From Alloscardovia omnicolens DSM 21503 (GTDB lineage Bacteria; Actinomycetota; Actinomycetes; Actinomycetales; Bifidobacteriaceae): a DNA stretch of 64,000 nucleotides. Shown in pieces: positions 1 through 64,000 of the stretch (the stretch's first letter is position 1; each line of letters opens with the position of its first letter). Where the stretch lies: positions 62,001 through 126,000 of the forward strand of contig NZ_ATVB01000001.1 in assembly GCF_000420505.1 (NCBI RefSeq), written 5' to 3'. The notes beneath the pieces are model-generated. The model did not search any database and was not told where the DNA came from. It saw only the letters and a program-made list of their open reading frames with translations. Position numbers and translations under genes: made by a program.

Positions 1-211
1 CAGTATTTTTAAGCACTAGTTCAGTCATGCGATCGAAGCACACGACCTGGCACGCAAAAACAGGATGAATAGCAAGTCATAGTGTTCGTTCGGGGAAACT
101 TATCAATCATACTTTTTAACGATATGACAAGGCTATCGTTAAAAGGTTTAAGCTGGCTTGAGAACGGGGATTTACTAACACCTTTATTTCTTCTTAATTT
201 CCTTCGGTGCG

Positions 212-236
212 AACTTGTCGGAATTTCCGACAAGTT
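212..236 (-). terminator. Hairpin after the SUKH gene
   Basis: A perfect 10-bp stem (AACTTGTCGG and its complement, 5-nt loop) lies 5 nt past the stop codon of the minus-strand gene at 242. There is no T-run on the minus strand, so it may protect the 3' end rather than terminate alone. Bases 1-211 contain no gene that I can support. Confidence 0.5.
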
Positions 237-241
237 GCATT

Positions 242-763
242 TTATTCAAGTTCTTCCTCTGATATTAGCATCCCTATAAATTCTTCAAAATTATTTGCAA
301 GGACTTGAACTTCATAATCATATTCTTGAAAACAAACGGATACTTTGGGTTCTCCATCTTTTCCACATTCACGATAATCTAAATAAATCATATCATGTCC
401 ACCAGATTCTGTATCTGCAATAACAATTCCTATATCTCGTGGATATTCCCATTCATTAAAGCAAAATTCATTTCCAAATTTTCCAAATAAAGAGTTGTGC
501 TTGTTACCCCCTATTCCAAAAAATCCAACAAGCCCAATTGTGTTTACCTCATTTCTTTTAGCATGTTCATTAAACCAATAAGATTTATTTGGATGACCGC
601 CATTTTGTGTTTTCATAAGTTGAATATAAGACTGAGGAAATTTAAGCCCCAATTTATTTTCATAAAATGCTATTATTTCATCAGTTAATGCTTCTTCTAC
701 ATAGTTTTCGGTATAGTATTCATGACTATTCCAAAAATCCTTTAAATCACCATTTTCAAACAT
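242..763 (-). CDS. SMI1/KNR4 (SUKH) family immunity-type protein
   Basis: This 173-residue cytoplasmic protein belongs by its features to the SUKH superfamily, whose members commonly neutralise polymorphic or contact-dependent toxins. The family signature is visible: an N-terminal helix followed by LGLKFPQSYIQLMKTQNGG, then a GFFGIGG loop, an acidic ESGGHDMIYLDYR strand and a C-terminal NNFEEFIGML helix. I chose the ATG at 763 because AAGGAGA lies 7 nt upstream; the open frame continues upstream but has no Shine-Dalgarno there. The gene is AT-rich and is the last of a run of small minus-strand immunity-like genes. No toxin gene is adjacent, so it is an orphan immunity gene or part of a toxin locus outside the window. 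SUKH proteins are diverse and the cognate toxin cannot be named. Confidence 0.8.
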   Translation of the reverse strand: MFENGDLKDFWNSHEYYTENYVEEALTDEIIAFYENKLGLKFPQSYIQLMKTQNGGHPNKSYWFNEHAKRNEVNTIGLVGFFGIGGNKHNSLFGKFGNEFCFNEWEYPRDIGIVIADTESGGHDMIYLDYRECGKDGEPKVSVCFQEYDYEVQVLANNFEEFIGMLISEEELE

Positions 764-839
764 TGTTAGTTTCTCCTTCGTCCTACACCAGACTTCGGGA
801 GAAAATGTCCCAAACCATTTTGATAAACAAGCGCACTTG

Positions 840-1118
840 TCAACCTTTACCCTTTTTGAAAGAACCACTACCACGATAAGTGTTGACAACACAGGTAAAG
901 ACTTGTCCACAGTGTTTGCACCGTACCATGTGAACCATAATTTCATCTGCCCATCCGTCTTCGGTCTTTACCTGATTCAACGGGCAAGTGGATTCTTCCT
1001 CAAGCAGTTCAAAACCGCCATTCGTCACAAGTTGTTGGATGTATTCAATACACGCCAGATAATCTCTCGGTGCCTTAAATCTCTTCCATTTCTGAATATT
1101 ATGGCAGTAGTCACACAT
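840..1118 (-). CDS. Small zinc-ribbon-like protein of the immunity array
   Basis: This 92-residue protein has two Cys pairs, CDYC at residues 2-5 and CKHCG near residue 71, that could form a zinc ribbon, plus a single C in STCPLNQ. The C-terminus is basic (SGSFKKGKG). The ATG at 1118 has GGGAGG 6 nt upstream and is preferred to the longer start at 1139. I do not recognise a named family. Its position between the SUKH and DUF1877 genes, same strand and similar base composition, suggests it is another immunity-type cassette gene; that role is inferred from context only. Confidence 0.6.
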   Translation of the reverse strand: MCDYCHNIQKWKRFKAPRDYLACIEYIQQLVTNGGFELLEEESTCPLNQVKTEDGWADEIMVHMVRCKHCGQVFTCVVNTYRGSGSFKKGKG

Positions 1119-1166
1119 TGCAACTCCCTCCCTACACAAATTTTTCTAAATTTTGAAATTGTACAG

Positions 1167-1658
1167 TTAATAGATTGACACTAAAACGGCGCTCTCTTGT
1201 GCTGCCATTTTCTCATAAAATTTTTTCAAACTTTCAAATGAGGTTCTTAAATCATTTTTAATTTCATCAGCTTCATCTTCGTATTCCCAAATATTAGGGT
1301 AAATATCGTTTTGGCGAAACGCACTCATATCAAATTTATCAATATATGTTTCAAAATCAAGCTCGTGCAATGCCTTTGCAATTTCTTTCACTCTATCACT
1401 TTTCGTTCCAGATATAAATTCTTCGATTTCTTCCCCAGAAATATTAAACTGTCCTACAATCGCTTCGCTGATTAAATTATCTTCAATCGCTTCGCTGGCA
1501 GATTTTCCTGTCAACAAAAAATGAAGTGCGTCCCACATTTTATCTATATCACAAATTTCTAAGTTCTCATTTTCCTGTGCGTCTTCCACATCATCAAGAC
1601 ACATAAATTTTTCTAATTCAATGTCAGTAGTTGACTGATAATTTGCAATCATTCCCAT
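1167..1658 (-). CDS. DUF1877 (YfbM-like) family protein
   Basis: This 163-residue acidic protein starts MGMIANYQ and contains DIDKMWDALHFLLTG, which are hallmarks of the DUF1877/YfbM family. The rest is helical and rich in Glu/Asp, ending in YEDEADEIKNDLRTSFESLKKFYEKM. The family has no established biochemical activity; members are often found among immunity-gene clusters. TGGAGG lies 8 nt before the ATG, supporting the start. It is separated from the next gene by an intergenic block that recurs downstream (1701-1770 and 2266-2334), which points to cassette-type assembly. Confidence 0.8.
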   Translation of the reverse strand: MGMIANYQSTTDIELEKFMCLDDVEDAQENENLEICDIDKMWDALHFLLTGKSASEAIEDNLISEAIVGQFNISGEEIEEFISGTKSDRVKEIAKALHELDFETYIDKFDMSAFRQNDIYPNIWEYEDEADEIKNDLRTSFESLKKFYEKMAAQESAVLVSIY

Positions 1659-1700
1659 TTATTTTTCCTCCATATTTTACTGTATTGTTCTTTACTTCCG

Positions 1701-1770
1701 CCCCGCTGTGGGTTGGATTTTTCAGATTGTCGTTGACTGGCTTGGCTGGCTTTGCTATCTGGCTGATAAA
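1701..1770. repeat. Cassette repeat, copy 1
   Basis: About 70 bp that recurs at 2266-2334 in the same orientation with few mismatches. Shared blocks include GTGGG, GATTTTT, GTTGACTGG and the 20-mer GGCTGGCTTTGCTATCTGGC. It lies between two minus-strand immunity-type genes. Confidence 0.85.
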
Positions 1771-1784
1771 TGAAAGGTTATTGC

Positions 1785-2204
1785 TCAACGAATTACATCA
1801 ATATTTTTCAATAAAGTACCTGCTCGCAAATAATCTGTAACCTGCTCATTAACAACCTTATATGGGTGATAATCGGCGTTACAAATATCATGAAGAATTT
1901 CTTCTTCCAACTCATCTAATGGCTTATTGACCTTTCCATATAGGTGTGCAAATCGATAACAAAAGGAACGCAAAAGGTCAAATATAATTGAATAATTTCC
2001 ATTGCCTCCCCTAATCTGTGGCAAATCATTAAATGAACCCATACCGCCATATGCTCTGATATGATGGTCTGTATTCTGTCTAAATTCCCAATCGGTTATA
2101 TCTTTACTTATCCATTTAACCCAATTCTCAAACCAAGCATTTGGATCGTTTTGAGAATTCAAAATATAATGCATTGTTTGCAATGCCTGTAAATAGTAAT
2201 CCAT
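1785..2204 (-). CDS. Immunity-array protein with GGMGSFND motif
   Basis: This 139-residue soluble protein begins MDYYLQALQTMHYILNSQ, has an aromatic NAWFENWVKWISKDI segment (about residues 21-36) and the motif RAYGGMGSFNDLPQIRGG (about 50-67), then a helical RSFCYRFAHLYGKV segment. The W-W plus GGMGSFND layout resembles small proteins of the DUF6966 type seen in toxin-immunity islands, but I cannot confirm that assignment from the sequence alone. It is flanked on both sides by the 70-bp repeat, so it may be a single insertable cassette. GGGAGAGG is 13 nt upstream of the ATG, a rather long spacing. Confidence 0.65.
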   Translation of the reverse strand: MDYYLQALQTMHYILNSQNDPNAWFENWVKWISKDITDWEFRQNTDHHIRAYGGMGSFNDLPQIRGGNGNYSIIFDLLRSFCYRFAHLYGKVNKPLDELEEEILHDICNADYHPYKVVNEQVTDYLRAGTLLKNIDVIR

Positions 2205-2265
2205 CTATTATTCTATACCTCTCCCTATTGTGATAAGTTCCGATTTGTCATTCCCCTATTTTCTC

Positions 2266-2334
2266 CCCCACTGTGGGTGGATTTTTTAGATTACTGTTGA
2301 CTGGCCAGGCTGGCTTTGCTATCTGGCTGATAAA
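2266..2334. repeat. Cassette repeat, copy 2
   Basis: Second copy of the block at 1701-1770. Its right end overlaps the 3' end of the frameshifted membrane-protein gene (the restored frame stops in CTATCTGGC), so the repeat appears to derive from the 3' end and downstream flank of such a gene. Confidence 0.85.
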
Positions 2335-2628
2335 ATGGTATTCATAGCGCAAATACGCCAAAAATCATTTACTTGTTCAAACTCAATTTTCAACTCTTGC
2401 TGAATCAGGCTTTGCTGTATTTTTTTGATTAGGGCATAGGCGCCCGCTAAGCAGATTACGACCATTACAAAATAGGATTACCTGATTCTCTTTGATAAAA
2501 TTGTTTGGTCCAAGATAGAATAGTGCCAAGTTTATACCTAGTATAGGAAACATCAGCAGTGCTGGAAAGGCAAATCCTATGATGATATCAGATTTTGATG
2601 TTGTTGCTGTAAATTCGTATTTTTCCAT
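2319..2628 (-). pseudogene. Frameshifted two-helix membrane protein
   Basis: The open frame from 2628 encodes MEKYEFTATTSKSDI followed by a hydrophobic helix (GFAFPALLMFPILGINLALFY) and ENQVI, then runs into an implausible basic tail ending at 2383. Shifting frame near 2475-2485 restores a coherent sequence: a second helix (YFVMVVICLAGAYALI), an amphipathic KKIQQSLIQQELKIEFEQV helix and NDFWRICAMNTILSAR, with a stop at 2319. The intact product would be about 100 residues with two membrane helices. A single-base indel, real or a sequencing error, explains this. Function is unknown; the small size and position suggest another immunity-type cassette. Confidence 0.75.
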
Positions 2629-2665
2629 GCTTCCCCCACTAATTCATCAATAAATTTATGGCTAT

Positions 2666-3778
2666 CTACTGATTAAACGTTACAATAACAGTCTTAATGC
2701 TCTTTGAACTTTGAGATTCAGAGAATAGAACCTTTATATTTTTAAAAGCGACACCTTCGGTTCTCTCCTGCTCGCTATTTGGCTTTGATATATTCAAAGC
2801 TTTATACGGATCAACCCACTCCCTGCGCTCGTCATAAATTAGCTCTATCGACTTATCTTTGATAAATATAGTATCAGAATTTGAGATTACCATCTTGTAT
2901 AGGGTCGCATCGTATAGCGAGCAAGGCGAATCTGTCATATTCTTCACCTGAATCTCTATTCTTGCACTTCTATAATCGTCTTTCTTAGCCAGTGTATATG
3001 TTTCGCTGATTTCACCCGGCTGTAAAACTATGCTGCTTAAATCAGCACCTGTCGGATTATCTAGATCCATAACCTTGTAAAGGCAATCTTCAAAGCTGTC
3101 ACCTCCGAGCATAAATATACGTCCCGAGCTTGCTCTAATCTTTACACCATTTGGATTCATAGCATGCGTCTGAATCTGTGGGGCAAGCTCTGCGTATAGC
3201 TCATCAAAGCTCTTCATTGTAACCTTACCATTCTCAGCTCTTCCAACATCCACATATTTGCTCTCATCGCTTACATCGCCCTTGAATCTGATTCCATGGA
3301 TATCAAATCTTAGAGGTAAGTTCTCTACATCAATCAAAGCACTATACTTCTCACGCACTGTGTTAATAAAAGCAACAAATCTGTCATATGAAGTTTTTAG
3401 TTCATCAATCGATTTTATATGGGCAGAATATACTAGTTCCGGATCCAAATACTCAATATGGTCCTTTCCCATATCCGTTGAAGATTGGAAAGTCTTAATT
3501 GCATGTTCAGTAAAAACATCATCAAAATCATTCCATACAAAGGAACCCATAAATGGCTGATGCGAAACTGTAATATTAAATTTGAGATCCGGATATTTCT
3601 TGAGCTTGACAATATAATATCGCTTATTCTCCGGATTTTGCTCCAAAGTATACTCATTTTCCCCATATACATTGTCGAGATACCTATCAATTCTCGCCTT
3701 ATCCTCATTCGGATTAGAGCATCCCATCAAAAGGAGAACAGAGATTCCGATAATAAACAAAACGATGTACTTTTTCAT
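2666..3778 (-). CDS. Putative lipoprotein of unknown function
   Basis: The 370-residue product has a classical lipoprotein signal: MKKYIVLF, a hydrophobic core and the lipobox LLMGC with Cys at residue 20, followed by a charged SNPNEDKARIDRYLD segment. The mature part is mixed alpha/beta, ends in beta-rich sequence (IKNIKVLFSESQSSKSIKTVIVTFNQ style), and matches no domain I recognise. I chose the ATG at 3778 because the charged signal n-region MKK starts there; an ATG four codons upstream is also possible. Base composition is AT-rich and Firmicutes-like, as for the neighbouring array. It probably sits on the outer face of the membrane. Whether it belongs functionally to the immunity array is not known. 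Confidence 0.7.
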   Translation of the reverse strand: MKKYIVLFIIGISVLLLMGCSNPNEDKARIDRYLDNVYGENEYTLEQNPENKRYYIVKLKKYPDLKFNITVSHQPFMGSFVWNDFDDVFTEHAIKTFQSSTDMGKDHIEYLDPELVYSAHIKSIDELKTSYDRFVAFINTVREKYSALIDVENLPLRFDIHGIRFKGDVSDESKYVDVGRAENGKVTMKSFDELYAELAPQIQTHAMNPNGVKIRASSGRIFMLGGDSFEDCLYKVMDLDNPTGADLSSIVLQPGEISETYTLAKKDDYRSARIEIQVKNMTDSPCSLYDATLYKMVISNSDTIFIKDKSIELIYDERREWVDPYKALNISKPNSEQERTEGVAFKNIKVLFSESQSSKSIKTVIVTFNQ

Positions 3779-3849
3779 AGATATTACCATCCCAATTTAG
3801 CTTAATAATTTATACTGGTGTTATACCATATTTTAAAGCTCTATTTAGA

Positions 3850-5509
3850 GGCATCTGCGCTAAGTGTGGGTAAAACTGTTACTAGTTAACCCACATTTTT
3901 CTTTTTTCGATTCGAGCTAACCAGTAGGGTTTGGGAGCTTTGGGGAGATGTCAAGGAATCTATTCCGTAGGGCGTAGCCCTTGACCTCTCCCCAAGCTCC
4001 CATATAATCTTCCAAGCTCAAATCGAAAATGAGAGTTGTTCAAATTGTTTCTTGGTTTCCAATAATTCTTCTCTTGGTGTTTTTATTCGGTTAAACAATT
4101 TTGAACAAACTAGCATAATCATCGCTTTCATATTTTCTATGTTTCTGAATCCATATGCTTTACGTATGATCACTTTGATTTTGTTATTTGTCGCTTCGAT
4201 TCGCGCATTTGATAGTTTAAGTCTCATCGTATTGAGTATAGCTTCTTTATGCCTTCGTATCTTTTTGCTCAGCTCTACTATTGGCTCTATCCTACAATGA
4301 CAAGCACTTGCGATCCACCTCGTTAGTGCTTGTTCTGCTATGAATGCATCCACTGTTTTAAACACTTCTCGTAAGCCTTCTTTGTATACGTATGCCTTCC
4401 CAACTTTGGGGTATAACAGTTGGATTGATTCTAGTTTCTTCATTTGATTTTCGCTTAGATTTTCCTTACCTTTCTGCAATACATTTTTCATACTTTTATG
4501 TACTGTTCTTGCTGCGTATTCTGGTACTTCCTCACCTGTCTTTGGTCTGCCGACTTTTCGTTTTGGAAGTTTCAATTCTTCACTCTTAACTGACCTCCAC
4601 GCCTCAATTCTTGTTTCATCTACTGCTTTTGTTACCCATTCGATCACATGGAATACATCAACGCATCTTTCACAGTTAGGAATCCAATAGTCTAAGCATG
4701 ATTTGATCCACCTTGCTCCATCTGCCGAACACGCCTCAATGTTGTCCCGCTGTTTGTGTGTCAATGATTCAAAAAACTAATCTAATACTTCTTTTCCAGT
4801 TCCTTCATGACACCACACAACTTGATTTTGGTCATGATCTACTACAACAGTGATGTACTTATGCCCCTTCTTATAGCCGGTTTCATCAATACCAATATGC
4901 CTTAAATTTGTAAGCCTTAAAGTCTCACCTGGTTCCAACATACCTTTTCTTCTCTTGATGACTGAGCCAACAGTGCACCAATCAACGTTCATCACTCTTG
5001 CAACATCTACTTTGCTCATACGTACTACGAAAAAAGTAACGGATGATTCAAAGAGATTAGTAAATCTTGAACCGTAGGAAACCCAAGGGACTGCTTCAGT
5101 TTTCACACCGTGCTCGCTACATTCGATTCGACAAAGTGCTACATGTAGAAATGTCTGGAAACCACAAAAATCTAAGTGTCTCCACGTTGAGACTTCAGGT
5201 CGATAATCATATACTATGCACTTTTCCCACAGATTGAGCACCGATGGCGAACTCTTTTTAGTGGTTTGATATGTATATGAACTTGATAATTTTCCTCATC
5301 AAGTTCAATCTCATCAACATGGCAATCGTTGACAAAGAGTAATTATTTTAGTAACCTTTTCACGCTTATGTGACCTATATTTCTGTTTAGAGACCTAAAA
5401 ATATCACACAAGCTTTTTTGTTATCTATAAAACTTCAAAAATACGCATATCTATAAGCAATACACGCGTTATTCCATCAAATATTACCCACACTCACTGC
5501 AGATAAGCC
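3850..5509 (-). mobile_element. Decayed ISL3-family insertion sequence
   Basis: A block of about 1.66 kb containing one ISL3-type transposase remnant. The ends resemble each other as imperfect inverted repeats: AAGTGTGGGTAA at 3862-3873 on the left and the complement of TTACCCACACTC at 5484-5495 on the right, each next to an ATCTGC block at the outer side. I could not see a convincing 8-bp target duplication. The element lies directly downstream of the small phage gene ending at 5535. Confidence 0.75.
4018..5363 (-). pseudogene. ISL3-family transposase, multiply inactivated
   Basis: Read together, the fragments make a nearly complete ISL3 transposase. The N-terminus has a CSIC zinc-finger half and then CIVYDYRPE and TWRHLDFCGF; the middle has RLTNLRHIGIDETGYKKGHKYITVVVD (first catalytic Asp region) and the second-Asp region EACSADGARWIKS; the C-terminus has NARIEATNNKIKVIIRKAYGFRN (catalytic Glu region). 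Three lesions are visible. There is an in-frame TAA at 5343-5345 seven codons after a GTG start. There is a frameshift between the CSICGK and CIVYDY parts near 5220. There is an in-frame TAG at 4777-4779 between EVLD and FFESL. The element should not be able to move itself. Confidence 0.85.
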
Positions 5510-5534
5510 ACTTATAACTTTTATTAAATCAGAG

Positions 5535-5699
5535 TTAGAATCTATCAAACTCCTCTTGTCCTGCCACCTGCTTATACCTCACGCCATCATTGGCTTTTTC
5601 TGTCCAACTATCAAGGACTAAACCAATGGTTACTTCATCTAAGTCCCTTATACTTAAGCCTATCTCTAAGCACCTAAGTAGAAACAAGGGAGTTGTCAT
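5535..5699 (-). CDS. Small phage tail-region protein (remnant)
   Basis: A 54-codon gene reads MTTPLFLLRCLEIGLSI and then RDLDEVTIGLVLDSWTE, KANDGVRYKQVAGQEEFDRF. Its ATG overlaps the stop codon of the upstream tail-chaperone gene in an ATGA arrangement (5696-5699), typical of coupled phage genes. In Firmicutes siphophages a short gene of this kind follows the tail assembly chaperone. It is too short for usual ORF cut-offs but the ATGA coupling and sensible composition support it. The downstream phage genes have been lost; the ISL3 end lies 26 bp beyond. Confidence 0.65.
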   Translation of the reverse strand: MTTPLFLLRCLEIGLSIRDLDEVTIGLVLDSWTEKANDGVRYKQVAGQEEFDRF

Positions 5700-6112
5700 C
5701 TCCCTTGAACTTTTTTGAAGTTTTTAGATTCTACTTCGGTCTGCATATTCACGCCCCATAGTTCTAATATCTCCGGTAGGATTTCATAGACGGAAAACAT
5801 CTCAAAATCTTCAAGCCAGTTATCAATGGATGATGGAATACTTTTATCAGCATGATAAGCCATAATATAGGCGACATTTTTAAAGATTTCTAGATTCTCA
5901 ATCTCAAATGAACCCTCACTAGTCTTATATGATTTTTCAAGTTTTGAAAGGTCTTTGAAAATATCCCTCTTAAACTTAATACAATATAATCTTGGAATGG
6001 TGGCTGAAGATTTAAACTTCACATCCACCTCTCCAACTTTTACAGTTTTCTCAAGCAACTTCAAACTATGCAGGCTATCACCAAATTCCACCAGGGGACA
6101 ATTTGTCCCCAC
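5696..6112 (-). pseudogene. Phage tail assembly chaperone, fused to a Bro-N scrap
   Basis: Residues from about 22 onward (EKTVKVGEVDVKFKSSATIP, RLYCIKFKRDIFKDLSKLEK, LEIFKNVAYIMAYHADKSIP, WLEDFEMFSVYEILPEILELW) look like a tail assembly chaperone of Firmicutes siphophages, which guides tape-measure and tail-tube assembly. The first ~20 residues (GTNCPLVEFGDSLHS) do not belong to that family; GTNCPLVEF is typical of sequence following a Bro-N antirepressor domain. No Shine-Dalgarno precedes the GTG at 6112. A deletion therefore seems to have joined two unrelated prophage genes. The product is unlikely to be functional. Confidence 0.7.
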
Positions 6113-6294
6113 TAGGCAACTAACTGCTCGTCACGCTTGGGCGTCTTCTTCAGATAGTCGCTTGGATTCTTATTATCTGTCAAAATGGCAACTACATCCA
6201 CTACCAAAAAAATACCATTCTTCTTTTTCGTTATCCCAAGCGGAACGCACTTGCTTGCCTTCAAATATTTTAATTTCATTACCAATGTTGATCC
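6112..6294 (-). pseudogene. Bro-N antirepressor domain remnant
   Basis: Two reading frames together give a Bro-N-like N-terminus: NEIKIFEGKQVRSAWDNEKE and EWYF in one frame, then VVDVVAILTDNKNPSDYLKK and TPKRDEQLVA in another, ending at a TAG (6112-6114). The switch falls in a run of seven T (minus strand), a common slippage site. GGGAGG lies just upstream of the first part. Bro-N proteins are phage antirepressors or regulators. The fragment continues by a further frame change into the GTNCPLVEF start of the neighbouring tail gene, marking a collapsed prophage. Confidence 0.65.
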
Positions 6295-6424
6295 CTCCCC
6301 TCAACTACAGTTATTCCCTCTTTAAATATCAATTTTATAATATTGCTTGATTGCTAACAATATGAATTAACAATCGGAACGGCTGCAACTTCTAGGTAAA
6401 AACTGCAAAATATATTAAAGCCAA

Positions 6425-7489
6425 TTACTTATTAAGAGGAGCTGCCCCAACCGATTCACGCACAATGAGGGCAGTTCCTAGTTTTTTATGCGAAACAGGC
6501 AAAGCTCCTTCATCAAAGCGTATTTGCTCAATCAAACTTTCTGCAGCCAAACGTCCTTTTGAAGTAATTGGCTGATGAACCGTAGTTAATCGTGGCGTAC
6601 AAATTGTAGACAAAGGCAAATCATCATAACCAGTAATGGAAAGATCCTCAGGCACACGCAACCCTTGTTGTTGAGCTGCTCCAAGCACACCTAGCGCAAT
6701 AATGTCACTAAACGACACAATCGCAGTAGGTCTGTATTCGAGATTAGTATCATTCCACATTTTATTAAAAACATCAGCGCCACCCTGATACGTGCAAGGC
6801 GTTTCTATAACGGTAATCTCTTTATCTTCTGGTGATAAGTTATGCTTTTTAAGCGCACGCACAACACTTGCCATGCGCCTACCAACTATTCCTTGCCATC
6901 TAGGATAATCAGTATGCGATTTCGTTTCAATTGCCGCAATACCAATATTCCTATGACCTAAATCAATAAGGCGATCTACTAAATCTTCAAAATCATGCTC
7001 ATCGTCAACTTCTACAGTTGGGACGTTAATAGATTGAGCAGGATCCACAATCACTACAGGAACATGCTTATTCAAGATTTCAACAACTTCTGCACGTTCA
7101 GCTTCCAGGCCGCAAATTATAAAACCGCTTACTGCAGCCGTAGGAATAGCTTTTAACATTGAACCTCGTAATGGAGGAACAAGCATCAAAGTGTAGCCTT
7201 CCGACTGGCAAACCTGCCCAATACCCTGAATCAAAAGTGAATAATAAGGATTTTGCAAAATCGTATCAATACCTTGCGGAAGCAACAAGCCCAAAGCATT
7301 CGAAGAATTTGTACGCAATGCTCTAGCTGTTGCACTTCTCACATATCCCATTTCTTCAGCAGTTTGCATAATATGTTCAACCGTCGCCTCAGATAGTTTT
7401 GACGGATCATTATATGCAAAAGATACTGCAGACTTGGAAACATTAGCTTTTTCTGCAACATCCTTAATAGTCACTCTACGAACATTCAT
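6425..7489 (-). CDS. LacI-family regulator of the glucan operon
   Basis: This 354-residue protein has an N-terminal LacI helix-turn-helix (VTIKDVAEKANVSKSAVSFAYNDPSKLSEAT, residues 6-36) with the hinge region around residue 55, then a periplasmic-binding-protein-like sugar domain ending in the usual LTTVHQPITSKGRLAAESLI segment. It is the last gene of the minus-strand operon and its ATG overlaps the GH13 gene by 4 bp, so the two are translationally coupled. It presumably senses an alpha-glucan or maltose-type sugar and represses the promoter near 12254-12282, whose spacer contains a LacI-like AACGATT core. The ligand is inferred from the neighbouring glycosidase. Confidence 0.9.
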   Translation of the reverse strand: MNVRRVTIKDVAEKANVSKSAVSFAYNDPSKLSEATVEHIMQTAEEMGYVRSATARALRTNSSNALGLLLPQGIDTILQNPYYSLLIQGIGQVCQSEGYTLMLVPPLRGSMLKAIPTAAVSGFIICGLEAERAEVVEILNKHVPVVIVDPAQSINVPTVEVDDEHDFEDLVDRLIDLGHRNIGIAAIETKSHTDYPRWQGIVGRRMASVVRALKKHNLSPEDKEITVIETPCTYQGGADVFNKMWNDTNLEYRPTAIVSFSDIIALGVLGAAQQQGLRVPEDLSITGYDDLPLSTICTPRLTTVHQPITSKGRLAAESLIEQIRFDEGALPVSHKKLGTALIVRESVGAAPLNK

Positions 7490-8880
7490 AGTTTCCCCGC
7501 TGCTTCACCCTCATACATTATAATGGATTTTTCTCCCAAACGATACTGGTTACCTATTATACTTGGCACACCAAATAGCGAACAATCCATACGCACAGGC
7601 AAATCATCACAATTAATGTAAGCTCCAGATCCGCGATGCACTAAGCATAAGCATGCACGCCCCGAAGGTAAGTTGCGCGTAATACACACAGTATGTTTAC
7701 CTAAAGCAGCTACATGCTGCCTGCCATATTGGAGAGCAGCATTTTCTCTACGCAGACGCATTAATTTGCAAACTGTTTTACGAACAGATAAATTCCAAGC
7801 ATTCTCATTCCAAATCATAGGAGCGCGGCAACCCGGATCATTTTCTCCCTCCATGCCATTTTCATCGCCGTAATACACCATAGGAGCACCATCAGCAGCG
7901 AATAACAACGCATAGGCTAAATTCTCAGCGTCTTCAGCAGGCGTATCCCAAGCATATTCATGAGCTTTTATGCGCGTAAGCAATCGCTCAGTATCGTGAC
8001 TCCCAAGCAAATTCAACATACAAGAGCGGTGTTCTTCTGGAATATCGTTATACAAAGCATTCATACCATCTGCAAAATCATAAGCATCCAATGTTTCATC
8101 AGCGCAAAAACCTAGGACTAAATCACGAACAGTATAATTCATGGTTCCATCCATAAGTTCCGGCGTAAGCCATTTAGAAGGATTACGCCATTCTTCAGCT
8201 ACTAAGTATTTATCGTCACCAAAAGATTTCACTACTTTATGAAAACCTTTCCAAAATGTTTTATTGACGAAATATGGAACATCTAAACGCCAACCATCAA
8301 TACCACGATTTAACCAATATTTAGCAACGTTATAGTGATGTCTACGCACTTCTGGATTATATACATTCCATTTTGGCAAATAGTAGCAGCCTGAACATGT
8401 TTTATAATTTGGTTCCGGATGAGACACTACAGGAAAACCCTCTACTGAAAACCAATTAACATATTGCGATTGTTCGCCATTACGCACAACATCTTGAAAT
8501 GCCCAGTGGCCTATTCCACAATGATTGAATACACCATCTAAAACTACACGAATCTGCAATTCATGAGCGCGCTTAATAAATTCATCAAAATCTGCGTCAT
8601 TGCCAAGTCGTGAATCAATTTTGAAATAATCAATAGCGTCATAGCGATGATTCGTATCTGCTTTGAAAATTGGAGTGAGATATAAAGCATTTACACCCAT
8701 ATCCGAAAGATATGACAGATGCTCACTAATCCCTTTCAAATCACCACCGAAAAAATTATCCCTAGTTGGAGATTTATCCCATGATTCTACAGGATTAGGG
8801 TTAATAGAAGCATTTGCATTTGCGAATCGCTCCGGAAAAATCTGATAAAATACACTTGATTTTACCCATTCAGGTTGCAT
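7486..8880 (-). CDS. GH13 alpha-glucosidase/cyclomaltodextrinase-type enzyme
   Basis: This 464-residue alpha-amylase family (GH13) enzyme has the four conserved regions in order: DGVFNHCG (about 115), GWRLDVP with nucleophile Asp200, LVAEEW with acid/base Glu229, and GSHDTER with Asp296. The start VKSSVFYQIFPERFANAN and the NFFGGDLKGI motif resemble neopullulanase/cyclomaltodextrinase-type enzymes, but the N-terminal dimerisation domain of that group is absent. There is no signal peptide, so it acts in the cytoplasm on short alpha-glucans brought in by the adjacent ABC transporter. Maltogenic, alpha-1,4 or alpha-1,6 specificity cannot be settled from the sequence. It lies between the permease gene and the regulator. 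Confidence 0.88.
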   Translation of the reverse strand: MQPEWVKSSVFYQIFPERFANANASINPNPVESWDKSPTRDNFFGGDLKGISEHLSYLSDMGVNALYLTPIFKADTNHRYDAIDYFKIDSRLGNDADFDEFIKRAHELQIRVVLDGVFNHCGIGHWAFQDVVRNGEQSQYVNWFSVEGFPVVSHPEPNYKTCSGCYYLPKWNVYNPEVRRHHYNVAKYWLNRGIDGWRLDVPYFVNKTFWKGFHKVVKSFGDDKYLVAEEWRNPSKWLTPELMDGTMNYTVRDLVLGFCADETLDAYDFADGMNALYNDIPEEHRSCMLNLLGSHDTERLLTRIKAHEYAWDTPAEDAENLAYALLFAADGAPMVYYGDENGMEGENDPGCRAPMIWNENAWNLSVRKTVCKLMRLRRENAALQYGRQHVAALGKHTVCITRNLPSGRACLCLVHRGSGAYINCDDLPVRMDCSLFGVPSIIGNQYRLGEKSIIMYEGEAAGKL

Positions 8881-8935
8881 GACTTGTTCCTAACAAATAG
8901 TAAATTTTACAAATTACGAAAGCTTTAGCACTTCT

Positions 8936-9778
8936 TCAATCTTTAAGACCAGTAGAAGCTATTCCTCGTTCAAGAGCTTTTTGGAAGAAGAAGAAAATAA
9001 TGATTGATGGCAAAGTTGACGTCAAAGTTCCAGCCATTAAATAATTCCATGACGTGCCATAACGTCCAACAAAACCGCTTAAGCCAATTTGAATAGTACG
9101 CATTTCTTCTGCATTTGTAACCAACAGAGGCCACAGGAAATCATTCCATGCAAATAGGAATGAGAATACACCAAGAGTTGCGAGAGCTGGCTTAGAAAGT
9201 GGCAGAATAACTTTAATAAAAATACCCAGGCTTGAACATCCGTCAATCCTTGCAGCTTCATCTAGTTCACGCGGGATAGTACTAAAATGCTGGCGTAGCA
9301 AAATAATGCCGAACACATCAGCCAAACGCGGAACTGTTAAGGCTGCCATAGTATCAATCCAACGCAACTGAGCGATAATACCGTACATGGGTATAACTGT
9401 TACGAAGGCTGGAACCATGAAAGCAGAAAGCAGCAACACGAATAATATTTTCTTTCCAGGAAACTCTAATCGAGCAAAAGCAAAAGCTGCCATAGCATCA
9501 AACGCGAGATGACCAACTACAATAATTGCCGACATAATCAAGCTATTAATATAATAGTTTGCAAACGGAGCGCTTTGCCACGCGTGCAGATAATTTTCCC
9601 AATGCCATGATGTTGGAATTACTGATTGAACAGCATACGTTTCGGCTTTTGTTTGCAACGACGTTGTAAACATCCACATAAATGGAATAAGTACCGAAGC
9701 TGCACCAATAATGAGCACAATATGTCGAGCAAGATGCAATGAACTCAATCTCGTAAAGACTTTACTTATTTTCTGCAT
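8936..9778 (-). CDS. Sugar ABC transporter permease (MalG type)
   Basis: This 280-residue membrane protein has about six hydrophobic segments and the permease EAA loop (ELDEAARIDGCSSLGIFIKVILPLSKPAL, about residues 180-208) that docks the ATPase. The N-terminus (HIVLIIGAASVLIPFMWMFTTSLQTKAE) matches the MalG/CUT1 branch. It overlaps the upstream permease gene by 17 bp. No ATPase gene is present in the operon, so it likely uses a shared MsmK-type ATPase encoded elsewhere, as is common for CUT1 importers in Gram-positive bacteria. Confidence 0.92.
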   Translation of the reverse strand: MQKISKVFTRLSSLHLARHIVLIIGAASVLIPFMWMFTTSLQTKAETYAVQSVIPTSWHWENYLHAWQSAPFANYYINSLIMSAIIVVGHLAFDAMAAFAFARLEFPGKKILFVLLLSAFMVPAFVTVIPMYGIIAQLRWIDTMAALTVPRLADVFGIILLRQHFSTIPRELDEAARIDGCSSLGIFIKVILPLSKPALATLGVFSFLFAWNDFLWPLLVTNAEEMRTIQIGLSGFVGRYGTSWNYLMAGTLTSTLPSIIIFFFFQKALERGIASTGLKD

Positions 9779-10727
9779 TGCTTACCTTCCATTGCACAAG
9801 AGTTACGATAAGTACCAATATCAGCGACGCTATTGCGATTGCCGTACCATAACCAAAATTGCCTAACCTAAATGCTTGACGATACATAAACATTCCTAGT
9901 ACGTCAGTGCCTCCTCGAGGACCACCTTCAGTAAACACGTAAATTAAATCAAATGATTGGAAACTACTAATCAGCGCTTGCACAACCACAAAGAACGTCA
10001 TTGGCCTCAACAGAGGAACTGTAATATAACGCAGCTGTTGCCAGCTCGTAGCACCATCGAGACTTGCCGCTTCATAAGTCGATTTAGGAAGAGATTGTAA
10101 AGCAGTCAAATATAGAATGATATTAAAACCGAGGTTCTTCCAAACTGTAAGGAATATAGTAGCAAATAATGCTAGCCACTTATTGTGGAGCCAGTCGGGT
10201 CCTGCAATACCTAGGGACGAGAGTACAGAATTTACAAGACCCGATGGATCCAACATATATTTCCATACAATTGCTACAGCCACCGAGGAGGTAACGACAG
10301 GAAGGAAATATATGGTGCGATACAATCCGCGAGCGCGAATTGGCGCATCTAGTAATACCGCAAAAATCAAGCCGGAAATAACCGATAGCACAGCTACACC
10401 AAACGCATATATAACAGTCACGGTTAAACTATTCCAAAATTCTGGATCTTGAGATAGTTTTACATAATTCTTCAATCCAATAAAATCTGGATTTGCAGAA
10501 AAACCGTTCCAATTCGTTAAGCTCGTGTAGGCTGCAGAAATAATTGGATAAAAAGTGAAGATGACGAGAATCACTAATCCAGGAAGCAATAATCCCCACG
10601 CTGTGAGAATTTGCTCCCATTTTCCTACAGTTTTATGACCATTTCGCATCAGCTCACTACTGCCAACTTTTACGTTGACACTAGCAGCTGTCTGCTTATT
10701 TTTTAGCTGTGCTATCGGGTTACGCAT
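9762..10727 (-). CDS. Sugar ABC transporter permease (MalF type)
   Basis: This 321-residue protein has a cytoplasmic N-terminus, six or so transmembrane segments beginning WGLLLPGLVILVIFTFYPII (about residue 43), and the EAA motif STYEAASLDGATSWQQLRYITVPLLRPM (about 213-240). It pairs with the following MalG-type gene to form the membrane channel of a CUT1 oligosaccharide importer. It starts 2 nt after the binding-protein gene ends, so the genes are tightly coupled. Confidence 0.92.
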   Translation of the reverse strand: MRNPIAQLKNKQTAASVNVKVGSSELMRNGHKTVGKWEQILTAWGLLLPGLVILVIFTFYPIISAAYTSLTNWNGFSANPDFIGLKNYVKLSQDPEFWNSLTVTVIYAFGVAVLSVISGLIFAVLLDAPIRARGLYRTIYFLPVVTSSVAVAIVWKYMLDPSGLVNSVLSSLGIAGPDWLHNKWLALFATIFLTVWKNLGFNIILYLTALQSLPKSTYEAASLDGATSWQQLRYITVPLLRPMTFFVVVQALISSFQSFDLIYVFTEGGPRGGTDVLGMFMYRQAFRLGNFGYGTAIAIASLILVLIVTLVQWKVSNAENK

Positions 10728-10729
10728 GA

Positions 10730-12007
10730 TTACTTACCTTGCGCTATTACGTCGTTGACTGCTTTTTCTGCATTCTTTAATGCAGTATCAACATTTACTT
10801 CGCCAGAAAATGCTTTTTCCATTTCCTTTGCGAATGCCAACGAAATCTGTGGGTATAGTTTGGTGTTTGGACGAGTATGAGCAGTTGCCATTTGTTCAAT
10901 GTATGGCAGCAAGCGAGGCTCTTTCTTCTCAACCCAAGAACGATACTCTGCGTTGTTAGCAGCACTCTTTGTTGCAGGCAGGAAGCCAGTAGACTCGCAC
11001 CAATCAAGAACTTGCTTATCTTGCAAGAACCAAGTCACAAATTCAGCAGCGGCTTTTACTTTTGCATCATCATTATTAAACAGCATTGCCTGTTCTCCGC
11101 CAAGGTTTGTAGATGCCTTACCACCTTCAGGGGTTGGCAATGGCGCTGCAGCAAAATCAAATGGAGGATCAGCAGCCCAAATACCTACCATCCATGAACC
11201 TTCCTGAGCAGAACCACCTTGACCTTTTTCGAACTTGCCCCATCCTGCGTATGGACTCACTCCACTTTTGATAAGATCCATCCAGAAGTTTGCAGCTTTC
11301 TTACCTGCAGGAGTGTTAAATGCTGCAGCAGAGTTATCTTTCTTTAAGAATTCGCCACCAGCTTGCCAAAGATTGACTTGGAAGTTCCAGGTAAGAGCCT
11401 CACCACTGTCTCCTGCTTCAGTTGGCAAATCGTAACCTGGAAGACCAGTCTTATCCTTAATCTGCTTGGCCATTTGCTTTAATTCATCCCAAGTTTTTGG
11501 CGGCTTATCTGGATCTAAACCAGCCTTCTTAAATACTGTGCGATTATACATATACGCAAGATTATTGGCTGACATTGGAACTGATACTAAATGACCGTCA
11601 ATTGAGCCGAAATTCTTTAATGCTGGGTTAATATTGTCAATTACTTCAGTATTGAGAAGCTTTTTTAAGTCTGCAGATTTGCCAATTTGCGCCATTTGAG
11701 GCATCCAAATCAAATCACCTATAGCCATATCTGGCAAAGTATTTGACGTAGCAGATGCGCGTAATTTTGTTAAGAAATCAGCATTAGGAACATTTGTAGT
11801 TTTAATCTCAATGTTCTTGTGCGAAGCATTAAATGCTTTTACTTTTTTATCGAAAATATCCGCATTAGCACCATCCCAGTAGTGCCAAACAGAAACGGTT
11901 GTTTTATCTTGAGTATCACTTGTAGAGCTTGCGCCACCACATGCAGTAAGAGACAGCACAGCAGCGAGCATCATAGAGATCGCTCCAAACTTTTTTAGTT
12001 TCAACAT
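10730..12007 (-). CDS. Sugar-binding lipoprotein of ABC importer
   Basis: This 425-residue extracellular solute-binding protein (family 1) has a lipoprotein signal ending LSLTACGG (Cys about 23), then VSVWHYWDGANADIFDKKVKAFN typical of carbohydrate-binding proteins, and ends with a helical AFSGEVNVDTALKNAEKAVNDVI segment. It is anchored to the outer face of the membrane and delivers sugar to the two permeases. It is the first gene of the operon, transcribed from the promoter at 12254-12282 with an untranslated leader of about 240 nt. The GH13 partner suggests a malto-oligosaccharide or related alpha-glucan; that is inference. Confidence 0.92.
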   Translation of the reverse strand: MLKLKKFGAISMMLAAVLSLTACGGASSTSDTQDKTTVSVWHYWDGANADIFDKKVKAFNASHKNIEIKTTNVPNADFLTKLRASATSNTLPDMAIGDLIWMPQMAQIGKSADLKKLLNTEVIDNINPALKNFGSIDGHLVSVPMSANNLAYMYNRTVFKKAGLDPDKPPKTWDELKQMAKQIKDKTGLPGYDLPTEAGDSGEALTWNFQVNLWQAGGEFLKKDNSAAAFNTPAGKKAANFWMDLIKSGVSPYAGWGKFEKGQGGSAQEGSWMVGIWAADPPFDFAAAPLPTPEGGKASTNLGGEQAMLFNNDDAKVKAAAEFVTWFLQDKQVLDWCESTGFLPATKSAANNAEYRSWVEKKEPRLLPYIEQMATAHTRPNTKLYPQISLAFAKEMEKAFSGEVNVDTALKNAEKAVNDVIAQGK

Positions 12008-12253
12008 CGTTATTCTTCCTTAGAAATATTAGAGAAACTTAAAGGTTCTTGGACATACCGCCCAATGCACCATTTGATATATAGCAACGCCAGACTTATG
12101 CTGCAAACAGCGTCGTTTACTCCTTTCACTCATGAACAATCACTTTTGCTAATGCCTCATCGTCGAGCATTAGACGCGTGCCTTTTGTATCTTGCTTTAC
12201 TGACTAAGCGAGGATTACTTTAGATTGCACATTATTTTGTTCGTTATTGAAAT

Positions 12254-12282
12254 ATACTAAATCGTTCCAATAAATAAGTCAA
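12254..12282 (-). promoter_or_regulatory. Promoter of the glucan operon
   Basis: On the minus strand TTGACT (12277-12282) and TAGTAT (12254-12259) are separated by exactly 17 nt. The spacer holds GGAACGATTT, a LacI-operator-like core. The IS1249-like element begins 22 bp upstream of the -35 box. Bases 12008-12246 are the leader; an imperfect hairpin with arms CTAATGC/GCATTAG lies at 12149-12173. Confidence 0.65.
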
Positions 12283-12400
12283 GAGCGTTTTATACAAAAA
12301 TCGCGGGTTATAGGCCAAAAAGTGTGTAAAAAATCATGTCTCACGTATTGCAATACAAGCGTTTTGCGGTAATCGAAACCGTTTTCTGCACATTCGCCAC

Positions 12401-12425
12401 CCGGACAAAAAGTATGTAAAAAATA
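12401..12425. repeat. Second copy of the IS end motif
   Basis: GACAAAAAGTATGTAAAAAA repeats, with two substitutions, the inner part of the left inverted repeat 90 bp further inside the element. It could be a transposase-binding subsite or a remnant of an older nested end. Confidence 0.6.
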
Positions 12426-12488
12426 AGCTCATAACCCTTATAGCAGTAAGGCTCGTAGTATATCGAATGTAGATTATTCTTCATTTGT

Positions 12489-13619
12489 ATGAATAACCCA
12501 CTATGCGATAACTGTCATTATAAAATGAGCAAGAATGGTCACACCAATTCTGGTACTACTAGATACCGTTGTACTAACCGCGGTGCTTCTAAAAGCAGAA
12601 CATATGATAGGCAATCAAACGATTTAACAGTTGGCTTAAATTGGCTTTTATCTAATAAAACTCAAGATAAGTATTCCTACGATTTCTCAGCCCGCACCCT
12701 ACGACGTAGAAATAAGCTTTTATGGGATTTATGACCACAAGTACCATTCGTAGACGAAGTTTATGATTACATTCATGTTGATGGTATTCATTTAGGGCGT
12801 AACGTTGTAATATTAATCGCTTACTCTGGTAAACATGTTTTAGGCCGGTACGTGGCTCGTAGTGAGGATAGTCGCGCGTGGGGTTATCTCATGCAGCGTG
12901 TTGCGGAACCACTAGTAGTAGTTTGTGATGGTTCTGGAGGTATTCGTAAAGCAGTAAAAACATATTGGCCTAATATGAAAATACAACGTTGTTTATTCCA
13001 TATAGGTCTTAACATTAAAGTTTTAACTGGAGTTAATCCTCGTCTTACTCCTGGTAAGCAGTTACTATCATTAGCTAACATTGTTTCTGATATAAAAACA
13101 GAAGATCAAGCTCGTAATTGGCTTATTTCTTACAATAATTGGGTGAACACTTGGAGTGATTTTCTTAAAGAGAAGAGCAAGTATTGTGATGGTAGTATTG
13201 CTGATACTCGCCAAAGGCTAGTTCGTGCTAAATCAATGATTGATAGGCGTATTCGCGAGGGCTACATGTTTACTTTTCTTAACCCTCCAGAAGATTGCAT
13301 TCATCCTATTCCACCAACTAATAATGCTATTGAATCAATGAATAGTAGAATTCGCGCTATGCTACGTAATCATCGTGGATTAAGCTTGTTAAAACGTATA
13401 CATGCTATATGCTGGTGGTGTTATTTAAACACGAGTAAGCCAAGAGATAAGTCTTGGATAATCAATCATTCTTTTACTAGTAAACGTATAGAACAACTTT
13501 ATCAGCAAGCTTGGGAGCGTTCTGAAAACGGATTATCTAAAGTATTTGGAATACCAGCAAGATATGGTACTGGTGTTGATTGGAATGAGTTTCATAAGAA
13601 CAGTGAGTACTATCAGTAG
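12489..13619 (+). pseudogene. IS1249-type transposase with in-frame TGA
   Basis: The frame from 12489 encodes an N-terminal zinc-ribbon-like region (CDNCHYKMSKNG then RYRCTNRGAS, where the last Cys of a CxxCG knuckle is replaced by Arg). It reaches LLWDL and stops at TGA (12732-12734). The same frame continues directly with PQVPFVDEVYDYIHVDGIHLG, the second-Asp region VVVCDGSGG and the catalytic-Glu region NAIESMNSRIRAM, ending at 13619. TGG to TGA (Trp to stop) is the simplest explanation. The DDE catalytic residues are otherwise present. The Cys to Arg change is a second possible lesion. Confidence 0.85.
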
Positions 13620-13858
13620 TTATTAAAAAGCTAAGCCGACTAATTCTATTCTCAGAATATTCATCAGCTTAGCCTTACACACTTTTTGACCTATAACCCG
13701 GCTTACCCCTAGTTACCGATACCTTTTAACGATAGCTTATGAATAAGCCTTTATTTTCTATACTTTATTTACTTACTGGGTGCAACTTTTGACATCAATA
13801 CAACACACTCAACATAAGAATAATTGTCCAAACCATTACAACAGAGTAAAAAATTAAA

Positions 13859-14686
13859 TCAACAACACCATACTTTAACCTCATTAACAAAATAATCATT
13901 AACACTTTTATATAAAGTTGTTTCTTTAAGAAATTCTTCACTAAATGAACTTCTTAATACCGAAGATATGTCCTTCTCATTTGCAGATTTTTTACTACAC
14001 CCCTTGTCACTAATAACTTTAAATAACAAAATGAAATCATGTCCATTAGTAATATCTAGCTTATTATCTGTATTTTGATATGATAAGTCATCAATAATAC
14101 TAGTAAAATCAATTGATTTTTCTGAATTCAATCTTCTTAATTGATCAATTAATTTTTTAGTATCTATTTTAAATTTATCATTAATTATAGAACGAAAAGA
14201 TAATCCTTTAAAATTTATTCCTCTTTTATTTTCTTCATTATATTTTCTTACTTGACTAACTATAAATAATTCAGTCAATATGTGTTCTTTTAGCTCATCA
14301 GGCTCCATTTCTCCATTATAAAATTCAGAATATATGCCATTAAACGCCTTATCGAATTCTGTAATCATCATTTCTAGGCAACATCTGTCATAAAAAAATA
14401 TTTTTTTACCTTTGTCATCATTACAATAATCCTTATCTCTTATACCAATCACTCTAGAGCTACAAATATTTTTTGATTGAACAATCTCTTCAACACCATT
14501 TTTACCTGAAAATGATTCATAAATCATAATATTGCTATTTAAATATCTCCTCAGAAATTTGATATCATCTTCCCCTTCAACAACAACGTATACATTCTCC
14601 TTATTAATATCTGCCCCTAACAACAGCTTTATATCTGAAATGATGCTATCTTTAGTCAAATTAGTTTTAATCGAATTAATTCCCAT
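13859..14686 (-). CDS. ariB: AriB-like DUF4435 TOPRIM effector of PARIS
   Basis: This 275-residue protein has the layout of DUF4435 proteins, with a TOPRIM-like nuclease fold: VYVVVEGEDDIKFLRRYL (acidic Glu37/Asp40-41) and GIRDKDYCNDD (Asp84/Asp86), followed by FFYDRCCLEMMITEFD. In the PARIS anti-phage system AriB is the toxic effector held by the ATPase AriA and released when phage anti-restriction proteins are sensed; known AriB acts on tRNA. The ATG at 14686 has AGGAGA 6 nt upstream and overlaps the ATPase gene by 11 bp. The gene is very AT-rich and rich in Lys, Asn and Ile, unlike the core genome, so it was acquired. A different DUF4435-ATPase defence type remains possible. Confidence 0.78.
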   Translation of the reverse strand: MGINSIKTNLTKDSIISDIKLLLGADINKENVYVVVEGEDDIKFLRRYLNSNIMIYESFSGKNGVEEIVQSKNICSSRVIGIRDKDYCNDDKGKKIFFYDRCCLEMMITEFDKAFNGIYSEFYNGEMEPDELKEHILTELFIVSQVRKYNEENKRGINFKGLSFRSIINDKFKIDTKKLIDQLRRLNSEKSIDFTSIIDDLSYQNTDNKLDITNGHDFILLFKVISDKGCSKKSANEKDISSVLRSSFSEEFLKETTLYKSVNDYFVNEVKVWCC

Positions 14687-15926
14687 ACATTTCTCCTAAA
14701 TCAATTTGAATATCCCAATGATTATTTATTATTTGAGGAGAATGTGTTGCAACAGTAACTTTGAACTTCTTTTTTTCAGCTATTCTTAATAAATCATCCA
14801 TAAATTTCAATTGCCATTCAATATGCAGAGAAATTTCAGGTTCATCAATCAGTAAGTGAATGTTCTTATCACTTTCAAATATTAACTCATAAAATAATAT
14901 TATTTCTTGCTTTTCTCCAGAAGAAAGTTGAGCTAGTTTTAATTGCTCATCTGTATTTGACTTGTATACTACAATTCCCTCATCTCTAGATATTCTTATA
15001 TCTTTAAATTTAAGTCTGGAATTGATAATATCAGTAAATAAATCTAATTGTTCTATTAGTTCTTCAAATACTTTGTACTTTTTTTCAAAATCATTAAAGT
15101 ATACTTTTAAAGCTTTTGAATGTTCTTCTAAAAATTTCACTTGTTTTCCAAGAATTTTTATATCGGAAATATTGTATTTATTCAGTTTTTCAAATTTTTC
15201 ATTCATATACTTCAAATATTTAGTGTACTCTTCCTTTGTTATTCCCTTTTTAGTTTCAAATAGTCTGTTTGGATACGAACTATCTAAATTATTTGCCTCT
15301 GATGAGTAGATACTAGAAACCCGATTTATCTTTTCCTTAAATTGTTTTGGCAATTCATCAATAACATTTACAGTCTGTCTTTCATCTCTTCCATAAAACC
15401 GCTCTCTTAAAAGGCGTTGTTCCTTTATAAATTTGGTCTCACCTGAATAGTCTTTAACCTTTTCTCTTAAATTCTGAAATTCAGTATTTTGAATTCCAAT
15501 TTCACCATCCATGTAGCGACTTGAGATATAATCTTGAATTAAATCATCTTCGCTAATAATCTCATCTGTTCGTCTATCAATCCACCTAGATTCATCAATT
15601 CTATAATAATAAGGTCTTCTAAATTTTCTTAAAATTTCATCCTGAAAATCATTAACATTTATTTCAAATCCATTTATTATTATTTTTTGACCTTTTTTTT
15701 CGATAGAAATTGGCTCTTTGCCTTCAACTGAAAAAAATGATATTTTTTCGTAATCTAATCTACTAAAAAATATTATATTGAATGAATAAAATGCATCTAT
15801 TGATTTTAAAATAGTAGATTTCCCAAATCCATTTGGGCCAGTTATTATCGTAACACCATCTTCTTTAAGGTTTATTTCATAATCAAACACACCAAACAAC
15901 TTTTTATACACTATTTTCTTTAACAT
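14676..15926 (-). CDS. ariA: AriA-like AAA ATPase of PARIS
   Basis: This 416-residue ABC/AAA_15-type ATPase has the Walker A motif ITGPNGFGKST (residues 28-38), a central coiled-coil-like charged region (about 130-290), the signature LAQLSSGEKQEI (about 333), Walker B LLIDEPEISLHIEWQL (about 357) and the H-loop VATHSPQII. This OLD/AriA-like layout followed by a DUF4435 gene is diagnostic of PARIS. AriA acts as a sensor scaffold that keeps AriB inactive. GAAAGGA lies 8 nt before the ATG. The gene begins 28 bp after the methyltransferase gene, at the very end of what seems to be an imported segment. Confidence 0.8.
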   Translation of the reverse strand: MLKKIVYKKLFGVFDYEINLKEDGVTIITGPNGFGKSTILKSIDAFYSFNIIFFSRLDYEKISFFSVEGKEPISIEKKGQKIIINGFEINVNDFQDEILRKFRRPYYYRIDESRWIDRRTDEIISEDDLIQDYISSRYMDGEIGIQNTEFQNLREKVKDYSGETKFIKEQRLLRERFYGRDERQTVNVIDELPKQFKEKINRVSSIYSSEANNLDSSYPNRLFETKKGITKEEYTKYLKYMNEKFEKLNKYNISDIKILGKQVKFLEEHSKALKVYFNDFEKKYKVFEELIEQLDLFTDIINSRLKFKDIRISRDEGIVVYKSNTDEQLKLAQLSSGEKQEIILFYELIFESDKNIHLLIDEPEISLHIEWQLKFMDDLLRIAEKKKFKVTVATHSPQIINNHWDIQIDLGEMYGN

Positions 15927-15954
15927 ACGAATCGTCCTTTCTTTTTTATCATGC

Positions 15955-17565
15955 TTATATCATTTTAAAATGTCTCAGCGCATCCAAAATAGCTTCTTCT
16001 TTTTCAATTGGACACTTTGGTATTTTCTGCTTCTCATTCTTTGAAATATTATAGTGTTCCCTAACGTCTAACCCATGCTTCTTCTTAACCTGTGCAATAT
16101 ACAGAGTAGCTACCTTAAACCCAAACTTCTCAAAAATATATTTTTGAATTTGTTTATAGGTTGCTTTACTTTCGACACATGTTAAGTCCATATCGTCCAT
16201 CGAAAGTTCTACACTGATATATTTCTGAGAATCTAGTTTGGAAAGCAACACGATTGTCTCAACATGATGCGTCATCGGGTAAATATCATGCGCATGAATA
16301 AAGCTCAGCTCGTAACCCTGCGCAGTGAAAACAGCTAAATCACGCGCTAGAGAAGCAGGATTACACGACACATAAATAACGCTGAAAGCGCCAGAAGCAG
16401 CAATCTGTTCCACAACTTTCTTGCCCGCCCCTGCACGCGGCGGATCGAGAACAACCAAATCCGGCTGATCAAGGTTCGCATAGTTTTTCTTCACATGACG
16501 TAAAGACTGAAGCACATCGCCCGCAACCTCGGTTACGTTGCTAATATTATTGCGTTTCGCATTTTTGATTGCTGAAGAAACCGCCTGTTCAGCGCCCTCT
16601 ATCGCGAGCACTTCCCCGTTCGGTACTATATGAGAAGCAAGAGGCATAGTAAACAGTCCCGAGCCGGAATACAAATCCCATATCACGCTCTTATCGTCTA
16701 TCTGTGCATATTCACGCGCAAGATCAAGCACATCGTTAGCTAAAACTTGTGGAGCCATACGATGCATCTGCCAGAATCCGGAAGCAAGCACACTGTATTC
16801 CATTGCTTTGCCATCATTCAACTGCACGCGCTCACGTACGTATTCGCGACCTTCTGCCAGTTCCTGGTTAATCATAAGAGCCCAGTTGCCGGAAGCTAGA
16901 ACATCTTCTTGCCCTTCGCGTGGCTCCGGGGCCGTAATACGAAGATGTGAACCTGGCTCAAAACGACAATTAAACAAGTCTAGATGTTCAGTAACCTTGA
17001 GAACCTGCGCAGATGCTAAAGGCATATCGGTAACACGCACGCGATCATGCGATTCACGGCGACGCATAGACACAAACCCATTGTCATCTGTAATAAATTC
17101 AACGCGCGTACGCCAATGCAGTCCCTGAGCATCCTCGTCCTCTGGAACGCGAAGAACAGGAACATGTATGCCGTCAATCTTGCCAATGCGCTTTATCTGT
17201 TCCTCAATGCTGGCTTGTTTCCACGCTAGCTGCCCTTCCAAAGACACATGGGTGAGATCCGCTCCACCTACTCCCCCACCCCATGCCAGAGGTCCAGCAA
17301 GAGTCCATGAAGGCTCAACACGATATGGGTTAGCTTCATACACATCAGTTACTTCAGCAGTCCAAAAACGGTCTTTGCGGTTATGTGGTTCATCAATACG
17401 CACACGTACTTTTTCGCCAGGCAAAGCAAAGCGCACAAAAACTACGCGACCATCAATATGTGTTATGCAACGCCCCTGATCAGCAAAACGTTCAATAACA
17501 ACGTCAGCTTCGAGGCGTCCATCGCCCACGTTCTCAAGCTGTGACTCAGTGGAGCTATCAGTCAT
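15955..17565 (-). CDS. TRAM-domain RNA m5U methyltransferase with foreign C-terminal tail
   Basis: This 536-residue class I SAM-dependent RNA (uracil-5) methyltransferase of the TrmA/RumA family has an N-terminal TRAM domain (VVIERFADQGRCITHIDGRVVFVR), the SAM-binding VIWDLYSGSGLFTMPLA, VVLDPPRAG and the catalytic IYVSCNPASLARDL, then HHVETIVLL. Up to here the codon use is like the core genome. The last ~95 residues (YISVELSMDDMDLTCVESKA, TYKQIQKYIFEKFGFKVATL, YIAQVKKKHG ... EAILDALRHFKMI) are AT-rich and match the accessory tail of Firmicutes RlmCD/RumA proteins. The start is the ATG at 17565, which overlaps the DUF3159 stop by 8 bp. The chimeric end suggests element integration at the HVET codons (about 16245-16270). 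Confidence 0.85.
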   Translation of the reverse strand: MTDSSTESQLENVGDGRLEADVVIERFADQGRCITHIDGRVVFVRFALPGEKVRVRIDEPHNRKDRFWTAEVTDVYEANPYRVEPSWTLAGPLAWGGGVGGADLTHVSLEGQLAWKQASIEEQIKRIGKIDGIHVPVLRVPEDEDAQGLHWRTRVEFITDDNGFVSMRRRESHDRVRVTDMPLASAQVLKVTEHLDLFNCRFEPGSHLRITAPEPREGQEDVLASGNWALMINQELAEGREYVRERVQLNDGKAMEYSVLASGFWQMHRMAPQVLANDVLDLAREYAQIDDKSVIWDLYSGSGLFTMPLASHIVPNGEVLAIEGAEQAVSSAIKNAKRNNISNVTEVAGDVLQSLRHVKKNYANLDQPDLVVLDPPRAGAGKKVVEQIAASGAFSVIYVSCNPASLARDLAVFTAQGYELSFIHAHDIYPMTHHVETIVLLSKLDSQKYISVELSMDDMDLTCVESKATYKQIQKYIFEKFGFKVATLYIAQVKKKHGLDVREHYNISKNEKQKIPKCPIEKEEAILDALRHFKMI

Positions 17566-18202
17566 TTTTGTCTTTCTTACGAGCAGGAGCAATAATCAGC
17601 CAAGATATAAGCAACATACAAGCAAAAAGCGGTACTCCTGTAATAATACGTGCCGCTCCCAAAGCTTCAACGTTATGCATAATATACAGTGGCACTTCCA
17701 CAGCTAAGCGCAAGACGAAACCGCCAATCCATACCCACGTGGCCCGCACGTACGGCTTATATAAGCTCTGCATCGTCGATTCGCTGGTAAACTGATCAAG
17801 TATCCAACCAATACCTGGCTTTCTCAGTATGAGAGAAGCCATAAGAATCAAAACCGCAAAAGTATTAATAAAAATGCCTGGACTGTAAAAATCACGAGCT
17901 GAATTCTGTAGCGCAGCAAAAGCCACAGAAATAAACGTAACGAAGGTTCCAGAAAGAGCGCCCATAAGCGTTTGCTTTTGAACAAGACGAGCCACAATAA
18001 TTGCGGTGAGCAAAACACCCACACAAATCAGTGACAAAATCAAGTTTTGAGTGAAAATGTAGCTCACGGTAAAAGCGACGAATGGCACAACCGCTTCAGC
18101 TACACCACGCCAACCTCCGATGGCTTCCCATACGGAGAAGTCATCGGAGGAATCTGCCAAAGATTTAAGGCCTTTATCCTTTCCGTTTTCGCTGGTAGAC
18201 AT
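17558..18202 (-). CDS. DUF3159 membrane protein
   Basis: This 214-residue protein has five or six transmembrane segments. The start of the domain, WEAIGGWRGVAEAVVPFVAFTVSYI (about residues 25-49), is the signature of DUF3159, a family restricted to Actinobacteria. Function is unknown. It lies between DUF3710 and the methyltransferase, overlapping both by a few bases, an arrangement conserved in actinobacteria and evidence of a single operon. Confidence 0.88.
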   Translation of the reverse strand: MSTSENGKDKGLKSLADSSDDFSVWEAIGGWRGVAEAVVPFVAFTVSYIFTQNLILSLICVGVLLTAIIVARLVQKQTLMGALSGTFVTFISVAFAALQNSARDFYSPGIFINTFAVLILMASLILRKPGIGWILDQFTSESTMQSLYKPYVRATWVWIGGFVLRLAVEVPLYIMHNVEALGAARIITGVPLFACMLLISWLIIAPARKKDKND

Positions 18203-18975
18203 TAGCGCATCTCAGAGAAAAGCGGACCGCGACGCAACGTGTGCTGCACCTGACTTTGCTGACCATAGCCATCTGGATCTTCAGGTAATTCGAATTGGCT
18301 GTGATCGTTTTCATTCTCTGCAGCTTGGGCAGCAGCAGCTTCCATTTCCTTAACCTGTGACGGTGTAAGAGGACGGCTTAAGAAGACACGATCTCGTGGA
18401 GCCAAAGGCTCGGAACCGCGGTTCACTACTACGTCAGAAAGGAACTTATCGAGAGCTTGCTTCTCTTCTGAATTATCGTCAGTGGCTGCTGGACCGGTAA
18501 AAATCGCGCGAACCATCCAACGAGGACCGTCAACGCCAACAATGCGAGACATTACTTCTTTGCCTTGAACGGTTACAGGCAGCAAAATTTCTTTGCCAAA
18601 GAAACCATCTGTTTCTTCTGCTTTTGCGCGATTATCGAGGAACTCTTGACGCACTTCATCCCAAATACCCATTGACTTTGGAGCAGCAAAGACCTCCATT
18701 TCCAATGAGGAATTCTTATAGGTGATTGTGGTGCTTACAATATTGCCGTCAGCGTTTGAAGCCTTCAAACGCAATTCAATGCCAAAGAGGAATGGCAGAT
18801 ACAAAGCTCCCATATTCAAGTATTCATCGTAGTCTGGGGCGTCATCATCATTGATATCCCATGGACCATGAAGTTCAATATCCTGCGCATCTTCTTGAGT
18901 GCTGTCGCTGGTCTGGTCGAGGACTTCCTCCTCGACATCCTCTATCTTCTTCTTACCGAAGCCGAAGAATCCCAT
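18202..18975 (-). CDS. DUF3710 protein
   Basis: This 257-residue soluble protein starts MGFFGFGKKK, has an acidic N-terminal region, then GPWDINDDDAPDYDEYLNMG ALYLP, which marks the actinobacterial DUF3710 family. The middle part (residues 60-170) is beta-rich and the C-terminus is Gln/Glu-rich. Function is unknown. AAAGGA precedes the ATG by 6 nt. It is the first gene of a run of three with DUF3159 and the RNA methyltransferase, lying after the exonuclease III terminator. Confidence 0.88.
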   Translation of the reverse strand: MGFFGFGKKKIEDVEEEVLDQTSDSTQEDAQDIELHGPWDINDDDAPDYDEYLNMGALYLPFLFGIELRLKASNADGNIVSTTITYKNSSLEMEVFAAPKSMGIWDEVRQEFLDNRAKAEETDGFFGKEILLPVTVQGKEVMSRIVGVDGPRWMVRAIFTGPAATDDNSEEKQALDKFLSDVVVNRGSEPLAPRDRVFLSRPLTPSQVKEMEAAAAQAAENENDHSQFELPEDPDGYGQQSQVQHTLRRGPLFSEMR

Positions 18976-19030
18976 AATAATCCTTTCGCAAGCGTTACGA
19001 AACTCAAGAATACATTAGGGTACGCACCTT

Positions 19031-19077
19031 AAAAAATGCTGAGCCATGAGCCGAACGTATCTGTTCCACTCATGGCT
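19031..19077 (-). terminator. Terminator after exonuclease III
   Basis: Arms AGCCATGAG (19042-19050) and CTCATGGCT (19069-19077) enclose an 18-nt loop. On the minus strand the hairpin is followed by CAGCATTTTTT, giving a rho-independent form. Confidence 0.8.
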
Positions 19078-19093
19078 TTGCTTTATGCGGGTT

Positions 19094-19957
19094 TTACACC
19101 TCGTACGTAATGGTTAAGGCCGCATGATCGGACCATCGCGTGTCGTACGACGGCGCTTTGTCGATCCTAAAGCCGCGTGCTGTGTGCGCTAACTCAGGTG
19201 TTGCAAACTGATAGTCGATGCGCCAGCCTGTATCGTTATCGAAAGCTTTACCCCGCTGCGACCACCACGTGTACGGACCTTGAATCTCGCCCGCCAGGTC
19301 GCGCATAACGTCCACATACTCGAGCTCATCAAGCCATTTATCGATATAGACGCGCTCTTCCGGCAAGAAACCTGCTGATTTCTCGTTCGATTTCGCGTTT
19401 TTAATATCGATAGGCGTGTGCGCGATATTAAAGTCTCCGCACAGAACCGCTTGATTGCCACCCGCGGCAGCGATATCTTGCAGTTGGCGCATACGCTCGG
19501 TCATCTTCTCGAGGAAACGGAACTTCTGCTCCATTTTATCAGGATGATCCACATTACCCGCATGCACGTAAACGCTAACTACCGTTATCGTATAGCCTTC
19601 TGGAGTGCGAATATCGGATTCGATCCAACGACCCGAATCGACGTCTTCCTCCAGATTGAACAAACCGTAACGTTGCTCCACTACTGGCAGAGCGCTGAGC
19701 AGACCGACACCTGCGCGTCCCTTAATACGGCAAATCTCGTTCTGGCACGCCAAAGGCTCGCTCATGCTGGCGCCTTTCGGCGATTGCGCGTAGATACCAC
19801 TGATTTCGCTAAAAATCGGGTCAATCTCGCTTTGTGGCGCACGCACTTCCTGCATAGCCCACACGTCTGGCGTGTGCTGCTCCACCCAAGAATACATATC
19901 CTTGCGTTTTGCAGCACGAATACCATTCAAATTCGATGTTGTAATCGAAATAACCAT
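19094..19957 (-). CDS. xthA: Exodeoxyribonuclease III
   Basis: This 287-residue AP endonuclease/3'-5' exonuclease of the exonuclease III family repairs abasic DNA. Motifs are visible in order: ITTSNLNGIRAA, DVWAMQEVRAP (metal-binding Glu), VYVHAGN, VLCGDFNIAHTPIDIKN, YTWWSQRG and the catalytic SDHAALTI end. I placed the start at 19957 because the ITTSNLNG core begins directly after it; the frame extends 51 codons upstream inside the ABC ATPase gene, which is an overlap artefact. It begins 4 nt after that ATPase gene ends and so may be co-transcribed. Confidence 0.93.
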   Translation of the reverse strand: MVISITTSNLNGIRAAKRKDMYSWVEQHTPDVWAMQEVRAPQSEIDPIFSEISGIYAQSPKGASMSEPLACQNEICRIKGRAGVGLLSALPVVEQRYGLFNLEEDVDSGRWIESDIRTPEGYTITVVSVYVHAGNVDHPDKMEQKFRFLEKMTERMRQLQDIAAAGGNQAVLCGDFNIAHTPIDIKNAKSNEKSAGFLPEERVYIDKWLDELEYVDVMRDLAGEIQGPYTWWSQRGKAFDNDTGWRIDYQFATPELAHTARGFRIDKAPSYDTRWSDHAALTITYEV

Positions 19958-19961
19958 AGAG

Positions 19962-21938
19962 TTATTCGTCCAATCCGAGTTCGAGCTTGCCACCTGGAAT
20001 AGCATCCAAAAGATCGCACGTGTACTGGGTTTGAGGGTTGTTAAACACTTCATCGGTGGAAGCATGTTCGACGAGCTTACCGTGCTGCATAACCACAACA
20101 TCATCGGCAATCTGGCGAACTACTGCCAAATCATGCGTAATAAACAGATAGGTTAAGCCGCGTTCTGCTTGCAAATCGTTGAGCAGATGCAGAACCTGAT
20201 CTTGCACCAGCACATCCAATGCGGATACAGCTTCGTCGGCCACAATAACATCTGGATTTAAAGCCATAGCGCGAGCCACAGCAATACGCTGACGCTGACC
20301 GCCAGAAAGCTCGTTTGGATAACGACTCATAACCGACTGTGGCATTTCTACCATATCGAGCAACTCACGTACACGAGCTTCGCGGCTCTTAGGATTGCCA
20401 ATCTTGTGAATACGCAAAGGCTCTTCGATAGAGCGGAAAATCGTATACGTTGGATCCAAGGAACCATAAGGGTTCTGGAAGACTGGCTGTACGTGGCGAC
20501 GGAAGTCGAGCAACTGCTTCTTATCGAAAGAGTGAATATCTTCTCCCTCGTAAGTTACAGTACCGCTGGTTGGGTCGAGCAAATGGAGCACCATGTTCGC
20601 CACAGTAGACTTACCAGAACCGGACTCACCTACAATAGCCAAAGTGGTGCCACGCTTCACATCGAAGGACACGTCGTCTACGGCCTTAAACATTTCCTTG
20701 CGTCCTGGAACCTTAAACTCACGCACCAGATTTTTTACAGAAATAACAGTGTCGTTTACGTTTTCTGGATGCCCTGCTGCAGCCTGCTCTTCGTGTACCT
20801 CTGCACGCTTAACAGTAGATTCCATACGCTTGGAAGCCAGCGATGGAGCAGCCGATACCAAACGCTTGGTGTATGGATGCTGAGGATGCTGGAGAACTTC
20901 CAAACTTGGACCAGACTCTACAACCTGTCCCTTATACATAACCACAATATGCTGAGCGCGTTCTGCAGCCAAACCCAAATCGTGGGTAATAAAAAGTACT
21001 GCAGTTCCGAGCGAATCGGTCAAATCATGTAAATGATCGAGAATCTTCTTCTGAACAGTAACGTCCAAAGCAGAAGTTGGCTCATCGGCAATAAGCAGAC
21101 GAGGACGAGCAGCCAAACCCATAGCAATCAACGCACGCTGACGCATACCACCGGAATACTCGTGTGGATACTGGCGAGCACGCATAGCAGCATCTGGCAT
21201 ACCTGCTTCGTCGAGCAAACCAGCAATACGGTCGCTCATCGTAGAACCAATAACATACTTGGTTACGATTTCGCTGGCCTTGTCTTCGCTAATGCCTGCC
21301 GTAACCATATCTTGCAGAACGAGCCAGCGGGTAACAGAACCAGGAATCCACTCCTGCTCCCACTGCTGGTACGTTTCTTCCGACACAGCAGAACCGCCTG
21401 CCGCGCGTGCAGCAGCAATCAAATCGTCGCGCTGAGCCGAACCGAGGAAGAGCTCATCATCATCACCCTTCACAAACTGACGAGCAGACTGCTCACGCTC
21501 AGACAGCTCCAAAACATCGGTAAGAACGATACGCTTTTCGCGCTTAATATCGACGTTATTGGCCACTAGAGCTTCTTTAATCTGACGCTCAATGCGGTGA
21601 ACAGGATTCAAGTTCGACATCGGATCTTGTGGAACCAAGCCCATCTTCGAACCGCGGATAGCCTCAAACTGCTTAGGAGTGAAACCAGAAATCTCTTCAC
21701 CCTCGAGCTTAATGGAGCCGGAGGTAATATGACCGGTTCCTGCGAGCAAACCCAAAGCAGCCATAGCAGACGTAGACTTACCCGAACCGGATTCACCTAC
21801 AATAGCTACCCACTGGCCTGGGTACACGTTAAAACTGGCGTTGCGCACAGCCTTTACAGGGCCTGCGGAGGTGTTGAACTCAACGTTTAAATCGGTAACC
21901 TCAAGAAGAGGGGATGGAATGTTTGTATTTTCAGTCAT
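19962..21938 (-). CDS. Peptide ABC transporter ATPase, DppD-DppF fusion
   Basis: The 658-residue protein carries two complete nucleotide-binding domains. The first has GESGSGKST near residue 51, [35 protein letters not shown], and an insertion of about 90 residues between them. The second has GESGSGKST near 436 and SGGQRQRIAVARAMALNPDVIVADEAVSALDVLVQ. It energises uptake by the adjacent OppB/OppC pair. Fused DppD-DppF ATPases are usual in bifidobacteria. The cytoplasmic gene starts 17 nt after oppC. Confidence 0.92.
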   Translation of the reverse strand: MTENTNIPSPLLEVTDLNVEFNTSAGPVKAVRNASFNVYPGQWVAIVGESGSGKSTSAMAALGLLAGTGHITSGSIKLEGEEISGFTPKQFEAIRGSKMGLVPQDPMSNLNPVHRIERQIKEALVANNVDIKREKRIVLTDVLELSEREQSARQFVKGDDDELFLGSAQRDDLIAAARAAGGSAVSEETYQQWEQEWIPGSVTRWLVLQDMVTAGISEDKASEIVTKYVIGSTMSDRIAGLLDEAGMPDAAMRARQYPHEYSGGMRQRALIAMGLAARPRLLIADEPTSALDVTVQKKILDHLHDLTDSLGTAVLFITHDLGLAAERAQHIVVMYKGQVVESGPSLEVLQHPQHPYTKRLVSAAPSLASKRMESTVKRAEVHEEQAAAGHPENVNDTVISVKNLVREFKVPGRKEMFKAVDDVSFDVKRGTTLAIVGESGSGKSTVANMVLHLLDPTSGTVTYEGEDIHSFDKKQLLDFRRHVQPVFQNPYGSLDPTYTIFRSIEEPLRIHKIGNPKSREARVRELLDMVEMPQSVMSRYPNELSGGQRQRIAVARAMALNPDVIVADEAVSALDVLVQDQVLHLLNDLQAERGLTYLFITHDLAVVRQIADDVVVMQHGKLVEHASTDEVFNNPQTQYTCDLLDAIPGGKLELGLDE

Positions 21939-21955
21939 CGTAAATCTCTTCTACT

Positions 21956-22909
21956 CTACTCGGTACGGCTCTTAGGATCCAAGGCATCGCTTACAGCATC
22001 GCCCAACATAATGAAGGCGAGAGCGGTAATCGCTAATGCAGCAGATGGCCAGAACAGAACCATTGGATTGGTGCGCAGCATGGTCTGAGCGGTGGAGATA
22101 TCGCCACCCCAGCTTACGCTGCTCGATGGCAAACCAAGACCCAAGAAGCTCAAGGTTGCTTCCAGTACAATGTAGCTCGCCAGCGATGTGGTACCTACAA
22201 CAAGAACTGGAGCCAAAGCGTTAGGAATAACGTGGCGGAAGAGGTTACGCACTGGAGTTGAACCCAAAGCGGTCGATGCAGTATTGAACTCAAGGTTCTT
22301 TGTTTCCAAAACGGAACTTCGCGCAATACGAGCAATAGATACCCAACCGAACATGGCCATAACCAGAATAATCTTCCAAATAGAAGACGAGGTGGTGAAC
22401 ATCTGGAGTACTACGATTGCACCAAGCAAGAGCGGAATAGCGTAGAAGATATCGACGATGCGGGACAGCAGAGCATCTACCCAACCGCCGAAGTAACCTG
22501 CAATAGCGCCAATAAGACCACCAGCAAGAACCACAATAAGAGTGGTGAGAATACCAACGGACAGAGAGGTGCGCGTGCCATAGATTACACGAGCGTAAAT
22601 ATCGCAACCCTGACGGTCGAAACCGAAGAAGTGACCGGGGCTTGCTGGCTCAGCCGAGTTGTCGAGCACGCAATAGTTAGGATTGAGATTCGTAAACACC
22701 TTTGGGAACAGTGCTACGAAGGCGATAAAGAGAATAAAAATTGCGGAAATAATAAACAGCGGATTCTTGCGCAGGCTACGCCATGCATCTGCCCACATGC
22801 TTGTTGCTGGGGCATCTGTATCGACGGAATCAACTGCTTTGAGTGGTGTCTCTTCCAGTGGAGCAACGTAACGTTCTTGACCTGGAAGTGGTGAATAATT
22901 CTGAGTCAT
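21956..22909 (-). CDS. oppC: Oligopeptide ABC permease (OppC type)
   Basis: This 317-residue permease has a cytoplasmic N-terminus, a first helix (LFIISAIFILFIAFVALFP), a large external loop with NYCVLDNSAEPASPGHFFG (OppC-type DPP/OppC_N region) and the GFDRQGCDIYARVIYGTRTSL motif, then four more helices with an EAA-like segment (STALGSTPVRNLFRHVIPNALAPVLV). It pairs with the upstream OppB. The gene follows oppB after 15 nt. Confidence 0.93.
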   Translation of the reverse strand: MTQNYSPLPGQERYVAPLEETPLKAVDSVDTDAPATSMWADAWRSLRKNPLFIISAIFILFIAFVALFPKVFTNLNPNYCVLDNSAEPASPGHFFGFDRQGCDIYARVIYGTRTSLSVGILTTLIVVLAGGLIGAIAGYFGGWVDALLSRIVDIFYAIPLLLGAIVVLQMFTTSSSIWKIILVMAMFGWVSIARIARSSVLETKNLEFNTASTALGSTPVRNLFRHVIPNALAPVLVVGTTSLASYIVLEATLSFLGLGLPSSSVSWGGDISTAQTMLRTNPMVLFWPSAALAITALAFIMLGDAVSDALDPKSRTE

Positions 22910-22924
22910 TATCGTTCGTCTCCT

Positions 22925-23854
22925 TTAAGCGTAACGAATACGTGGGTCGAGAACAGCGTAAATCATATCGACAACGAGGTTGCAGATAACAAAGATGAGC
23001 ACGAGCACGGTAACAATAGATACAACGAGGTTCGATTCGCCCTGCAAAATAGCCTTGTACAAGGTGTTACCAATACCGTTGATGTTAAAGATGCGCTCGG
23101 AGATCATTGCACCACCCATAAGAGCACCCAAATCTGCACCCAAATACGTAACAACTGGAATAAGGGAGTTACGCAAAATGTGGTGCACAATAACATTGCG
23201 GTTACTCAAACCCTTAGCACGAGCAGTGCGCACATAATCGAGAGTACGGTTAGACGACACTTCGCGGCGAGTTAAGCGAATAATGTAGGCCATCGATACG
23301 GAGCCGAGCACCATTGCTGGCATAAGCAAATCGATAAAGCCAGGGTTCGCACCTGCGGTTACAGGCAAGATTTCCCACTTCACACCCAAGAAGTACTGCA
23401 TAAGGAAGCCAACAACGAAGGTTGGAACCGAGATGAGCAGCAAGGATACGATAAGAATTACGGAGTCGTACCACTTGCCCTTCTTTAAGCCGGAAATAAT
23501 GCCGAAAATAACGCCGAAAATAGCTTCGAAGCAGAAAGCCATAAGACCCAGCTTAATGGTTACTGGGAAAGCAGAAGCAATAACATCGATAACAGGACGG
23601 CCACCGCGCAGGGTGTTACCAAAGTCCAAGGTTAAGGCGTTCTTGAGGAAGTATAAATACTGAACGATGAAGGGCTGATCAAGATGGTACTCAGCTCGAA
23701 TCTGTTGAGCGATAGCCTCGTTTACTGGCTTATCGCCAAACATTGCTACAACTGGATCTCCAGGAAGTGCGAATACCAACGCGTAAATAAGCAACGTGGT
23801 ACCCAGAACAACTGGAATCATTTGTAGCACACGGCGTAGAAAGTATTTCCACAT
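22925..23854 (-). CDS. oppB: Oligopeptide ABC permease (OppB type)
   Basis: This 309-residue permease starts MWKYFLRRVLQMIPVVLGTTLLIYALVFALPGDP, the standard OppB N-terminus, and has an EAA loop (DYVRTARAKGLSNRNVIVHHILRNSLIPVVTY, about 215-246). About six transmembrane helices. It begins the permease-ATPase part of the operon, 228 bp after the binding protein; a hairpin lies in that gap. Confidence 0.94.
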   Translation of the reverse strand: MWKYFLRRVLQMIPVVLGTTLLIYALVFALPGDPVVAMFGDKPVNEAIAQQIRAEYHLDQPFIVQYLYFLKNALTLDFGNTLRGGRPVIDVIASAFPVTIKLGLMAFCFEAIFGVIFGIISGLKKGKWYDSVILIVSLLLISVPTFVVGFLMQYFLGVKWEILPVTAGANPGFIDLLMPAMVLGSVSMAYIIRLTRREVSSNRTLDYVRTARAKGLSNRNVIVHHILRNSLIPVVTYLGADLGALMGGAMISERIFNINGIGNTLYKAILQGESNLVVSIVTVLVLIFVICNLVVDMIYAVLDPRIRYA

Positions 23855-24001
23855 ATATTATCTCCTTGTGCTTTTCCCACAATCTTTCTTGATGTTTTTC
23901 GTGTACTTGTGTTAATCGGTTAGACATAGTACACCGCGCACAATGTGAACTGCGCGTTTCGAGATGAACGGGACGTTGTGAGACCCCTTATACACCTCGA
24001 A

Positions 24002-24038
24002 GGTGCTCATCTCAGGTATGTTACCCGAGATGAGCACC
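24002..24038 (-). terminator. Intercistronic hairpin after oppA
   Basis: A 12-bp perfect stem GGTGCTCATCTC/GAGATGAGCACC with a 13-nt loop lies between oppA and oppB. There is no T-run, so it probably stabilises the binding-protein message or attenuates read-through, allowing more binding protein than permease. Confidence 0.75.
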
Positions 24039-24082
24039 AATTCTTGAGTTTCGCTAATGCTTAACTGAGCAAGTTATCTTAC

Positions 24083-25720
24083 TTACTTAGTCAAAGCGCG
24101 ATAGTCTGGCATAGAGTTCCAACCAATGGTGAAGCCCTTAACGCCCTGAGCTGCTACGCCCTTGCTGTTTGCATAGTAGATCGGGATACTTGGCAGATCC
24201 TTGAGCAGCATCTCTTCCGCTTCCTGGTATACCTTGTTTGCATCTTCTACGCTTGCTGCAGCGTTAGCCTTTACGAGCAGAGCATCGAATTCAGGGTTCT
24301 TGTAGTCACCATCGTTCGAACCGTTACCGTCTGCAGCAGCAGAGCTGTACAGTGGCTGCAAGTAGTTTTCTGGGGATGGGTAATCTGGCATCCAACCTGC
24401 GCGGAAGATGGACTTGAGGGAACGGTTGTTAATTTCCTGACGCAGCTGTTGGAAGGTTGCAACTGGAGTTGCTTCTGCATCGATGCCCAAAGCATTCTTA
24501 ATAGAGTTTGCATATGCATCGAAGATGTCCTTGTGACCACCGTCTGCGTTGTAGCTCAAAGTGAGCTTAGTGTTGCCCCAGTCGCTAATCTTGTTAGCTT
24601 CTTCCCACAGCTTCTTAGCTTCGTTAGCATCGTACTTGAGTACTTCGTTGCCCTTAAGGTCTTCGGAGTAGCCAGGCATTGCTGGAGTTACGTAGTCTAC
24701 TGCTGGAGTACCAGTGCCACCGAGAACCTTCTTTACAATCTGTTCGCGGTTAATTGCGCGAGAGATTGCTGCACGACGCAAACGACCTTCGTCGTCCATG
24801 CGGAAGTGATCCATATCGGTTGGAATGGTGAGAGTCTGAATTACAGAACCAGGCTTGTTGTATGCCTGTACGGAAGAGTCAGACTCGAAAGTAGTGGTTG
24901 CAGAGGTTGGAACGGATTCCATAACATCCAAGTTACCTGCCTGAATATCTGCATATGCGGTATCCATATCGGTGTAAATCTTGAAGTCGATTTCCTTTGC
25001 CTTACCTGGGAAGTTGCCCTTGTAATCGTCGTTCTTTACGAGATTAATGGACTGATTGTGCTCCCAAGACTTGAACTTGTATGCACCGTTACCTACTGGT
25101 TTCTGACCGAATGCCTTTGGATCCTTGTAGAAGGATTCTGGCAATGGCATGAATGCCTGGTAACCCACCTGAATTGGGAAGGTGGACGAGCTGTTCTTGA
25201 GCTCTACAGAGAAGTGAGTATCGTCGGTTACAGTCAAACCGCTCAACTGAGCATCGCTTGCAGTACCGTCTGCCTGAAGCTCGTCGTAACCCTTAATATT
25301 AGAGAACCAAGAGTTGTTCAGCATCGAGTTTGCAGCAACAGCAGCGTAGCTCCATGCCTTTGTGAAGGATTCGGCGGTTACCTTAGTACCGTCAGTAAAC
25401 TTCCAGTCGCCACTAATTTCGATGTCGTACTTAGTGTTATCGTCGTTAGCCTTGATGCTCTTAGCAACTTCGTTCTTTGCGTTACCCTTAGTATCGAAAC
25501 CTACGAGACCGGAGAACAGCAAATCAACGGCACGGAAACCACCGGATTCGTTGGTCATTGCTGGAATCAATGCGTTTTCTGGCTCGGAACCGAAAGCCGT
25601 AATTACAGAATCACTAGAGGCGCTGTTAGAAGAGCCACCCTTGGAGGCGCCGCATGCGCCTAATGTCATGACAGCTGCAGCAACGGCCGCGGTCATCATC
25701 ATTAACTTCGACTTCTTCAT
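24083..25720 (-). CDS. oppA: Oligopeptide-binding lipoprotein
   Basis: This 545-residue family 5 solute-binding protein has a lipoprotein signal (MKKSKLMMMTAAVAAAVMTLGACG, Cys about 23) followed by a low-complexity SKGGSSNSASS linker, and the family 5 core (KYDIEISGDWKFTDGTKVTAESFTKAWSYA, then RLRRAAISRAINREQIVKKVL and DGNGSNDGDYKNPEFDALL). It captures peptides outside the cell. I chose the ATG at 25720 since AAAGAGA lies 6 nt upstream; an ATG six codons earlier has a poorly placed GGAG. It heads the opp operon. The 251 bp upstream hold only AT-rich promoter-like DNA. Confidence 0.93.
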   Translation of the reverse strand: MKKSKLMMMTAAVAAAVMTLGACGASKGGSSNSASSDSVITAFGSEPENALIPAMTNESGGFRAVDLLFSGLVGFDTKGNAKNEVAKSIKANDDNTKYDIEISGDWKFTDGTKVTAESFTKAWSYAAVAANSMLNNSWFSNIKGYDELQADGTASDAQLSGLTVTDDTHFSVELKNSSSTFPIQVGYQAFMPLPESFYKDPKAFGQKPVGNGAYKFKSWEHNQSINLVKNDDYKGNFPGKAKEIDFKIYTDMDTAYADIQAGNLDVMESVPTSATTTFESDSSVQAYNKPGSVIQTLTIPTDMDHFRMDDEGRLRRAAISRAINREQIVKKVLGGTGTPAVDYVTPAMPGYSEDLKGNEVLKYDANEAKKLWEEANKISDWGNTKLTLSYNADGGHKDIFDAYANSIKNALGIDAEATPVATFQQLRQEINNRSLKSIFRAGWMPDYPSPENYLQPLYSSAAADGNGSNDGDYKNPEFDALLVKANAAASVEDANKVYQEAEEMLLKDLPSIPIYYANSKGVAAQGVKGFTIGWNSMPDYRALTK

Positions 25721-25989
25721 GTCTATCTCTTTCTTCATCTCCGCTTATTGGCGGATATTATGCACGAAGTACACTCACACGATTACTCGTATGAACATAC
25801 CGCATCAATGTATCAGAAAATTGTTTCGAATTGGATACCAAATCAAAGAAATCTGATATTTATTATTATATATTTATGCATAGTCATGTATAAAACATTG
25901 CATAAATACAGGCAAAACGAGTGTTTTTGTGAGTAAAGAAATTTATAGTTATGCACCGCAGCTGTCGTTTCAGAATATGGAATACGCCT

Positions 25990-26901
25990 TTATGCGCGCG
26001 GAAAAGCCTGCGCATAGGTTTTTTTGAGCTTATCCATAGACACATGCGTATAACGTTGCGTCGTAGACAGCGAGGAATGGCCAAGAATCTCTTGTACCTC
26101 GCGCAGATCCGCTCCCCCGTTGAGCATATGCGTGGCCGCACTGTGACGCAGCGCATGCGGCGCAATATCGGGCACTCCAGCAGCCTGAGCACGTTGATGC
26201 ACAATCGCGCGCACAATACGCTGATCGATGCGACCACCGCGATTTCCCAAGAACACTGCTCCACTCGGCGTTTTTTTGTTCGCCACCAGAGAACGCCCCT
26301 GCTCTATCCACTCTTCTAAGGCGCGCGCCGCAGGCAGACCGAAAGGAACAACGCGCTGCTTATTTCCTTTACCCGTTACTTTTAGGAGCCGCTCACTCAG
26401 GTTGATATCTTCGAGATTAAGCCCGACCAGCTCAGACACACGAATTCCTGTGGCATACAGAAGCTCCAACATGGCCGAATCACGCAGAGTATGCGCATGA
26501 GCGACGGAATCTTCCTCTACTTCTCCCCCACTTGGCGCATCCATAAAAGCTTCTGCTTGGTCTTTGCTTAAGACTTCCGGCAGGCGTGAGGAATGCTTGG
26601 GCGTAGAGATTGATTCTGCAGGATTAGTACTGCACAAGCCGTGCATATACGCGTAGGAAAAGAAGCCGCGCAGCGCCACGATTTTGCGCGCTACTGTTGA
26701 TTTTGTGGCTCCTCGATGCATTTCGTGTGCCATCCAAGAGCGGATATGATCGCGAGTAATATCCTCGAGAGAGTTAAGTCCTCGTAAGGCGAACACACGG
26801 AAAGCTTCGGAAAGATCGCTTCGATAGGCGCGCAAAGTTGCTGGGCTTAAGCCTTTATTCGTGCGAATATAGTTGAGATATTGCTCCAACGCCTCGTCCA
26901 T
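25990..26901 (-). CDS. xerC: Tyrosine recombinase XerC
   Basis: This 303-residue tyrosine recombinase has an N-terminal SAM-like domain (ALEQYLNYIRTNKGLSPATLRAYRSDL) and the catalytic residues in ATGIRVSELVGL (Arg), HALRHSAATHML (His-x-x-Arg), GHSSLSTTQRYTHV (His and nucleophile Tyr). It acts with XerD to resolve chromosome dimers at dif. The length and motif set fit XerC. AAGGAGG lies 5 nt before the ATG at 26901, which is therefore preferred to the upstream ATG at 26919. Confidence 0.9.
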   Translation of the reverse strand: MDEALEQYLNYIRTNKGLSPATLRAYRSDLSEAFRVFALRGLNSLEDITRDHIRSWMAHEMHRGATKSTVARKIVALRGFFSYAYMHGLCSTNPAESISTPKHSSRLPEVLSKDQAEAFMDAPSGGEVEEDSVAHAHTLRDSAMLELLYATGIRVSELVGLNLEDINLSERLLKVTGKGNKQRVVPFGLPAARALEEWIEQGRSLVANKKTPSGAVFLGNRGGRIDQRIVRAIVHQRAQAAGVPDIAPHALRHSAATHMLNGGADLREVQEILGHSSLSTTQRYTHVSMDKLKKTYAQAFPRA

Positions 26902-26929
26902 GCACCCTCCTTCGCGCAACTGTGTTCAG

Positions 26930-26935
26930 TATAAT
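26930..26935 (+). promoter_or_regulatory. -10 box of a probable leaderless transcript
   Basis: A perfect TATAAT ends 7 nt before the ATG of the gene at 26943, so transcription would start at or next to the initiation codon. No Shine-Dalgarno precedes that ATG. Confidence 0.6.
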
Positions 26936-26942
26936 ACTCACT

Positions 26943-27203
26943 ATGGTGTCTTTAGAGTCTATACCGGTGGGTGCGCGCATTGTTGTGCGCACTGCCGATG
27001 GTATCGATAGTTTCACAGGGCGTACGCAGTTCCGCGATTTCGTGGGCCACGTTCTCGAGACACACTCTGATGCTCTCGTTTTGCAGCGCGATGCAGCGGC
27101 GAACGGTTCGCGTCCCTCTCAGATTGTGCGGATTGAAGTCAGCAAGATTGTGCGGTTAAAGCCTATTCCTCCTCGCGCAAATGCGGGAAATGACGCACAG
27201 TAG
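26943..27203 (+). CDS. DUF6725-like small bifidobacterial protein
   Basis: This 86-residue protein reads VSLESIPVGARIVVRTADGI and ends in basic and Pro-rich sequence. It is predicted to be a small beta-barrel-like protein (VGHVLETHSDALVLQRD, IVRIEVSKIVRLKPIP), a layout seen in ferrous-iron or RNA-binding small barrels, but no function is known. I recall similar proteins in bifidobacteria labelled DUF6725; this needs a search to confirm. The ATG at 26943 lies 7 nt after a TATAAT, suggesting a leaderless mRNA. It is divergent from xerC and overlaps the 3' end of tyrA by 41 bp on the opposite strand. Confidence 0.65.
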   Translation: MVSLESIPVGARIVVRTADGIDSFTGRTQFRDFVGHVLETHSDALVLQRDAAANGSRPSQIVRIEVSKIVRLKPIPPRANAGNDAQ

Positions 27204-28161
27204 CTTCAACAACATCAATATGCTCAACGCGACCGCCACGACGCGATGCTGCTACTAAATCCGAAGCCCAGGAATCGTCGCTTTCCCCACAGCGCACAGT
27301 AAAGACTCCCTCTGGAATCTTTTTGTTCAGCTTTGCCTTCACCTCGCGATACGGCTGCGCGCGCATAAAGAAGCTCGCCAAAGGCGCGCCCTTCTCGATA
27401 AGCTCTGCCGCTTCTTCAAGTCGCTGCGCCATGCCATGCAACAAAACTGCCACGTTATCGGGATTCTCGTCCACCATCGCCTGCGTACGATCAGGAGTGG
27501 TCAGAGCTACGCGCGTCATATCGCGCCACGAGCCTGCAGCCAAAGCCAACGCCACGTTCGACACAGGATTATCCACCAACTGTGCAGCCAAGGCGGTAGC
27601 CACCACATGGGGCATATGAGAAATTTGAGCCGTTGCTTTATCGTGCTCAACGGACGTGGTTACGATAAAACGGTTTTTTACGCCATCGCACACCATTTGT
27701 CCCACGTGAATAAAACGCTCACGGTCAGTATCTTTTTCTACAGTTAACGCCCACGTTGCACCATCAAATAACCGTGCATCTGCAGCGTCAAAACCTGCGA
27801 GCTCATTGCCAGCCATAGGATGCGCACCCACAAAAACCGAGCGCAAACCGTGGCGAGATACACTGTCTAATACTTCGCGCTTTACGCTGCCCACATCGGT
27901 AAGCGTTGTCTTGTGCGATAATACCGACGCTAAACGCTGCAAAACCGAATCCATCGCCTTCAAAGGCGTGCACAAAACGAGAATATCCGGCTCAGCCGCG
28001 GCAAGCTCTTCTATACGGCGCACGCATTCGATACCGTTTGTGCGCGCAGCCCCGTAAGGAGCGCTACGATGATTCCACGCCACAACGTCGAAACCGTTCT
28101 CGCGCAAGGCTAAAGCCAAGGAGCCGCCAATTAAGCCGAGTCCTGCAATACCAATCTTCAC
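27163..28161 (-). CDS. tyrA: Prephenate dehydrogenase
   Basis: This 332-residue enzyme converts prephenate to 4-hydroxyphenylpyruvate in tyrosine synthesis. The NAD-binding GIAGLGLIGGSLALALRENG is at residues 3-22, and the catalytic-domain motifs LTDVGSVKREVL, VGAHPMAGNELAG and LALAAGSWRDMTRVA follow. There is no obvious ACT domain or chorismate mutase fusion. It starts 3 nt after pheA ends, so the two form an operon for the terminal steps of Phe/Tyr synthesis. Confidence 0.92.
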   Translation of the reverse strand: MKIGIAGLGLIGGSLALALRENGFDVVAWNHRSAPYGAARTNGIECVRRIEELAAAEPDILVLCTPLKAMDSVLQRLASVLSHKTTLTDVGSVKREVLDSVSRHGLRSVFVGAHPMAGNELAGFDAADARLFDGATWALTVEKDTDRERFIHVGQMVCDGVKNRFIVTTSVEHDKATAQISHMPHVVATALAAQLVDNPVSNVALALAAGSWRDMTRVALTTPDRTQAMVDENPDNVAVLLHGMAQRLEEAAELIEKGAPLASFFMRAQPYREVKAKLNKKIPEGVFTVRCGESDDSWASDLVAASRRGGRVEHIDVVEATVRHFPHLREEE

Positions 28162-28164
28162 TGT

Positions 28165-29076
28165 CTACTCCTCCACCAACATCGGATTAATCCCCACCTG
28201 CGGCAAATTCCATTGTGCAACCGGCACATGTGCTATATCGCGCTGCTCATAGACGGCTAAAATCTTTACCCAATCACCGTGCTCTTCTATCTCACGGAAA
28301 ACTGCCTGCATATTCGCGTCCCACGGTGCCGCGTCTAAAGTAATCACAAAACTGTACGTGCCATCCGCCGCCTTAATCGGGCGAGAAATAAGGCTGGTCA
28401 TATTCAAACCGTTATCGCGGAACACGTCCAACAGATTCGCTACTACGCCTGGACCAGTAAACAGCGGAATAACAGTAATAATGCTTTCGCAGGAAGCCTT
28501 CGAAGCGCAGCGCAAGCGGTTACGCTCTACAACGGCTTCGCGCGGTGCGAGAACGAGAAAGTCTGTGTGTGCGCCACTATAATCCTGAACCGCGCGTTTA
28601 TACGTTTCCAAACCGTAGAGCTCGCCCGAGTTTTGCGGTCCTAAAGCGATTTGATGCGGCTGCAGGTTTTCGCAGGCCGCCGTATTTGATTGCGCGGGAA
28701 CTAAACGAAGCTGATTGTCCGCGATAAACTGCGTGCACTGCGCTAAACCGTGCGGATGAGCGCTCACTTCGGTAAGCTGTGCGTGATCTTCGCGCACGAA
28801 AGCGTCGAACTCAACGTTTACGCTCAGGCGGTCGATGCCCGCAATATTATGCGCGTCGATAAGACGGTCGAGATTTTGGGCGATATAGCCTTCGACATTA
28901 TTTTCCCAAGCAAGAATACCCCAGCCGTCACCAGCTTCTACGTGAGTTACGATTTCTCGCTCGTTCGCGCACGCGCTCAGCTCAACGCTGTCGCCGTTCT
29001 TACTGTACTGCTGCGCTGCTGCTTGTGCTGCTTGATGCGTGAACGAACCGTGCGGACCTAAATAGTACAAGCGCAT
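28165..29076 (-). CDS. pheA: Prephenate dehydratase
   Basis: This 303-residue enzyme makes phenylpyruvate from prephenate. The N-terminal domain opens LYYLGPHGSFTHQAA and has the LAWENNVEGYIAQNLDRL loop; the C-terminal ACT domain (SIITVIPLFTGPGVVANLLDVFRDNGLNMTSLISRP) would bind phenylalanine for feedback control. I chose the ATG at 29076 with AAAGG 7 nt upstream. The gene follows a small membrane-protein gene and precedes tyrA. Confidence 0.92.
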   Translation of the reverse strand: MRLYYLGPHGSFTHQAAQAAAQQYSKNGDSVELSACANEREIVTHVEAGDGWGILAWENNVEGYIAQNLDRLIDAHNIAGIDRLSVNVEFDAFVREDHAQLTEVSAHPHGLAQCTQFIADNQLRLVPAQSNTAACENLQPHQIALGPQNSGELYGLETYKRAVQDYSGAHTDFLVLAPREAVVERNRLRCASKASCESIITVIPLFTGPGVVANLLDVFRDNGLNMTSLISRPIKAADGTYSFVITLDAAPWDANMQAVFREIEEHGDWVKILAVYEQRDIAHVPVAQWNLPQVGINPMLVEE

Positions 29077-29101
29077 AAGCATCCTTTGCGTCTAAGGGTT
29101 T

Positions 29102-29500
29102 TTAGTCTTGGAAAGCCTTCGTCCATCGAGCCGGTAAAAACATAACGACCAGATGTACAACAATAATGCCATACAACCAGTAAAGCGAACAATGTTGCGA
29201 CCAATAGGTAATCAGCGAGGAACCGCCTAAAGCCACCACGGTGCTCGTACTCGTACTCGATAATGCCATTGCCCACGTAATGCCAATAGACACAGCTCCA
29301 TGCGCAAAAATATGCCAAATATTGCCGCGCACTCCTGCCATAAAGCTCGACATGCCCACAGCAAGAAGGGTTAAGAACAAACCATAGGGAATATTGTAGG
29401 CAGCACCCAAACGGTATGCAAAAGTGCCTACCACAGCCACCACTATGGCAAAAGCGATAGTGGTGAGCCAAGATGTGAGGCTTTTGGGCTGGGTAGACAC
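29102..29500 (-). CDS. Small four-helix membrane protein
   Basis: This 132-residue protein has four hydrophobic segments (IAFAIVVAVVGTFAYRLG, YGLFLTLLAVGMSSFMAG, AHGAVSIGITWAMALSS and LYWLYGIIVVHLVVMFLPA), starting from a GTG with AAAGG upstream. The pattern resembles small actinobacterial membrane proteins such as the DUF6113 type, but I am not certain of the family. It lies between typA and pheA on the same strand. Function is unknown. Confidence 0.7.
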   Translation of the reverse strand: MSTQPKSLTSWLTTIAFAIVVAVVGTFAYRLGAAYNIPYGLFLTLLAVGMSSFMAGVRGNIWHIFAHGAVSIGITWAMALSSTSTSTVVALGGSSLITYWSQHCSLYWLYGIIVVHLVVMFLPARWTKAFQD

Positions 29501-29524
29501 TTTATAATCAACCTTTACTTGTGC

Positions 29525-31447
29525 TTACTTCTGCTTAGACTGACGACGCTGCTGAGCATGCCACTTGTACCAAGCATCGCGGCTAAGAATAATCTTGCGC
29601 ACGCGAATGGATTCAGGTGTTACTTCTACGCACTCATCATCGTTCGCGAAGTCCAAGGACTCTTCCAAGCTCATCTGAATTGGCGGAGTTAAGGTTTCGA
29701 GAACATCTGCTGTTGCAGAACGCATATTCGTCATATGCTTTTCCAGCGTAATGTTAATGTCCAAGTCGCCTGGCTTACCAGTAACGCCCACAACCTGACC
29801 CTCATATACTGGAGACTGTGGCTGCACGAAGAAGTTACCGCGAGCCTGCAACTTCTGCATAGCGTATGGGCTAGCTTTACCCTGACGATCGGCAACCATA
29901 GAACCGTTTTGACGCACCACAATCTCGCCAGCCCACTCATCGTAGCCAGCAGAAATCGAGGATGCAATACCTGTTCCACGAGTGCTTGACAGTAACTGGG
30001 TTCTAAAGCCAATCAATCCGCGGCTAGGCACAGTAAACTCCATGCGCACCCAACCAGAGCCGTGGTTCGTCATGGAATCCATACGTCCCTTACGTGCAGC
30101 CATCAACTGGGTTACAGCGCCCATGTACTCTTCTGGCACATCGATAGTCGAGTGCTCGAATGGCTCCATAACCTTGCCGTCAACAGTGCGCGTCACAACT
30201 TGTGGGCGACCCACAGTCAGTTCGAAGCCTTCACGACGCATCTCTTCAGCCAAAACAGCCAAAGCCAATTCACCGCGACCGCGAACTTCCCATACATCTG
30301 GACGGTCAGTATCGATAACCTGAATGGACACATTACCAATCAGTTCCTTATCCAAACGGTCCTTGAGCATACGAGCGGTCAGCTTGTGATCCTTACCTTC
30401 GGTACCAGCCAAAGGCGAATCATTCGTACCGAAAGTCATAGAAATAGCTGGCTCATCCACGTGGATGAGTGGCAATGGCTGTGGATCTTGAGGATCGACG
30501 ATGGTCTCGCCAATCATAATATCGTCCACACCTGCAATAGCAACGATGTCGCCAGGGCCAGCGCTTTCTGCTGGAACGCGGTCCAAGCCTTCGGTGCGCA
30601 AAATCTCGGTCAACTTAAAGTTAACAATCTTGCCATCTGTTCGTGCCAATCCATACTGCTTACCTTTAAGCAGCTCTCCGGAGTAAATACGAACCAAACC
30701 TAAACGTCCCAAATAATCTGACGCATCGATATTGGTGACGTGAGCCTGCAAAGGAGTATCTTCGTTGTAGTGAGGAGCAGGAATGTTCTTCACAATCATT
30801 TCGAAGAGAGGCTCGAGGTTATCGTTATCTGGAACGTCACCATCTGCTGGCTGGTTCACGCTGGAACGTCCTGCCTTGGCAGCGCAGTAAATAACTGGCA
30901 GATCGAGCAGAGAATCCAAATCGAGGTCCACACCCTCTTCGACAACGTCCTGAGCCAAACCGAGCAGCAAATCTGTTGCTTCGGATACGACTTCGCTAAT
31001 ACGAGCATCTGGACGATCAGTCTTATTTATAGCCAAAATAACTGGCAGCTTAGCTTCCAAAGCCTTACGCAGCACGAAACGCGTCTGAGGCAATGGACCT
31101 TCCGAAGCGTCGACGAGCAGAACAACGCCGTCAACCATAGAAATACCGCGCTCTACCTCGCCACCGAAATCGGCGTGGCCAGGAGTGTCGACTACGTTAA
31201 TAACAATACCATCGCTCTCGCCCAAAGCCTGGGCTGCTGGACCATTATAATGAATAGCGGTATTCTTCGCGAGAATAGTAATACCCTTCTCGCGCTCGAT
31301 ATCGCCAGAATCCATGACGCGATCTGGAACTTCTTCACGCTCAGAGAAGACGTTAGACTGCTGAAGCATTGCGTTCACCAGCGTAGTTTTACCATGATCT
31401 ACGTGTGCAACAATTGCCACATTACGGATATTAGAGCGAATTGCCAT
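29525..31447 (-). CDS. typA: GTPase TypA/BipA
   Basis: This 640-residue translational GTPase of the EF-G class has G1 [15 protein letters not shown]2 EKGITI, G3 [12 protein letters not shown]4 AINKTD and the TypA-specific [25 protein letters not shown] and [29 protein letters not shown]. It binds ribosomes and affects 50S maturation under stress. GAGG lies 7 nt upstream of the ATG. It stands alone; the 145 bp before it carry nothing I recognise. Confidence 0.95.
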
Positions 31448-31592
31448 TCATTACCTCTTTATTAGCTGATTGAAAAAGCTTATTGAGAGCCAAGCGCTCG
31501 TGCGCGAGACATAAACCTTTGCAAGTGTACGCTTTCACGCAGACACAGCACGCGATACGGAAAAAGATAGAGAGAAGATAAAGAGAAGGTGA

Positions 31593-32207
31593 TTATTCTT
31601 GTTCAGTTTGTGCAAGAACAGATTCAGGCAAGAACGGCGCTAAACTTGGTAATTCTTCTAAAGATTGAATACCCATTTTGTCGAGAAAAAGACCGGTTGT
31701 TACGAGCAGGGCTGCATGACTTTGTTCATCGCTTCCCTGCTCTCGGATAAGACCGTGCACAGTTAGAGAGCGAATAACACCGTCTGAGCTTACACCACGA
31801 ATACCACTGACTTGAGCGCGCGTCATCGGCTGTTTATAGGCAATAATAGCGAGGGTTTCTAAGGCTGCTTGAGATAGACGTGCTGTTTGACCATCAGCAA
31901 TAAAATGAGCCACGACTTGCTCAAATTCTTGGGCATTGACTAACTGCCAGCCTTGTAGATTATGATGCAATTCGAAACCGCGGTTTTGCTGTGTATATTC
32001 CTGTGCTAAGTACTCGAAGCACTCCTCGATAGCAGTAGCAATATCATTATCCGTTCCGCTAATAAAACCTGCATCACGCATAATATTTACAAGTTCTGCG
32101 GATTCTAACGGATGATCAGTAACCATAAGCACTGCTTCTAGGGCACTATGCAGTTCTGAGCGTTCTGCGCTGGCGGTATGAAGTGCGGTAGAGGTATCGG
32201 TACTCAT
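31593..32207 (-). CDS. scpB: Segregation and condensation protein ScpB
   Basis: This 204-residue winged-helix protein of the SMC condensin complex contains SALEAVLMVTDHPLESAEL and AALETLAIIAYKQPMTRAQVSGIRGVSSDGVIRSLTVHGLI, the ScpB signature. It dimerises and binds the ScpA kleisin. AAGGAG is 7 nt upstream of the ATG, which overlaps the scpA stop by 4 bp. Confidence 0.93.
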   Translation of the reverse strand: MSTDTSTALHTASAERSELHSALEAVLMVTDHPLESAELVNIMRDAGFISGTDNDIATAIEECFEYLAQEYTQQNRGFELHHNLQGWQLVNAQEFEQVVAHFIADGQTARLSQAALETLAIIAYKQPMTRAQVSGIRGVSSDGVIRSLTVHGLIREQGSDEQSHAALLVTTGLFLDKMGIQSLEELPSLAPFLPESVLAQTEQE

Positions 32208-33010
32208 GCAAAATCTCCTTCAGAAATCGCCACCACATCCACTGTTTCGGCCGTATCCATCTCGTTAAGCCAACGAACATGCAAATCATCAAAAGGTTGT
32301 GCCTGTTTGAGCTGCACAACTCCCTGCTTAAAGAAAGCCAAAATAGCAAGAAAACGAGCCACTACTTCAATCTTTTCCTTTGCATCACTAATCAGTTCAG
32401 CAAAAGTAACATCTGCTCTATCTCCTGCTAAACGCAAACGTTCACGTACAATACCTGCTTGCATGCGCAAATCAACCAGAGGAACGTGTAGCTGGGACAC
32501 AGATACTTCACTCGCAGGAGCATCGGCAACAACACGAGCTGCTAAACGGGCTAAATCATCAAGAGACAACGTCATCTCTACTTCTGGTATAAGCTGTGCC
32601 AAAGCCTGACTCAACGTTCCCGGATGAGCGAAGCGTCCTGAATGAGCGGCAAAGCTGCGACGGAACTCCTCACCTGCTGTTTTGAAGGCGCGATACTGCA
32701 ACAGACGAGCGAACAGCAAATCGCGTTGCTGCAAGGCTTCAAGATGTGCTTCAAAATCTTCATCCGCTTGCTCACGAGGTATAAGCTGCGCGGATTTCGC
32801 TTCAATCAAAATCGATGCAACATCGATAAATGAGCTGACTTGGTCAGCATTATCGCGCATATCCAGCTGTTTAATGTAGGCTACGAATTCCTCAGTAACA
32901 GCAGATAATGAGATCTGAGTAAGCTCTAGCTGCCTTTGGCTGACGAGGCTGAGAAGTACGTCAAAAGGACCTTGATATTCCTCAAGATTGACGTGAAAAC
33001 TTTCAGCCAC
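32204..33010 (-). CDS. scpA: Segregation and condensation protein ScpA
   Basis: This 268-residue kleisin bridges SMC head domains. The N-terminus (FHVNLEEYQGPFDVLLSLVSQRQLELTQISLSAVTEEFVAYI) is the ScpA domain, followed by an alpha-helical middle and a C-terminal winged helix (VVARFLAILAFFKQGVVQLKQAQPFDDLHV). The start is a GTG at 33010. It overlaps scpB by 4 bp and lies 30 bp after parA. Confidence 0.93.
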   Translation of the reverse strand: MAESFHVNLEEYQGPFDVLLSLVSQRQLELTQISLSAVTEEFVAYIKQLDMRDNADQVSSFIDVASILIEAKSAQLIPREQADEDFEAHLEALQQRDLLFARLLQYRAFKTAGEEFRRSFAAHSGRFAHPGTLSQALAQLIPEVEMTLSLDDLARLAARVVADAPASEVSVSQLHVPLVDLRMQAGIVRERLRLAGDRADVTFAELISDAKEKIEVVARFLAILAFFKQGVVQLKQAQPFDDLHVRWLNEMDTAETVDVVAISEGDFA

Positions 33011-33040
33011 CGCTTACCTTACCTACGCACAGCCTGAAAA

Positions 33041-33880
33041 CTAGGCAACAATTCCTTGAGCCACAATTTCGCGAGCTACTTCACGATATTCCTTCGCTGT
33101 AGCATGCTGAGGAGAAAACATGGTTATTGGTTTTGCTGCCACCGATGCGTCAGCAATTTTAATAGAACGCGAAATAACTGTGTGGAAAACCTTACCCGGG
33201 AAGGCATCATAAATTCGCTGGACTACCTCTTCAGCGTGCAAAGTGCGCGTATACATGGTCATTAAAACGCCGTAAACTTCCAGTTGAGGATTGATACGGC
33301 TTTTTACTTTTTCTATGGAATCCATCAGCAAGGCTACACCACGTAAGGCGAAGAACTCTGCAGCTACAGGAATAATGACTCCGTCTGCGGCTGTGAGAGC
33401 GTTAACAGTAAGTAAACCTAATGATGGTTGGCAGTCAATTAAAATCAGATCGTATTCGTTACGCACCTGGCGTAGAACAGATGCCAACACCTGTTCACGA
33501 CCTACTTCAGTGACGAGCTGAACTTCGGCAGCAGACAAATCGATATTTGCTGGAATAACATCCAAATCTGGGAAACGGGTGTGTTGAATAACGTCATGCA
33601 CATCCATGCTCGAGTTAAACATAGCCGTATAAATAGTATTAGGCACTTTGTTTGCGTTCACACCTAATGCAACTGATGCCGCACCCTGTGGATCGAAATC
33701 CACAACAAGAACTCGCCTACCATACTGGCTAAGCGCACCAGCAATGTTGACGCTACTGGTTGTTTTACCCACTCCACCTTTTTGATTGCACATAGCAATA
33801 ATTCGAGCAGGACCGTGTTGTTCCAGTGTTTTCGGTGCGGGGAAAGTTTCGTACTCTCGACCCAAAAGATCTGTTGGCAT
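33041..33880 (-). CDS. parA: ParA/Soj-family ATPase
   Basis: This 279-residue deviant-Walker ATPase has MCNQKGGVGKTTSSVNIAGAL at residues 30-50, LVVDFDPQGAASVALG and LILIDCQPSLGLLTVNAL. It is adjacent to scpA-scpB, the usual actinobacterial ParA-ScpAB cluster for chromosome organisation; a parB partner is not nearby. A TAATCT hexamer ends 6 nt before the ATG and there is no Shine-Dalgarno, so the mRNA may be leaderless. Confidence 0.9.
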   Translation of the reverse strand: MPTDLLGREYETFPAPKTLEQHGPARIIAMCNQKGGVGKTTSSVNIAGALSQYGRRVLVVDFDPQGAASVALGVNANKVPNTIYTAMFNSSMDVHDVIQHTRFPDLDVIPANIDLSAAEVQLVTEVGREQVLASVLRQVRNEYDLILIDCQPSLGLLTVNALTAADGVIIPVAAEFFALRGVALLMDSIEKVKSRINPQLEVYGVLMTMYTRTLHAEEVVQRIYDAFPGKVFHTVISRSIKIADASVAAKPITMFSPQHATAKEYREVAREIVAQGIVA

Positions 33881-33960
33881 GTTATTAGATTAGCACGTCT
33901 AGGCGAAAGCTCTTGTGGTTGTTACTATGATCGTCTCAGATATGTTAATAACACTACATT

Positions 33961-34563
33961 TTATTGAATATAGCGAGAAAAAGCTCGCTCAGTAAAGGGC
34001 ACATGAAGCATGAGCATACTTCCGTACCCAAAAACAATCACGAGAAAGAGTGCAGGAGGAAGATACATAACAGTTCCCACAATAATAAAAATAAAAGCAA
34101 CGTCAATAATAATCAAAAGTGCGGTAAAAAGCGGATTGCCCAATGCAAAAACAAAAGCGTTAAGCCATGTGCGCGCAACCGTATTATCAAAACGGGCTTG
34201 AACAGCAAAAGTCCATTCAAAACCAAGAATCCACATAATACTGAGGAAAATCTCTATTACCATAGCCCAAGGTTCATGCAAAAAAGCCCACATACCAACC
34301 AAAGTAATGCCAGTGAGTAAATATGGTAACCATAATAGTGTTGCTTTACCGAGGTTGGATTTGTATGACGCCCAGTAAGTGCGCACCACCGAGTTTCCCT
34401 CTCCTTGCAGCGTTTTGCGCGCAGTTTCGTTACCTGCAGCTAAGGCAACTCCTATGGTAACAAGCGGAACTGAAGTCAGTAACATAAGCAGATTAATAAG
34501 AATACCGTCTGTAGTATTATTCCATGCTTCCATAAACTTGGAATCTGGCGATAACCAATTCAT
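33961..34563 (-). CDS. YesL-like DUF624 membrane protein
   Basis: This 200-residue protein has four to five helices and the YesL/DUF624 N-terminal pattern FMEAWNNTTDGILINLLMLLTSVPLVTIGVA. DUF624 proteins accompany CUT1 sugar ABC importers in Firmicutes and Actinobacteria with no known activity. It lies 156 bp downstream of the two permease genes on the same strand, separated by a strong hairpin, so it probably belongs to the same transport locus. Confidence 0.85.
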   Translation of the reverse strand: MNWLSPDSKFMEAWNNTTDGILINLLMLLTSVPLVTIGVALAAGNETARKTLQGEGNSVVRTYWASYKSNLGKATLLWLPYLLTGITLVGMWAFLHEPWAMVIEIFLSIMWILGFEWTFAVQARFDNTVARTWLNAFVFALGNPLFTALLIIIDVAFIFIIVGTVMYLPPALFLVIVFGYGSMLMLHVPFTERAFSRYIQ

Positions 34564-34662
34564 TGCCTATCTCCTCTGCTTCTAATACTTCTAGTTCTGG
34601 GATTTCTGGTTCTTAGCTCACTGCTCTTGTAACTGTACTTCGTTATGCGTTGCCCTATATGT

Positions 34663-34698
34663 TCAGGAGCGTAAGGATAGCTCTCCCTACGCTCCTGA
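34663..34698 (-). terminator. Hairpin after the sugar permease gene
   Basis: An 11-bp stem TCAGGAGCGTA/TACGCTCCTGA with a 14-nt loop, without a T-run. It may partially terminate between the permeases and the yesL-type gene. Confidence 0.65.
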
Positions 34699-34718
34699 GC
34701 GTGATGCAATAATCTAGT

Positions 34719-35561
34719 TTATCCCTTAACTGCACCTGCCATAACACCGCTAACGATGTACTTCTGGCAAGCGAGGTAGAAGATAATAATTGGAATAATC
34801 GCCAAAACGAGGCATGCCATCATTGAGCCCATATCAATCGAGCCGTAGCCTCCCTTGAGATACTGTACTGCTACCGAAATAGTCTTGTATTTTTCAATAT
34901 CCAAGGTCAAGTATGGCAAGAGGTAGTCATTCCAAATCCACATAGCTTCCAAAATTGCTACAGAGATAATCGATGGCTTCATAATTGGCACAACAATCTG
35001 GAAGAATGTGCGTGGCACTGATGCTCCGTCAATCATTGCTGATTCTTCCAAGGACTTTGGAATACCCTTAATAACACCAGTGAAGATGAATACCGCGAGA
35101 CCAGCTCCGAAGCCCAAGTAGATGAACCACAAACCCCAAGGAGTGTTCAGCTTGAGCATATCGACAAACTTCGAAAGAGTAAACATCACCATTTGGAATG
35201 GCACAATCATATTGAACAGGAACAGGGTGTAGAGCAGTTTAGCTACCCAATTGTCTACGCGCACAATCCACCATGCGCACATGGAGGTGCACAGAAGAAT
35301 CAGCGTAACCGCTCCCACTGTAATAAAGAAGGTCCATCCAAACGAGGTGAAGAGGTTCGTGGTTTCAATACCGCGCGTATAGTTCTCAAGCCCCACAAAG
35401 GATTTGCTCGTAGGAAGAGAGAAAGCGTTTTCAGAAATATATGCCTTCTGCTTGAAGGAGTTGATGAATACCAGAACAATAGGGAAAATCCACAACAAGC
35501 TGAGAACAGCGAAGAATGCAGACCAGAATCCACTGTGCTTGACCGTATTATTGCTATTCAT
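34719..35561 (-). CDS. Sugar ABC transporter permease (MalG type)
   Basis: This 280-residue CUT1 permease has six hydrophobic segments, the N-terminal FFAVLSLLWIFPIVLVFINSFKQKAYI and the EAA loop SLEESAMIDGASVPRTFFQIVVPIMKPS. Its partner is the gene at 35561-36415, whose end it abuts with a 1-bp overlap. It is the second gene of the importer locus controlled by the divergent LacI gene at 36792. Confidence 0.92.
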   Translation of the reverse strand: MNSNNTVKHSGFWSAFFAVLSLLWIFPIVLVFINSFKQKAYISENAFSLPTSKSFVGLENYTRGIETTNLFTSFGWTFFITVGAVTLILLCTSMCAWWIVRVDNWVAKLLYTLFLFNMIVPFQMVMFTLSKFVDMLKLNTPWGLWFIYLGFGAGLAVFIFTGVIKGIPKSLEESAMIDGASVPRTFFQIVVPIMKPSIISVAILEAMWIWNDYLLPYLTLDIEKYKTISVAVQYLKGGYGSIDMGSMMACLVLAIIPIIIFYLACQKYIVSGVMAGAVKG

Positions 35562-36415
35562 TATGCCTGCACCTCCTTGCTTGTGGTGAGTCTGTTTTGG
35601 ATCAAAGCAATAACTGCAACCAAGATAAAGAAGAGAACTGCTTTAGCTTGGCCTACACCTTCCCAACCCATACGTCCATAGAAGGTGCGGGTAATATTCA
35701 TTGCCAAGCCTTCAGACATATTACTTGGAGCGCCGTTAGTCAATGCTAAGTTCTGATCATAAAGCTTAAAGCCGTTGGTCACTGTTAAGAAGGAGCATAC
35801 AGTAATCGATGGCATCATCAAAGGAATAATAATACGGAACATTGTTTGCGTTCCTGTTGCACCATCTACTGCTGCAGCTTCAATAACATCGGATGGTAAG
35901 GATTGCAAACCAGCGATATAAATAATCATCATATAACCAATTTGCTGCCAACTAACCACCAGCACCAAACCCCAGAAACCGTACACACCTGAGTAGGTTA
36001 ATGCGCGACCCCAGTGAGCAAGAATACCGTTGAGTAAGAGCAACCAAATATAACCGAGCACAATACCGCCGATAAGGTTTGGCATAAACAGTGCGGAACG
36101 GTATAACGATGAACCCTTGATTGCTCGAGTAAGCATATAAGCGATAGCAAAAGCAATAACATTAATAGCAATGGTAGTAACTACTGTAAAGGCTGCAGAG
36201 AATCCGAGAGCGTGAAGGAATTCTTTATCTGCTAAAGCTTTCGCGTAGTTTTTGAAGCCTACAAACTCACCATCAGTTACTGTTGTAAATTCACACAAGC
36301 TTAAGTACACACCCATAATGAATGGCACAATAAAGCCAACAATAAAGGCCAGGAATGTGGGAAGCGCAAACAAGCCCCACCACTTTCTGACTGCTTTTCC
36401 GACCATATCTACCAT
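35561..36415 (-). CDS. Sugar ABC transporter permease (MalF type)
   Basis: This 284-residue CUT1 permease has six helices beginning WWGLFALPTFLAFIVGFIVPFIMGVYLSL and the EAA loop SDVIEAAAVDGATGTQTMFRIIIPLMMPS. With the adjacent MalG-type gene it makes the membrane channel for the binding protein at 38286-39614. No ATPase gene is nearby. It is transcribed divergently from lacI; the 376-bp region between 36416 and 36791 holds the operator at 36713-36727. Confidence 0.92.
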   Translation of the reverse strand: MVDMVGKAVRKWWGLFALPTFLAFIVGFIVPFIMGVYLSLCEFTTVTDGEFVGFKNYAKALADKEFLHALGFSAAFTVVTTIAINVIAFAIAYMLTRAIKGSSLYRSALFMPNLIGGIVLGYIWLLLLNGILAHWGRALTYSGVYGFWGLVLVVSWQQIGYMMIIYIAGLQSLPSDVIEAAAVDGATGTQTMFRIIIPLMMPSITVCSFLTVTNGFKLYDQNLALTNGAPSNMSEGLAMNITRTFYGRMGWEGVGQAKAVLFFILVAVIALIQNRLTTSKEVQA

Positions 36416-36712
36416 ATGGCTCTCCTCCTTCGAAATACTGCCCTGCCTCTATGCATTAGTATCGTGCACCGCTCACACTCCGCTGTGGTTAGGCATGGCA
36501 GATCTAAACAGTAAAACCATAATAGACATCGTTTGCATAGAATGTCAAATTTATTGCAATATGTCGCGCAAGATATTTTGAACAGTATTGCGTATGAGCG
36601 CAAGAAGCACATACAATAAACTTTGTAATTTTCGCTATATTTCAGCGTTTATGACGTAAAATAAAAGAAATGACATGCACATAGACTGTGCACATTCTTA
36701 ATTGATAGATTG

Positions 36713-36727
36713 TTGCAAACGTTTGTA
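36713..36727. promoter_or_regulatory. LacI-type operator in the divergent region
   Basis: TTGCAAACGTTTG contains the perfect palindrome CAAACGTTTG (36716-36725), upstream of the lacI start. A near copy occurs upstream of the binding-protein gene at 39727. The rest of 36416-36712 is AT-rich promoter-like DNA with no gene. Confidence 0.75.
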
Positions 36728-36791
36728 GTTGCGTTGGGGTGCGTTCGCATTCACTGCGCAATATGCTACTTTTAGTACGGAGGTTAGAAGC

Positions 36792-37811
36792 ATGGGACAC
36801 ACTATTCAGGATGTAGCAGAGGCTGCAGGCGTATCCACGTCCACCGTTTCTCGCGCGTTCACTAGACCGGATTTAGTATCGGCAAAAACCCGTGACCGCA
36901 TTCTTTCCATTGCTGCACAGATGCATTTTTCCCTTTCGCGTTCAGCAGCAGCTTTGAAATCCGGGAAGTCATTACGCATTGCGCTGCTGATGAGCGGCAA
37001 AATGAATTTATGGTTCATTTCTTCGGTTTTTGAGGGACTTAACGAGATTTTTCATGAAGCCGGCTATGACGTTTCTGTGTTCCAGATTGGTAGCATTGAT
37101 GAGCGCAAAGAGTTTTTCCAAACTCTGCCTGTGCGACGCAATGCGGATGCTGTTATTGTTTCATCTTTCAGTATTGACCGCGACGAGGTAGGACAGCTCA
37201 ATTCCATCGGGGTTCCTGTTATTGGTATTAATGCCGACAACTCTGAGGAGCTCGGTTTCACCGCCGCTATTAACATTGATGATATTCATGGATCTGAGAT
37301 TGCTGCTCGTCATTTGATTCAATTAGGGCACAAAGAGATTGTGTATGTGAGTACGCATCGTGAAGTTTCTTTGCACTTCTCTGTGCAAAATCGTACCGAT
37401 TCGTTTATGAACTATTGCAAAGATCACGGAGTACGCATTCGCAGTATTGCATGCGAGATTAGTGAGAATGGGCAATACAATATTAGTGATGTGGCTTCTC
37501 AAGTTCTTGCTATGGATCCGCTGCCAACAGCTATTGCATGTCAGGAAGACGGTATTGCCATCCCTCTGCAATTCTTACTCGAACGTAGTGGCATTCACAT
37601 TCCGCATGACGTGTCGATTATGGGATTTGACGATGCTTCGTATAGCGCAGATTTGGGATTAACAACAATTCGCCAGAACCCAGTGGATATGGCTCGCAAG
37701 GCTGCACGCATGGCATTAGAGCTGATTGACAGCAAAGAGATTGACGAGACTTTTGTAGTAGAAAAGGCTGAGCTTATTGTGCGCTCCTCTACTTCCCGAC
37801 CTCGCGCGTAA
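36792..37811 (+). CDS. LacI-family regulator of the second sugar ABC locus
   Basis: This 339-residue regulator starts MGHTIQDVAEAAGVSTSTVSRAFTRPDLVSAKT, a LacI helix-turn-helix, and has a sugar-binding domain with VGFDDASYSADLGLTTIRQNPV style C-terminal core. I placed the start at 36792, where GGAGG lies 9 nt upstream; the frame extends 21 codons further upstream without support. It lies between the permeases (divergent) and the binding protein (convergent). Its own promoter region holds a CAAACGTTTG operator, so it probably autoregulates and controls both divisions of the locus. Confidence 0.9.
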   Translation: MGHTIQDVAEAAGVSTSTVSRAFTRPDLVSAKTRDRILSIAAQMHFSLSRSAAALKSGKSLRIALLMSGKMNLWFISSVFEGLNEIFHEAGYDVSVFQIGSIDERKEFFQTLPVRRNADAVIVSSFSIDRDEVGQLNSIGVPVIGINADNSEELGFTAAINIDDIHGSEIAARHLIQLGHKEIVYVSTHREVSLHFSVQNRTDSFMNYCKDHGVRIRSIACEISENGQYNISDVASQVLAMDPLPTAIACQEDGIAIPLQFLLERSGIHIPHDVSIMGFDDASYSADLGLTTIRQNPVDMARKAARMALELIDSKEIDETFVVEKAELIVRSSTSRPRA

Positions 37812-37837
37812 TTACACATTTTAGCGCTCATACAGAT

Positions 37838-37874
37838 AGCCCGTCTGCAGGATTGTGCGGACGGGCTTTGCTTT
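37838..37874 (+). terminator. Terminator of lacI
   Basis: AGCCCGTC (37838-37845) pairs with GACGGGCT (37860-37867) and is followed by TTGCTTT on the plus strand. Confidence 0.85.
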
Positions 37875-38216
37875 AGATAATCAGTTCGTAGGCTTACGCG
37901 AAAGCGGTTCTTTGGATTTTAGGAGGGCTTTGAATTTCGTGGGATTTGATTGGGGTTAGCTTATTTCATTTGGTTATTATCGCGGTGCGTAGGAACTTGA
38001 GTGATGCGTGAAGCATGACTTGGTATAGCGTTCCATGATTTACGCATGGGCGAGGGCCGAGAGAGTTTTTCGAGCGCACACATTGTCAGCGCACCGCGCT
38101 CACAACCTCCACGCACCTGCTCTCCCAAAAAACAAAGAACCTTTAATGCGGTTTCTAATGCTCAGACGCAGAGGTTGAATAATTACCAAAGCCCGCAAAG
38201 TCTCCCTCACCAATAG
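37875..38216. other. Gene-free intergenic region with a REP-like repeat
   Basis: I see no plausible gene here. It contains one copy of the dispersed palindromic repeat (38059-38117) and lies between the lacI terminator and the terminator of the convergent binding-protein gene. Confidence 0.6.
38059..38117. repeat. Dispersed palindromic repeat, unit A
   Basis: Contains TTGTCAGCGCACCGCGCT followed by CACAACCTCCACGCACC; preceded by GAGAGTTTTTCGAGCGCAC, which is also present inverted at 50763-50783. Near-identical to unit F at 59981-60026. Confidence 0.85.
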
Positions 38217-38254
38217 AAAAATCCTGAGCCCCTCCCAAAAAGGAGACTCAGGAT
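38217..38254 (-). terminator. Terminator of the sugar-binding protein gene
   Basis: ATCCTGAG (38221-38228) pairs with CTCAGGAT (38247-38254); an inner CTCC/GGAG pair extends it. On the minus strand TTTTT follows. It lies 31 bp past the gene at 38286. Confidence 0.85.
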
Positions 38255-38285
38255 TTAACAGAGAGCTAGTTACTTCTCACAACAT

Positions 38286-39614
38286 TTAGTGCGAAGCATC
38301 GTATTCAGTCTTCCAACCATCAACGAATGCTGTCTTCACAGCATCCCAGTTCCCGGTGCCCTGTGCATATTCAAGCATTGCGCTACCGAGGTTGTTCTTC
38401 CATGTTTCGGAAGGCATGAAGGTGAAGTTCCACGAAACTGGCTTCTTACCAGACTGCGCATCTTCCACAGCAATCTTCACCAATGGGTTGTCTGGAGTAG
38501 CATCAGAGAAGGTCTTGAATGGAACAGTGAAGCCCATTTCCTCAGTCATCGACTTCTTACCTTCATCAGAGCTAATAACCCACTTGAGGAAGTCTTCAGT
38601 AGCCTTCTTATCCTTATCCGATGCCTTATCGTTAATGCACCAGTAATTTTCAGAACCAGTGGTTAAGCCCTGATTCTCTTCACCCTTAGCACCGATATAG
38701 ATTGGCATCATACCAACCGAATCAGCGCTCATGCCAGCCTTCTTCAAATCAGACCATGCCCAAGTACCGTTCTGGTAGAACGCAGCCTTACCTAAAGCGA
38801 ACTCAGAGTTTGCGTCATCACCTGTCTTGGAGCTGAGCTGTGTCTTAGGTGTGGTGGAATCAGTAATGTACAAATCGAAGATGTTCTTGAAGTTCTTCAA
38901 ATATGTACCCTTAACAGTTGCTGGCTGGTTATCTACCTTATCCTCTTGGAATTCATAGTAAAGAGGAAGATTTGCCAAGTGAGTCTTAAAACGCCAGTCA
39001 GAGCTAGAGTCAAAACCTGCAGAGGTGAAAGCACCGTCTACACCAAGCTCATCCTTATGCTTTTGAATACCATCAGCAACTTCCTTGAGCTTGTCGAAGC
39101 TATTGATTTCTTCAGCAGACTTGACTGCTGCATCTGACAAAGCAAAGTACTTGTTCAAAATATCCTTGTTATAGATGATGCCGTAGGTTTCAGTAACATA
39201 AGGAACACCAACAACCTTGTCACCATCCTTCAAAGCAGTATCTTTATCTACCAGCTGATCGTAGAGATAAGTCTTAGACAGGTCAGCAGTATACTTCTTC
39301 CAGTTCTGGTAGCCTACAGGTCCATTTACCTGGAACAGAGTTGGAGCTTCGCTCTTAGCAATTTCAGACTTTAATGTCTGCTCGTATGTGCCCGAAGCTG
39401 CGTTTTGAACTTTAACTTCTACGCCTGTTTTCTTCGTGTAATCCTTAGCCAACTGCTTCCACTGATCTGCATTTTCTGGCTTGAAGTTTAGGAAGTAAAC
39501 TTTACCCTTACCATTGCTAGATGCACTGGAATTACCACATGCAGCTAATGTGCCCAAAGACATTGCTGCCATAGCAGTTACTGCAATTGTTGACTTCAAC
39601 ACTCGATTCATCAT
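38286..39614 (-). CDS. Sugar-binding lipoprotein of the second ABC importer
   Basis: This 442-residue family 1 binding protein has a lipoprotein signal with TLAACGNSS (Cys about residue 26), then GKVYFLNFKPENADQWKQLAKDYTKKTGVEV and a Thr/Lys-rich tail. The start ATG at 39614 has GGGAGGAGG 6 nt upstream, better than the upstream alternative. It is the ligand-binding part of the importer whose permeases lie at 34719-36415, on the far side of lacI. Its operator at 39727 ties it to that LacI. The ligand is unknown. Confidence 0.92.
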   Translation of the reverse strand: MMNRVLKSTIAVTAMAAMSLGTLAACGNSSASSNGKGKVYFLNFKPENADQWKQLAKDYTKKTGVEVKVQNAASGTYEQTLKSEIAKSEAPTLFQVNGPVGYQNWKKYTADLSKTYLYDQLVDKDTALKDGDKVVGVPYVTETYGIIYNKDILNKYFALSDAAVKSAEEINSFDKLKEVADGIQKHKDELGVDGAFTSAGFDSSSDWRFKTHLANLPLYYEFQEDKVDNQPATVKGTYLKNFKNIFDLYITDSTTPKTQLSSKTGDDANSEFALGKAAFYQNGTWAWSDLKKAGMSADSVGMMPIYIGAKGEENQGLTTGSENYWCINDKASDKDKKATEDFLKWVISSDEGKKSMTEEMGFTVPFKTFSDATPDNPLVKIAVEDAQSGKKPVSWNFTFMPSETWKNNLGSAMLEYAQGTGNWDAVKTAFVDGWKTEYDASH

Positions 39615-39726
39615 CGAATCCTCCTCCCGATATGTCTCCACCATATCGATATCTTTCCGCTATAATCTTCTGCGATTACAAGCACCGTAAAACGGATAAT
39701 ACCATTATGCACTACATTTTTTTATT

Positions 39727-39757
39727 TTGCAAACGTTGTCAGAAACGTGTTGCAAAA
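39727..39757. promoter_or_regulatory. LacI-type operator before the binding-protein gene
   Basis: TTGCAAACGTTGTC, nearly the same as the operator at 36713, is followed 15 nt later by a second ACGTGTTGCAA half. It lies about 115 bp upstream of the gene start. Confidence 0.7.
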
Positions 39758-39809
39758 ACTTTGTATTTTCGTATCTATGTCACCCGCTCTACTCAAAACA
39801 GCATAAATA

Positions 39810-39844
39810 ATGCGGTCTCCAACCATCAGGTCACAAGACCGCAT
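39810..39844 (-). terminator. Hairpin downstream of the YeiH-like gene
   Basis: A 9-bp stem ATGCGGTCT/AGACCGCAT with a 17-nt loop lies 28 bp past the gene end. On the minus strand it is followed by ATTATTTATG, a weak T-rich tail. Confidence 0.6.
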
Positions 39845-39871
39845 ATGCAATCGTTCGCTAAATACTTGCTC

Positions 39872-40927
39872 TTATAGTAATCCTAGCGCAATCATCATCA
39901 GCAAACTCGATATAGTAATACCAATCCAACATACAGCGCCCAAAAGCAGTGGTTTTCCGCCAGTCTTAATCAGATGAACTATATCGCTGTTCAAGCCAAT
40001 CGCAGCCATCGCCATAATCACAAAGAACTTAGACAGCTCTTTGAGCAGGTTAAATGATTCAGGAGCAACACCCATGAATCCTGCAAGAGTGGTAATAAGA
40101 GATGCCACAATAAACCAGAGAATAAACTGTGGGAAGGCGCGCTTTAAGGAAAAAGTAGACTTCGACTCACTACCCTCTTGCGCAGCTTGTTTGCGTTGCA
40201 CGAGAATAGCCAAAACTAAGGTGATAGGAATAATGGCTAGAGTACGAGTGAGCTTCACGGTAACAGCTGTATCTAAAGTCGCAGATCCCAAACGCCACAT
40301 AGTGTCCCACGTAGCCGCTGCAGCTGTAACAGACGAAGTATCGTTGACTGCCGTTCCAGAGAAAATACCGAAAACCTCTCCCGAGGTCGTACTCATACCG
40401 CACGCCATACCCAGCAGCGGGAAGAGCAAAGCAGCAATAACGTTAAAAAGAAAAATAACAGAAATTGATTGTGCTACTTCTTCATCACGCGCTTTAATAA
40501 CGGGAGCTGTGGCAGCAATTGCCGAACCTCCGCAAATAGAGGAGCCTACACCAATCAAAGTGGCTGTATTAGAGGTCATTCGTAGCGCTTTACTCATCAG
40601 CCATGCCAAAACGAGAGCAACCGTAATCGTTACTACAATAATAGGCAAAGACTGCCATCCAGTTTGAGCAACAACAGCAAGATTTAATCCAAAACCAAGA
40701 AGAGCTACCGCTGTTTGCAGAACGTATTTCGAGGTAAAACTAATACCGGATGCTGCAGCGCCCTTCTTTTTCCATGCTAAAGCAATAAGCATTCCGAGCA
40801 ATATTGCAAAAATAGGTCCGCCAATTTCTGGCAGAAACTTGCCTAAAACCCACGCAGCAAGACCAATCACCAAACTTATTGCTATACCTGGCGCTAGATT
40901 TACACATTTTTTCACAAAAGTATTCAT
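39872..40927 (-). CDS. YeiH/UPF0324-family membrane protein
   Basis: This 351-residue protein has about ten transmembrane helices. The UPF0324 signatures [56 protein letters not shown] and [20 protein letters not shown] identify the YeiH family, sometimes suggested to export sulfate-type anions; the substrate is not established. I took the ATG at 40927; a GTG ten codons upstream with GGAAA nearby is an alternative. It stands alone with its own terminator-like hairpin. Confidence 0.85.
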
Positions 40928-41036
40928 ATCTACCAGTAACTTTCTCTCATCTCTCACTTTCCATCATAGTATTTTCGTGGGATATGCGAGCAGATAAGTG
41001 ATATGAATAAAGTTTTGCAGACAACTTTGCAGAACT

Positions 41037-41951
41037 TTAGCGCGCTCGAGGATGCGATAAAATATAGCTTTCTATAAGTGTTTGCGGGGAAACATGCGTA
41101 TAGATTTGCGTTGTGGTAACCGATGCGTGACCTAGTAATTCCTGTACTGTACGCACGTCTGCTCCCCCTTGAATAAGATGCGTAGCACACGAATGACGCA
41201 GCGTATGCGGATGAATATCTTTATGTACCTGAGCTAGAGCCGCATAGTGTTTAACGATTTCCCACACGCTTTGACGGGATAACCTTTTACCTCGTTTATT
41301 GAGAAAAACTGCGCGCTGCTCTATGCCCGTTTTAGATTTCAGCGCTAACTGTTCACGCCCAGTTGCAAGATACTCACTGAGCGCTTCACAGGCATATGAT
41401 CCTAACGGTACGAGGCGTTGTTTATCACCTTTTCCGAGTAAACGAGCCACACGATCGTTAAGATCGAGATCAGTTAAATCTAAACCAACAGTTTCGGTAA
41501 CACGTGCAGCTGAGGCGTACATAAACTCCAAAAGTGCGCGGTCACGGATACTAACCGGATCACCCGTTTGCGCTGACTGAGCTGCAATGTCGATTATGCG
41601 AGATACTTCATCGATAGTGAGAACGTCCGGCAAGGAACTGCCTACTTTCGGCGCTTTTACTCCTTGAGAAACATCTGCAGGAACAATACCTTCTGCGCTG
41701 AGGAACTTATGAAATTCATGGATAGAGGCTAAAGATCGCGCAATACTTCGAGCGCTCATGCCACTGAGAGAGGTGATAAATTGCTCTATATCTTCACGGT
41801 GAATTTCTTCCGCTTTTTCGATGCCTCGCGATGTAAGCCACGTTATATATTTATTGAGATCTGATTGATAGGCGCTAACTGTTGCGGGCGATAAACCGCG
41901 TTCCACGCCAATATGAACGCTAAATTGTTCGATCTGCTGCCCAAAACTCAT
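41037..41951 (-). CDS. xerD: Tyrosine recombinase XerD
   Basis: This 304-residue recombinase has the N-terminal SAM-like domain (QIEQFSVHIGVERGLSPATVSAYQSDLNKYITWL) and catalytic residues in SAARVTETVGLDL (Arg), HPHTLRHSCATHLI (His-x-x-Arg) and GHASVTTTQIYTHV (His, Tyr). Paired with XerC at 25990 it would complete the Xer dimer-resolution system. It follows the terminator of the rplT gene. Confidence 0.9.
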   Translation of the reverse strand: MSFGQQIEQFSVHIGVERGLSPATVSAYQSDLNKYITWLTSRGIEKAEEIHREDIEQFITSLSGMSARSIARSLASIHEFHKFLSAEGIVPADVSQGVKAPKVGSSLPDVLTIDEVSRIIDIAAQSAQTGDPVSIRDRALLEFMYASAARVTETVGLDLTDLDLNDRVARLLGKGDKQRLVPLGSYACEALSEYLATGREQLALKSKTGIEQRAVFLNKRGKRLSRQSVWEIVKHYAALAQVHKDIHPHTLRHSCATHLIQGGADVRTVQELLGHASVTTTQIYTHVSPQTLIESYILSHPRAR

Positions 41952-41963
41952 ATGTGCTACTCT

Positions 41964-42005
41964 ACACGAAACCTCCGCGCAGAAAACTGTGCGGAGGTTT
42001 CGTGT
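41964..42005 (-). terminator. Terminator of infC-rpmI-rplT
   Basis: A 15-bp stem ACACGAAACCTCCGC/GCGGAGGTTTCGTGT with a 12-nt loop lies 36 bp past rplT. The T-run is weak, but the stem is very strong. Confidence 0.8.
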
Positions 42006-42041
42006 ACTTACAGGTTAAGCCAAGTAATTCTTGAGTGTTAC

Positions 42042-42425
42042 TTAAGCCTCAACTGGAGCGTTCACATCAGCTGGAAGAGCTGCCTTTGCCTGCTCCACAA
42101 TTGCCTTGAAGGTTTCTGCATCGCTTACAGCGAGCTCTGCCAATGCACGGCGATCGAGTTCGATGCCTGCAAGGCGAAGACCCTGGATGAAGCGGTTGTA
42201 TGTAATGCCTTCAGCACGAACTGCAACATTAATACGGGTAATCCACAGCTTGCGGAAGTCACCCTTGCGAGCCTTACGGTCGCGGAAGTTGTAGTTAAAT
42301 GAGTGAAGGAGCTGTTCCTTTGCCTTACGGTAAAGGCGGGAACGCTGACCGCGGTAACCGCTAGCGCGTTCGAGAACAACACGACGCTTCTTGTGAGCAT
42401 TAACTGCGCGCTTTACACGTGCCAT
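42042..42425 (-). CDS. rplT: 50S ribosomal protein L20
   Basis: This 127-residue basic protein begins [39 protein letters not shown], the bL20 signature, with a long RNA-binding N-terminal helix and a globular C-terminus ([35 protein letters not shown]). It binds 23S rRNA early in assembly. It is the last gene of the infC-rpmI-rplT operon. Confidence 0.97.
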
Positions 42426-42468
42426 AGTATTTCCTCTGCTTTCTAAAAAATCCTAATCCAGCACGCGC

Positions 42469-42663
42469 TTACTTAGCGATCATGCTCTTGAGCTTCTTGC
42501 TCTGTGCTGGTGCGAGTACCTGGTCTGCCTTCAAAGCACGACGCTTACGTGCGCTCTTGTGCTCCAAGTTGTGGCGCATTGCAGAACCTGCCTGCATGAG
42601 CTTACCGGAACCAGTCACGCGGATTCGCTTAGATGCAGCGGAGTTACTTTTCATCTTAGGCAT
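42469..42663 (-). CDS. rpmI: 50S ribosomal protein L35
   Basis: A 64-residue protein starting [21 protein letters not shown], with [16 protein letters not shown] near the end, as in bL35. The ATG at 42663 overlaps the end of infC by 8 bp, and GGAGG is 6 nt upstream. The longer upstream frame is an overlap artefact. Confidence 0.97.
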
Positions 42664-43363
42664 TGCTGCCCTCCTTGCTTGTCGTCTTCTGGGAAGAAGT
42701 CTTGTTCGCAGTTGCGTCTGCCAGCTTGCTTTCTGCTTCAGCCACAGCTTGTGTCTGAGCTTCACGCTTCGCGTTCAGACGAGCGGCTTGACGTGCTTGA
42801 CGCTCTGCACGAGACTCTGCACCACGTCGGCGCTGCTCAGACTGAGTCTGAACTTTCTTGCCCTTTGGTGCGAGCACCATGATAATGTTGCGACCATCCT
42901 GACGAGGACGTGATTCAATGGAGCCAGACTCCTGAACTTCGTCAGCCAAACGCTGTAGAAGTTCCACGCCTCCAACTGGACGAGACTGCTCACGTCCACG
43001 AAGCATAATAGTGACTTTCACTTTGTCGCCACCATTAAGGAATCGCTCAACGTGACCCTTCTTCACTTCAAAATCATGATCGTCAATCTTAAGGCGGAAA
43101 CGAATCTCCTTAACCTCAGCAGTGCTTTGGTTGCGGCGTGCTTCGCGAGCCTTAATCTTTTCGTTGTACTTGTACTTACCATAGTCGATGAGTTTAGCCA
43201 CCGGTGGCTTTGCATTAGGTGCAACTTCAACCAAATCCAAATTTGCTTCGCGAGCAAGATTGAGAGCGACTGAAGTGGCAACAACGCCCACCTGTTCACC
43301 CTTAGGGCCAATCAGGCGCAGCTGTGGTGTGCGAATTTCATCGTTAATACGCGGTTCAGTGAT
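42656..43363 (-). CDS. infC: Translation initiation factor IF-3
   Basis: This factor keeps ribosomal subunits apart and proofreads the start codon. The N-domain begins [26 protein letters not shown] and the C-domain has [36 protein letters not shown] and [10 protein letters not shown], with a long Lys/Ala/Gln-rich C-terminal extension after about residue 190. No ATG lies near the domain start; the nearest in-frame ATG is at 43423 with no ribosome-binding site. GGAG at 43369-43372 is followed by ATCATC, so an AUC start at 43363 (or 43366) is most likely, parallel to the unusual AUU of E. coli infC that allows IF3 self-control. Confidence 0.9.
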
Positions 43364-43591
43364 GATGTCTCCATTCGTAAAACTATGCGTGGGTACATCC
43401 CAGAGACCTGTGTCTACCTGCATACAGATGCGGCATATAAATTCTTGTAAAGAATCCGATGCTCTTAGTAGCACCTGCGTGCAGTGCGACCTAAGTCTGA
43501 ACCCGAAGTCACAAAAAACTTCCAGGTGGGAAATTCCACTTTCTTGATTTCTCAAGCCTTGATAATATTACCATAGGCCTAGACAAAAGCA

Positions 43592-43634
43592 GATGCTCCT
43601 GCCCTCTCGCGCTTAGCAAGACAACAGGAGCATC
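43592..43634 (-). terminator. Terminator of the glu operon
   Basis: A 10-bp stem GATGCTCCTG/CAGGAGCATC lies 10 bp past gluD. On the minus strand it is followed by TGCTTTTG. Confidence 0.8.
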
Positions 43635-43643
43635 GTAGAGCTG

Positions 43644-44768
43644 TTACTTCTTAGGCTCATCCTTCTTTGGTTTCTTCTTTAAACCAAGGGTTTGCATGGC
43701 CTCTTTCGTGTATTTCTTAGCTTCCTCACGATAATAGTGAGGGCGCTCCAAATTCTCCTGCTCAACGTAATGATTATGAGCCCAGTGCTCGTTGTGGGCG
43801 TGTGAACCATGGAAGTGATCTGGATACACAGGTTGCGTACCACCGAATGGTCGAGGAGTTTTTGCTGCCTTAATCTGGTTACGGTTTGTTGCATCCATAA
43901 CTGCAATTGGAGGCACAACTTCTTCTTCCACGGCACCCGAGGTGCGGCTAGCCATCCAGCGAGGCAAGGCTTCTGCAATACGCGATACGATCCAGCACAC
44001 AATAAAGTAGACAACGGCTGCAACAGTCAGCGTCTGCAAAATATTGAAGTACATGGAGCCAAGTCGGCGAGATTCCTGCAACAAATCGGTGTACAGAATA
44101 ATCGAACCTAAAGCGGTATCCTTTAAAGCAACCACAAGCTGTGTAACCGTTGCTGGCAACATAGCGTAAATAGCCTGAGGCACTTCAATGCTCATAAGCG
44201 ACTGAGTGCGTGTTAAGCCCAAAGCCAAAGATGCTTCGCGCTGACCGCCTGGCAGATTTCCTACACCCGAGCGTACAAGCTCTGCGATAACGGAACCGTT
44301 ATACAAAATCAAAGCGAGCACAACCGAGTAATAGGACGAGTGCTTAATGCCGATGCCGGCGAACCAACGCCAGAAGAAGACCATCATAATAAGCACTGGA
44401 ACTGCACGGCAGAACTCAACGATCAGACCGGCGATGGAGCGCAAAATAACGTTTGGCAACAAACGCAGCACACCAAAGAACAAGCCAAAAATAAGCGAGC
44501 CAATAATACCGGTAACCGAAGCGCCCAAAGTAAGGCCCAAACCTGGCAGATAGAAATCCGTCCATGCTTCGAGTTCCAAAGCTGGCTGCCACAGCTGCCA
44601 GGACAGCTGGTTTTCGCCCTGAGGAGGGTTATGCAGTCGCATCAAAATGGAGACGGCGAACAGTGCAATAAGAACAATAGCCACCCAGTTGAGGATGCGA
44701 ATACGGCGACGACCGCGTGGACCTGGCTCGTCGAAAAGCAGTTTTGTAGAAGTATCTTGATTTTTCAT
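43644..44768 (-). CDS. gluD: Amino acid ABC permease with His-rich tail (GluD type)
   Basis: This 374-residue permease has five or more helices (LNWVAIVLIALFAVSILMRL, LGLTLGASVTGIIGSLIFGLFFG) and the polar amino acid EAA-like segment GVGNLPGGQREASLALGLTRTQSLMSIEVPQAIYAML. After about residue 285 it continues with a soluble extension not seen in the usual ~270-residue GluD. It contains a His-rich segment (PDHFHGSHAHNEHWAHNHYV, about 314-333) and a Lys/Glu-rich end. It overlaps the previous permease gene by 4 bp. It forms the membrane part of a glutamate-type importer with GluC. Confidence 0.9.
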   Translation of the reverse strand: MKNQDTSTKLLFDEPGPRGRRRIRILNWVAIVLIALFAVSILMRLHNPPQGENQLSWQLWQPALELEAWTDFYLPGLGLTLGASVTGIIGSLIFGLFFGVLRLLPNVILRSIAGLIVEFCRAVPVLIMMVFFWRWFAGIGIKHSSYYSVVLALILYNGSVIAELVRSGVGNLPGGQREASLALGLTRTQSLMSIEVPQAIYAMLPATVTQLVVALKDTALGSIILYTDLLQESRRLGSMYFNILQTLTVAAVVYFIVCWIVSRIAEALPRWMASRTSGAVEEEVVPPIAVMDATNRNQIKAAKTPRPFGGTQPVYPDHFHGSHAHNEHWAHNHYVEQENLERPHYYREEAKKYTKEAMQTLGLKKKPKKDEPKK

Positions 44769-45442
44769 CGACGCACCGCCAATCGGTTAGACAAATATGT
44801 GGTGAGCAAACCAATAGGAATAATAAGAATGAGGTAGCCAATCGCGAAAATAAGGAAGATAGCAATAATATGCTGCGAATGGAACTCAATCATGCTGCTC
44901 ATTAAACTCGATGTTTCTGTAGCTACAGACGCTGCAGCCGCTACAGTGGAGTTCTTGAGCAAAGCAATCAAAGTATTTCCTAACGGAGCCACGGAACCGC
45001 GGATAGCCTGAGGCAAAATAATCTGCGTTGCAGACTGCATAAAGGTGAGACCGAGCGCACGCGATGCTTCTGCCTGACCAACCGGCACAGTATTAATACC
45101 GCTGCGCAAAGATTCGCACACGAATGCAGCCGTATACACACCCAAACCAACCACAGACAACCAGAAGAAGTTAATAGCGAAGGTGTCGGAGAAGCTCACC
45201 TTGAGCTGACCGAACACACCCAAAACCATAAACACCATAATGATGGTCAGTGGCATATTCTTAAAGAATTCGGTGTATCCTGCTGCGAAACCGCGCAAGG
45301 ACGAGATTGGGCTAATACGCATCGTAATAAGCAAAACACCCAAAATTGTGGCGATAACAGCCGACCAGAAGGTGAGTTTAATATTCACCCAGAAAGCGCC
45401 GACGACATCGTATTCAGTGAACAGATTAAGAACGTCGTTCAT
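44765..45442 (-). CDS. gluC: Amino acid ABC permease (GluC type)
   Basis: This 225-residue permease has five helices with FWVNIKLTFWSAVIATILGVLL, TEFFKNMPLTIIMVFMVLGVF and the loop TVPVGQAEASRALGLTFMQSATQIILPQAIRGSVAPL. It is typical of polar-amino-acid importers (PAAT family). It starts at the stop of the binding-protein gene (1-bp overlap) and overlaps gluD by 4 bp. Confidence 0.92.
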   Translation of the reverse strand: MNDVLNLFTEYDVVGAFWVNIKLTFWSAVIATILGVLLITMRISPISSLRGFAAGYTEFFKNMPLTIIMVFMVLGVFGQLKVSFSDTFAINFFWLSVVGLGVYTAAFVCESLRSGINTVPVGQAEASRALGLTFMQSATQIILPQAIRGSVAPLGNTLIALLKNSTVAAAASVATETSSLMSSMIEFHSQHIIAIFLIFAIGYLILIIPIGLLTTYLSNRLAVRR

Positions 45443-46272
45443 TACTTTCCCTCCCCTTCAGTTGCTTTTGGTGGATTATATTCCTTATCTGGAGAGAAAC
45501 CAGTGCCACGAGTGTTATCTTCAATAGCTTTCTGCCATGCACCCGAGCTAACCATTTCTTTAATAGCAGCGTTAATTTGCTGAGCCAAACCGGTGTTGCC
45601 CTTGTGAATACCTACACCATAATATTCCTGAGTAAACGGTGCGTTTACGAGCTTTAAGCGGCCGCGGGAGTTAGCAGCCAAACCAGCCAAAATAATATTA
45701 TCGGTGGTTACCGCATCCACAATTCCCGAGAACAAAGCGGTTGCGCACTCAGCATAACCTGGCTGTTCCATCAGCTGAACTTTATCGGAATACTTTTCCT
45801 TAATAACAACAGCCGAGGTTGAACCTGTTACCGAGCATAAACGTTTACCGTTCAAATCGTTCGGTCCTTTAATCGTGGTGTTATCGGAACGCACAAGCAG
45901 ATCCTGACCAGCAACTAAATACGGTCCAGCAAAATCAACGGTTTTCTTACGATCATCAGTAATAGAATACGAAGCTAAAATCATGTCGACATCGTTATTT
46001 TGCAGCATAGCTTCACGCTGTTTTGATGGAGCTTCTTTCCATTCAATCTGATAATCTTCATAGCCCATGTAGTTGGCAATATAGCGTGCCACAGACACAT
46101 CGAAACCTGTGTATGTGCCGCCCTTCTTAAAACCAACACCTGGCTGATCGAACTTAATACCGATAGTAATTTTACGGTCATCGCTGCTGGAGGAAGAACC
46201 GCATGCAGCAAGTGACGACACACTGGCAACAGCTAAAACAGTTGCCAGAGCTTTATGCATAAATTTCTTCAT
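45442..46272 (-). CDS. gluB: Glutamate-type binding lipoprotein (GluB type)
   Basis: This 276-residue family 3 solute-binding protein has a lipoprotein signal VASVSSLAACGSSSSS (Cys about residue 24), then KITIGIKFDQPGVGFKKGGTYTGFDVSVARYIANYMG and the ligand-binding VDMILASYSITDDRKKTVDFAGPYLVAGQDLLVR. It is anchored outside the membrane and delivers acidic or polar amino acids to GluCD. It follows gluA by 14 bp. Confidence 0.92.
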   Translation of the reverse strand: MKKFMHKALATVLAVASVSSLAACGSSSSSDDRKITIGIKFDQPGVGFKKGGTYTGFDVSVARYIANYMGYEDYQIEWKEAPSKQREAMLQNNDVDMILASYSITDDRKKTVDFAGPYLVAGQDLLVRSDNTTIKGPNDLNGKRLCSVTGSTSAVVIKEKYSDKVQLMEQPGYAECATALFSGIVDAVTTDNIILAGLAANSRGRLKLVNAPFTQEYYGVGIHKGNTGLAQQINAAIKEMVSSGAWQKAIEDNTRGTGFSPDKEYNPPKATEGEGK

Positions 46273-46286
46273 GACTTCTGCCCCTC

Positions 46287-47060
46287 TTAATGCTTAAGAA
46301 TCTTAGACAGGAAGTCCTTTGCACGAGCTGTTTGAGGATTTTCGAAGAACTCTTCAGGCGTGCCTGCTTCCAAAATCTTGCCGTCTGCCATAAAGACAAT
46401 ATTGTCGGCAACCTTGCGAGCGAAGCCCATTTCGTGGGTAACGCAGATCATAGTCATACCTTCGTGTGCCAGCTCGGTCATGGTGTCGAGAACTTCATTA
46501 ACCATTTCAGGATCTAATGCAGAAGTTGGCTCATCGAACAACATGACCTTTGGATGCATAGCCAAAGCGCGCGCAATTGCTACACGCTGCTGCTGACCAC
46601 CCGAAAGCTGTGCAGGCATTTTCGCTGCCTGGGAATCAACGCCTACACGTGCAAGCAACTCCATAGCTTCATCTTCAGCTTCTTGCTTAGCAATATGACG
46701 TACCTTCATAGGAGCCAAAGCGACGTTCTGCAGAATAGTCTTATTCGCGAACAAATTAAACTGCTGGAATACCATACCCACTTCTGCTCGAAGATTAGCC
46801 AAATCTCTGCCTTCTTCTGGAAGAGGTTCACCATCAATACGAATAACACCTGAGTCGATGGTTTCCAAGCGGTTAATAGTGCGACACATAGTTGATTTAC
46901 CAGAACCAGATGGTCCCAAAACCACCATTACTTGACCCTTGCCTACCTTAAGATTGATATTCTTAAGTACATGCAAATCACCGTAATGCTTCTCTACATG
47001 GCTGAGTTCAACAAGTGGATTTTCAATATTCTCGCCAACATGAACGCTTTTGGCAGCCAT
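46287..47060 (-). CDS. gluA: Amino acid ABC transporter ATPase (GluA type)
   Basis: This 257-residue ATPase has Walker [21 protein letters not shown] (about residues 46-65), Q-loop [20 protein letters not shown], signature [19 protein letters not shown] and Walker [22 protein letters not shown]. The TINRLE and FANKT features are usual for GluA/ArtP-type enzymes. It starts the gluABCD operon. Confidence 0.94.
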
Positions 47061-47446
47061 ATATCCTCCTTAATTCTTCTTTATCTCAACATGTAAAACG
47101 CTATTTTATACACGGGCTGTTATCTTACAAGAATTTTTATGTAACGATTATGTTACCTAGCTCATCTGCTATTGCACACGATGAGTACGCATCCGTCCTG
47201 TTCTACAACGCCGAACAGCGCATTTTTACTCACGAAAGCCGCTGTTGCGCACGTTGCGCGCGAACGTACATGCGCGGCTGTGAAAAATCACCAAAATCAA
47301 TGTCCAAAAACAGCTGCTTGGCATAACACGTACCTATCCGTCATGCCAAGCAGCAAAAAAGAAAGTAAAAAAGCACGCGAAGAAAGCAGAAAAAGCGCTA
47401 TGTACTATCTCGCGCTATCTTTTACTATCCTGCGCTATCTCAGCAA
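47061..47446. other. Intergenic region between gluA and msrAB
   Basis: No gene is supported. A stem CTGCTTGGCAT (47314-47324)/ATGCCAAGCAG (47343-47353) followed on the minus strand by CTGTTTTTGG acts as the msrAB terminator. An inverted repeat GTAACGATTATGTTAC lies at 47142-47157 in the glu promoter region and could be an operator. Confidence 0.7.
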
Positions 47447-48454
47447 TCAGTTCTCGCCCTGAAGCACGAGCTCAATCAAATCGCCATATCCTTTTTCTTC
47501 CAAATCCTCAAGCGGAATAAACTCCAAGGAAGCGGAGTTCATGCAGTAACGCAGCCCTCCCATATCCTGCGGACCGTCAGTAAAAACGTGTCCCAAATGA
47601 ATGTCTGAATCTTTTGCACGCACTTCTATGCGCGGACGACCAAAGAGCGAGTAATCAGCAACTTCAACAAGATCGTCGTTATTAATTGGCTTACTAAACG
47701 ACGGCCAGCCACAACCGGAATCAAACTTTGTTGACGACACAAACAGCGGTTTGCGCGAAACAATATCAACATAAATTCCCGGTTCAAAAGTGCGGTCATA
47801 AGTATTCGCAAAAGGTCGCTCAGTGTCTGCATTTTGCGTAACTGCATAACTCAAATTGCTTAGCTGCCAAATGCGCTCAATATATTTCTGTCGCTGAGGA
47901 GCACGCAACATGGCTTGCACAGAAATATGACAGTATCCTTGAGGATTCTTGTCAAGATAATCTTGATGATAGTCTTCAGCAGCATAAAAGTTCTGCAGAG
48001 GAACAACCTCAACTGCGCATTCCTTGCCGGAGAGCTGCTCCCGAGCTTCTAACTGAGCGATAGCGGTGCGAAAAACGTCTTTCTGCTCTTGCTGCTGTTC
48101 ATCGCTACCATACAGATACAAGCCTGAACGATATTGAGCACCAACATCATTCCCTTGACGGTTTACACTCCATGGATCAATCACGTCGAGGAATAACAGG
48201 GTAAGCACGCGCAAACTAACGAGGTCAGGATTGTAGAGAACTTCAACAGTTTCAGCTGCTCCCGTAGCGCCTGAACAGACCTGTTCATAGCTCGGGTTCA
48301 CAACACTTGAGTTTGCGTATCCAACACGGGTCGTTATAACTCCCTGAACTTTCTTGAAGTATTCCTCCAAACCCCAGAAACACCCGCCTGCAAAATAAGC
48401 CACGCGCGAGTTTGCATCGTCATTGCTTGCTACTGTATTTGCTTCATTACTCAT
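47447..48454 (-). CDS. msrAB: Methionine sulfoxide reductase MsrAB fusion
   Basis: This 335-residue bifunctional enzyme reduces both epimers of methionine sulfoxide. The N-terminal MsrA domain has [15 protein letters not shown] (catalytic Cys25) and [17 protein letters not shown]; the C-terminal MsrB domain has [14 protein letters not shown] and the catalytic [12 protein letters not shown]. The MsrB zinc Cys pairs are absent, as in some MsrB types. I placed the start at 48454 (MSNEANT); a TATACT hexamer ends 8 nt before it and there is no ribosome-binding site, suggesting a leaderless transcript. It is divergent from thiN. Confidence 0.92.
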
Positions 48455-48462
48455 ACGCCCAC

Positions 48463-48470
48463 AGTATATT
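48463..48470. promoter_or_regulatory. Overlapping divergent -10 boxes for msrAB and thiN
   Basis: Plus strand TATATT (48465-48470) ends 6 nt before the thiN ATG; minus strand TATACT (48468-48463) ends 8 nt before the msrAB ATG. The two -10 boxes share four bases, so both genes may be transcribed without a leader and cannot be opened at once. Confidence 0.55.
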
Positions 48471-48476
48471 AGACAT

Positions 48477-49277
48477 ATGAGCATTTCTAGCAATAAGCAG
48501 TCAAGTTTCCGTAGAGCTAAAAAAGCAGTTATTTTTGGCGCAGGTGAGTATTTCGATGAAATGCCTTTTATTCCAGCGGATGCTTATGTTATTGCTGCTG
48601 ACGGCGGCTACGACCACGTAACAGCTTTAGGCGTTACTCCTCACGCTTTTATTGGAGATATGGATTCAGTTGTCGATGATTATTCTGTTTCTGCTTCTAC
48701 ACGCATGATTGAATTGCCTGCAGAGAAAGATGACTCCGATATGATGGCTGCTGTGCGTTACGCTTGGCAGCTCGGCATTCGTAGTTTCGAATTTTACGGC
48801 GTTTTTGGCGGTCGGATGGACCACAGTTTTGCAAACATTCAGTTGGCCGCAAAAATTGCAGCGCATGGTGGGATTGCTTTTATGCATGCTGACCATATGA
48901 TTTGCACTGTTATTACTGACTCTGTTTTGCGTTTTCCTGCAGGATATGTTGCGAGTAAGCGACCGCTGTCTGTTTTTTCGTATTCCAGCACCTGTGCTCA
49001 TGTGTCGTTAGAAGGTTTGAAATACACTCTTGATGACGTTGAAATGAGCAGTATTAATCCTGTAGGATTGAGTAACGAATTTTTACCTGATACTCCTGCT
49101 TTGATTGCTGTTGATGGTGGATCGCTCGTTATTATGTATCCGAGTGAGGCACCATCTCCTCTCGTAGATAGTCATGTGATAGAGGACGGCGATTTCGGAG
49201 CAGTGCAGACACAGAAGTCTGAACATTTGAATATACAGACAGTTTCAACACCTCGCCGAGGTAAGCACGCAGCGTAA
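48477..49277 (+). CDS. thiN: Thiamine pyrophosphokinase
   Basis: This 266-residue enzyme transfers pyrophosphate from ATP to thiamine. The core has [45 protein letters not shown] and [17 protein letters not shown], which are the thiamine pyrophosphokinase motifs; the last 60 residues ([20 protein letters not shown] ..) are an extension. The start at 48477 directly follows a -10-like TATATT; the longer frame lies inside msrAB. It probably serves a salvage route for thiamine. Confidence 0.88.
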
Positions 49278-49401
49278 AACTATGCGACACGATTCACTCA
49301 GTACATAGCGCACATTAAAATAAAACACGTTGGCAATAAGCCTCGTTTCGTGATGTATATAACAGAATATAAATCACGGCACAGTTATAAGGAAGTATTA
49401 A

Positions 49402-50457
49402 ATGACAGTAAAGATTGGTATTAACGGTTTCGGCCGTATCGGTCGTCTCGCATTCCGTCGTATTCTCGAGCTTCAGAACCGTGGCGGTGCAGCTGGTGAC
49501 ATCGATGTTGCAGCAATCAACGATTTGACCACCCCATCCATGCTCGCTTACCTGCTCAAGTACGACAGCAGCCAAGGTCCATTCAAGCATGACGATGGCA
49601 CTGCATATGAGATTTCCGCAACTGACACTGCTCTCGTGGTTGACGGTAAGGAATATCCAGTATACGCAGAGCGCGATGCTAAGGATATCCCATGGGTAAA
49701 GAATGATGGTGTTGAGTACGTTCTTGAGTGCACCGGCTTCTACACTTCTGCTGAGAAGTCCCAGGCTCACTTGGATGCAGGCGCTAAGAAGGTTCTTATC
49801 TCCGCTCCTGCTAAGGACGACACCACTCCTACCGTTGTATACGGTGTAAACCACGACATCTTGACCCCAGCAGATGCAATTGTTTCCGCAGGTTCTTGCA
49901 CCACCAACTCTATGGCTGCAATGGTTAAGCTTCTCGATGAGAAGTGGGGCATCGAAGTTGGCTTCATGACCACTATCCACGCATACACCGGCACCCAGAT
50001 GATTCTCGACGGCCCTCGCAACAAGAACGGTCGTAACAATCGTGCAGCTGCTGTGAACACCATTCCTCACAGCACCGGTGCAGCTAAGGCTATTGGTAAG
50101 GTTGTTCCTTCCGTAGACGGCAAGCTCCAAGGTCATGCACAGCGCGTTCAGGTTCCAGATGGATCCATCACCGAGCTCACCACTCAGCTTCGCAAGAAGG
50201 TAACTGCTGATGAGATCAACGCAGCATTCAAGGAAGCATTCTCCGACACTGAGTACTACGGCTACAATGCAGACGGCATTGTATCTTCTGACATCATCGG
50301 CGACACTCACGGTGGCGTATTCGATCCAACTCAGACCGTAGTAAACACTGCTGGCGACAAGCAGCTCGTTCAGACCGTAGCATTCTACGACAACGAGTAT
50401 GGCTTCACCTGCAACATGATTCGTACTCTCTTGCACTTCGCTGAGATTAACGAGTAA
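49402..50457 (+). CDS. gap: Glyceraldehyde-3-phosphate dehydrogenase
   Basis: This 351-residue glycolytic/bifid-shunt enzyme has [14 protein letters not shown] at the N-terminus, the catalytic [13 protein letters not shown] (Cys166) and [12 protein letters not shown]. Strong codon bias (AAG, GTT, GCA, TCC) indicates very high expression and accounts for a long spurious antisense frame. GGAAG precedes the ATG by 7 nt. It is monocistronic, ending in a strong terminator. Confidence 0.97.
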
Positions 50458-50529
50458 ATATTGCAAAAGCGTTATTGGTGAGCATATAGCTTATGCATAA
50501 CGTTTATTGATTTATATTGATTTATTGAG

Positions 50530-50573
50530 ACCTCCTTCTTTTGCTCTTGAGCAGATGAAGGAGGTTTTCTTTG
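50530..50573 (+). terminator. Terminator of gap
   Basis: ACCTCCTTC (50530-50538) pairs with GAAGGAGGT (50557-50565), an 18-nt loop, and TTTTCTTT follows. Confidence 0.9.
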
Positions 50574-50700
50574 CTGGGAAGCACAACCCTGGATTGGTAT
50601 GGGATCGGATATTGGAATCAGATATGGGATTGGTTGCTGCTGGAATTACTTTTTCTGGTTCGTTCGATTTACCGGGGTTTTGTAGGTTTTGTAGGTTGTA

Positions 50701-50746
50701 GGTGCGTGGAAGTTGTGGGTGCGGAACGCTAACAACGCCGGCGTCC
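50701..50746. repeat. Dispersed palindromic repeat, unit B
   Basis: Inverted relative to units A, D, E and F: GGTGCGTGGAAGTTGTGGG and CGGAACGCTAACAAC match the complement of unit D. Confidence 0.85.
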
Positions 50747-50801
50747 AATTTTAAGGTTAAAAGTGCGCTCGAAAAACCCTCTCAATTCTCGCTCGCGACT
50801 A

Positions 50802-50846
50802 CGTAGAAGTTGCTAGCACCGAGCGCTAACAACGCACACACGCACT
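50802..50846. repeat. Dispersed palindromic repeat, unit C
   Basis: GTAGAAGTTGCTAGCACCGA followed by GCGCTAACAACGCACACA, inverted relative to unit D with several substitutions. Confidence 0.75.
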
Positions 50847-51330
50847 TTTAAGAGCGATTAAAGTCCTCATACATGCGTGGATCGTGAAGTGCTAGTGCAA
50901 AGCATATTTTCACGAACCAACCAAGCACTCCGACCTGCCTCAGGAATCCAAAGAATAAAACACCCACTAAAATCACACGCACTGTATCAGCTTTGCTTTC
51001 TCTCCAGATGTAGTGAAGCAAAATCCCATCAGCATCACACTAGCTAGTAATCACTTCCCCATATCACGTAAGTCAACACCGTTAACTTGCTTTCTCATAT
51101 TTTCGTCTCACAATGTGTCAAATGTGCAATTTATCACAGTCGTTCACTGTCCTAAAGGTGAACGAACGAACAAACATATAGCCTTTCCCTATAATCAGCT
51201 ATTTTTCATGCTTCGAACCCGTTCGAAATCTAACACGAATAAAGATATATAACAGCACAAAACGAACATATCATATGTTCATTTCCAGCAATATCCCCCA
51301 TATTGGTTTTCTTTCCCAGAAAAACTAATT

Positions 51331-51370
51331 TCAATCGTTTGACGTCAATCGTTTGAATGCTTAGTATAAA
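51331..51370 (+). promoter_or_regulatory. Double operator and promoter of sucrose symporter 1
   Basis: Two direct copies of TCAATCGTTTGA (51331-51342, 51345-51356) separated by CG, each a TCAA..TTGA imperfect palindrome, precede a TATAAA at 51365-51370. The first copy also occurs at 54127, with the same CG spacing to a second half-site. Confidence 0.8.
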
Positions 51371-51435
51371 GTCTGTTTGGGCTTTTAGCACAAGTGTTCA
51401 CACTCGCTAAAATGAAACAGAAACGAAAGCGAAAA

Positions 51436-52767
51436 ATGAAACAACGTAGTTTACCCATGTGGAAAAATCCGTCCTACTTGCAAAATTCGGCCGGCATTTT
51501 CCTGTTCTTCTGCGCCTATGGAATTTGGTGGTCATTCTTCCGTATTTGGTTAAAGGAGAGTGTTCATCTCAGCGCAACCGAAGTTGGTCAGGTTTACTCT
51601 GCCAACTCATTAGTCGCCCTTATCCTTCTCCTCGTGTACGGTGCAGTTCAAGACCAGTTGGGTATTCGTCGTCATCTTATTATTGCAGTATCCACTATTG
51701 CAGCACTTATTGGACCGTTCGTCACCTTCATCTATGCGCCTATGTTGAGCACCCCTGGAGCTGTACGTTTTATTGGTATTCTTGTGGGCGCTGTAGTACT
51801 ATCCGCAGGCTTTATTGCTGGTAACTCGCTCGTTGAGGCAATCGGCGAAAAATGCTCACGTAAATTCAACTTTGTATTCGGCCAAACCCGCGCTTGGGGT
51901 TCATTAGGCTATGCTATCGTAGCTCTTTTTGCTGGCGTAGCTTCCACCATTCATCCATTACTTATTTTCTGGTTAGGATCATTCTTTGCAGTAGGCGTTT
52001 TGGCTATTTGCACCTTCTGGATTCCACAAGAACAGCGCGAGCTTATGCATCAGGAAGCAGGCTCAACATCGCAGGCTGCTACTACCCCATCTTTGCATGA
52101 TATTTTAGGCGTTCTGCGCATGCCAGAAGTATGGATTATTATGGCCTTCATGCTGTTCACGAACTCTTTCTATAACGTTTTCGACCAGCAAATGTTCCCT
52201 TCCTACTATGTTGATCAGTTCTCTGATTCTGTTGTGGGAACGGATACATATGCTGTTATTAACGGCGTTCAGGTGTTCTTAGAAGCAGCGTGCATGGCTT
52301 TGGCTCCAATCATTATGGAAAAAATTGGCGTGCGTAACTCTCTGCTTTTGGGCGGTTTCGTTATGTTTGCTCGCATTGGTCTTGTTCTTCTTATGGGAAA
52401 TAACATTTATCTGCTCTCTGCAGACCGCATGATGCACGCTTTGCAGATGTCATTTACAGTTTTGCCTGCTATGCGCTACTTCGCTTTACATTACAACACG
52501 AAGATGTCTGCTACGCTCTACTTGGTTGGTTTCCAGTTTGCTTCTCAGGGCGGTCAAATTATCTTCTCTACCCCGTTGGGTTACTTGCTCGATAGCACAG
52601 GCAGCACCACTACTTTTATGGTTATGACAGCTATTACCTTTATAGCGTTCGTTTACGGCTTGATTATTATTAAGAAAGATACTCAGGACGTTGATGGAGA
52701 CCCTCTGAAGAAACATATTAACAAGGGCATGACTGCTCAGATGGCTTCTTCTGAGCAGCTTGATTAA
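51436..52767 (+). CDS. MFS sucrose/oligosaccharide:H+ symporter 1
   Basis: This 443-residue protein has 12 transmembrane helices and the N-terminal WKNPSYLQNSAGIFLFFCAYGIWWSFFRIWL typical of the oligosaccharide:H+ symporter family (LacY/CscB-like). It ends TQDVDGDPLKKHINKGM. I chose 51436 (MKQRSLPMW) because it gives the same nine-residue lead as paralogue 2 (MEHSRFKVW); earlier in-frame starts exist. It lies upstream of its LacI regulator and is preceded by a TCAATCGTTTGA double operator. Its role as a sucrose transporter follows from the GH32 neighbour. Confidence 0.85.
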   Translation: MKQRSLPMWKNPSYLQNSAGIFLFFCAYGIWWSFFRIWLKESVHLSATEVGQVYSANSLVALILLLVYGAVQDQLGIRRHLIIAVSTIAALIGPFVTFIYAPMLSTPGAVRFIGILVGAVVLSAGFIAGNSLVEAIGEKCSRKFNFVFGQTRAWGSLGYAIVALFAGVASTIHPLLIFWLGSFFAVGVLAICTFWIPQEQRELMHQEAGSTSQAATTPSLHDILGVLRMPEVWIIMAFMLFTNSFYNVFDQQMFPSYYVDQFSDSVVGTDTYAVINGVQVFLEAACMALAPIIMEKIGVRNSLLLGGFVMFARIGLVLLMGNNIYLLSADRMMHALQMSFTVLPAMRYFALHYNTKMSATLYLVGFQFASQGGQIIFSTPLGYLLDSTGSTTTFMVMTAITFIAFVYGLIIIKKDTQDVDGDPLKKHINKGMTAQMASSEQLD

Positions 52768-52791
52768 CAGCTTGATTGGCTAAAAGTATTT

Positions 52792-52838
52792 GATTATGGG
52801 CGTTATTCCTCGATTCAGAAGGGATGACACCCATAATC
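52792..52838 (+). terminator. Hairpin between symporter 1 and the LacI gene
   Basis: Arms GATTATGGG/CCCATAATC, with internal pairing TTATTCC/GGGATGA. It lies 25 bp past symporter 1; no T-run, so it may serve as processing or partial terminator. Confidence 0.6.
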
Positions 52839-52986
52839 AATACAAGAAATTGTGCGGGACGCGACTCACCCATGTGAAGGTTTTCAGTGCCATGTATCAT
52901 GCAAAAGGATATTCAAGCAGACTCGTAACGAGTCTGACCATAAGCGCCAGTTCAACGAAGAGACAAGCCTTGTAAGGATAGATTCA

Positions 52987-54072
52987 ATGACGACAATGAA
53001 AGAGATTTCACAGATTGCAGGTGTTTCCATCTCTACCGTCTCGCTGGTTTTGAATAATCGTGATTCTGGACGTATCAAACCTGCTATCGCGGAAAAAATC
53101 CGAAAGATTGCCAAAGATCTCGGCTACTCTCCTAACCTGATGGCGCGCGGATTGCGCACCAGCCAAACGCATATTTTAGGCTTCCTCAGCGAAGAGGTAG
53201 CAACCACACCCTATGCAGGTCTTATGATTTTAGGCGCTCAAGATGCCGCCAGCAAGTATGGATATGTGATTATGACCGTGTCTACGGACGGAGCATCAAA
53301 CGAAGAAACAGAGATAACCGCTCTTCAACGTTATGGTGTAGATGGATTCTTTATTGCTAAAATGTCGAATCGCCGAGCAACCGTTCCAGATAGTCTACGC
53401 GATTATCATACGATTTTGGTTAATGCTACCGATGCTATGAGCGATTCAACTGCACAGAAAGATTCTTTTGCTCCTGCGCACCGCACTGGCATAGTTCCAG
53501 ATGAAGTTTCTATTGGTTACGATGCCACAAAGCATTTGATTGCCGCAGGTTGCACGCGCATTGCCTATATTGGTTGTGAAGAGCCTATGCTTGCTGAAGG
53601 TTTACGATTAGAAGGATATAAAAAGGCTCTGCATGAAGCAGGACTTCCTTTTGATAAGGATTTAGCTATTCAAGTGCATCACAACGACGACGCATTAAGT
53701 AAAGTACGCGCCTTGATGGATACGCACAAGCCTGACGGATTCTTCTGCTTTAATGATGCACGCGCTTGGTACGTGTATGACACTGCTGCACGTAAAGGCC
53801 TGACAATTGGTAAAGATATACAGGTGGTGGGTGTGGATAACCACCGCGTTTTAGCAGAAACTCTTTCTCCCCAACTTTCTACTGTGGAGCTTCCTCACTA
53901 CGAAATGGGATATTGGGCAGCTTGCAAGCTGATTAGTTTAATCGAAAATAAAGATCCGCGTAGTTTTGAGCTACCTGAGACCACTGCTCCCCTGCCAGCT
54001 TTATCAAGTAATGGAGATGTAACTATTCACTGCACTCTAGTAGAGAAAAACTCAGTATACACACAGGAATAA
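52987..54072 (+). CDS. LacI-family sucrose-regulon regulator
   Basis: This 361-residue regulator has MTTMKEISQIAGVSISTVSLVLNNRDSGRIKPAIAEKIRKIAKDLGYSPNLMARGL, a LacI DNA-binding domain, and a sugar-binding domain ending LAETLSPQLSTVELPHYEMGYWAACKLISL. The ATG at 52987 has AAGGAT 9 nt upstream. It sits between the two symporters and presumably binds the TCAATCGTTTGA operators before each. No such operator precedes its own gene, so it may not autoregulate. Confidence 0.9.
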   Translation: MTTMKEISQIAGVSISTVSLVLNNRDSGRIKPAIAEKIRKIAKDLGYSPNLMARGLRTSQTHILGFLSEEVATTPYAGLMILGAQDAASKYGYVIMTVSTDGASNEETEITALQRYGVDGFFIAKMSNRRATVPDSLRDYHTILVNATDAMSDSTAQKDSFAPAHRTGIVPDEVSIGYDATKHLIAAGCTRIAYIGCEEPMLAEGLRLEGYKKALHEAGLPFDKDLAIQVHHNDDALSKVRALMDTHKPDGFFCFNDARAWYVYDTAARKGLTIGKDIQVVGVDNHRVLAETLSPQLSTVELPHYEMGYWAACKLISLIENKDPRSFELPETTAPLPALSSNGDVTIHCTLVEKNSVYTQE

Positions 54073-54125
54073 CAGTCCATTTTTTGAAATACAAGAAAAT
54101 TTCCGTTCATTATTCGGAATACTTT

Positions 54126-54161
54126 GTCAATCGTTTGACGTCAAACGATTGACGCTATAAT
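54126..54161 (+). promoter_or_regulatory. Perfect palindromic operator and -10 of symporter 2
   Basis: GTCAATCGTTTGAC (54126-54139) is followed directly by its exact reverse complement (54140-54153), a 28-bp perfect palindrome. TATAAT follows at 54156-54161, so the operator occupies the -35 region. Each half contains a TCAA..TTGA site, matching the operators at 51331. Confidence 0.9.
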
Positions 54162-54226
54162 ATATAGGATTGTTAGCTCATTGAACAAAGATGATCGTTC
54201 GCTAATAAAACAGAAATGAGAGTTAC

Positions 54227-55528
54227 ATGGAACACAGTCGTTTTAAGGTATGGAATAATCCTTCCTATTTACAAAGTTCTTTTGGCATTTTTATGTTCTT
54301 CTGCTCATGGGGCATCTGGTGGTCATTCTTCCAGCGTTGGCTCAATACCATTGGACTCAATGGGGCTGAAGTTGGTCAAATCTATTCCATCAATTCTTTA
54401 GCGACACTAATTATTATGTTTGCTTACGGCGCTATTCAAGACCAGTTAGGTATTAAGCGCCATCTTGCAATTGCAATTTCTGCTATTGCAGCTTTAGTAG
54501 GTCCATTCGTTCACTTCATCTACGCTCCTATGATTCAAGCTGGCGGATCAGTTCGCTTCATTGGCGCTCTGTTGGGATCTGTTGTCTTATCTGCGGGCTT
54601 TATGGCTGGTTGCTCTCTTATTGAAGCACTAACCGAACGTTACTCCCGTAAGTTTGATTTCGAATTTGGACAGTCCCGCGCATGGGGTTCATTCGGTTAC
54701 GCTATTGTTGCTTTAGTAGCAGGTCACATCTTTAACATCAATCCAATGATTAACTTCTGGGTTGGTTCTGTATTCGGTCTGGCAATGCTTGCTATTTACG
54801 CTTTCTGGGTTCCATCTCAGCAGAAAGAAGCGCTATCTGGCAATCAAGATAATGAAGCAGCTCCAAGCAATCCTTCTATAAAAGATATGCTTTCCGTCTT
54901 AACTATGCCAACCTTGTGGTTGCTCATCGTCTTTATGCTGCTGACTAACACGTTCTATACGGTTTTCGATCAGCAGATGTTCCCAACCTACTACACCAAC
55001 CTGTTCCCAACCGAAGAAATCGGTAATAACACCTACTCCACACTCAACGGTATTCAGGTATTCATGGAATCCGCCATGATGGGTGTTGTGCCAATTATTA
55101 TGCGCAAAATTGGCGTGCGTAATGCACTCCTGTGCGGCGCTTTCATTATGTTTGCTCGTATCGGTTTGTGCGGCATCTTCCACGACCCTATTTCTATCTC
55201 TATCGTCAAGATGTTCCACTCTATTGAAGTGCCTCTGTTTGTGTTGCCAACCTTCCGCTACTTCACCTTGCACTTCGATACGAAGCTGTCTGCAACTCTC
55301 TACATGGTTGGTTTCCAGGTGGCTTCTCAAGTTGGTCAGGTTATTTTCTCCACGCCATTGGGCGCATTACACGATGCTCTGGGCGACCGCACAACCTTCT
55401 TAACAATCTCTGCCATCGTTTTGGCTGCACTCATTTATGGTTTCTTCATCTTGAAGAAGGATGATCAAGAGGTTGGCGGAGATCCGTTCTACACCGATAA
55501 GCAGCTCAAAGCTATGCAGACCGCATAA
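54227..55528 (+). CDS. MFS sucrose/oligosaccharide:H+ symporter 2
   Basis: This 433-residue paralogue of the gene at 51436 shares WNNPSYLQSSFGIFMFFCSWGIWWSF, FDQQMFPTYYTNLFPTEEIG and the helix-rich frame of 12 segments, and ends EVGGDPFYTDKQLKAM. It starts with the operator-promoter 73 bp upstream. It is directly followed by the GH32 sucrase (34 bp), so sucrose uptake and cleavage are probably co-transcribed from this promoter. Confidence 0.88.
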   Translation: MEHSRFKVWNNPSYLQSSFGIFMFFCSWGIWWSFFQRWLNTIGLNGAEVGQIYSINSLATLIIMFAYGAIQDQLGIKRHLAIAISAIAALVGPFVHFIYAPMIQAGGSVRFIGALLGSVVLSAGFMAGCSLIEALTERYSRKFDFEFGQSRAWGSFGYAIVALVAGHIFNINPMINFWVGSVFGLAMLAIYAFWVPSQQKEALSGNQDNEAAPSNPSIKDMLSVLTMPTLWLLIVFMLLTNTFYTVFDQQMFPTYYTNLFPTEEIGNNTYSTLNGIQVFMESAMMGVVPIIMRKIGVRNALLCGAFIMFARIGLCGIFHDPISISIVKMFHSIEVPLFVLPTFRYFTLHFDTKLSATLYMVGFQVASQVGQVIFSTPLGALHDALGDRTTFLTISAIVLAALIYGFFILKKDDQEVGGDPFYTDKQLKAMQTA

Positions 55529-55562
55529 ACGCATATCCATTTCACTGTTGAAAGATACAATC

Positions 55563-57119
55563 ATGACAAACTTTATTCCTGACGAGCCAGTTATTCATAC
55601 TACTGCGCAGCATGACGAAGAACTAGCACGCGCTGAACAAGCAGTTGCTCAACTTGCCGAAAGCCGTAATAACCGCTGGTATCCTCGTTTCCATATCGCT
55701 TCTAACGGCGGTTGGATTAACGATCCTAATGGTTTGTGCTTCTATAAGGGTCGCTGGCATGTGTTCTATCAGCTTCACCCTTATGGCACGCAGTGGGGTC
55801 CAATGCACTGGGGCCATGTTTCTTCTGCTGATATGCTCACCTGGCAGCGCGAACCTATTGCTTTCGCCCCAAGTCTTGAAGAAGAAAAAGACGGCGTTTT
55901 CTCCGGCTCTGCAGTGATTGGCGATGATGGAGAAATTAACTTCTACTACACCGGACATCGTTGGGCAAATGGAGCAGATAATACGGGTGGCGATTGGCAG
56001 GTGCAGATGCTTGCACAGCCAAATGACGATGGATTAAAAAGCTTTACAAAGCGCGGCATGATTATTGACTGCCCAACTGATCAAGTAGACCACCATTACC
56101 GCGATCCTAAGGTATGGAAAACAGGAGATACCTGGTACATGACCTTTGGCGTCTCCTCGGCAGACAAACGTGGTCAAATGTGGCTCTTCACCTCTGATGA
56201 TATGGTTCATTGGACCTATGATCGCGTTCTATTCGAACATCCTGATAAGAACGTCTTTATGCTCGAATGCCCTGACTTCTTCCCTCTTATCGATAAAGAC
56301 GGTAACGAGAAGTGGGTTATTGGCTTTTCTGCTATGGGCGCTGAAGCAAACGGTTATATGAACCGCAACGTAAATAATGCTGGTTATATGATTGGAACAT
56401 GGAAGCCAGGCGAATCCTTTAAGCCTGAAACTGAGTTCCGTTTGTGGGATTGGGGTCACAATTATTACGCTCCACAATCTTTCAATGACGGTTCACGTCA
56501 GCTTATGTACGGTTGGATGAGTCCATTCGAACAGCCTATTCCCATGCAGGCTGACGGCTGGTGCGGTAATTTAACTCTTCCTCGTGAGATTACCTTGGGT
56601 GCTGATGGAGATGTGCATACTGCTCCTGCCGCAGAAATGCTGGGATTACGTAGCGCTACTCAGGATTGGGGTTCAGTAAGCGTTTCTCACAATTCTGTGC
56701 TTCGCCTTGAGCGTGACGCTCAGTGTGTGGAACTTGAGCTAAGCATTGATTTGACTTCTACTTCTGCAGAACGTACCGGTGTGCGCGTACACGCTACAGA
56801 AGACGGCTCCTTCACTTATATTGCGTATGATCAGCAGACCAAGCGCGTCGTTATTGACCGTCAGACTGCTTATGCAGGAGACCGCGGATACCGCGCAGCA
56901 CCTGTTAGCGATGCTGAAGTGTCAACCGGTCGTTTAGATTTGCGCATTTTCGTTGATCGCGGTTGCGTAGAAGTTTATGTCAATGGCGGTAAACAGGTTC
57001 TGAGCTCATACAGTTATGCTGGCGAGGGTGAGCGTGCAGTTGAATTGGTCAGCGAATCAGGGTCTACATCCTATTCCTCTGTTCGAGTACATCAGCTCAA
57101 GTCGATTGGCTTAGAGTAG
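55563..57119 (+). CDS. GH32 beta-fructofuranosidase (sucrase)
   Basis: This 518-residue cytoplasmic GH32 enzyme cleaves sucrose and possibly short fructans. The five-bladed propeller begins GGWINDPNGLCFYKGRWHVFYQ (nucleophile Asp54); RDPKVW (Asp181) and the acid/base Glu235 in FMLECPDFFPL follow; a C-terminal beta-sandwich contains RLDLRIFVDRGCVEVYVNGG. There is no signal peptide, so sucrose is taken up intact. The ATG at 55563 has GAAAG upstream. It ends the sucrose operon and is followed by a terminator. Confidence 0.93.
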   Translation: MTNFIPDEPVIHTTAQHDEELARAEQAVAQLAESRNNRWYPRFHIASNGGWINDPNGLCFYKGRWHVFYQLHPYGTQWGPMHWGHVSSADMLTWQREPIAFAPSLEEEKDGVFSGSAVIGDDGEINFYYTGHRWANGADNTGGDWQVQMLAQPNDDGLKSFTKRGMIIDCPTDQVDHHYRDPKVWKTGDTWYMTFGVSSADKRGQMWLFTSDDMVHWTYDRVLFEHPDKNVFMLECPDFFPLIDKDGNEKWVIGFSAMGAEANGYMNRNVNNAGYMIGTWKPGESFKPETEFRLWDWGHNYYAPQSFNDGSRQLMYGWMSPFEQPIPMQADGWCGNLTLPREITLGADGDVHTAPAAEMLGLRSATQDWGSVSVSHNSVLRLERDAQCVELELSIDLTSTSAERTGVRVHATEDGSFTYIAYDQQTKRVVIDRQTAYAGDRGYRAAPVSDAEVSTGRLDLRIFVDRGCVEVYVNGGKQVLSSYSYAGEGERAVELVSESGSTSYSSVRVHQLKSIGLE

Positions 57120-57140
57120 TCGCTCACAAACTAAGTCTTC

Positions 57141-57177
57141 AGGGTAGTGTTTTTTCGCTCGCACTACCCTGATTTTT
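57141..57177 (+). terminator. Terminator of the sucrose operon
   Basis: AGGGTAGTG (57141-57149) pairs with CACTACCCT (57162-57170); GATTTTTTT follows. Confidence 0.9.
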
Positions 57178-57208
57178 TTATTCCAATCGCCTGACTAAAG
57201 TTAAAAAT

Positions 57209-57742
57209 ATGGCTAAGAAAAAGAAAAATCATGCTTCAGCTGCTACAGCCGCTCTACAAGAACTTGAAAGCGCAGGCATAGCCTACACAACCTACATTTA
57301 CGAACATAATGCAGATCATATGGCGGATGGTTTCGGTTTAGAAGGAGCAGCTCAACTTGATGTTCCTGCTGACCGTATTTATAAAACGCTCCTCGTTGAT
57401 GTTGGCGAGAAACCTGGCGAACGCATGGTTACTGTTATTGTTCCTGTTACCTGTCATGTTAATCTCAAAGCAGTTGCCTCTACTTTCAGCGCCAAAAAAG
57501 CGCATATGGCAGATCCTCAGATGGCTCAACGGAGCACAGGGTATGTTGTAGGAGGTATCTCTCCTTTCGGTCATAAAAATCCTCACGAAACAGTTCTCGA
57601 TACAAGCGCTAAGCAGCACACTACAATCCTCGTTTCAGGAGGAAAACGCGGACTGAGCATAGAAGTTAAACCAATTGACTTAATCGGTCAGCTTAATGCT
57701 AAAATTACAGAAGTTGCCGATCGAGGTAGTCACCCTCGTTAA
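57209..57742 (+). CDS. ybaK: YbaK/EbsC Cys-tRNA(Pro) deacylase
   Basis: This 177-residue protein is the YbaK type of aminoacyl-tRNA deacylase that clears Cys-tRNA(Pro). Features: AAQLDVPADRIYKTLLVDVG, VNLKAVASTFSAKKAHMADPQMAQRSTGYVVGGISPFG and TTILVSGGKRGLSIEVKPIDLI. It begins after the sucrase terminator. A small stem CCTCGTTAA/TTAACGAGG at 57734-57754 overlaps its stop codon and precedes the epimerase gene. Confidence 0.9.
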   Translation: MAKKKKNHASAATAALQELESAGIAYTTYIYEHNADHMADGFGLEGAAQLDVPADRIYKTLLVDVGEKPGERMVTVIVPVTCHVNLKAVASTFSAKKAHMADPQMAQRSTGYVVGGISPFGHKNPHETVLDTSAKQHTTILVSGGKRGLSIEVKPIDLIGQLNAKITEVADRGSHPR

Positions 57743-57778
57743 AACTTAACGAGGATATAACGTACGAAAGAGGTACAT

Positions 57779-58738
57779 ATGGCAGGCATTCTCCCCTCTC
57801 GAGCAGGACAAGAATACACTATTCATGCCGGAAACTACACAGCTGTAGTAACTGAGCAGGGTGCGGCATTGGAAAGCTTCACCATAAATGGCAAGGATAT
57901 TATTGTTCCTTTCGACCCTAACTATCCAGTAAAAGCATGTAGTGGGCAGATTCTTATTCCGTATCCAAACCGTATTGAAGATGGTGAATATAGCTTCGAG
58001 GGTAAGGATTACTCCTTCCCTATTGACGAGCACGAACGTCATAACTCTATTCACGGTTTGGGGTATCGCTATCCATGGAAGTTAGAGGCATTATCTACTT
58101 CGAGCGTAAGTCTAAGCTGGCGTACCCCAAACTTGGCATCATATCCATTTGATTTGCTCGTTACAGTTACCTACACTGTTCACGCTGATGACGGATTGCA
58201 GTTAAGCATTGAAGCCTTCAATAACGGGGACACCAATGCTCCATGGGCTTTAGCTACACACCCTTGGTTTGCTAGCGGTTCTGAGGCAGAAACTACCGCC
58301 AAGCTAGACGCTGCAAACGGTGAATGCCGTTTGAATCTTCCTGCGCGCACACATGTTACTGTTAATGACCGTCTTTTGCCAACAGGTTTAGAAGCTGTTG
58401 ACGGAACTCGTTACGATCTGCGCGAGGGGAACCCTCTGGGCATTCAATCCTTTGATGATGCATGGACAGATCTTGACTATGCGGCTGATGGCTCAGTTCA
58501 GGCTGTATTTACGCGACCAGATGGCATTGAAGTGCTTATTACCGGCGATGAGACCATTACGTCCTTCCAGGTGTGCAATGGTTTTGGTTGGGAAGCATCG
58601 CACAAACCTGCAGGTGTTGCCATCGAACCTCAAACGGCATATGCGAATGCGTTTAAGAGTGGCAAAGATGTGATTGTGATTGAACCTGGACGCAGTAGCC
58701 GCACAACTATCTCTTATGCAGCTCGAGAAGTGAAGTAA
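57779..58738 (+). CDS. Aldose 1-epimerase-like protein
   Basis: This 319-residue GalM-fold protein has VPFDPNYPVKACSGQILIPYPNRIEDGEYSFEG, HERHNSIHGLGYRYPWK, ATHPWFASG and the conserved GVAIEPQTAYANAFKSG end. His and Glu in HGLG and IEPQT match the epimerase catalytic pair. It probably interconverts sugar anomers in the cytoplasm; the exact substrate is unknown. GAAAGAGG lies 6 nt before the ATG. It follows ybaK after 36 bp. Confidence 0.88.
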   Translation: MAGILPSRAGQEYTIHAGNYTAVVTEQGAALESFTINGKDIIVPFDPNYPVKACSGQILIPYPNRIEDGEYSFEGKDYSFPIDEHERHNSIHGLGYRYPWKLEALSTSSVSLSWRTPNLASYPFDLLVTVTYTVHADDGLQLSIEAFNNGDTNAPWALATHPWFASGSEAETTAKLDAANGECRLNLPARTHVTVNDRLLPTGLEAVDGTRYDLREGNPLGIQSFDDAWTDLDYAADGSVQAVFTRPDGIEVLITGDETITSFQVCNGFGWEASHKPAGVAIEPQTAYANAFKSGKDVIVIEPGRSSRTTISYAAREVK

Positions 58739-58757
58739 AGTTCACGCACGCTTTGCA

Positions 58758-58791
58758 TGCCATATGCTCAGCCAGTCTTGAGTATATGGCA
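58758..58791 (+). terminator. Terminator-like hairpin after the epimerase
   Basis: TGCCATATGCTCA (58758-58770) pairs with TGAGTATATGGCA (58779-58791) around an 8-nt loop. A TATAAA at 58797-58802 follows and may be the -10 box of bL37. Confidence 0.65.
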
Positions 58792-58830
58792 TACTCTATA
58801 AAGTAAATTTACAAGTAAAAGGAGTTTACC

Positions 58831-58905
58831 ATGGGTAAGCGCGGACGTATGCGTCGTGAACGCCGTAAGAAGGCTGCAAACCACGGCAAGAGGCCAAATG
58901 CATAA
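58831..58905 (+). CDS. Ribosomal protein bL37
   Basis: A 24-residue basic protein reads MGKRGRMRRERRKKAANHGK and RPNA. ANHGKRPN is the signature of the actinobacterial large-subunit protein bL37. AAAAGGAG lies 7 nt before the ATG, and it has its own promoter-like TATAAA (58797) and a strong terminator, which support real expression. Confidence 0.92.
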   Translation: MGKRGRMRRERRKKAANHGKRPNA

Positions 58906-58938
58906 GCCTCGTTGATTTTTTCAACGTAGCATATACTT

Positions 58939-58978
58939 TACGGGGATTATCTCTTTCGAGATAGTTCCCGTTGCTTTT
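58939..58978 (+). terminator. Terminator of bL37
   Basis: ACGGGGATTATCTC pairs with GAGATAGTTCCCGT around TTTC, with a T-T bulge pair; TTGCTTTT follows. Confidence 0.85.
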
Positions 58979-59306
58979 AGCTCTGCAGGCGGTTAGTTGG
59001 GCTTAGTTGCTTGCGATTGACTGCCGTAGGATCTGGCGCATTGGCCGGAGTATTGTAGGATTGTGCTGCAAGAACCGGCTTATTTCTCTGATAACAGGTA
59101 GCGCGAGTGGTCATATTAGGGTACTTCATGATTTGCGCACGAACGCGGGGCGTGTCCGTTTTTGTGTAAATGATTTTGTTGGATTTGGCTCACTGGAGCA
59201 GGGCTTGATTATGTAACTTAGTGTAAGTGACATGGTCTTTCAGCAAGTCATACCTGTGTGTGGCACTTGATGAGCGAGGTTTCTCTGTGGGATATGCGGT
59301 TTTGCA

Positions 59307-59352
59307 TGCTCCCAGACATGACACGTTGAACGCGGACTTACTGGGAGCAGTG
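59307..59352. repeat. Hairpin with CACGTTGAACGCG loop (1)
   Basis: TGCTCCCAG/CTGGGAGCA arms enclose CACGTTGAACGCG. A second hairpin (59661-59692, arms GAGACAAG/CTTGTCTC) has the same 13-base loop, and a third element near 60127-60147 is GACACGTTCAACGTGTC. Confidence 0.7.
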
Positions 59353-59835
59353 TGCTGCCATGCGACACTCTTAAAGAAGAACAATACCTCTTATAGCTGT
59401 ATGTGCTGCACGAGAAAGACGGAAGGTTATGGTGTGCACAGCATACTAGGTAACCTTTTTGATCAACTGTGCGATGAACCAAGATAGCCAGGTCAAGCAC
59501 AACCTCATTGCGACCAGCCTCAAGACCGAGGGTGTCAGATTTTTTGTGTATGTGGTTTAATTGGTGAATCTGCCTTTGGATGACGCAGGAGGATTGATTG
59601 CGTCGTGGTTATAGGCGATGATTGCTTCTCCATCTCTGTTTTGTCAATCGGCATGTGTAATGAGACAAGGCACGTTGAACGCGTCTTGTCTCATTGCAGA
59701 CAGAGTCAACTAGCCAGCACTAAATCAGCCACATCACAGGGTCACGCCACCACTACAATCCCTGAAAAACAAGCAATAAAATCACCATAGGGCAACCAAC
59801 CATTTACACAAAATTTCTGGCACCCTCCCAACGAT

Positions 59836-59881
59836 GGACGCGAGTGTTGTTAGCGTTCCGCGCTAGCAACTTCCACGCACT
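59836..59881. repeat. Dispersed palindromic repeat, unit D
   Basis: GGACGCGAGTGTTGTTAGCG then TTCCGCGCTAGCAACTTCCA and CGCAC. The GTTGTTAGCG/CGCTAGCAAC arms are inverted around TTCCG. Confidence 0.85.
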
Positions 59882-59908
59882 CCTGAGCGCTGATTTCACC
59901 GTAATTAT

Positions 59909-59953
59909 GGACGTTGGCGTTGTGTGCGTGCGACGCTAGCAACTTTCAGGAAC
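59909..59953. repeat. Dispersed palindromic repeat, unit E
   Basis: GGACGTTGGCGTTGTGTGCG followed by CGACGCTAGCAACTTTC; diverged from unit D but with the same order of blocks. Confidence 0.7.
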
Positions 59954-59980
59954 GTATGAGAGCTGCTATCACCTAAAAAA

Positions 59981-60026
59981 GGACGCACGCATTGTCAGCG
60001 CGCCACGCTCACAACCTCCACGCACC
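59981..60026. repeat. Dispersed palindromic repeat, unit F
   Basis: GGACGCACGCATTGTCAGCG followed by CGCCACGCTCACAACCTCCA and CGCACC. Nearly the same as unit A at 38071-38117. Confidence 0.9.
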
Positions 60027-60487
60027 TACAACCGAAAACCTACATAACCCCCTCTAAACTCCGAAGAACCGTTATACGTGATATGGCTTTTGCAAGGTTT
60101 GACTTAAAGGCTTTAACTGCTGTGAGAAAGGACACGTTCAACGTGTCATAACCTACAACACACGACTTGGCAGAACCCACATGTTTAAGGTCAACTCTCC
60201 CGTATACTTTACTGAAAACCGCGTAATCTACCAAGATACTCAATCGAAGTCCCATTTCTTTACTCAGGCAGATTCAATAACCTGCCATAATCAAAACCAT
60301 TTACACAAAAATCCGGCAAGCCCCATGCTGAGTGCGTAATTGCAGAATCCGCCTGAATTTAGTCAAAACTGAGAAAGAAGAACTCTTAACTGCGCTCCTA
60401 CCAATACAACCTGACTAATAAGCCAAAATCAAACTTCAATAAAAACCGAAAAGCTAAAGCTTAAAATAAGAAGAAATACAAGAAAAA

Positions 60488-60721
60488 TTATGCAGAGCAT
60501 ACCTGCTGTGCAAATCGCTCATAATTCATATCGCCAAAATGAGCATCAGAACCATGAGTACGTTCAGATGGAAGTTCTACGCTATTAGGTTGAACACATT
60601 GTGCGGAATCATCTGCATGAGCAGCGGCAATACCAGCAAGGGCAAGAGATCCAACTGCAAAAATAAAAACAGCAATAAAGCTTGCTCGCTTCATTCTCGT
60701 ATACAGTGAATGCGTCTCCAT
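60488..60721 (-). CDS. Small secreted protein of unknown function
   Basis: This 77-residue protein has a basic n-region (METHSLYTRMKRAS), a hydrophobic core (FIAVFIFAVGSLALAGIA) and a likely signal peptidase site AAAHA-DD, leaving about 40 mature residues with two Cys (AQCVQP, QQVCSA) that could pair. AGGAATAA precedes the ATG. It is the last gene on the minus strand before the anti-sigma-like gene but is separated by 229 bp, within which ATGTGCATA and TATGCACAT (60762-60796) form an inverted repeat that might be its promoter operator. Function is unknown. Confidence 0.65.
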   Translation of the reverse strand: METHSLYTRMKRASFIAVFIFAVGSLALAGIAAAHADDSAQCVQPNSVELPSERTHGSDAHFGDMNYERFAQQVCSA

Positions 60722-60950
60722 TTATTCCTCACTACCGTTAGAAGATACAAAGAGACGCCATCATGTGCATACCATACATACCGTCATATGCACATATCTA
60801 GGCGCCCCATCGCAACAACGACATTTATTATACCAACACCAGTAACCTAAAAAATTACAGAATCCTCACAAGCCAACGACAAGCCGATGACAAGCTGGCA
60901 ACAAGCTGATGGGAGCCGACCAACAATAAAACCAGCCAAGCTCTACTCCT

Positions 60951-61271
60951 CTACTCACATAAACAGTCAATACACTCCTGCAAGCGCTCATATAACGATG
61001 CTGGTGCCTGCACAGGTCTCAAGCAATCCTTAATCGCAGCAATCATCTCACGTTCGCGCGCATCGCAGCAGGTATTCGGATCAAAGCACTCCCCTTCAAG
61101 CTCCGGCATAATTCCTGAGCGCATTTCCGACACCAAAGAACAGGTAGATACAATCGCACTCGGTCTATCGTTCAAATCGATGCGCGTGTAGCGATTAATC
61201 ATCACAGATGAGCCACAGTTAAAATTGCACCGTACTGTTACCACTTGGTTGCTCCGTACGTACGTACTCAT
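60951..61271 (-). CDS. Cysteine-rich protein downstream of the sigma factor (possible anti-sigma)
   Basis: This 106-residue protein has nine Cys, including RCNFNCG, FDPNTCCDAREREMI, DCLRPVQAPASLYERLQECIDCLCE. The C-terminal pattern (IKDCLRP.. APASLYERLQ) resembles the C-terminus of mycothiol-system/RsrA-type anti-sigma factors (APxELRERI), but the N-terminus lacks a clear HxxxCxxC zinc motif. GGAGG lies 5 nt before the ATG. The 52-bp distance downstream of the ECF sigma gene makes a sigma/anti-sigma pair the best guess; a different Cys-rich metal-binding role is possible. Confidence 0.5.
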   Translation of the reverse strand: MSTYVRSNQVVTVRCNFNCGSSVMINRYTRIDLNDRPSAIVSTCSLVSEMRSGIMPELEGECFDPNTCCDAREREMIAAIKDCLRPVQAPASLYERLQECIDCLCE

Positions 61272-61323
61272 TATTCCTCCAAAAATCCTATCTTCTCATA
61301 TCAACCACAAACAGCGCATGCCA

Positions 61324-61908
61324 TTACTTCTCTTCACGCTGAGCGTAAATCCCCCGCTCAGCCGCATACTGTTCTAGTTCTTCTTTTAACTGCTTGCGAG
61401 CGCGGTTCAGACGGCTCATAACAGTTCCTATTTTTATGCTTTGTTCTTCAGCTACCTGAGCGTAACTTTTACCGTCAATAGCTGCGGCTATAAAGACCTC
61501 TCGCCGTTCTGGAGAAAGTTTATTGAGTGCGGCAATTATTTCTTCTGGAGCAAAAGCATCCATAAAAGTTTGCTCTGCAGATTTAAGTTCTTCTGATGAG
61601 TGCTCATGTGCTGCGTAAATATCCCAGTCATCGTATTCGCCCGTACTGGAGTTAGCGCGTTGTGGGCGTCTTTTCGCTTTGTTGTATTGATTGAAATAGA
61701 GATTTCTTTCAATAGTTGTCATCCATGCAGCAAAATTTGTGCCTTGTTCGAAGGAGTCGTAATTTTTGAACCCACGTTCGAAGGTGTCTTGCACAAGATC
61801 TTGCGCATCCTCGGGATTATTCGTGAGTTTCATTGCAAAACGATAGAGTTGATCCACAATGGGCATAGCCTGTGCTTCAAACTGGGCTCGTTTTTCGTGT
61901 GTTGTCAT
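61324..61908 (-). CDS. sigH: ECF sigma factor (SigH/SigR type)
   Basis: This 194-residue group 4 sigma factor has region 2 (LTNNPEDAQDLVQDTFERGFKNYDSFEQGTNFAAWMTTIERNLYFNQY) and region 4 (LNKLSPERREVFIAAAIDGKSYAQVAEEQSIKIGTVMSRLNRARKQL). Its order with the Cys-rich gene recalls the SigR/RsrA redox pair of actinobacteria. It is divergent from the exonuclease gene and the shared region has a TTATTGT/ACAATAA palindrome. Regulation by oxidative stress is inference. Confidence 0.9.
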   Translation of the reverse strand: MTTHEKRAQFEAQAMPIVDQLYRFAMKLTNNPEDAQDLVQDTFERGFKNYDSFEQGTNFAAWMTTIERNLYFNQYNKAKRRPQRANSSTGEYDDWDIYAAHEHSSEELKSAEQTFMDAFAPEEIIAALNKLSPERREVFIAAAIDGKSYAQVAEEQSIKIGTVMSRLNRARKQLKEELEQYAAERGIYAQREEK

Positions 61909-61913
61909 AGGTC

Positions 61914-61930
61914 TTATTGTTGCACAATAA
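61914..61930. promoter_or_regulatory. Palindrome in the sigH/exonuclease divergent region
   Basis: TTATTGT (61914-61920) and ACAATAA (61924-61930) are exact inverted repeats around TGC. The region between the two genes is only 30 bp, so -10-like elements of both promoters would lie in this palindrome and both mRNAs may be leaderless. Confidence 0.5.
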
Positions 61931-61938
61931 TGGTACGC

Positions 61939-62718
61939 ATGACGTCTTTAGCCGACACGATACAAGCGATTCCTGTTCAGAGTATGGATACTGCTCTGGC
62001 TGACAGTTTTATTTTGGGTTTTGATACGGAAACAACAGGCACTATATCTGGTAAGGATTCTATTGTGTCTGCTTCACTTGTTTTGCGTTATCCTCATAAA
62101 GATTTCACGAGCGACGTAACGCAATCATGGGTTATTAATCCTCGTATGCCTATGCATCCTGCTGCTAGCCGCGTGAATGGTTTTACTGATGAATTTTTAG
62201 CTACTCACGGCGCTGATCAGGTGGACAGTATTCATGAGATAAGCGATATTATTATTGCTGCTCAGTTAAGAAATATTCCTGTGTTAGCCTATAACGCTCC
62301 GTTTGATATTGCTATGCTTAACGGCGATATGCATAAGATTGGTTTAGCTGATGTCACTACTGAGCTGCGCGACCGTGATACCGAAAACTTTTTAACGCAT
62401 ACTCAAAGAGAACTTCTTGTGCTCGATCCTTTGGTTATTGATCGTGCTGTAAGTCATCGACCAGGTCCTCGTAAGCTGATTGATACCACACAATATTATG
62501 GTGTGTATCCTCATGGTGATTTTCATACTGCTTTGGCCGATACAGTGGCTACTGTTGATGTAATGCGTGAGATTATTCGTTTGCATGATGATATTGCTTC
62601 TTTAGAGCTTACAGACCTTATGCCTCGGCAGCGTTTTTGGTATGAACAGTGGCAAACAAGTTTTAATGAGTATTTACGTTCGAAAAATCGTCCGCAGATT
62701 AAAGGAAGTTGGTTATAA
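61939..62718 (+). CDS. DnaQ-like 3'-5' exonuclease
   Basis: This 259-residue protein has the exonuclease fold: ILGFDTETTGTI (Exo I, Asp-x-Glu), VLAYNAPFDIAML (Exo II) and HTALADTVATVDVM (Exo III with His and Asp). It resembles the epsilon-subunit/DEDDh group and ends in a Trp-rich helix (QRFWYEQWQTSFNEYLRS). The start may be ATG 61939 or ATG 61930; both follow an AT-rich promoter without ribosome-binding site. It ends one nt before murE and overlaps no other gene. Confidence 0.85.
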   Translation: MTSLADTIQAIPVQSMDTALADSFILGFDTETTGTISGKDSIVSASLVLRYPHKDFTSDVTQSWVINPRMPMHPAASRVNGFTDEFLATHGADQVDSIHEISDIIIAAQLRNIPVLAYNAPFDIAMLNGDMHKIGLADVTTELRDRDTENFLTHTQRELLVLDPLVIDRAVSHRPGPRKLIDTTQYYGVYPHGDFHTALADTVATVDVMREIIRLHDDIASLELTDLMPRQRFWYEQWQTSFNEYLRSKNRPQIKGSWL

Positions 62719-64000
62719 ATGGCTCAGATTACTCTGGCACGTGCTGCTGAGGTATTAGACGAGTATGGATTATTGCGTACTTCTGTCAGTTCAGATGTTC
62801 GAACCTTTGATCATATGACCTATGCGAGCAATGAGGTTACCGACTCTACTCTGCTTGTTTGTAAAGGCGCTTTTAAGGATGATTATATGCGCGACGCTGT
62901 TTCGCGCGGTGTACAATGGTATGTTTCTGACCACGAGTTTAGCGCTGATGTGGCAGGGTCAGCCCGCGGTTTGATTGTGTCAGATACTCGCAAAGCTTTA
63001 GCTGTTTTAGCGCAAGAGTTTTATGGTCATCCTGACCGTGAGCTTTTTACTGTAGGTATTACGGGTACGAAGGGCAAAAGCACCACTGTATATTTTGCGC
63101 ATGCCATTTTGAATGATTATTTTGCCCATAAAACTGCGTTGATTTCCTCTGTAGATAATTGCACAGATGGCGTGACCTATGTGGAGTCCGATTTAACAAC
63201 TCCTGAATCTTTAGACTTATATCGTATGCTGCGCGAAGCTGTAGATAATGGTTTAACACATGCTGTTATTGAGGTATCGTCTCAGGCATATAAAGTAGAC
63301 CGCGTTTTTAACCTGCATTTTAACGTGGGCGCGTTCTTAAATATTTTCCCTGATCATATTAGCCCTCTAGAGCATCCAAGTTTCGACGATTATTTCAAAT
63401 GCAAGCGTCAAATTATTCGTCATAGTGACGCTATGGTATTTGGTAGCGCTATTGAACATCGCGATGTGATTGATGCAGATCTTGCTCACGCCGGCATTCC
63501 AGCGTATTTCGTGGATGCAAGTATTCTTGACCGTTCGGGTATTCATTTAGATATGCCTGGCGAGTTTAATTATGATAATGCAGCAGTAGCGGTAAAAATC
63601 GCTGAACTTGCTGGCGTTCCATCTACCAGTTCAAGCGTCGAAGCAGTCAACCATGTGCGCATCTCTGGGCGTATGGAAGTTTTCCGGGGAACACACGAGA
63701 ATGATTCCAACGTCATTGCTGTGGTTGATTATGCTCATAACGGCATTAGCGTTACCACTCTTTTAGATTACGTAGATTCAGCTTATGGTCACGAACATCC
63801 ACATATTACTCTCGTTACAGGAAGCGCCGGCGATAAAGCAATTAACCGACGCATAGACATTGTGAAAGCAGCTGAAAACCGTATTAACCGTTTTATTTTC
63901 ACCACAGAAGATACGAATACGGAAAGTATTGAAGATATTTGCCGTCATATGAATGAAGCAGTAAGTAACGAGCACGTGCAACACGAGATTATTCTTGACC
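62719..64000 (+). CDS. murE: MurE-type UDP-MurNAc-tripeptide ligase (5' part)
   Basis: The frame starts at the ATG directly after the exonuclease stop and runs off the end of the window (427 codons here). It has GITGTKGKSTTVYFAHAIL (ATP-binding), LTTPESLDLYRML, HAVIEVSSQAYKVDRV and FNLHFNVGAFLNIFPDHISPLE, then VVDYAHNGISV. This is the Mur ligase pattern of MurE, which adds the third residue (Lys, Orn or diaminopimelate) to the peptidoglycan precursor. Substrate specificity lies in the missing C-terminal domain, so the amino acid added cannot be stated. Confidence 0.9.
   Translation, partial: MAQITLARAAEVLDEYGLLRTSVSSDVRTFDHMTYASNEVTDSTLLVCKGAFKDDYMRDAVSRGVQWYVSDHEFSADVAGSARGLIVSDTRKALAVLAQEFYGHPDRELFTVGITGTKGKSTTVYFAHAILNDYFAHKTALISSVDNCTDGVTYVESDLTTPESLDLYRMLREAVDNGLTHAVIEVSSQAYKVDRVFNLHFNVGAFLNIFPDHISPLEHPSFDDYFKCKRQIIRHSDAMVFGSAIEHRDVIDADLAHAGIPAYFVDASILDRSGIHLDMPGEFNYDNAAVAVKIAELAGVPSTSSSVEAVNHVRISGRMEVFRGTHENDSNVIAVVDYAHNGISVTTLLDYVDSAYGHEHPHITLVTGSAGDKAINRRIDIVKAAENRINRFIFTTEDTNTESIEDICRHMNEAVSNEHVQHEIILD

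Follow-up and report, generated by a model that had tools for sequence, protein, structure and literature searches.

Each of the two symporter promoters in the window (the whole stretch of 64,000 nucleotides analysed here) carries two whole predicted operators of the LacI family, placed end to end with their centres 14 bp apart. Taking the evidence from the window and its relatives together, we consider it probable that these pairs are the operators of the CscR-like repressor encoded at 52987, and that two repressor dimers bind them side by side and so block the promoter. The genes lie on the + strand in the order symporter 1, regulator, symporter 2 and GH32 hydrolase. The features, with the basis of each assignment, are:

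51330-51343, + strand: predicted operator 1 of the symporter-1 promoter (TTCAATCGTTTGAC); letters
51339-51344, + strand: predicted -35 box TTGACG of the symporter-1 promoter; promoter scan
51344-51357, + strand: predicted operator 2 of the symporter-1 promoter (GTCAATCGTTTGAA); letters
51362-51367, + strand: predicted -10 box TAGTAT of the symporter-1 promoter, 17 bp from the -35 box; promoter scan
51436-52767, + strand: symporter 1, LacY_symp family, second paralogue; family match
52987-54072, + strand: LacI-family regulator (CscR-like), 361 aa; family match and relatives
54126-54139, + strand: predicted operator 1 of the symporter-2 promoter (GTCAATCGTTTGAC); letters and profile of relatives
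54135-54140, + strand: predicted -35 box TTGACG of the symporter-2 promoter, formed by the right arm of operator 1 together with the first base of operator 2; promoter scan
54140-54153, + strand: predicted operator 2 of the symporter-2 promoter (GTCAAACGATTGAC), directly adjoining operator 1; letters and profile of relatives
54158-54163, + strand: predicted -10 box TAATAT of the symporter-2 promoter, 17 bp from the -35 box; promoter scan
54227-55528, + strand: symporter 2 (CscB-like), LacY_symp family; family match
55563-57119, + strand: GH32 sucrose hydrolase-like gene (CscA-like), 34 bp behind symporter 2; family match

The preliminary description had reported a perfect 28-bp palindrome at 54126-54153 and two direct copies of TCAATCGTTTGA at 51331-51356, and both were confirmed. 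The 14-nt arms of the palindrome (54126-54139 and 54140-54153) are 100% complementary with 0 nt between them, an arrangement expected 0.0002 times per 64 kb by a simple even-base estimate, and the direct copies are identical 12-mers at 51331-51342 and 51345-51356, 14 nt from start to start. The repeated units had been described as half-sites, and here our reading differs. Read on the opposite strand, TCAATCGTTTGA becomes TCAAACGATTGA; the 12-mer is palindromic around a central CG apart from a single mismatched pair (TCAAT CG TTTGA). LacI-family operators are mostly even palindromes with a central CG, according to section 9 of PMC4052901, and both TCAATCGTTTGA and TCAAACGATTGA agree with this LacI/GalR rule with one mismatched pair each. 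Moreover, the 14-mer GTCAAACGATTGAC lies inside the Lactiplantibacillus plantarum SacR1 site tested by gel shift, and the SacR/SacR1 operator likewise belongs to sucrose/FOS genes (PMC7419226, PMC2329647). The near-palindromic 12-mer with its central CG, together with the occurrence of GTCAAACGATTGAC in the SacR1 site, argues that TCAAWCGWTTGA is a complete predicted LacI-family operator in the form of a near-perfect palindrome, that two such operators are present per promoter, and that the half-site reading is wrong. In the SacR1 promoter, mutation of one of two sites weakened binding and mutation of both abolished it (PMC7419226), and SacR operators share with those of the window a G at -7 and a C at +7, both conserved (PMC2329647); unlike the pairs of the window, the two SacR1 sites are nowhere said to abut in the accessible text of these two papers.

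Single copies of the 12-mer are not rare in the window. With at most one mismatch there are 6 matches against 2.9 expected, and 6 or more were obtained in 7 of 100 shuffles. All four exact matches, by contrast, sit inside the two pairs, and the exact 12-mer TCAANCGNTTGA occurs at 7 places in the whole genome, 4 of which are those of the window pairs. For neither pair do the preceding 100 bp contain a third operator within 2 mismatches. Elsewhere in the genome, single sites at C24:13355, C1:61798 and C4:61921 are unpaired and are treated here as probable chance occurrences; the first of these, an exact operator (L001:5356-5367), lies ~130 bp before a short-chain dehydrogenase-like gene.

The product of the gene at 52987 had been described as a LacI-family regulator, in agreement with what we find: a LacI HTH N-terminal domain and a periplasmic-binding-protein-like core, with Pfam matches to PF00356 (49.9 bits) and PF13377 (91.6 bits), both above cut-offs. 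In the best 80 of the 108 family loci that passed, a cscB-like permease of the symporter-2 type is present in 56 and a GH32 gene in 74. By this gene content, and set against CscR by its descriptions, the regulator group fits the CscR of bifidobacteria. As far as the main texts of PMC4746261 and PMC9599254 describe it, genes for the uptake and hydrolysis of sucrose in the Bifidobacterium CscR regulon likewise have a local LacI-family regulator, with cscA and cscB as its predicted targets; the window differs in having a second symporter gene preceded by the same type of operator. Neither main text contains the word "tandem", and the site tables are in supplements that may list paired sites. We regard the window locus as a sucrose-type regulon of the ordinary sort whose double operator is unusually fixed. 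Symporter 1 is ~56% identical to symporter 2 and stands beside the regulator in the window and also in genome G003 (L116; 82% identical). Behind symporter 1, at 52792-52838, lie the inverted 9-mers GATTATGGG and CCCATAATC, perhaps a terminator before the regulator; they are missing from the list of the consensus scan.

The pair recurs at the same place in relatives. Gaps leading from the regulator to the next permease or GH32 gene contain a 14-bp pair (at most 2 mismatches per site, 14 bp) in 46 of 68 cases, compared to 0 in each of 50 shuffles. A 14-bp pair is also present in 4 of 5 gaps leading from a GH32 gene to a permease, with none in shuffles, and in 0 of 56 gaps of relatives leading from a permease to a GH32 gene. 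In A. macacae, the permease and hydrolase lie ~100 kb from the regulator, with the pair in front of them. That the pair travels with the permease and hydrolase in A. macacae, and otherwise stands behind the regulator gene, links it to the regulator.

A two-site search of 189 Bifidobacteriaceae genomes was carried out with the spacing left free (gap of 0-30 bases). Matches were obtained in 82 genomes, with 84 places at 14 bp and 4 further places at 32, 33, 35 and 37 bp, each of these four overlapping a 14-bp pair and reflecting an extra upstream operator of the promoter that has this pair. Between 12 and 31 bp, the sole spacing found in the 189 genomes was 14 bp, and the reversed pattern used as a control returned 0 matches in the same genomes. 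The strict pair is present in all 5 genomes of the genus Alloscardovia and missing from 107 of the 189 family genomes, with 12 of the 16 genera having none; with one mismatch allowed, none of a sample of 395 other genomes of the phylum has it. In the DNA around the loci, a pair with at most 3 mismatches was found for 61 of 82 regulators, while the reversed sequences of 80 loci scored 6 mismatches at best. The 21 regulators lacking a pair within 3 mismatches comprise 6 with the recognition helix VTA, 8 with VST or IST, and 7 others. An unchanged VST or IST helix and no pair are found at L004, L010, L019, L049, L052, L057, L062 and L067; for L004 the pair was found elsewhere in its genome. The sites, the spacing common to relatives, the position on a predicted promoter and the association with cscR-like genes can be read directly from the genomes compared, and they point to the spacing, not the orientation, as the conserved property. 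The preliminary description had assigned the sites to the regulator at 52987, and the pairs stand as its predicted operators on this comparative evidence, i.e. the pairs in regulator gaps, the family search and the helix-operator link described below.

The pair also has a consistent place on the predicted promoter. A promoter scan of 51200-54300 returned 8 promoter-like matches versus 7.1 in shuffles, i.e. no excess. A profile was built from 52 of 74 promoter regions (51 loci or the window, both window pairs included; at most 4 mismatches; L040 left out; 22 dropped). It reads CG-TCAATCGWTTGA-CG-TMAAWCGWTTGA-CG, with a -10 box at a constant distance behind it. Since these pairs were chosen by motif, part of the conservation within the 12-mers is inherent in the choice, whereas selection did not bear on the flanking CG, the junction or the -10 box. 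The junction is TTGACG in 47 of the 52 pairs, and the -10 box fits TANNNT (T-A-N-N-N-T) in 43 and is CATAAT in 8 more. This fits a predicted -35 box formed by the TTGACG junction, with operator 2 filling the 17-bp spacer. The two operators are not equally symmetric: in the inner arm of operator 2, A replaces C at the second base in 34 of 52 pairs versus 0 of 22 third operators (described below; the rows are related, and a p-value from this comparison is overstated), a relaxed arm that equal symmetric sites match poorly.

In the mechanism that we infer, binding, repression, induction and simultaneous occupancy would be combined as follows. Each symporter promoter would present two complete 14-bp operators (consensus GTCAAWCGWTTGAC) to the CscR-like repressor encoded at 52987, the right arm of operator 1 lying over the -35 box and operator 2 taking up the 17-bp spacer in the direction of the -10 box. 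As long as inducer, presumably sucrose or a related sugar, is absent, repressor dimers on the operators would exclude RNA polymerase; inducer would free the operators, and the symporters and hydrolase would be made. Both operators would be held at once by two dimers on faces of the DNA ~120 degrees apart with no mutual touch, and any cooperation between the dimers would run through the DNA.

We assessed whether 14 bp leaves room for such an arrangement by using a toy geometry with straight DNA and assumed sizes. In this model, the heads collide at spacings of 12 bp or less and are free of collision at 13 bp or more; with 14 bp between centres, the dimers are 120 degrees apart with their cores far from each other, and at 21-22 bp the cores are near or touching. 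Two dimers with base contacts extending +/-7 bp from the operator centre would just abut at 14 bp. This crude straight-DNA model suggests that there is room for two dimers at 14 bp on one promoter. On the other hand, the operators could be alternatives, with one dimer binding at a time in either register, doubling raising occupancy and either position blocking the promoter. The relaxed inner arm of operator 2 is in line with this, and according to section 9 of PMC4052901, dimers ~13 bp apart are difficult to square with structures and cannot interact. We regard the use of one dimer at a time as rather unlikely: the contact zones merely abut and the model heads are free of clashes from 13 bp upward, and doubling alone would tolerate other spacings, of which the 12-31 bp range yielded none but 14 bp. 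Simultaneous binding of two dimers is thus our preferred reading. As a more tentative proposal, to which we give somewhat under an even chance as a whole, 14 bp would be the closest packing of LacI-family dimers without sharing of contacted bases, and bifidobacterial CscR would use a fixed two-dimer unit fused to the -35 box and spacer and cooperating only via DNA distortion, one clade having a 21-22-bp same-face arrangement and a changed helix.

That clade is defined by six regulator orthologues in which the recognition helix is VTA instead of VST/IST. None of the six has the 14-bp pair, their best scores being 7-8 mismatches. Five of the six loci have two GAAWCGWTT-type sites at 21-22 bp, and the sixth (L069) has one good and one poor site. 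In the clade with 22-bp spacing, operator 2 is in the same spacer position and TTGACG is kept, with the partner operator centred 22 bp off (21 bp in B. bombi), and GAAWCGWTTTACA-NN-TTGACGTRAAWCGWTTC was found in 13 of the 189 family genomes (at most 3 mismatches allowed, 0 or 1 found). The VTA clade includes B. bohemicum, B. commune and B. bombi and forms one group in the tree (five rows, support 100/99), from which L007 and L064 (<300 aa) were excluded. This holds whatever the labels of the 18 rows marked "other", of which at least L038, L042, L047 and L073 do have the pair, so that counts of changes in the 14-bp state are too high. The group lies among 14-bp-pair rows, next to Alloscardovia. 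The direction of change is likely to have been from 14 to 22 bp, graded no higher than likely because the surrounding branches are weakly supported. Operator type thus appears to change together with the recognition helix, a link that rests mainly on the VTA clade since the 15 other pairless relatives have other or unchanged helices.

The same clade, which keeps TTGACG with no operator 1 at 14 bp, could be taken to mean that operator 2 alone is used and that the TTGAC of operator 1 is kept merely as a -35 box, as could L049, L052 and L072, where a perfect operator 2 is accompanied by a poor operator 1 (5, 7 and 6 mismatches, respectively). This is very unlikely: the left arm and centre of operator 1, which lie outside the -35 box, hold 1.0-2.0 bits per base versus ~0.1 in the flank (an upper bound, as the rows are motif-chosen), and both sites were present at 84 places in the spacing-free search. 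Slimmer still is the chance that another LacI-family regulator of the same genome binds the pair; the genome does contain 15 matches to the regulator, itself included, but its nearest paralogue, with 40-44% identity, carries another recognition helix (STATVSM), and in one clade a change of helix goes with a change of operator type.

The preliminary description had proposed the direct and inverted forms as a comparison of operator geometry. The two forms differ solely in which of two A/T positions bears the mismatch. Among the 52 aligned pairs, 12 are direct, 11 are inverted and 29 are unoriented, i.e. contain a perfectly symmetric operator. G003, the nearest relative found (regulator 83% identical), has the inverted form at its symporter-1 promoter, whereas the orthologous promoter of the window has the direct form; its symporter-2 pair differs in make-up from that of the window, with one mismatch. 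On the orientation counts and this sister genome we reject the geometric comparison, and the direct or inverted state is most likely drift at two interchangeable A/T positions. Although the window sequences do show the difference, the view that they are half-site pairs in two geometries, with two dimers or a looped tetramer on the direct one, is barely credible, given near-palindromic 12-mers with a central CG, the counts above and the inverted form at symporter 1 of G003. For the direct form, two dimers side by side are possible, and that part of the proposal stands; the looped tetramer finds no support, alignments of the regulator with LacI chains stopping at query residue 322-323 of 361. 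The C-terminal helix through which LacI tetramerizes lies beyond this point. A "direct versus inverted" arrangement of a near-palindrome may thus be a mere two-base accident, which serves as a warning.

IdeR and DtxR belong to a protein family unrelated to LacI. By analogy only, they provide a model, as described in PMC8464063, in which two dimers occupy opposite DNA faces and cooperate through the DNA with no protein contact. Within the LacI family, GntR at E. coli gntK (PMC4052901, section 9) similarly has a pair of near-palindromic operators that overlap or abut within a single promoter; by our reading of the sequence, these are 13 bp apart start to start, compared to the 14 bp that the window shares with many species and the 21-22 bp of one clade. 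According to PMC4052901, Ravcheev and co-workers found spacing peaks at 13, 22 and 32 bp in 2014, with double operators ~13 bp apart in front of 110 operons, and regarded the 13-bp class as hard to explain; the 14 bp of the window may or may not count in that "about 13" peak. In one E. coli strain, the csc genes have two GTTAACGTTAAC sites ~63 bp apart and no 14-bp pair. Our literature search, which covered freely accessible main texts and listings, found no description of the bifidobacterial 14-bp pair, and we make no claim that it is absent from print. The double operator belongs to an ordinary kind, and what is new and useful about it is a natural comparison of 14- and 22-bp promoters of one repressor: the 14-bp set and the 21-22-bp clade share the same promoter frame, and occupancy and cooperativity could be compared between natural variants. 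The 14-bp promoters also bear on how LacI-family dimers use operators ~13 bp apart, which in 2014 was called hard to reconcile with structures (PMC4052901).

Several minor observations concern the surroundings of the pair. A plasmid search gave 80 records, none of which covers 80% of the query, the 20 matches listed being weak and within single genes. Autoregulation via the same pair was set aside: a pair is present in 1 of 80 regulator upstream regions (400 nt; no shuffles), that of a distant homologue, L083. In 22 loci (L033, L045, L058 and 19 further), the pair is preceded, at a distance of 32-55 bp, by a third single operator (at most 1 mismatch). Helical phasing of this operator is suggestive and was also set aside, with a Rayleigh p of 2e-5 over the 22 loci, kinship ignored, and of 0.005 over 9 groups chosen by eye. 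Finally, in genome G056, a second 14-bp pair (L119:2914-2939) lies before an apparently shortened copy of the regulator, which matches only residues 1-102 and 237-356.
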